This document shows, one piece after another, positions 1 to 23,439 of a DNA stretch of 23,439 bases (within the stretch, counting starts at the first letter, position 1; every line of letters begins with the position of its first letter). The position numbers and the translations under genes were made by a program. The DNA is from Bacteroidota bacterium (GTDB lineage: Bacteria > Bacteroidota > Ignavibacteria > Ignavibacteriales > Ignavibacteriaceae), in contig JAJYOQ010000014.1 of assembly GCA_021796135.1 (NCBI GenBank), forward strand, positions 1-23,439, written 5' to 3'. The notes below the pieces were generated by a model that did no database searches, was not told where the DNA came from, and worked only from the letters and a program-made list of their open reading frames with translations.

Positions 1-58
1 TGTTATTCAAATAATATTTATTATTTTTTATTATTATTAATTAATTATTGAGACCGCA

Positions 59-1426
59 ATGGATTGGGCTAAACTTCTATCAAAAACTCTTTTAGGTGAA
101 GAGAGAAAAAAATCAAAAAATAATTCAGACGGGAGAAGTGAATTTCAAAGGGATTTTGACAGAATAGTATTTTCTTCGGCTTTCAGAAGATTACAGGATA
201 AAACCCAGGTATTTCCTTTACCCGAAAGTAATTTCGTTCATAACCGGCTGACTCACAGCTTGGAAGTATCATGCGTAGGTCGGTCACTTGGAAATTTAGC
301 CGGTGAAAGAATAATTGATAAAGATAAAAAATTAAAAAAGAGTTTCACAAAATTTCACTTTGGTGAAATAGTATCGGCAGCATGTTTGGCCCATGATATT
401 GGAAATCCGCCTTTTGGTCATTCAGGAGAATCAGCAATATCAGAATATTTTAAAAATGGCAACGGGAAAATATTTAAGAATGAACTTAATAATAAACAAT
501 GGAACGATTTAACAAATTATGAAGGAAATGCTCAGGGATTTAGAATATTGACTAGATTACAAAATCCTAATATAAAAGGAGGGCTGCGTTTAACATGCGC
601 AACCTTAGCCGCATTTACTAAATATCCCAAAGAGTCCTTATTTGATAATGACCCCAATTTTAAACCCGGTAATATTTATAAGAAATTTGGATTTTTCCAG
701 ACCGAGAAAGAGTTATTTTTAGAAATAGCTAAAGAAGTGGGATTAAGTAAAAAAATATCTTCCGGTGATGATATATTTTACTCAAGACACCCTCTTGCCT
801 TTTTGGTAGAGGCAGCAGATGATATTTGCTATCGTATAATGGATCTTGAAGACGGTTTTATACTCGGACTGCTTTCATTTAAAGAAACAGAGAGCCTTTT
901 ATTTCCTCTAATAGCTAAGGATAATTTAAAATTCTATAAAATCAGAGATAAAAATGATAGGATTAGCTATCTTCGTGCGAAGGTGATCAGTAATTTGGTT
1001 AATGAATTAGCCGAGGCATTTCGGAATGAGGAAAAAAAGATTCTATCCGGTAATTTTGAGAATGATTTAATCTCCATTATCCCTTCCGGCAAACATCTTA
1101 AGAAGATAGAGGAGATTTCAATTGCTAATATATACTCTTATGAAAGCGTTGTGGAAAGGGAATCAGCCGGTTACGAAGTATTAGGCGGTTTACTTGATAC
1201 TTTTATCCATGCAATTAATGATGCGGTTAATAAAAAAAATTCACCCAAAAGTAAGACAATATTAAAGCTTATTCCAAATCAATATAATTATGACGGTTCT
1301 TTCGATAATAATGTTTATAATATGCTATTGAAAGTAATAGATTTTGTCTCGGGAATGACAGATTCTTATGCGGTATCTCTTTATAGAAAAATAAAAGGAA
1401 TTTCACTTCCCGGAAAATATTTTTGA
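59..1426 (+). CDS. dgt: dNTP triphosphohydrolase (dGTPase family)
   Basis: HD-superfamily enzyme expected to hydrolyse dGTP or other dNTPs to the deoxynucleoside and triphosphate, helping to set dNTP pools in the cytoplasm. The metal-binding HD residues are visible: H66 in RLTHS, H112-D113 in AHDIGNPPFGH, and the late acidic stretch EAADDICY (251-258). The family motif NYEGNAQGFRIL (153-164) is also present. At 455 residues it is full length. The start is supported because the N-terminus (MDWAKLL, then EFQRDFDRIVFSSAFRRLQDKTQV) follows the usual family opening. Upstream DNA is only a very AT-rich 58 bp with no clear ribosome-binding site. It shares the strand with the sugar-nucleotide genes but is 79 bp from rfbA, so it is probably a separate unit. 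Family assignment is firm; the preferred dNTP is not known. Confidence 0.95.
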   Translation: MDWAKLLSKTLLGEERKKSKNNSDGRSEFQRDFDRIVFSSAFRRLQDKTQVFPLPESNFVHNRLTHSLEVSCVGRSLGNLAGERIIDKDKKLKKSFTKFHFGEIVSAACLAHDIGNPPFGHSGESAISEYFKNGNGKIFKNELNNKQWNDLTNYEGNAQGFRILTRLQNPNIKGGLRLTCATLAAFTKYPKESLFDNDPNFKPGNIYKKFGFFQTEKELFLEIAKEVGLSKKISSGDDIFYSRHPLAFLVEAADDICYRIMDLEDGFILGLLSFKETESLLFPLIAKDNLKFYKIRDKNDRISYLRAKVISNLVNELAEAFRNEEKKILSGNFENDLISIIPSGKHLKKIEEISIANIYSYESVVERESAGYEVLGGLLDTFIHAINDAVNKKNSPKSKTILKLIPNQYNYDGSFDNNVYNMLLKVIDFVSGMTDSYAVSLYRKIKGISLPGKYF

Positions 1427-1440
1427 TAACCTGAGTCAAC

Positions 1441-1472
1441 TTTACTATTTTTCTTTTGTCTGTCTAAATTTT
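1441..1472 (+). promoter_or_regulatory. Possible Bacteroidota-type promoter for rfbA
   Basis: A TTTA at 1441-1444 lies 20 nt before TAAATTTT at 1465-1472. These match the Bacteroidota -33 (TTTG) and -7 (TAnnTTTG) elements at three of four and five of six fixed positions, with the expected spacing. Transcription would start about 26 nt before the rfbA ATG. The region is AT-rich, so a chance match is possible. Confidence 0.3.
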
Positions 1473-1505
1473 TTAATAATTATTAATTTAAAGTAAAAGT
1501 GCAAT

Positions 1506-2369
1506 ATGAAGGGAATAATTTTAGCCGGGGGATCCGGATCGCGACTTTATCCTATTACAAAGGTTTACAGCAAACAATTAACTGTTATTTATGATAAACC
1601 ATTAATATACTATCCGCTTTCCGTCTTAATGTTGGGAGGAATTAGGGAAATATTGATTATTTCAAATGAAGAAACTATTCCTTTTTATAAGCAACTTTTT
1701 AACGATGGCTCACAATTAGGACTAAAAATAGAATATGCGGTTCAAGCTGCTCCAAAAGGAATAGCCGAAGCCTTTATTATAGGCGAAAGCTTTATAAAAG
1801 ATGAAAGTGTTATACTAATTCTTGGCGATAATATTTTTTATGGTTCGTTAGATTTTTTATATAAAGGTATTAAAAACAATAACGGAGCCACCATATTCGG
1901 TTATCAGGTTACGGATCCTGAAAGATACGGAATAGTTGAATTTGATAAGGAAGGAAAAGTCATTTCAATAGAAGAAAAGCCGCAAGAGCCAAAATCAAAT
2001 TATGCTGTCCCGGGAATTTATATCTATAATAATGAAGTAGTAGAAATATCTAAAAATTTAAAACCATCAGACCGGGGAGAACTTGAAATTACTGACGTTA
2101 ATAAAGAATATCTAAATAAAGGTAATCTGCGTGTGGAAAAAATTGGACGCGGTATTGCCTGGCTAGATACCGGAACTCCTGAAGCGCTTTTGCAGGCTTC
2201 AAATTTTTTCGGAGTAATTGAGGAAAGACAGGGATTGAAAGTAGCCTGTATTGAAGAGATTTCATTTTATATGAAATACATTTCTAAAGATCAATTTGAA
2301 TCTTTAATTAACTCCATTCCAAAATCATTATACCGCAGCTATCTTGAAAAAGTATTACGGGAATCATAA
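1506..2369 (+). CDS. rfbA: Glucose-1-phosphate thymidylyltransferase
   Basis: Joins dTTP and glucose-1-phosphate to make dTDP-glucose, the entry step for dTDP-L-rhamnose and other dTDP-deoxysugars. At 287 residues it is the normal RmlA length. Visible motifs in order are the nucleotide-binding loop LAGGSGSRLYPITK (6-19), SKQL and YDKP (22-32), LGDNIFYG with the metal-binding aspartate (D108), EEKPQEPKSNYAVPGIY (156-172), RGELEITDVN (190-199) and GRGIAWLDTGT (214-224). Small departures from the usual form are GSGS for GSGT and TVIYDKP for LLPIYDKP; neither removes a known catalytic residue. It is followed 52 bp downstream by rfbC, its pathway partner, while the intervening enzyme rfbB and the final reductase rfbD are not in the window. 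Confidence 0.95.
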   Translation: MKGIILAGGSGSRLYPITKVYSKQLTVIYDKPLIYYPLSVLMLGGIREILIISNEETIPFYKQLFNDGSQLGLKIEYAVQAAPKGIAEAFIIGESFIKDESVILILGDNIFYGSLDFLYKGIKNNNGATIFGYQVTDPERYGIVEFDKEGKVISIEEKPQEPKSNYAVPGIYIYNNEVVEISKNLKPSDRGELEITDVNKEYLNKGNLRVEKIGRGIAWLDTGTPEALLQASNFFGVIEERQGLKVACIEEISFYMKYISKDQFESLINSIPKSLYRSYLEKVLRES

Positions 2370-2421
2370 AATTAATGATAATAATTATGAATGTTGAATT
2401 TTGAATTGAAAACACTAAATT

Positions 2422-2970
2422 ATGAAAATTATTAAAACAGAAATTACAGGACTGCTCATTATTGAGCCAGACATTTATCAGGATGAAAGAGGATATTTTT
2501 TCGAGTCATTTTCCGAAAAAAAATATAATGCAACTCTCGACAATTTGAATTTTATTCAAGACAATATTTCAAAATCTAAAAAAGGCACTATCCGCGGACT
2601 TCATTACCAAATTGCAAAAAATTCACAGGGGAAATTATGCCAGGTGATTTTAGGAACCGTTTTGGATGTAGCAGTGGATATTAGGTTTAATTCGCCGACT
2701 TTCGGTAAATATTTTTCTATAGAATTATCGGATCAGAATCATAAACAACTTTGGATTCCTCCCGGCTTTGCTCATGGCTTTTCTGTTTTGTCAGATGATG
2801 TTATATTTCATTATAAATGTACTGCCTATTATAGTAAAGCAGATGAAAGATCAATTAGATATGACGATCCTCAGTTAAGTATTGATTGGAAAATAGAAAA
2901 TCCTGTAGTTTCTGAGAAAGATCTTTTAGCAAAATATCTAAAAGATATAGATAAAGATTTTATTTATTAA
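2422..2970 (+). CDS. rfbC: dTDP-4-dehydrorhamnose 3,5-epimerase
   Basis: Cupin-fold epimerase acting on dTDP-4-keto-6-deoxyglucose at C3 and C5 in the dTDP-L-rhamnose pathway. At 182 residues it matches RmlC. The catalytic His is H61 in the hallmark RGLHYQ, and the active-site Tyr is in FHYKCTAYY (Y131 or neighbours). WIPPGFAHGF (111-120) and the N-terminal PDIYQDERGYFFESF (16-30) are also typical. RGLHYQ together with WIPPGFAHGF argues against the related 3,4-ketoisomerases that feed aminosugar pathways. That alternative was considered because the next gene is a sugar aminotransferase. No obvious ribosome-binding site precedes it. Confidence 0.93.
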   Translation: MKIIKTEITGLLIIEPDIYQDERGYFFESFSEKKYNATLDNLNFIQDNISKSKKGTIRGLHYQIAKNSQGKLCQVILGTVLDVAVDIRFNSPTFGKYFSIELSDQNHKQLWIPPGFAHGFSVLSDDVIFHYKCTAYYSKADERSIRYDDPQLSIDWKIENPVVSEKDLLAKYLKDIDKDFIY

Positions 2971-2997
2971 CTATTAAAATTGCATGTTTTAGTTTCC

Positions 2998-3029
2998 TTT
3001 CCATTACTTCCAATTGTTTTGTAAATTTG
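2998..3029 (+). promoter_or_regulatory. Putative Bacteroidota-type promoter for the aminotransferase gene
   Basis: TAAATTTG at 3022-3029 is a perfect TAnnTTTG -7 element. TTTC at 2998-3001, exactly 20 nt upstream, matches three of four bases of the -33 TTTG. The predicted start of transcription lies about 15 nt before the ATG at 3051, just upstream of GGAG at 3042-3045, which serves as a ribosome-binding site. This suggests that the aminotransferase and fcl can be transcribed apart from rfbA and rfbC. Confidence 0.5.
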
Positions 3030-3050
3030 GGTTAATTATTTGGAGTTTTT

Positions 3051-4217
3051 ATGCGTGTACCACTGTTAGATCTTAAACCGCAATACCAATCATTGAAAAA
3101 GGAATTAGATGAAGCTGTACTAAAAATTGCTGAATCACAGTATTTCATTCTAGGACCCGAAGTCGATTCTTTAGAAAAATCATTTAGTTCATATCTAAAT
3201 TGTAAATATTCTCTCGGAGTATCCTCCGGAACAGATGCTTTATTGGTATCATTGATGGCTATCGGAATTCAGCCCGGTGATGAGGTTATTGTGCCGACAT
3301 ATTCATTTTTTGCAACTGCCGGTGTTGTCTCAAGATTAAATGCAATTCCAGTATTCGTTGATATCGATCCTGTCACTTTTAATATTGATCCGGAGGAATT
3401 TCAAAAGAAAATTACGCCTAAAACTAAAGCCGTTATTCCTGTTCATTTGTACGGACAAAGTTGTGAAATGGATAAAATAATTGAAATTGCAAAAGCAAAA
3501 AAAATAAGAGTTATTGAAGACGGTGCACAAGCAATAGGTGTTCAATACAAGGACGGAAAATTTGTAGGAACTATAGGAGATATTGGCTGTTTCTCATTTT
3601 TCCCAAGTAAAAATCTTGGCTGCTATGGTGACGGTGGTTTAGTCGTTACAAATGACGAAGAACTTTATGAAAGATTAAGAATTCTGCGTGTACACGGAGG
3701 TGAAAAGAAGTATTTTCATAAAATTATCGGGGGTAATTTTCGGCTAGATGCAATTCAAGCAGCCGTTCTAAAGGTTAAATTACCTCATCTTGACAGCTGG
3801 TCACAAAAAAGGAGAGAGAATGCCCAAACTTATGCAAACTTCTTTATAAGCTCCGGTCTTGCAGAAGAAGCCGGAAGAACTTCATTTGATGATAAGAATA
3901 AAATTCTGCTTCCAAAGGCAGTGTATAAATCTAGCAACGTAAAGAATTATCATATTTATAATCAATATATTATTCGTGTTGAAAAGCGGGACGAACTACG
4001 GCAGTTTTTAAGTGAGAATGAAATCGCAACTGAAATTTATTATCCGGTCCCATTTCATATTCAGGAATGTTTTTCAAATTTGAATTATAAAAAAGGCGAT
4101 TTTCCAATTGCCGAAGCTGTCGCGGATACTTCTATGGCTTTACCTATATATCCGGAACTATCTAAAGAGCAGCAAGAATTTGTAGTCGTGAAGATAAAAG
4201 AGTTTATTAATTCCTAA
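3051..4217 (+). CDS. DegT/DnrJ/EryC1/StrS sugar aminotransferase
   Basis: PLP-dependent aminotransferase that puts an amino group on a keto nucleotide sugar. At 388 residues it is full length. Landmarks are SGTDAL (59-64, phosphate contact), EDGAQAIG (156-163, with D157 for the pyridine nitrogen), FSFFPSKNLGCYGDGG (181-196) with Schiff-base lysine K187, and the GGNFRLDAIQAAVL segment typical of the class. The opening MRVPLLDLKPQY resembles enzymes acting at C3 of dTDP or UDP sugars, but the exact substrate cannot be read from sequence. Its position after rfbA/rfbC suggests a dTDP-4- or 3-keto-6-deoxyhexose. A promoter-like element and GGAG precede it, and fcl follows after 21 bp. The family is certain; the substrate is inference. 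Confidence 0.9.
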   Translation: MRVPLLDLKPQYQSLKKELDEAVLKIAESQYFILGPEVDSLEKSFSSYLNCKYSLGVSSGTDALLVSLMAIGIQPGDEVIVPTYSFFATAGVVSRLNAIPVFVDIDPVTFNIDPEEFQKKITPKTKAVIPVHLYGQSCEMDKIIEIAKAKKIRVIEDGAQAIGVQYKDGKFVGTIGDIGCFSFFPSKNLGCYGDGGLVVTNDEELYERLRILRVHGGEKKYFHKIIGGNFRLDAIQAAVLKVKLPHLDSWSQKRRENAQTYANFFISSGLAEEAGRTSFDDKNKILLPKAVYKSSNVKNYHIYNQYIIRVEKRDELRQFLSENEIATEIYYPVPFHIQECFSNLNYKKGDFPIAEAVADTSMALPIYPELSKEQQEFVVVKIKEFINS

Positions 4218-4224
4218 ACTTTAT

Positions 4225-4241
4225 GGAGCAGGAAAAGGTTG
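4225..4241 (+). promoter_or_regulatory. Ribosome-binding site that fixes the TTG start of fcl
   Basis: A purine-rich stretch containing GGAG (4225-4228) and AGGAAAAGG (4230-4238) runs up to TTG at 4239-4241. An ATG at 4223 overlaps it but is in another frame and reaches a stop after seven codons, so it cannot be the gene start. Confidence 0.6.
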
Positions 4242-5210
4242 AGTAAAACAAAAAAATATATAGATAAGAAAATTTATATAGCGGGTCACCGGGGAATGGT
4301 AGGTTCGGCTATTCTCAGAAATTTTAAGAGCAACGGATATAGCAATATAATTTACCGTACTCAATCTGAATTGAATCTAGTTAGGCAAAATGAGGTTGAA
4401 AAATTCTTTTCGGAAGAAAAACCAAACTGCGTAATTATAGCTGCTGCCAAAGTTGGAGGAATTCTTGCCAATAATACCTACAGAGCGGAATTTATCTACG
4501 ACAATTTAATGATAGAAGCTAATATTATAAATGCAGCTTTTCATAATAATGTTGAGAAACTGATATTTCTTGGCAGCTCTTGTATTTATCCAAAGCTTGC
4601 TCCCCAGCCGCTGAAGGAAGAATATCTGCTTTCAGATTATTTGGAATCTACAAATGAGCCGTATGCAATTGCAAAAATTGCCGGAATAAAGTTATGCGAA
4701 AATTATTATCGGCAATATAATGCAAATTTTATTTCTGCAATGCCCACCAATCTATATGGCCCATTTGATAACTTTAATTTAGAGACATCTCATGTCCTGC
4801 CGGCTTTAATTAGGAAATTTCATGAAGCGAAAATTAAATTTGAAAAAAATAATGTCGTGACCCTTTGGGGAAGCGGTCAACCTAAAAGAGAATTCTTATA
4901 TGTTGAAGATTTAGCCGAAGCAATAAGATTTTTACTTGAAAATATAGATGCCGGCGATCTATATGAATCCGGAATTTCCCAATTAAATATCGGCACGGGA
5001 GAGGATTTAACTATAAATGAATTATCTAACCTGATTTCAAATATTATAGATTTTAAGGGATCAATTGAGTATGATAAATCGAAACCCGACGGCACCCCTC
5101 GAAAGTTAATGGACGTCTCGCGAATTCATAAACTAGGATGGAGTCATAGTACATCTCTTAAAGAAGGTATAGAAAAAACTTATAAATGGTACCTTGAGAA
5201 TTATAAATAA
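4239..5210 (+). CDS. fcl: GDP-L-fucose synthase
   Basis: NADPH-dependent epimerase/reductase of the SDR superfamily that converts GDP-4-keto-6-deoxymannose, the product of the neighbouring gmd, to GDP-L-fucose. Visible are the dinucleotide loop GHRGMVGSA (17-25), AAAKVGGI (68-75), the catalytic serine region SSCIYP (113-118) and the Y142-x3-K146 pair in EPYAIAK; MPTNLYGP (168-175) is also standard. The start codon is TTG: no ATG lies between the preceding stop and residue 20, which is already inside the NAD-binding loop, and GGAG at 4225-4228 is well placed. At 323 residues the length is normal. Here fcl precedes gmd, the reverse of the common order. Confidence 0.95.
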   Translation: MSKTKKYIDKKIYIAGHRGMVGSAILRNFKSNGYSNIIYRTQSELNLVRQNEVEKFFSEEKPNCVIIAAAKVGGILANNTYRAEFIYDNLMIEANIINAAFHNNVEKLIFLGSSCIYPKLAPQPLKEEYLLSDYLESTNEPYAIAKIAGIKLCENYYRQYNANFISAMPTNLYGPFDNFNLETSHVLPALIRKFHEAKIKFEKNNVVTLWGSGQPKREFLYVEDLAEAIRFLLENIDAGDLYESGISQLNIGTGEDLTINELSNLISNIIDFKGSIEYDKSKPDGTPRKLMDVSRIHKLGWSHSTSLKEGIEKTYKWYLENYK

Positions 5211-5278
5211 ACTTAGAAGATAGATTTTTAATCATTACTTATTAACAAAACTTATTAAAAATTTTAATGGAGTATTAA

Positions 5279-6406
5279 ATGAAGAAGGCAATAATTACGG
5301 GGATTACCGGTCAGGACGGAAGTTACTTAACGGAAATTCTTCTTGAAAAGGGTTATGAAGTACACGGAATAATAAGAAGGAGCAGTTCTTTTAATACCGG
5401 GCGTATAGATCATCTTTATAGCGATAAGTCGATTCTTAATAAAAAATTGTTTTTACACTATGGCGATTTAGTTGATACGAGCAATCTAAACAGGTTATTG
5501 GAAAAAATTGAACCCGATGAAATCTATAATCTCGCTGCACAAAGCCATGTAAAAGTTTCGTTTGAAATTCCCGATTATACAGCGCAAGTGGATGCATTAG
5601 GGACGTTAAGATTCCTGGATGCAATTAGAGAAGTAGGATTAAAACAAGTAAAATTTTATCAAGCATCAACTAGCGAACTATACGGGAAAGTTCAAGAAAT
5701 TCCTCAATCGGAAAAAACTCCGTTTTATCCCCGCTCTCCTTACGCAGTATCAAAATTATATGGTTATTGGATAATCGTTAATTATCGGGAGGCATATAAT
5801 ATATTTGCTTGCAACGGAATTTTGTTTAATCATGAATCTCCAAGACGAGGCGAAACCTTTGTTACAAGGAAGATTACCAGAGCTGCCTCAAGAATAGCAG
5901 CCGGACTGCAGTCAAATTTATCTCTAGGAAACTTAGATGCAAAACGCGATTGGGGTTTTGCGCCGGAATATTGTGAGGGAATGTGGAAGATTCTTCAACA
6001 TGAAAAAGCAGATGATTTTGTTTTGGCAACCGGTGAAACACATACTGTGCGAGAATTCACAGAATTAACTTTCAATGAAATAGGCATTGAATTGGAGTGG
6101 GAGGAAAAAGAAGAAAAAGAAAAAGGAATAATCAAATCAATAGACCTAAAAAAGGCAAAAGAATTAATCGATTTTGATAGAAAATCTTCCGGTTATAAAT
6201 TCGGATTTAATGAAAATCTAAAGAAGGGAAGTACAGTAGTTACTGTTGATCCTAATTACTATCGTCCGACAGAAGTGGAACTTCTTATAGGAAATGCTTC
6301 AAAAGCGGAAAAAGTACTTGGCTGGAAAGCTAAAACTAAATTTGAAAAACTAGTTAATCTAATGATTAAATCTGATTTAGATAAAGTACTTCAAAGAGGA
6401 TATTGA
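5279..6406 (+). CDS. gmd: GDP-mannose 4,6-dehydratase
   Basis: Converts GDP-D-mannose to GDP-4-keto-6-deoxymannose, the first step toward GDP-L-fucose and related sugars. SDR fold with [12 protein letters not shown] (6-17), [15 protein letters not shown] (33-47), the catalytic STSELYG (130-136) and Y155-x3-K159 in SPYAVSK, then [20 protein letters not shown], all hallmarks of GMD. At 375 residues the length is near the usual figure. The loop between EEKEKGI and [13 protein letters not shown] is longer than in common GMDs, with about 35 charged residues, and the C-terminal tail is correspondingly short. A GGAGT sequence precedes the ATG. It ends in a convergent junction with the dCMP deaminase gene. 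Confidence 0.96.
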
Positions 6407-6427
6407 TATATACTTAATTTTTAATTT

Positions 6428-6447
6428 AAAAATCTAGTTAGATTTTT
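6428..6447. terminator. Possible bidirectional terminator between gmd and the dCMP deaminase gene
   Basis: AAAAATCT (6428-6435) and AGATTTTT (6440-6447) form a perfect 8-bp inverted repeat around AGTT. The A and T tracts at the two ends give a run of U in either direction. It sits between convergent genes and contains the stop codon of the deaminase gene. The stem has only two G-C pairs, so termination strength is uncertain. Confidence 0.4.
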
Positions 6448-6928
6448 CAGTTTTCTTAGCAGAAGTATATTTTTCAATTTCATAGTTTATTGTTGTCACA
6501 GGCATTTCAAGTTTTGCAATTTCTACGCCCGAGTCTGTATAAAATTGAGTTGCAAGTGTATCATGAAAATCAGAAAACACAACTACTCTTTTAATTCCGG
6601 CTGCAATTAAAGCTTTTGCACAGGAAGTGCATGACATATTAGTGATATAAGCAGTAGCGCCTTTGACTGAAACGCCATGTATTGCTGCTTGGGTAAGCGC
6701 ATTTATTTCTGCATGATTTGTTCTAACGCAATGATTATCTACTACCAGACAGCCAACATCTTCGCAATGAGGAAGTCCCGGTAAGGAACCATTATAACCG
6801 GTTGCTAACACAAACTTATCTCTAACAAATACACATCCGCAATGCATCCGGGGACATGTAGCTCTTTCAGAAGCCAGCATAGCTAGCTTTAAAAAATATT
6901 CATCCCATGAAGGTCTATTGTTTTTCAT
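6434..6928 (-). CDS. comEB: dCMP deaminase (ComEB-like)
   Basis: Zinc-dependent deaminase expected to turn dCMP into dUMP, supplying precursor for dTMP. The catalytic motif H72-A-E74 (NHAEINAL) and two zinc cysteines, C100 and C103 (SCTSCAK), are present. The N-terminal CPRMHCGCVFVRDK and YNGSLPGLPHCEDVGC (45-60) carry the extra Cys/His residues seen in the dCMP branch rather than in cytidine or tRNA deaminases. The usual proline of PCxxC is serine here (S99), a mild departure that leaves all metal ligands. It starts 14 nt inside the end of the upstream acetyltransferase gene, so the two are probably translated together. At 164 residues the length is normal. Confidence 0.9.
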   Translation of the reverse strand: MKNNRPSWDEYFLKLAMLASERATCPRMHCGCVFVRDKFVLATGYNGSLPGLPHCEDVGCLVVDNHCVRTNHAEINALTQAAIHGVSVKGATAYITNMSCTSCAKALIAAGIKRVVVFSDFHDTLATQFYTDSGVEIAKLEMPVTTINYEIEKYTSAKKTEKSN

Positions 6929-7469
6929 TTATGTCATTGCTCCAATCTTTTTTTATCATTGAAAAGACATGTAAGTCGACAAATTTGTCATATAAAAACT
7001 GTCCGCTTCTTTCAATTCCTTCAAACACGAAATTTAAGTTCTTAGGAATTGCCTGACTCTTAATGTTTCCATCAGCACATTTTATTGTAATCCGGTTTAA
7101 TCCAATTTCATTAAAAGCATAGTTTATGATTGCCCGGCAGGATTTTGTCATTATCCCTTTGCCTTGAAATTGCTCTCCAAGCCAATAACCAATCTCTGCT
7201 TTTTTATTAATTTTATCTCCATTATGGACATCAATTAATCCTGCAAGTAAATTATTATACCAAATTTCCATTACATATCTGCTTGAATATATATCATGTT
7301 CAGACATAGCAAAAATATAATTAATTGAATCCATAACACTTCTGGTAGTATCAACCCAGCTTAACCATTCACTTAGATAATCTCTATTGTTATCTATTAA
7401 TCGAAACAATGCATCTGAGCTTGACATTTCAAGATCCAGCAATGTAATTTCTGAATCAACAATGATCAT
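6915..7469 (-). CDS. GNAT N-acetyltransferase (RimL/YdaF-like)
   Basis: Acetyl-CoA-dependent N-acetyltransferase of the RimJ/RimL type, which usually acetylate the N-terminus of a ribosomal protein or small amine substrates. The acetyl-CoA pyrophosphate-binding loop is visible as EQFQGKGIMTKS (99-110, matching Q/RxxGxG/A). It is preceded by the beta strand AEIGYWL (91-97) and followed by NRITIKC (125-131) and a motif-B-like region with ADGNIKSQAIPKNLNF (132-147). At 184 residues it has the family length. The order of motifs resembles B. subtilis YdaF. It is the first gene of a two-gene unit with the dCMP deaminase; no functional link is evident and the substrate is unknown. Confidence 0.85.
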   Translation of the reverse strand: MIIVDSEITLLDLEMSSSDALFRLIDNNRDYLSEWLSWVDTTRSVMDSINYIFAMSEHDIYSSRYVMEIWYNNLLAGLIDVHNGDKINKKAEIGYWLGEQFQGKGIMTKSCRAIINYAFNEIGLNRITIKCADGNIKSQAIPKNLNFVFEGIERSGQFLYDKFVDLHVFSMIKKDWSNDINEKQ

Positions 7470-7578
7470 AATTCAACAAATAATTATCAAATGGTTTAAC
7501 GACTACACTAATTAATAAATTACATATTATTAAAAGCTATAATTTACTCAGGGTTATTGCTGTAAGATGTAAAAATAT

Positions 7579-8067
7579 TTAATGATGATGGTGCCCGCCG
7601 CTGCCATGAGCATGTCCATGAGCTAATTCTTCGGCAGTCGCATCTCGCAAGCTTAATAATTGTACATCAAAAGTTAGTGTTTTCCCGGCTAATGGATGGT
7701 TAAAATCCAAAGTAATATTTTCACCATCAATCGTTTTGATTACAAATGGAATCTCTTTCCCGTCAGGAGTATCGGCAAAAAAACTCATTCCTACTTCTAA
7801 AGCTGTATCTTCAGGAAATTCGGATCTGTCAACTTTTTGTAAAGCCATTTCATCATATATTCCGTACCCTTCTTCAGGAGGAATAACAACAATTTTATTA
7901 CTTCCTATTAACATCTCGCCTAATTTTTCTTCCAGCATAGGAAGGATTTGATTTTTACCGCTAATAAAGGAGAAAGGAGCTGCATTATTAGCTGAATCTA
8001 CAACATTTCCTTCGTCGTCAGTTAAAGTATATCCTATTGAAACTATTTGGTTACTTTTTAGGGGCAT
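7579..8067 (-). CDS. slyD: FKBP-type peptidyl-prolyl isomerase, SlyD-like
   Basis: Cytoplasmic proline isomerase and chaperone. The FKBP half is split around an insert-in-flap domain as in SlyD: IGYTLTDDEGNVVDS (11-25) and PPEEGYG (63-69), the flap insertion at about 72-120, then FNHPLAGKTLTFDVQL (122-137). There is no signal peptide. The C-terminus ends in a histidine-rich tail (seven His between 150 and 162), the hallmark of SlyD-type nickel/zinc-binding isomerases, so a role in metal handling is possible. At 162 residues it is shorter than E. coli SlyD because the tail is short. A strong ribosome-binding site, GAGAGGA, lies just before the ATG. It appears to stand alone, 109 bp from the next gene. 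Confidence 0.93.
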   Translation of the reverse strand: MPLKSNQIVSIGYTLTDDEGNVVDSANNAAPFSFISGKNQILPMLEEKLGEMLIGSNKIVVIPPEEGYGIYDEMALQKVDRSEFPEDTALEVGMSFFADTPDGKEIPFVIKTIDGENITLDFNHPLAGKTLTFDVQLLSLRDATAEELAHGHAHGSGGHHHH

Positions 8068-8070
8068 TTA

Positions 8071-8079
8071 TTTCCTCTC
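8071..8079 (-). promoter_or_regulatory. Strong ribosome-binding site of slyD
   Basis: Reading the minus strand, GAGAGGAAA precedes the ATG at 8067 by a few bases. It is one of the few near-consensus Shine-Dalgarno sequences in the window and fixes the start. Confidence 0.6.
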
Positions 8080-8192
8080 ATGAATGTTTAATGTCAAAAT
8101 AAAAACAATATAATTAAAATGTTTAAAAATTAAGCCATTAACATAAATTATATTAGATACAATTTAAAACTATTTTGAATAAAATTTATAAT

Positions 8193-8528
8193 TTAATTAA
8201 AAATATCATCCTTCTCGGTTGATTTTGGTTCCCAGTCAAATCCTTCACATGGGAGAAAATCTTTTGTGGGATGTTTATCGTGCAGAATACATAATACGGC
8301 TGTTTTATCAAACTTTGTGCAAGTTGAACATAATGTAGATTCTATAGTCTCCTTGTTTTTTTCATTAAACAGCCGGTAATGAATAATTGCAGGGTGAATT
8401 ATAATTCCATATATGGACGCAAAACTAATTATAGTCCATAATGGATTTTGAATATAATCCTTTAAAATCCAAACTGCTGGTATAGTTAAAGCAGTCCGAA
8501 TTATTGTCCAAAAAACTATTTCGCCCAA
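8193..8528 (-). CDS. Small membrane protein with a four-cysteine C-terminal domain
   Basis: Not recognised as a named family. The 111 residues give two hydrophobic segments (about 6-22 and 29-52) and then a soluble tail with CSTC (67-70), C80, HDKHP (83-87), C94 and EGFDWEP (95-101). The spacing C-x2-C-x9-C-x13-C, plus two His, suggests a metal or Fe-S site; this is inference. The start must be non-ATG: the protein holds no internal Met, and in frame there is only TTG (8528), preceded by ATT and then a TGA stop. The gene is divergent from the WG-repeat gene and 125 bp from slyD. Coding is supported by the ordered hydrophobic and cysteine pattern, but no homologue was checked. Confidence 0.7.
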   Translation of the reverse strand: MGEIVFWTIIRTALTIPAVWILKDYIQNPLWTIISFASIYGIIIHPAIIHYRLFNEKNKETIESTLCSTCTKFDKTAVLCILHDKHPTKDFLPCEGFDWEPKSTEKDDIFN

Positions 8529-8566
8529 AATTCACTGCCGAATTATTATTAAAAAATTTTTGTAAA

Positions 8567-8593
8567 TTTATTCATAAGATATAAATGAATAAA
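8567..8593. repeat. Inverted repeat in a divergent promoter region
   Basis: TTTATTCAT (8567-8575) and ATGAATAAA (8585-8593) form a perfect 9-bp inverted repeat with a 9-nt spacer. It lies between the divergent four-cysteine membrane protein gene and the WG-repeat gene. An 18-bp centre-to-centre spacing, close to two helical turns, would suit a dimeric repressor, but the AT bias makes a chance occurrence possible. The rest of 8529-8705 shows nothing clear. Confidence 0.4.
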
Positions 8594-8705
8594 CAAAAAA
8601 CAAACAGATTCTATTATACTTAGAACACATACCATATTTAGATAAACTTGTAAATAAATAAAATACAAAAATAATTATGATAATTAAAATTGGAATCAAT
8701 TAAGA

Positions 8706-9893
8706 ATGAGATCAAAAATATTTCTAATTGTCTTTATCGTCTTACCGGCATTTTTCCCGGTCTTCGCTCAGAATATTTCATTAATTCCATATAGGGAAAA
8801 TAATTTATGGGGATTTTGCAGCAAGAATAAAAGGATAATGATTAGTCCTAAATATGATAGTGTAAATACATTTTCCGGTGACTTTGCCCGTGTTATACTT
8901 AATCATAAAACTGGAATGATAAACTTTAGGGGAAAAGAGATTTGCAAGTTAAAATATGACGGTATTTATGATTTTTCTGAAGGTCTCGCTAGAGTTATCC
9001 TTAACGAGAAAATAGGATATATAAATAGATATGGAAAAGAAGTAATACCTCTAATTTTTTCGGATGGATATTCATTTAGTGAAGGTTTAACTGCAGTTCA
9101 ATTGGGCGATAGATGGGGGTTTATTGATAAATATGGCAAAATTATTATTCCGGTAATTTATGACATGGTTTATAGTTTCAAAGATGGACTTGCCGGGGTT
9201 AAATTGCATGACAAAGCCGGTTTTATTAACAAAAAAGGTGTTGCGGTAATTCCTCTTATATTTGATGAAATTCCTTTCTATGAAAAAGATGTTTTTAGAA
9301 ACGGATTATCAGCGGTACGTCAAAATGAAAAATTTGGATTTGTAAATAGCAAGGGTGACTTAGTAATTCCAATGAAATATGACGCAGTTAATTCTTTTAG
9401 TGAAGGTTTCGCTAGTGTTAAGTATAAATTCGATAAATATTGGGGATTTATTAATAAAAAGGATGAAGAAATATCACCTTTTATTTTTGATAAAGTATAT
9501 TTTTTTCATGAGGGATTAGCCGGTGTCGTTATAAAAGATTCAGTAGGTTTTATTAATACTGCCGGGAAGATTGCCATTCCAATAAAATATCAGGACGCAA
9601 ATTCTTTTTCCGAAGGTCTGGCTAGAGTAAAGCTTCATGACAAATTTGGATTTATAAATAAAAATGGAGATATAATAGTCCCGATTGAAAATGATGGGGA
9701 AGGAAATTATTCTGAAGGACTAGCCGCAGTAAAAAGAAGAAATAAATGGGGTTACATTGATAAAGAAGGGAAGACGATAATTCCATATAAATATGATTCA
9801 GCAACATCATTCGATAAAGGAATAGCCCTAATCAAATATGAAGGCAAATTTGGTTATATTAATACCAAAGGGATAGAGTATTGGAATCACTAA
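8706..9893 (+). CDS. Secreted WG-repeat protein
   Basis: A 395-residue exported repeat protein. A Sec signal peptide is clear (MRSK, a hydrophobic run of about 15 residues, then VFAQ around 19-22), with no lipobox. The rest is built of WG repeats of about 33 residues with the pattern W/x-G-F/Y-I-N/D-K-x-G-K-x-x-I-P-x-x-Y/F-D-x-x-x-x-F-S-E-G-L-A-x-V. I count ten full repeats and one final partial repeat ending in EYWNH. The fifth repeat carries a five-residue insertion. WG repeats are thought to form propeller-like or solenoid binding surfaces, but no activity is assigned to most members. It converges on the GH16 gene, leaving only 17 bp between stop codons. Function unknown. Confidence 0.88.
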   Translation: MRSKIFLIVFIVLPAFFPVFAQNISLIPYRENNLWGFCSKNKRIMISPKYDSVNTFSGDFARVILNHKTGMINFRGKEICKLKYDGIYDFSEGLARVILNEKIGYINRYGKEVIPLIFSDGYSFSEGLTAVQLGDRWGFIDKYGKIIIPVIYDMVYSFKDGLAGVKLHDKAGFINKKGVAVIPLIFDEIPFYEKDVFRNGLSAVRQNEKFGFVNSKGDLVIPMKYDAVNSFSEGFASVKYKFDKYWGFINKKDEEISPFIFDKVYFFHEGLAGVVIKDSVGFINTAGKIAIPIKYQDANSFSEGLARVKLHDKFGFINKNGDIIVPIENDGEGNYSEGLAAVKRRNKWGYIDKEGKTIIPYKYDSATSFDKGIALIKYEGKFGYINTKGIEYWNH

Positions 9894-9910
9894 AATGTTA
9901 TTAGATCGTC

Positions 9911-10741
9911 CTATTGTGACTTCTTATAAGCCCGGACATAATCAATAATCATTTTTTGAGGAAAGACAGTAGGATCAACTCCATAAAGACCTCCCCAAGT
10001 TCCTCCCACAGCCAGATTTAATATAAAATGAAAATCTTTATCAAACGGCCATGATTGGTAGCCCGAATGGTTATTTACATAAGTAAAATATTTTGTAGAA
10101 TCTACAAATATACTTATTGTATCCTGAGACCACTCCATTGCATAAACATGGAATGCTGCTGTTGCGTCCTTTACGTATAAAGTATTTGTAGCATTGGAAT
10201 TATCACAATGTATAGACGCGTGAATTACTTCCGGATCATAACCGACATGTTCCATAATATCTATTTCTCCGTTATCCGGCCAGCCGCCGTTTCCGTAAGT
10301 CCATTGTGTAGGTAGCATCCATATAGCAGGCCAGGTTCCTCTTCCGTATGGAAGCATCGCTCTTACTTCAAACCGACCGTAAGTCCAATTTCCCGTTCCG
10401 ACCGATACCAATCTTGCTGAAGTATAATTACTGCCCTGATAGCTTTCTGAATCAGCTTCAATTATTAATACACTATCCTGAACCCTGGCGTTTTTAAGCC
10501 TGCTTCTTGTATAGTATTCTAATTCTTTATTTCCCCAGCCGCTATTACCAACATCGTAGGTCCATTTTGTCGAATCGGGTAGTCCATTATAGTTGAATTC
10601 ATCCGACCAAACTAAAGTCCATCCATTAATAGTTTTAGTGGGTTGAGTGACCGGTTGATTTTCGGTTGGAGCTGACTTTTTACAACCGTAAAAAAAGGAT
10701 ATAATTGCTAATAAAATCAAAAGAGCATTTTTAAGTTTCAT
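9911..10741 (-). CDS. GH16 beta-glucanase lipoprotein (laminarinase-like)
   Basis: Glycoside hydrolase family 16 enzyme that likely cleaves beta-1,3 or mixed beta-1,3/1,4 glucans with retention. The catalytic signature is E159-I-D161-I-M-E164 (GEIDIMEHVG). The surrounding lectin-like fold markers WSDEFNYNG (45-53), YTSARLVSVGTGNWTYGRFEVRAMLP and GRGTWPAIWMLP are all present, ending in IDYVRAYKK. A lipoprotein signal is visible: a charged start, a hydrophobic stretch and a lipobox-like FFYGC with C20, followed by a short Pro/Thr/Gln-rich linker. The enzyme is therefore probably anchored in the outer envelope. At 276 residues it is a single-domain member without carbohydrate-binding modules. 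The substrate range is inferred from the family only. Confidence 0.92.
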   Translation of the reverse strand: MKLKNALLILLAIISFFYGCKKSAPTENQPVTQPTKTINGWTLVWSDEFNYNGLPDSTKWTYDVGNSGWGNKELEYYTRSRLKNARVQDSVLIIEADSESYQGSNYTSARLVSVGTGNWTYGRFEVRAMLPYGRGTWPAIWMLPTQWTYGNGGWPDNGEIDIMEHVGYDPEVIHASIHCDNSNATNTLYVKDATAAFHVYAMEWSQDTISIFVDSTKYFTYVNNHSGYQSWPFDKDFHFILNLAVGGTWGGLYGVDPTVFPQKMIIDYVRAYKKSQ

Positions 10742-10772
10742 ATTTGGTATTCAAGTAGTGAAAAATCTATTA

Positions 10773-10780
10773 CAAATATA
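10773..10780 (-). promoter_or_regulatory. Possible -7 element of the GH16 gene
   Basis: On the minus strand TATATTTG matches TAnnTTTG exactly and would place the transcript start about 25 nt before the GH16 ATG. The same octamer is used at the tRNA-Lys promoter in this window. No TTTG is found at the expected upstream spacing, so this is only half supported. Confidence 0.35.
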
Positions 10781-10858
10781 ACACTTCTTTTAGAGATTTT
10801 TAACTAAAAACCGGATTTAGACTTGTGCATTTTCAATTAAAATTTATTATGTTATGAG

Positions 10859-10884
10859 AAAGATTATAAAAAATTATAATCTTT
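10859..10884. repeat. AT-rich palindrome between the GH16 gene and tRNA-Lys
   Basis: AAAGATTATAA (10859-10869) and TTATAATCTTT (10874-10884) are a perfect 11-bp inverted repeat around AAAA. It is downstream of tRNA-Lys and upstream of the GH16 gene, both on the minus strand. It could end the tRNA transcript or bind a dimeric regulator of the GH16 gene. It has only one G-C pair per arm, and no long T run follows on the minus strand, so the role is open. Confidence 0.5.
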
Positions 10885-10937
10885 TATTGTAGATTTGAGG
10901 CAAGGATTTCTAAAAAAGAAATACCGCTTAAAAAAAC

Positions 10938-11012
10938 TGGTGAGCGCGGGTGGCTTCGAACCACCGACCCTCTGCTTAAAAGGCAGATGCTCTACCCCTG
11001 AGCTACGCGCCC
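10938..11012 (-). tRNA. tRNA-Lys (anticodon UUU)
   Basis: The minus strand folds into a full cloverleaf: acceptor GGGCGCG pairing with CGCGCTC (one G-U pair at 2-71), D stem GCTC/GAGC, anticodon stem TCTGC/GCAGA with loop CTTTTAA, T stem GGTGG/CCACC with loop TTCGAAG, and discriminator A. The anticodon TTT gives lysine. The body is 72 nt (10941-11012) and the 3' CCA is encoded (10938-10940). The D loop is short, with seven bases. A consensus-like promoter lies just upstream. Confidence 0.97.
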
Positions 11013-11026
11013 GTTTTTTAGAGTCC

Positions 11027-11058
11027 CAAATATAATTATTCATTTTTTCTATTCCAAA
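11027..11058 (-). promoter_or_regulatory. Bacteroidota-type promoter of tRNA-Lys
   Basis: On the minus strand TTTG (11058-11055), exactly 20 nt, then TATATTTG (11034-11027) match the -33 and -7 elements of the Bacteroidota primary sigma factor at every fixed position. The -7 element ends 14 nt before the mature tRNA 5' end, giving a short leader. The site lies inside the 75-bp gap shared with the divergent response regulator gene. Confidence 0.75.
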
Positions 11059-11087
11059 TTCTAATAGTATTTAGATATCTGACATTT

Positions 11088-12458
11088 ATGCTTAAAAATT
11101 CCAAAATTCTAGTATGCGATGACGATGAGACCCTCTGTTATCTTTTAAAAGAACAATTGCTTGAAGAAGGGTTTAACGTAGATACTGTTTATGACGGCGG
11201 TCTAGCTATTGATGCTGTCAAAAAGAAAAACTACGATTTACTGCTTCTGGACCTTAATATGCGGGAAGTTTCCGGTGAAACGGTACTCAAATTTGTTATT
11301 GATTATAATCCTTCAATTCAAGTCGTAATTTTAACTGCTCAAACTGATATGCGCAATGCTATCGAATGCATTAAAATGGGAGCTTATGACTTTATATCCA
11401 AACCTTATGATTTTGATGAACTTTTAATAACAATCAATAGAGCAATTGAGCATAAGGATTTAGTTTTAAAAACCAATATTTTGACCGAACAAATCGATAA
11501 AAAACTTTCAACCAGAATTATCGGCAACAGTTCAGAACTTCAAAGGGTTATCAATCTGGCTAATAAATCGGCTATTTCTGATTCAAATATATTGATAGAA
11601 GGCGAAACCGGTACCGGAAAAGAACTTTTTGCTGAATATATTCATAAGAAATCTTCCAGACATGATAAACCATTTGTAGTTATTAATTGTGCTTCATTAC
11701 CGGACCAGTTAATAGAAAGCGAATTATTCGGGCATGAAAAGGGCGCCTTTACAGACGCAAAAAATACAAAGCAAGGGTTAGTCGAAATTGCGCACGGAGG
11801 AACATTATTTTTAGATGAAATCGGCGAGTTAAGTTTAACTCTTCAGCCAAAACTTCTAAGGTTTCTTGAAAACGGAGAGTACAGAAGAATCGGAGGAGTT
11901 ACAAATTTAACTTCAAATGTTAGAGTGGTCGGCGCAACAAATAGAAACCTATTAGAAGAAGCTGATAATAAAAATTTTAGGCGAGATCTTTTATTTAGAT
12001 TAAATGTTATAACACTGACTATTCCTCCTCTTCGTGAAAGAAAAGAAGATATTCTTGTGCTTGCAAATCATTTCCTCGAAGTAAAATCTCCGATTAAATC
12101 ACCCAAGAAACTTTCGGCAGATGCAGAAAATGCACTTTTGAATTACAGTTTTCCGGGTAATATCCGGGAGCTGGAACATATTATTGAAAGAGCTCTAATT
12201 TTTGCGGAGAACGATCATATTGAACAGGAAGATTTAAATCTTCCGGCTTCACCCATGCAAACGTCAATGAACCGAAAGTTTATGCCTGAACAAGTTGAAA
12301 GTGACGAAATTTTTAGCATGGAAGAAATGGAAAAAAAACATATTGCAAAAGTATTAGGTGTTTTAAATTGGGATAGAACAAAAACTGCATCGAAGTTAGG
12401 AATTACTCCCAAAACACTTTATACTAAAATTAAAAAATATCAGTTAAAGGAACGATAA
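11088..12458 (+). CDS. Sigma-54-dependent response regulator (NtrC family)
   Basis: A 456-residue activator in the standard three-part layout. The receiver (about 5-120) has D11-D12, phosphoacceptor D55 (LLLLDLNM) and K105. The AAA+ domain (about 143-375) has Walker A GETGTGKE (172-179), the sigma-54 contact loop GAFTDA (219-224), Walker B GTLFLDEIG (238-246) and ELFGHEKGAF. A Fis-type helix-turn-helix lies at the end (NWDRTKTASKLGITPKTLYTKIKK). GAFTDA in place of GAFTGA is a variant of the contact loop. The hybrid kinase gene starts 6 bp downstream, so the two probably form a cognate pair. By analogy with PilR it could control the pilus genes nearby, but no -24/-12 site was found in the window and this is inference. 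Confidence 0.95.
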   Translation: MLKNSKILVCDDDETLCYLLKEQLLEEGFNVDTVYDGGLAIDAVKKKNYDLLLLDLNMREVSGETVLKFVIDYNPSIQVVILTAQTDMRNAIECIKMGAYDFISKPYDFDELLITINRAIEHKDLVLKTNILTEQIDKKLSTRIIGNSSELQRVINLANKSAISDSNILIEGETGTGKELFAEYIHKKSSRHDKPFVVINCASLPDQLIESELFGHEKGAFTDAKNTKQGLVEIAHGGTLFLDEIGELSLTLQPKLLRFLENGEYRRIGGVTNLTSNVRVVGATNRNLLEEADNKNFRRDLLFRLNVITLTIPPLRERKEDILVLANHFLEVKSPIKSPKKLSADAENALLNYSFPGNIRELEHIIERALIFAENDHIEQEDLNLPASPMQTSMNRKFMPEQVESDEIFSMEEMEKKHIAKVLGVLNWDRTKTASKLGITPKTLYTKIKKYQLKER

Positions 12459-12464
12459 TCTTCC

Positions 12465-14447
12465 ATGCCTGAAAAAATTGCTGTTAAGCTAGCTGTTAAT
12501 GTTTTTGCGAAAATTCAAAATCCGGCTTTAGCAATTGTTAATTCAAGTTATAAAATAATTTGGTTTAATAAGAATTTTAAACTTATTGCTGCAGCTAAAA
12601 GAATTAAAAATCAGAATGTTCTGAATTTGTTCGATTTAACATTGACTTCAAAATCTCCCGCTCCCAATAAAATAAAGTCATTTAAAATATTAAACAACGG
12701 AATTCATAAATTACTTTCCTTAATTCCATTAACAAGAAGTGCGGTTCCGGAAGGCTTTCTTGTATCAATTGAAGATATAACCTCAGAAAATAAAAGTTCA
12801 ATTCCTGAAGAAACTTTGGATGAGAATTTACAGTTTCAAAAAGAAATGCAGCAAATTCTTGCATATCTTCTCAAAGAAAAATCATTAAACGGAATATCCG
12901 ATAAAATTATAGAAAGTATTTCATTATTGTCTGATAGTGATTTCGGATTAATTTATTTAAATGAAAAAAACGCCGGTACAGAATTATATTTTTATGATCC
13001 ACATACTCTGATAAAGTCGAATTCAGAATTTAGGAAAAACATTTCAGTAAATTTTACTTACATAAATAAGTGGATAGCAATTAATAAACGCCCGCTAGTT
13101 GTTAATAACTCAACAGAGAACATCGGTTATAATTTAGCTCAGACTCTTCAATGTAATTCTTTAATAATTGCTCCGTGTATTTTTGAGGACAATATATTAG
13201 CATATATAATAGTCGGCAAAAAACATTCTAATTATAAATCATTTGCAGTTAACAAAGTCGAACAGTTTGCTTTAATATTAGCATTTGCTATATCAAGTAT
13301 CCGTTCAAGAGAATTAAATGCTGCGCTTGAAGGAAGATTGGCACAGGCACAGAAACTTGAAACGATCGGAAAGCTTTCAAGCGGAATGGCGCATGATTTT
13401 AATAACCTACTTTCAAGTATTTTCGGAAGTCTGAATCTGTTGAAGAAAAGAGTACCTGAAAGGGAAGATGTAACCAAACTGCTTGAGAATATAGAAAATT
13501 GTTCAATAAGAGCAAAGGATTTGACAAAAGGACTTTTGTCTTTTGGTAAACCTACTCCCAAAAGGAAAGAATTAATAAAGCCTAATACTTTACTTCTGGA
13601 AATTTCAAAAGTTATAAAAGAAACTTTCCCTAAAAGAATCTCATTGAAAGAAAATTTCGCTAAAAACCTGCATGACATACTTGGTAACACTACCGAGATT
13701 TATCAAGTATTGCTGAATCTTGCTGTGAATGCTAAAGAAGCAATTTCCCAAAACGGGGAAATAAACCTGAAAGCACAGAATATTTCAGTAGATGATAAAA
13801 ACTTAATGGATTTCCCTCTTCTTTCAAAAGGAAATTATGTATGGATTTCAGTATCTGATTCCGGAAGCGGTATTGATGAAGAAAATTTAATTAGGATATT
13901 CGACCCATATTTTTCGACAAAGACTAATGATACAAATTCAGGATCCGGACTGGGATTGTATGTTACTTATGGGATAGTAAAAGCTCATAATGGTCAAATT
14001 GAGGTATCAAGTAAGATAGGTGAAGGTACTACGTTTGATGTTTTCATTCCGTCTTATGAACCTACAAAAGTTAAAGTATCGTCTAATGCCGAAAAAATTA
14101 TTCTTCTAGCCGACGATGAAATAATGCTGCGTGATCTTTTAGCGGAATTATTGGAATCTTATGGCTATAGTGTTATGAAGGTTGCTACGGGAGCTGAAGC
14201 TATAAAAATTTTGACGGAAGAAATAAAAGTTGATCTTGCAATAATTGACTATAATATGCCCGAAATGAATGGATTGGATTGCGCGAAAAAAATCAGAGAA
14301 TTAAAGTTTAAATTTCCGATAATTCTTTCATCCGGAAGTTTAGTAATTAATGATAATTTTGATTATACTAAATACGGTGCAAATGGAATGATAGCGAAAC
14401 CATATGAATTTGAAGTAATGCTTGAAACTATAAAAAAATTACTTTGA
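12465..14447 (+). CDS. Soluble hybrid histidine kinase with C-terminal receiver
   Basis: A 660-residue kinase with no clear membrane segment. In order: a PAS-like region (about 12-105, with ALAIVNSSYKIIWFNKNF), a GAF-like region (about 125-280), a dimerisation/phosphoacceptor domain with H310 in GKLSSGMAHDFNNLL, and an ATPase domain with N box NLAVNAKEAI (N422), G1 DSGSGI (466-471) and G2 GSGLGLY (493-499). A receiver follows, with D550-D551, phosphoacceptor D595 (IIDYNMPEMNG) and K645. The GMAHDFNNLL form of the H box is typical of NtrB-like hybrid kinases. It follows the sigma-54 regulator by 6 bp, with AAGGA upstream of its ATG. It ends tail to tail with the minus-strand gene, sharing 9 bp. 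The signal it senses is unknown. Confidence 0.93.
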   Translation: MPEKIAVKLAVNVFAKIQNPALAIVNSSYKIIWFNKNFKLIAAAKRIKNQNVLNLFDLTLTSKSPAPNKIKSFKILNNGIHKLLSLIPLTRSAVPEGFLVSIEDITSENKSSIPEETLDENLQFQKEMQQILAYLLKEKSLNGISDKIIESISLLSDSDFGLIYLNEKNAGTELYFYDPHTLIKSNSEFRKNISVNFTYINKWIAINKRPLVVNNSTENIGYNLAQTLQCNSLIIAPCIFEDNILAYIIVGKKHSNYKSFAVNKVEQFALILAFAISSIRSRELNAALEGRLAQAQKLETIGKLSSGMAHDFNNLLSSIFGSLNLLKKRVPEREDVTKLLENIENCSIRAKDLTKGLLSFGKPTPKRKELIKPNTLLLEISKVIKETFPKRISLKENFAKNLHDILGNTTEIYQVLLNLAVNAKEAISQNGEINLKAQNISVDDKNLMDFPLLSKGNYVWISVSDSGSGIDEENLIRIFDPYFSTKTNDTNSGSGLGLYVTYGIVKAHNGQIEVSSKIGEGTTFDVFIPSYEPTKVKVSSNAEKIILLADDEIMLRDLLAELLESYGYSVMKVATGAEAIKILTEEIKVDLAIIDYNMPEMNGLDCAKKIRELKFKFPIILSSGSLVINDNFDYTKYGANGMIAKPYEFEVMLETIKKLL

Positions 14448-15119
14448 AGTATCTCTTTTCTCTTCATCAAAATCTACCATTTTTATGTTTTTTATATAAT
14501 CTGAAAAGATTGGCTTTTTAATTGAGTTTAATTGATTAAGCACATCATTAATTTCTTTTATTGCTATTTCAATATAATTTAGACTCTTAATGATAGCTTC
14601 TGTAGAAATCTCATCTTTTTTTAATTCTCTTTTAATTGCCGCAGACGATAAACTCATTAAAGTAAGTGGCTGTTTAATTTTATGATTTGCTGTTACGACA
14701 GTAGCTGTGTAAGTATTCTTTTGCTCGGCTTCAAGCAATAATTTTTGTGCTTCAGAAAGTTTAAGAGCAGAATGTATGCGTGCCAGCAGTTCAATCCTAT
14801 TAAACGGTTTTTTTATATAATCAAATGCACCTGCTTCAAGTCCTTCCTTGATATCTTCGGCTTCTGTCTTTGCGGTTACTAAAATTATTGGTATCCGAGA
14901 CGTTGAAGGATCATCTATTAGTGTTTTGCAAACTTCAAAACCGGAAATTTCCGGCATCATTACGTCAAGCAGTATTAAATCGGGGAGTTCTTTTTTAGCT
15001 CTCTCAATTCCGGTTTTACCATCAAAAGCCGTAATTACTTCATATCCCTCACGTTCAAGACGGTCTTGAATCAGGAATACATTTTCAGGAAGGTCGTCTA
15101 TTACCAATATTTTTTTCAT
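14439..15119 (-). CDS. Response regulator with a kinase-type phosphoacceptor helical domain but no ATPase domain
   Basis: A 226-residue protein. The receiver (1-120) is complete: D8-D9 (IDDLPEN), phosphoacceptor D52 (LLDVMMPEISG), T83 and K104. The C-terminal half is predicted helical and holds a histidine-kinase-like H box, TANHKIKQPLTLMSLS (143-158), resembling the HEINQPL form, with candidate H146. No N, G1, F or G2 box follows, so it cannot bind ATP as a kinase. It may pass phosphate as a histidine phosphotransfer-like module or dimerise with the neighbouring kinase. It lies 9 bp after the large hybrid kinase gene, as the last gene of the minus-strand run. Receiver certain; the role of the helical part is inference. 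Confidence 0.88.
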   Translation of the reverse strand: MKKILVIDDLPENVFLIQDRLEREGYEVITAFDGKTGIERAKKELPDLILLDVMMPEISGFEVCKTLIDDPSTSRIPIILVTAKTEAEDIKEGLEAGAFDYIKKPFNRIELLARIHSALKLSEAQKLLLEAEQKNTYTATVVTANHKIKQPLTLMSLSSAAIKRELKKDEISTEAIIKSLNYIEIAIKEINDVLNQLNSIKKPIFSDYIKNIKMVDFDEEKRDTSK

Positions 15120-15128
15120 ATATTCATT

Positions 15129-18100
15129 CTATAATTTAGAAAACAATTTTTCAATTTTAAAAGCCATGACGCTTGAGTTTACGGGTTTCGGAATGTAGTC
15201 GTCAAAACCATGTTTCAGAATTACTTCTTTATCCTCCAGCATTGCCTTTGCGGTTACTGCAAAAATTGGAATACGTTTCCATTTTTCATTCTGTCTGATT
15301 CTGCTTATTGTCTGAAAACCATCCATCCCGGGCATCATTATATCTAATAAAATTAAATCAGGCATTTTCTTGTCAAGTGAAGTTAAACATTCGACACCGT
15401 TTTTTGCAAGGTCGGTTTTACAATTGCAAGCTTGGACAATCTCACTAATTGTAAAAAGCGTATCTGGATCATCATCTACAATTAAAACTTCATGTCGATG
15501 ATCATTCTCATTGGCATCCAAGTTAGAAGTGACTTTTTGCTCCAATGCAGCTTCAATCGAATCTTTATCAACTTTTTTCTCTAAAGTATTTACATTACTT
15601 TCCTGTAGTCTTATTCTGTCACGAACGACCTTGAGAACATCCAGCGGATGCCCGTTGGATTTGACGCTAATTTGTTCAACTATATTATTAAGAGAATTTC
15701 TTTCTTCATCCGATAAATCTTTTGCAGTGCTTATAATAATAGGTATATGCTTAGTCTCTCTGTTAGATTTCAGTTTATGTGACAATGTAATACCGTCAAC
15801 TTTGGGCATTAAAAGATCAAGAATAATTAAGTCAGGTTGAGTCTCAAGAATTTTACTGAATGCAATTTCACTGTCCTGTATGTAATCAATTCTAAGTTGT
15901 TCATTTCGGAAAGCATTCTTAAACTTCTCAAATTCCGTTTCATCATCATCTACAATTGCTATTCTTTCAATCTTTTTCTTTGCAAGATTTTCAAGTCTGC
16001 TAAAAGCCGAAAAAAGCAAATCCGGGGTAATTGGTTTAACAAAATATTCATAAGCTCCCAACCCGTAACCTAAATTTTTATTACTTATGATTGAAATCAG
16101 AATAATCGGAATATCTTTAGTTAATAAATTTTGTTTTAATTCCCTTAAAACCATCCAGCCGTCTTTCCCGGGCATCATTACATCGAGAGTAATTGCAAAC
16201 GGCTGCATCTTTTTTGCTAATTCAATTCCTTTGTCACCGTCTTCAGCATATATTACTTCGTATCCTTTCGAAATTAAATATTGACCTATTGTATAACGAA
16301 CTTCACTGTCATCATCTATAATCAATATCGGATTTTTTTTATTCTTTACTAGTGATTGAATATTAATGTTCTGTATTGCAGTATCGTCTCTAAGCTTAAT
16401 TATGTTTAAAGGAATTATAAACGAAAAGATAGATCCTTTAGCCGGCTCACTTTCGACCGTAAGAGTTCCGTTCATTATGTCGGCAATCTTTTTGCAAATT
16501 GCTAAACCAAGTCCGGTACCGCCGTATTTACGTGTGGTTGTTCCGTCAAGCTGTCTAAATTCTTCAAAAATAATTTTCTGATCTTCCTCAGAAATACCAA
16601 TACCCGAATCAATAACATCAAATTTTAATTTTTTATTTTCAATTGAAGATATTCGCATTTCAACAAAACCGGTATCTGTAAATTTAACTGCATTGCCTAA
16701 TAGGTTTATCAATACTTGAGTAATTTTTCCTCTATCGGTATTAATTACAATTTTTGAATTAATATTTCTTGTAATCTTGAAAGAAATTCCTTTTTGTTTA
16801 ATAAGCGGAGTAACCGAATTATCAATCTCATTTATAAGTTCTTCCAGGTAAATGTCCTCATTGTGAACTTCCATTTTTCCCGCTTCAATTTTTGAAAGAT
16901 CGAGGATATCATTAATAAGTCCCATAAGTCTATTACCGCTTTTCAATACAACTTCCATTCTTTCGCGGTTTTTCCCCGAAAGGGTTAAATCTTCTAATAT
17001 CAATTCTGTTAAACCAAGAACTGAATTCATAGGAGTTCGAAGTTCGTGAGACATGCTAGCCAGGAAATGAGATTTTAATTGTGTTGCTTCTTCAGCTTTC
17101 CCTTTTTGAATTTCAAGCTCTTCAGCTTTTTCTTTGAGTTTTCCGTGCAGGTCAACCAGAGTCTCATTTTGTTTTCTTATTTGTATGTTTTGTTTCTGAT
17201 AATCCTCGTTTAATTTCTTTAATTCAGCGACTAAATTTTCAAGCTTTACAAAAGCAAAAGCATTAGTAAGTCCGATTGCAAGCTGTTCCTGAATTTTTGA
17301 TAGGTATTCTTTAGACTCATTAGACGGATATTCTAGCGCGCCCAGTTCTAAGATCGAAATAACTTTCCCGTTATAAATTATCGGGTTAATCAATAAATAT
17401 CTTAATTGAAGATTTACAGCTCCGGCAGATATAATGGGTAGATCCTTATTATCAGAAAATATTTCTACAGGTTCGTGATTTCGTATTATTGAGTAAAATA
17501 AGTTCAAATTCTTTGAATTAGTAAAATCCTTTTCAATTCCGTAAGAACTGGTAAGAGTAATTTTATCCTCATCTACGGCATATAGACTTCCGACTATAAA
17601 TCCGCAAGTTTTTATAATCTTTTGTAATGCAGCTTCCGAAATTTCCTTAAGTGTCGGATTTTGATTTATTAACGTTATAAACTCGGAATATTCATTCTTT
17701 GCCTTTTCATTTTTTTGTAATTGTTCAAGCATATTATTAAATGCAAGCCCAAGCTTACCCAATTCATCTTTTGATTGAACGATAATTTTATTTTTAAAAT
17801 TACCTTCTTTGGTAATTTCAGTTGCACTGCTAAGCTGAGTAATCTGCCTGCGAATTTTCCCGGTAAAAAGTAATGTTAGTATTAATGACAGCAAAATACC
17901 CGTAAAACCAATTATAAAAAGAAAATATTTTAAACTTGATCTTAAATCGGCAGCTTCGTTTAATGTATTAAAAATTAAAAATTGGAAATTGCTGTTATGG
18001 AGAATACCCATTGTCGGGTTATAAATCGTTGCAATTATATCTGATGATTCTGCCCCTTCCGAATAAACATTAAAGTTATTTTGTCCCGATAATTTCCGGA

Positions 18101-18671
18101 TTGCCTTAGTAAGTACGTAAGAATATTTTTGGTTGGAAGTTTCGTTTGAAACCAAGGCAGGAGTAGAGTTTTTAATAAGAGCTACATCGGCATTAATCTT
18201 ATTTGATAAGTTATTTATATAGCCAATGGTTATAATCTTACCATAGTAATAAATCGTTCCGTCTTTTAATTTATAGCTGTTTAATATTGTATATGGATTA
18301 GAATATAAAAAATCTTGAAGCGAAAAACTTTTCGCCGGCAGCTGAACTATACTTTTATAAAATCCTGAAGAAATAATATTAGGGTATTTATTTTCGGAAA
18401 CTAAAATGAAATCTAAATTCTTGGATTTATTTATTACATCCGGTAATGATATTGAAAAATTATTATTAGCATAGGAAAGAAATTCTTCGTCCATTTCCTG
18501 TATTTGGCTACTGTAAGAATATATAAGATCGTTTGCAGAATTAAGAAGATATTTAGACTGTTGAGAGGAAAGAACTTTGTATATTATTGAATAAAAAGCT
18601 AAAGCAGAACTCCCTAGAATTAAAACTACAATGACAAAATTTATTAATAATATCCGGTAACTGATTTTCAT
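15129..18671 (-). CDS. Membrane hybrid histidine kinase with three receivers
   Basis: A 1180-residue sensor kinase. TM1 (about 8-30) and TM2 (about 248-270) bracket a roughly 215-residue extracytoplasmic sensor of no recognised type. Then come HAMP (about 271-323, with SKDELGKLGLAFNNM), GAF-like (about 330-475), a coiled coil (about 475-535), the H box SHELRTP (H542), the N box NLLGNAVKF (N660), G1 DSGIGIS, G2 GGTGLGL (717-723), and three receivers with phosphoacceptors D830, D952 and D1110. Receivers one and three keep the usual lysine (K879, K1162); the second ends differently (ISVKSNG). It starts 2 bp after a lone receiver gene and is followed 9 bp later by the receiver/phosphoacceptor protein. 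The number of receivers suggests branched phosphate flow. Confidence 0.95.
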   Translation of the reverse strand: MKISYRILLINFVIVVLILGSSALAFYSIIYKVLSSQQSKYLLNSANDLIYSYSSQIQEMDEEFLSYANNNFSISLPDVINKSKNLDFILVSENKYPNIISSGFYKSIVQLPAKSFSLQDFLYSNPYTILNSYKLKDGTIYYYGKIITIGYINNLSNKINADVALIKNSTPALVSNETSNQKYSYVLTKAIRKLSGQNNFNVYSEGAESSDIIATIYNPTMGILHNSNFQFLIFNTLNEAADLRSSLKYFLFIIGFTGILLSLILTLLFTGKIRRQITQLSSATEITKEGNFKNKIIVQSKDELGKLGLAFNNMLEQLQKNEKAKNEYSEFITLINQNPTLKEISEAALQKIIKTCGFIVGSLYAVDEDKITLTSSYGIEKDFTNSKNLNLFYSIIRNHEPVEIFSDNKDLPIISAGAVNLQLRYLLINPIIYNGKVISILELGALEYPSNESKEYLSKIQEQLAIGLTNAFAFVKLENLVAELKKLNEDYQKQNIQIRKQNETLVDLHGKLKEKAEELEIQKGKAEEATQLKSHFLASMSHELRTPMNSVLGLTELILEDLTLSGKNRERMEVVLKSGNRLMGLINDILDLSKIEAGKMEVHNEDIYLEELINEIDNSVTPLIKQKGISFKITRNINSKIVINTDRGKITQVLINLLGNAVKFTDTGFVEMRISSIENKKLKFDVIDSGIGISEEDQKIIFEEFRQLDGTTTRKYGGTGLGLAICKKIADIMNGTLTVESEPAKGSIFSFIIPLNIIKLRDDTAIQNINIQSLVKNKKNPILIIDDDSEVRYTIGQYLISKGYEVIYAEDGDKGIELAKKMQPFAITLDVMMPGKDGWMVLRELKQNLLTKDIPIILISIISNKNLGYGLGAYEYFVKPITPDLLFSAFSRLENLAKKKIERIAIVDDDETEFEKFKNAFRNEQLRIDYIQDSEIAFSKILETQPDLIILDLLMPKVDGITLSHKLKSNRETKHIPIIISTAKDLSDEERNSLNNIVEQISVKSNGHPLDVLKVVRDRIRLQESNVNTLEKKVDKDSIEAALEQKVTSNLDANENDHRHEVLIVDDDPDTLFTISEIVQACNCKTDLAKNGVECLTSLDKKMPDLILLDIMMPGMDGFQTISRIRQNEKWKRIPIFAVTAKAMLEDKEVILKHGFDDYIPKPVNSSVMAFKIEKLFSKL

Positions 18672-18673
18672 TT

Positions 18674-19039
18674 CTATCCATCCCGCTGTAATACTTTTCT
18701 GATAGTGATTAAAAGTTCATCGAAATCGTATGGTTTACTTATAAAATCACTTGCGCCCATTTTTGCCGAATCAATCGCGCTTTTTACATCTGCATAAGCA
18801 GTTAAAACGATAACCTTGATATTGAATTTATTATCTTTAAGTTCTTTGAGAACCTGAAAGCCGTCTTTCCCCGGCATTTTGAGATCAAGTAAAATTAAAT
18901 CTGCTTTATTATTTCGTAAAAAACTAAAGACAGAATTTCCGTCATTAACAGCAAAAGCATCATAACCAACTTCGGTGAGTTCTTCTTTTAGAACTTCGCA
19001 GAGATTAATATCGTCGTCAACTATTAATATTGATTCCAT
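18674..19039 (-). CDS. Single-domain response regulator
   Basis: A 121-residue stand-alone receiver with D8-D9-D10, phosphoacceptor D52 (LILLDLKMPGKDG), T80 and K102, and no output domain. Such proteins act by binding a target or by carrying phosphate between kinases. Its ATG overlaps the stop codon of the secretin gene as TAATG, so translation is very likely coupled to the pilus genes, and the large hybrid kinase follows after 2 bp. Its last helix region (SKPYDFDELLITI, 101-113) is identical to that of the sigma-54 regulator receiver, pointing to a shared origin or a shared partner. Confidence 0.93.
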   Translation of the reverse strand: MESILIVDDDINLCEVLKEELTEVGYDAFAVNDGNSVFSFLRNNKADLILLDLKMPGKDGFQVLKELKDNKFNIKVIVLTAYADVKSAIDSAKMGASDFISKPYDFDELLITIRKVLQRDG

Positions 19040-19041
19040 TA
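19037..19041 (-). promoter_or_regulatory. TAATG stop/start overlap joining secretin and receiver genes
   Basis: On the minus strand the secretin stop TAA and the receiver start ATG share one A (TAATG). This arrangement is a classic sign of translational coupling and ties the signalling genes to the pilus operon. Confidence 0.8.
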
Positions 19042-20328
19042 TTTTTTTATATCTTCACTTTGTGATTCGTTAAATTGATAAACTTTTATTTTATTTCGTT
19101 CTTTTTCCAGCTCTTCTCTTAAAGGATTTTCATCTGGCGGGCTGGCAAATCTATCTTTTAAAGTAGGAACAAGAGAAGCCTTTATTAAAATAACAAGTTC
19201 TTTTTTACTTACCTGGTTAACATCACTGCCGAAAATATACCTTAAACCAAAAAACCACCACGGCAAGTCTTTCAGTAATGGAATTCCGGTTCTAACTTTT
19301 GTAGTCTGATCAATGTACATCCCGCCGATTACCGTTTCTTCACCGTTAAGTAAGACTACTCTTGTATCCGCAGAGGTTTTATTTATTATTGTGTTTGTCG
19401 GATCAGGGACAAATGAACTGCGTTCTACATGAATCTTTAATAAGATATAATGAATATTTCCTTCTTTTATTATATTAGGAGTGACTGTAACAATTGACCC
19501 AACGGAATAAAAGTTGTCAATTATATTGCCGGAAAAATCTTTTTGTTTAATAGAAATATCCTGACCGTCCTGCAACCTTGCATCTGTTCCGTCTAATACG
19601 GTAATAGTAGGGTTTGATATTATTTGCCCTATATTTTCGTTTTCAAACATTTTTAAGACAGCAGTGACTTGCCCAAATAACCCTCCGGCATTAAAGCTTG
19701 AAGTACCGGTAATATTAAAGTCCGGTGAAACCTGAGTCGTTGCACTAGTCGATGTTCCGCCTGTGGTACTTGTGGACGTCCCACTTGCCGATGAGGAACT
19801 TGAAGACTGATTCATTGGTACAAATCCATTTAAATTGCCACCAACACCTGATGTAGCTCCGGAAAATACAGTCTGCCAATTTATGCCTAGTTGTCTCTCC
19901 TTATTTACATCCGCTTCAAAAAATACTGCTGATATTCTAACTTCCCGTGCATCAACCGGTACATAATTATCTTTAGTATGTGTTTGCTCTTGTTGTCCGC
20001 TTTTTTTGATTACAATTAAGTCAGGAGTTTCTTCATAAGAAAGTCCTTGAGATCTTACTAAAACAACAAGCGCTTTCATATAGTTCATGTTTTTTATTTC
20101 AAAACCAATAGAAGAGTCTATCTCGACAGCTGAAATAATTCTTTTCCCGGTCGCCTTTAAGCTAATTTTACTAATAAGAGAGATTGCTTGACTGAAAGGA
20201 ATGTTCGGCGATAGTGAAACCAATTGCTCAGGGTTTTGAGATTGCAGTGATTTTTCCAGATATTGTTGAGAGAATATCTGGATGGATAATAACAGAGAAA
20301 TTATTGCGATATAAAAAATATTTTTCAT
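19039..20328 (-). CDS. pilQ: Short secretin (PilQ/GspD family)
   Basis: Outer-membrane channel subunit for a type IV pilus or related system. The best start is the ATG at 20328, which gives 429 residues beginning with a signal peptide (MKNIFYIAIISLLLSIQIFS) and has AAGAGA upstream. An in-frame codon at 20373 would add 15 charged residues in front and lies inside the preceding gene. Then follow an STN/N0-like domain (about 42-110), an N1-like stretch (PVDAREVRISAVFFEADV), a Ser/Thr/Gly-rich insert (174-197), and the secretin core (about 217-390) with QIISNPTITVLDG, GSIVTVTPNI, NGEETVIGG and the signature GIPLLKDLPWWF (348-359). It lacks AMIN domains and the multiple N domains of typical PilQ, and has no lipobox. 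Its stop overlaps the next gene. Confidence 0.9.
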   Translation of the reverse strand: MKNIFYIAIISLLLSIQIFSQQYLEKSLQSQNPEQLVSLSPNIPFSQAISLISKISLKATGKRIISAVEIDSSIGFEIKNMNYMKALVVLVRSQGLSYEETPDLIVIKKSGQQEQTHTKDNYVPVDAREVRISAVFFEADVNKERQLGINWQTVFSGATSGVGGNLNGFVPMNQSSSSSSASGTSTSTTGGTSTSATTQVSPDFNITGTSSFNAGGLFGQVTAVLKMFENENIGQIISNPTITVLDGTDARLQDGQDISIKQKDFSGNIIDNFYSVGSIVTVTPNIIKEGNIHYILLKIHVERSSFVPDPTNTIINKTSADTRVVLLNGEETVIGGMYIDQTTKVRTGIPLLKDLPWWFFGLRYIFGSDVNQVSKKELVILIKASLVPTLKDRFASPPDENPLREELEKERNKIKVYQFNESQSEDIKK

Positions 20329-20338
20329 TTTAATTCTC

Positions 20339-21232
20339 TTACTTGTTTTTCTTACTAGTGCTGTCTTTATCAAGAGTTAAATCGACCTTTTCAATAATTC
20401 CTCCCTTATTAAGAATAAAGCTTACTGTGTTATGATCATAATCAATCTTTGTTAGATAACCCAAATAAACACGCTGCCCTTCCCATAAAAGATAGGTATT
20501 TCCTTTGCCGTCGGATAAAAAAGCCCCTTCCGGGACTAATGCTAAAAGTTTAGCCCCATGAACATCCAAAAGATTGTCTGAGTTAGGAGGGATTTCATTT
20601 CTAATCAGAGGATAAAAAACGTCATACACTCCCCGGGTATTTAAGTTATTTTCTACAAATTCTTTAGTTGAAAACCGATCATTATCGGAAAAGTAGACGT
20701 CTGCGGTCAAGCTAAAATTTACCAAAAAATTAGGGAACCCGTCTTTATCGGTAGAGATATAATTTGTTAAACTTATAGTTTTTATTTTTTTTAAGTCCTT
20801 GCTCTGTTCGATAGAATAAATTAGCTTGTATAAATCATTGTAATCACCGCCTCCGGTAATTTTATATTCATAGTAGAAAAAATTTTTATCCGATTTTTTA
20901 TCAACAAACTCAACATTGACTTGTGTATTATCAGAAAAATTAATGCTTTGATCATTAACGAATTTAAAGAAATTTATAGAAGATAGATTTTCAGGTATGT
21001 TAAATTTTCTTTTCGCCAGTATTGAGTCCAGAGAAGCTGCTGTTTTTTTAAGAGTTAAATATTGTGCATTTAATGCGTCTGTATTATAAAGATTTTTTTT
21101 CAATTGCGTAAGTTTTATCTGATCATTTTCAATAGTATGTAATTGATAAAAGAAAATAAAACTGCCTCCCAAGACAATAATGATTATAAGTAATCCGAAT
21201 AAAGCTAATGTATTTTTTATTTTTCTATTCAT
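20339..21232 (-). CDS. pilOP: PilO-PilP fusion protein of the pilus inner-membrane platform
   Basis: A 297-residue protein with one N-terminal membrane anchor (about 10-29), a short coiled coil (about 30-75) and a PilO-like ferredoxin-fold region (about 80-185), with YYEYKITGGGDYNDLYKLIYSIE in the position of the PilO core. After a linker (about 185-205) comes a PilP/GspC-HR-like domain: VFYPLI (205-210), then DVHGAKLLALVPEGAFL (223-239), NTYLLWEGQRVYLGYLTKI (245-263) and VSFILNKGGIIEKVDL (270-285). In known systems PilO pairs with PilN, and the lipoprotein PilP reaches the secretin; here one chain would span both roles and no lipobox is needed. It starts in an ATGA overlap with the upstream gene. 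The PilO half is well supported by position, the PilP half by pattern. Confidence 0.75.
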   Translation of the reverse strand: MNRKIKNTLALFGLLIIIIVLGGSFIFFYQLHTIENDQIKLTQLKKNLYNTDALNAQYLTLKKTAASLDSILAKRKFNIPENLSSINFFKFVNDQSINFSDNTQVNVEFVDKKSDKNFFYYEYKITGGGDYNDLYKLIYSIEQSKDLKKIKTISLTNYISTDKDGFPNFLVNFSLTADVYFSDNDRFSTKEFVENNLNTRGVYDVFYPLIRNEIPPNSDNLLDVHGAKLLALVPEGAFLSDGKGNTYLLWEGQRVYLGYLTKIDYDHNTVSFILNKGGIIEKVDLTLDKDSTSKKNK

Positions 21233-22773
21233 TTTTCGTCTTTATGATAACTTGAGAGACTAAAAGATAGCGTAAATTTATATACATTCTTATCACGCAA
21301 TATTTGATAATCTATATTCTTTAATTCGGCTGATTTTATTGAATAAGCAAATTCAGTCAGCACATTTTTAGATAAAGAATACCCTTCGATTGATACATTC
21401 CCTGTTTCGGCTTTTGCTAATTTTGTTAACCAAAATTCTTTATTCTGAGATACAAAATCGGATATTTTTCTTAAAACATCAGACCACGTGCCAGCCCCTA
21501 AAGAAGCTGAATCCAATATAGACTGTGTTTGCGAAAATCCATTAATTTTTCCTTGCAATTCAGAGATGTTATTCAGGATTCCCTGATTTTGTCTCATCAC
21601 AAAAGTCTGTTTATTTATCTGAGAGGATAGTTCCTTCATCGTAATATTGTAATTCAATATTTTAATTGTAATAAAAAGCGCAGCAAAAAATAAAAGAGGC
21701 AGCATTGCAAAGCCATGCCATGCAAACTGAAATACTTTTTGTTCTTCTTTAACATATTTTGGTAAAAGATTGATTCCTTTATGCAAATTATCGAGATCGT
21801 CGAAATAATCGACCGCAGAAGAAATTGGAATGCTAAAAGAGGATAATTTCTCTTTTGAATTTGAGTCAAGCGAACTAATATCAATATCTGAAAATTCTAA
21901 CTTGGATACATTTGCTTCAGGGAAAGTGCCGTAAAAAGATAGAATCAAATTTTCCGAATCATCTTCGCCGCAAACAACAATATTATCTAAAGATGAAATT
22001 CCGCCATTTTCCATTTCCAATAAGATTTTGGAAAAATAAACATCATATGTGTGAAGGTTAACCGTTCCTATATCAAGCGCACTGCCTATATGTTTTATTT
22101 TTCTGCCTTGTAGGAATATTAGTTTACTATATTCTCTTCCTATATAAACCAATAATGAACTGTCATCCGGGAAGAATTTTTTCCTTTTTGCAACATAGTA
22201 AGCGAGAGATATTTCAGCGCTTTTAACAGAAGGAATTTTATAAAATCTTCGATTGTTGTAATGAGCTATTGAGTCAACCAGTCTAATACAGCCAATTTCA
22301 CCATTTAAAAAAACAGAAAGAATAGATTTGTCAGCAAGCTCAACATAACTTAAATTATCTTCGTCTATATAAGTGTTCTGTGTTTGTTTAATATCCTTGA
22401 TAATCTCTTGAGTAATATTATTGCTGCCCTTGATTTTATTCTCTTCAACCAGGTGATAGTAAATGGAAGGTTCTGTAAGTGAAGGAATGAATAAGCTCTT
22501 TTTTAGGTTATATTCTTTTAGAGTTTCACTAATCTGACCTATGCTTGAAAAGGTAACTCTTTTATCTTCCGAAGAATTAATATCTAAACTTCCGTCAACC
22601 GATAAATCGCCGCCTTCAATTCTAAGTCCGCTTATTGCGTCTTCCAAACCGATAGCTGTTTGAATGACATCAAAATTACCGGTTTTTAAAAGTTTGATTT
22701 TATCTTTTTCTTTTAAGAAAACAGCTAGTTTTGTATCGTTGCCTTCGCAATATATGCAGATAATTGTATTCAT
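21229..22773 (-). CDS. pilMN: PilM-PilN fusion protein (GspL-like) of the pilus inner-membrane platform
   Basis: A 514-residue protein. Residues 1 to about 325 form an actin-like PilM/GspL-type cytoplasmic domain (strands such as SSLLVYIGREYSKLIFL at 205-220 and DNIVVCGEDD at 263-272). The usual PilM phosphate loop GxDIGSxxxK is replaced by CIYCEGNDTKLA, so ATP binding is doubtful. Then comes GINLLP (333-338), the PilN signature, a membrane helix (about 350-373), a coiled coil (about 377-415) and a PilN-like periplasmic fold (about 428-505: TWSDVLRKI, EFWLTKL, VSIEGYSLS, FTLSFSL). PilM and PilN are normally separate, with the INLLP peptide of PilN docked in PilM; here they are one chain, the arrangement of GspL in type II secretion. 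It overlaps its neighbours by TAATG and ATGA. Confidence 0.85.
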   Translation of the reverse strand: MNTIICIYCEGNDTKLAVFLKEKDKIKLLKTGNFDVIQTAIGLEDAISGLRIEGGDLSVDGSLDINSSEDKRVTFSSIGQISETLKEYNLKKSLFIPSLTEPSIYYHLVEENKIKGSNNITQEIIKDIKQTQNTYIDEDNLSYVELADKSILSVFLNGEIGCIRLVDSIAHYNNRRFYKIPSVKSAEISLAYYVAKRKKFFPDDSSLLVYIGREYSKLIFLQGRKIKHIGSALDIGTVNLHTYDVYFSKILLEMENGGISSLDNIVVCGEDDSENLILSFYGTFPEANVSKLEFSDIDISSLDSNSKEKLSSFSIPISSAVDYFDDLDNLHKGINLLPKYVKEEQKVFQFAWHGFAMLPLLFFAALFITIKILNYNITMKELSSQINKQTFVMRQNQGILNNISELQGKINGFSQTQSILDSASLGAGTWSDVLRKISDFVSQNKEFWLTKLAKAETGNVSIEGYSLSKNVLTEFAYSIKSAELKNIDYQILRDKNVYKFTLSFSLSSYHKDEK

Positions 22774-23439
22774 TACAAAGCAGCTAAAATTTGAGTGATT
22801 ACAGTTTTATTATTAGCATAAGCAATTGCATTTTCGAGAGAAATTTTTTTGTTAAGATACAATTTCTTTAAATCCTGCTCCATTGTGTTCATTCCATATT
22901 GAGAACCTTGATTGATCATCATATATATTTCACTGGTGTTATTATTCTTTATAGCGGCTTTAACGTTCGGGGTTACTACCAAGACTTCCTTTGCCAGCAC
23001 TCTTTTGCCGTCTAAGCTCGGAACTAGTTTTTGTGATACGATTGCTACAAGTACATCGGCAAGTCTGTTCCGAACCCGGTCTTGTTCTGCAGGATTAACT
23101 TCGGCAACAATCCTGTCTATTGACTCTACGGCGCTTGAAGTATGCATTGTTGAAAAAACTTTATGACCGGTATCGGTAACTTCAAGTGCCGCAAGTATTG
23201 TTTCCGGGTCTCTAATTTCGCCTATAACTATTATGTCCGGATCCTGTCGTAAAGACTGAATAACACCTTCTTTAAAATTTAAAACATCTCTTCCGACTTC
23301 TCGGTGTTTTATAATAGCAGTATTAGAATTATGTACGAATTCAATTGGCGATGCAATGATTACTATATGACAAGGATCAATTCTATTATGCTCATCAATT
23401 ATTGCATCAAGAGTAGTGGATTTTCCAGAACCTGTAATT
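22773..23439 (-). CDS. pilT: PilT-like retraction ATPase (N-terminus beyond the window)
   Basis: The reading frame is open to the window edge; 221 C-terminal residues are visible. They contain Walker A TGSGKSTT, REVGRD, Walker B DPDIIVIGEIRDPET, the His box HKVFSTMHTSSA and SIDRIVAEVNPAEQDRVRNRLADVL, which mark the PilT/PilU branch of the secretion ATPases rather than PilB. The position of the usual acidic EDPIE box reads A-S-P-I-E, so two conserved acidic residues are missing, and the retraction motif near AIRNLRE reads A-I-K-N-N-N-T. The Walker B glutamate is kept. An internal ATG at 23147 is not the start, because strong motifs lie upstream in the same frame. Its stop overlaps the start of the PilM-PilN gene as TAATG. 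Confidence 0.93.
   Translation of the reverse strand, partial: ITGSGKSTTLDAIIDEHNRIDPCHIVIIASPIEFVHNSNTAIIKHREVGRDVLNFKEGVIQSLRQDPDIIVIGEIRDPETILAALEVTDTGHKVFSTMHTSSAVESIDRIVAEVNPAEQDRVRNRLADVLVAIVSQKLVPSLDGKRVLAKEVLVVTPNVKAAIKNNNTSEIYMMINQGSQYGMNTMEQDLKKLYLNKKISLENAIAYANNKTVITQILAAL

Follow-up and report, generated by a model that had tools for sequence, protein, structure and literature searches.

The window analysed here, a stretch of 23,439 nucleotides, carries near its end a pilT gene followed by a single open reading frame that reads like PilM and PilN joined in one chain, in the manner of GspL of type II secretion systems (T2SS). The locus raises the question of whether this fusion is genuine and, if so, which machine it serves: a pilus, a secretion system or, as the original prediction proposed, something intermediate between the two. 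The features concerned are as follows.

15129..18671, minus strand: hybrid histidine kinase with HAMP, HisKA, HATPase and three receiver stretches
18674..19039, minus strand: single-domain response regulator, after the secretin gene (PF00072, 99.5 bits)
19039..20373, minus strand: short secretin, 444 aa from a TTG start (PF00263, 100.2 bits)
20339..21232, minus strand: pilOP, PilO joined to a probable PilP/GspC-HR module, 297 aa (P0002)
20363..20620, minus strand: probable PilP/GspC-HR module, about residues 205-290 of PilOP
20672..21232, minus strand: PilO part, residues 1-187 of PilOP
21229..22773, minus strand: pilMN, fused PilM-PilN, 514 aa (P0001)
21259..21495, minus strand: PilN-like periplasmic alpha/beta domain, residues 427-505 of PilMN
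21655..21726, minus strand: membrane helix of PilMN, about residues 350-373 (hydropathy peak 355-373; inside a modelled helix, 346-414)
21760..21774, minus strand: INLLP, residues 334-338 of PilMN, with P338 kept in alignment rows
21778..22773, minus strand: PilM-like actin fold, residues 1-332 of PilMN
22773..23438, minus strand: pilT, PilT-family ATPase, 221 aa seen, 5' part lost at the window end

pilMN overlaps pilT by 1 base and pilOP by 4 bases, and its opposite (plus) strand contains many stops. The window's PilT matched TIGR01420 with 258 bits over residues 2-211, below the cut-off in this incomplete form; its full-length relative in locus L007 scored 322.6 bits against a cut-off of 319.1. 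The secretin frame has an in-frame ATG 15 codons inside, and scored 117.7 bits with TIGR02515 (PilQ) and 90.0 with TIGR02517 (GspD), both below cut-off. Secretin was the only domain recognised in its 444 residues; in relatives these proteins were mostly about 400-435 aa long, but L089 and L090 have secretins of 629 and 664 aa. In the related loci L007, L033 and L038, PilC and PilB lie upstream of PilT, while ORFs of response-regulator and kinase size follow the secretin, those of response-regulator size being placed as in the window. Beyond the pilus genes, positions 11088-19039 of the window contain two hybrid kinases, single response regulators and a sigma-54 activator, and L007 and L033 have ORFs similar in size and order. 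A protein with ten WG repeats (PF14903) is encoded at 8706-9893.

The architecture of PilMN was as predicted in its main lines. The INLLP motif, which we take to be the PilM-binding peptide of PilN, lies at the claimed residues of the 514-aa frame, and an INLLP-type motif ahead of the membrane helix is a PilN trait; P338 was conserved in 54/55 and 22/23 alignment rows. An actin-like fold was indeed found before residue 330. It conforms to the PilM fold and also to that of cytoplasmic GspL, and PilM matched PilMN far better than EpsL did in a comparison that barely covered the PilN end. The loss of the GxDIGS phosphate motif from the PilM half was borne out by the alignments, in which DIG[ST] occurred in none of 55 and none of 23 rows. 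Pfam models gave a divided answer. PF11104 (PilM) did not match P0001 at E<=1 or E<=10, nor did any GspL model at E<=10; PF05137 (PilN) was the sole match, at residues 445-505, with 16.6 bits, under its cut-off of 22.8. The PilN-like domain expected after residue 375 is supported by profile hits and by the secondary structure of the predicted model, although the family model itself stayed below threshold. PF05137 also matched 41/50 A1 members at E<=0.1 (best 1.1e-6) and, at E<=1, 9/23 members of the divergent A4 set (best 1.3e-5), and profiles A2 and A4 retrieved the solved PilN of M. xanthus (3jc8_Na) with E-values of 0.0016 and 3.5e-10. A search of PDB sequences with P0001 alone gave unlikely matches only (photosystem II D1, E 0.06-0.07), which were set aside.

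Two further observations concern the PilMN chain. Residues 184-289 (window 21907-22224) are its best-conserved stretch, with 58 of 79 invariant columns falling there, and are a candidate docking site for PilB and PilT. A SPOR domain was matched in 2/23 PilMN members (best 3.6e-6); by alignment these are probably L091:8391-10658 (-) and L092:7760-10117 (+), both with long C-terminal tails, and the domain suggests that the pilus base may bind peptidoglycan in those cases.

The fusion proved to be widespread. A profile scan of genome contigs found 43 PilMN loci in Ignavibacteria, Bacteroidetes and similar groups; PilT accompanied PilMN in 42, PilOP in 41 and the secretin in 39, the missing neighbours lying beyond contig ends. 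We then drew 198 genomes from the phylum to which G001, the genome carrying L033, belongs (Ignavibacteriota), a group that GTDB places in Bacteroidota. Profile A2 found PilMN in 69 of them and the broader profile A4 in 73, the same 69 plus G040, G095, G157 and G205, so that about a third of the sampled genomes of one phylum have it. In 20 loci from 19 of these genomes, PilT, PilOP and secretin adjoined PilMN in every case. PF05137 exceeded its cut-off in 13 genomes of the draw, with 4 hits in PilMN (G052, G118, G129 and G181) and 9 elsewhere.

This distribution makes it scarcely conceivable that the fusion is an error of sequencing or gene calling: dozens of genomes have a single frame, about 510-790 aa long, that spans almost all of the profile, and in 72 of the 73 PilMN genomes one frame reaches at least from position 77 to position 514 of the 530 in the profile. 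Together with the fold and profile relationships, this confirms that PilM and PilN are joined. Stops inside the matched stretch were seen in G032 (TAG) and G198 (TGA). Two apparently split copies were considered as an ancestral unfused state and rejected. At L098:9005-11843 in G189, an opposite-strand transposase ORF (DDE, PF13612, 9.3e-13) parts the halves, and a second copy in the same genome (L097) is one frame; in G088 the two parts are on separate contigs, and the one for PilN begins at base 140-143. A PF11104 scan of 10 genomes revealed no stand-alone pilus PilM. An orphan PilM_2 protein at L052:10759-11685 (+), with 34.3 bits against a cut-off of 27, was dismissed as a pilus gene on account of its non-pilus neighbours and the lack of an adjoining PilN. 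Its neighbours resemble, by eye, hrcA/grpE/dnaJ and rsmD/coaD genes, and it is perhaps kin of the actin-fold protein BT_3980 (3hrg).

Which machine PilMN belongs to was assessed from its surroundings. Of the T4aP parts, PilB, PilC, PilT and secretin are present in relatives, PilT alone among these four exceeding its NCBIfam cut-off; PilM, PilN and PilO are present as well. Because PilT is present and the actin-like half is of PilM size, we think that the locus encodes a pilus-type machine, a retractable type IV pilus. PilMN does share with GspL, EpsL and PulL an actin-like cytoplasmic domain, one membrane helix and a PilN-like periplasmic domain in one chain, in the order originally noted; it differs from them in its PilM-sized actin-like half, the pilT gene in its operon and the PilP-like module on PilO. 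That PilMN is simply the GspL of a T2SS, or that it marks an evolutionary intermediate between T2SS and type IV pili, is improbable: PilT stands beside it in 42/43 and 20/20 loci, PilM matches it much better than EpsL, and in L007 PilB (437 bits) and PilQ (112) outscore GspE (387) and GspD (92), PilC and GspF giving 132 and 140. Moreover, T2SS-like clusters exist separately in the phylum, with canonical prepilins but without a recognised PilT. The proposal of an intermediate therefore found no support. A passage of PMC10191384 describes the T2SS as T4aP from which PilT was lost, and one of PMC6668835 has the so-called T2SS of Bacteroidetes clustering with T4aP.

These second clusters (L139-L145, L148, L149) contain a canonical prepilin, an A24 peptidase and proteins of 395-508 aa, several of which match PilN. 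The latter look like another PilM-PilN fusion, one of GspL kind, in a setting where no PilT was recognised; their comparison with PilMN gave 54% and E 1.3e-4, over residues 310-480 only. The Cytophaga-type T2SS known from Bacteroidetes (CHU_3191-3202), as portrayed in part of PMC5553014, has divergent PilM/N/O/P-like parts, belongs to the same wider group and has its own A24 peptidase. The similar clusters analysed here have canonical prepilins and separate genes for PilO and a GspC-like protein.

Stand-alone 'RDPF' proteins from the second clusters also provided the bridge between the end of PilOP and the PilP/GspC-HR family. hhalign of the PilOP end against these GspC-like proteins scored 29.6 (E 7.4e-5, probability 62%, 34 columns), while the best of 125 decoys reached 15.6, and hmmsearch for the PilOP end gave 2e-4 in 2/9 of the stand-alone proteins. 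PilP and T2SSC were absent from the 25 families listed, out of 42, for PilOP, and alignment to shallow profiles of E. coli-type GspC and of HofP gave probabilities of 1.1% and 0.4%, the best of 76 decoys giving 4.9%. In the predicted model, residues from about 205 to 290 have a pLDDT below 50. PF04351 exceeded its cut-off in 0/198 genomes, a weak test since the control matched in 1/14 and never over cut-off. We regard the C-terminal part of PilOP as a probable PilP/GspC-HR module.

All results on pilins and peptidases come from the genomes of relatives. Upstream of pilC there is at least one gene of 121-149 aa with the start [ATG/GTG/TTG]-G-QQQLLLIVLGVIIVG or near variants; in relatives these proteins (hereafter MG proteins) start M-G-QQQLLL and continue with an amphipathic stretch and a variable end. 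We found 89 such starts in 48 of 75 loci (L001-L043, L083-L102, L150-L161), 87 of them full length, and none in the other 27. An in-frame stop lies within 12 codons upstream of the start in 86/89 and within 4 codons in 56/89; an in-frame Met further upstream exists in one. Since type IV pilin leaders have 6-26 residues, according to a passage of PMC4471445, nearly all MG genes have no room for a leader. The class III prepilin leader was absent from the 87 full-length proteins of relatives. In gapless alignment with 11 canonical prepilins of the second clusters, the best register scored 13.6 and the next -2.8; it puts the start Met about 3 residues ahead of the cleavage site and a consensus Leu at the position of Glu5. 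A manual alignment had put the Met at -1, a register that the gapless scores disfavour relative to -3, so our claim goes no further than a start at most about three residues from the cleavage site. G103, G130, G150 and G153 have 6-7 MG matches each, some off the contig of the pilus locus; these would be paralogous leaderless pilins, perhaps minor ones.

The enzyme that would process a leader was likewise sought. PF01478 matched 29 of the 198 genomes of the phylum draw, 27 over cut-off, and 8 were among the 73 with PilMN. A6, a phylum-specific profile built from 11 peptidases, matched 31/198, adding to the same 8 PilMN genomes only G181, where the match is partial, in a 503-aa frame, and doubtful. 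In 64/73 PilMN genomes, then, neither profile detected a prepilin peptidase. Many of the surveyed genomes, probably MAGs, may have parts missing, but the absences include G001, G134, G142 and G198, single-contig genomes of about full size (3.3-3.7 Mb). In all 8 peptidase-bearing PilMN genomes the enzyme sits in a separate T2SS-like cluster, on another contig than PilMN in G024, G087, G126, G153 and G173, and about 18 kb, 52 kb and 0.5 Mb away in G149, G029 and G075. A canonical GFSLTE prepilin accompanies it in 8/9 such clusters, and the MG-QQQ pilins are retained at the PilMN loci of the same 8 genomes (L087, L150-L156). Peptidase and PilMN were not associated (9/73 versus 24/125, p 0.24). 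MSHA loci also lack a prepilin peptidase, their genomes having one that belongs to another system, as a section of PMC6668835 states, whereas in the 64 genomes here none was detectable.

It could be argued that the MG proteins are not pilins at all, the real prepilins and their peptidase being encoded elsewhere in forms too divergent to detect. The family assignment leaves room for this: the best of ten MG proteins matched ComP_DUS at 9.4e-5, below cut-off, and two more at E 0.05-0.14, while a canonical pilin of L139 reached 3.1e-7, and PF01478 only just picks up some of the phylum's peptidases (22.5-28.8 bits). Nevertheless, N_methyl and PF01478 each matched 0/26 PilMN genomes, with controls at 8/14 and 12/14, and the result with the phylum-specific A6 hardly differed from that with PF01478. 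A7, a profile of 24 MG proteins, matched 74/198 genomes, namely 73/73 with PilMN and 1/125 others (G109, a weak match at 3.7e-4; Fisher p 3e-54). We consider this alternative unlikely, though not negligible, and lean, with some reserve, towards a retractable type IV pilus that does without leader peptide, Glu5 and prepilin peptidase and that goes with a base reduced from four proteins to two. From sequence we infer that the fibre is built of MG proteins, that these escape trimming by any other enzyme and that the machine works. With a start so close to the canonical cleavage site, at most removal of the methionine would be needed. The open-licence literature, which excludes most subscription papers, yielded no description of leaderless pilins.

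We conclude, with a probability of about 0.85, that PilMN serves a retractable type IV pilus as a two-in-one stator, with PilOP as its partner. In the cytoplasm, its actin-like PilM half would make up the socket where the PilB and PilT motors dock; the INLLP linker, the membrane helix and the PilN half would carry this socket across the inner membrane. In known pili PilO pairs with PilN, and the PilO part of PilOP may do so here while its attached PilP/GspC-HR-like module touches the secretin. The chain from socket through membrane and periplasm to secretin, four proteins in model pili, would then consist of two polypeptides, and each would hold its parts at a 1:1 ratio. A peptide of PilN binds a groove of PilM in model pili. 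In PilMN this peptide is unable to leave, and therefore any switching by release of PilN would need an intramolecular move.

With the PilMNOP of T4aP (P. aeruginosa, M. xanthus, N. meningitidis) the locus shares relatives of PilM, PilN and PilO, a probable PilP, and PilB, PilC, PilT and a PilQ-like secretin nearby. It differs in having two polypeptides instead of four. PilP of model pili is a lipoprotein, whereas here it is PilO that anchors the PilP part. PilO and PilP also share one chain in P. putida Q88CU9 and similar fusions, but a PilM-PilN fusion is not mentioned in the relevant part of PMC3169554, whereas here both pairs are fused. In the open-licence literature, outside which most subscription papers lie, we found no account of a PilT-bearing pilus that combines a PilM-PilN fusion with a PilO-PilP fusion.

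A section of PMC3169554 used PilO-PilP fusions and 1:1 complexes to argue for equimolar PilM, PilN, PilO and PilP; this stoichiometry becomes testable in a system where both pairs appear covalently fixed. The same applies to prepilin processing, which is viewed as central to all type IV filaments: in a passage of PMC4471445, Glu5 is near-invariant in bacteria and the peptidase present in all listed phyla except Nanoarchaeota. If our reading is true, motor studies gain a machine with fewer parts, and a widespread lineage without leader, Glu5 and peptidase would reveal what cleavage, methylation and Glu5 are for.
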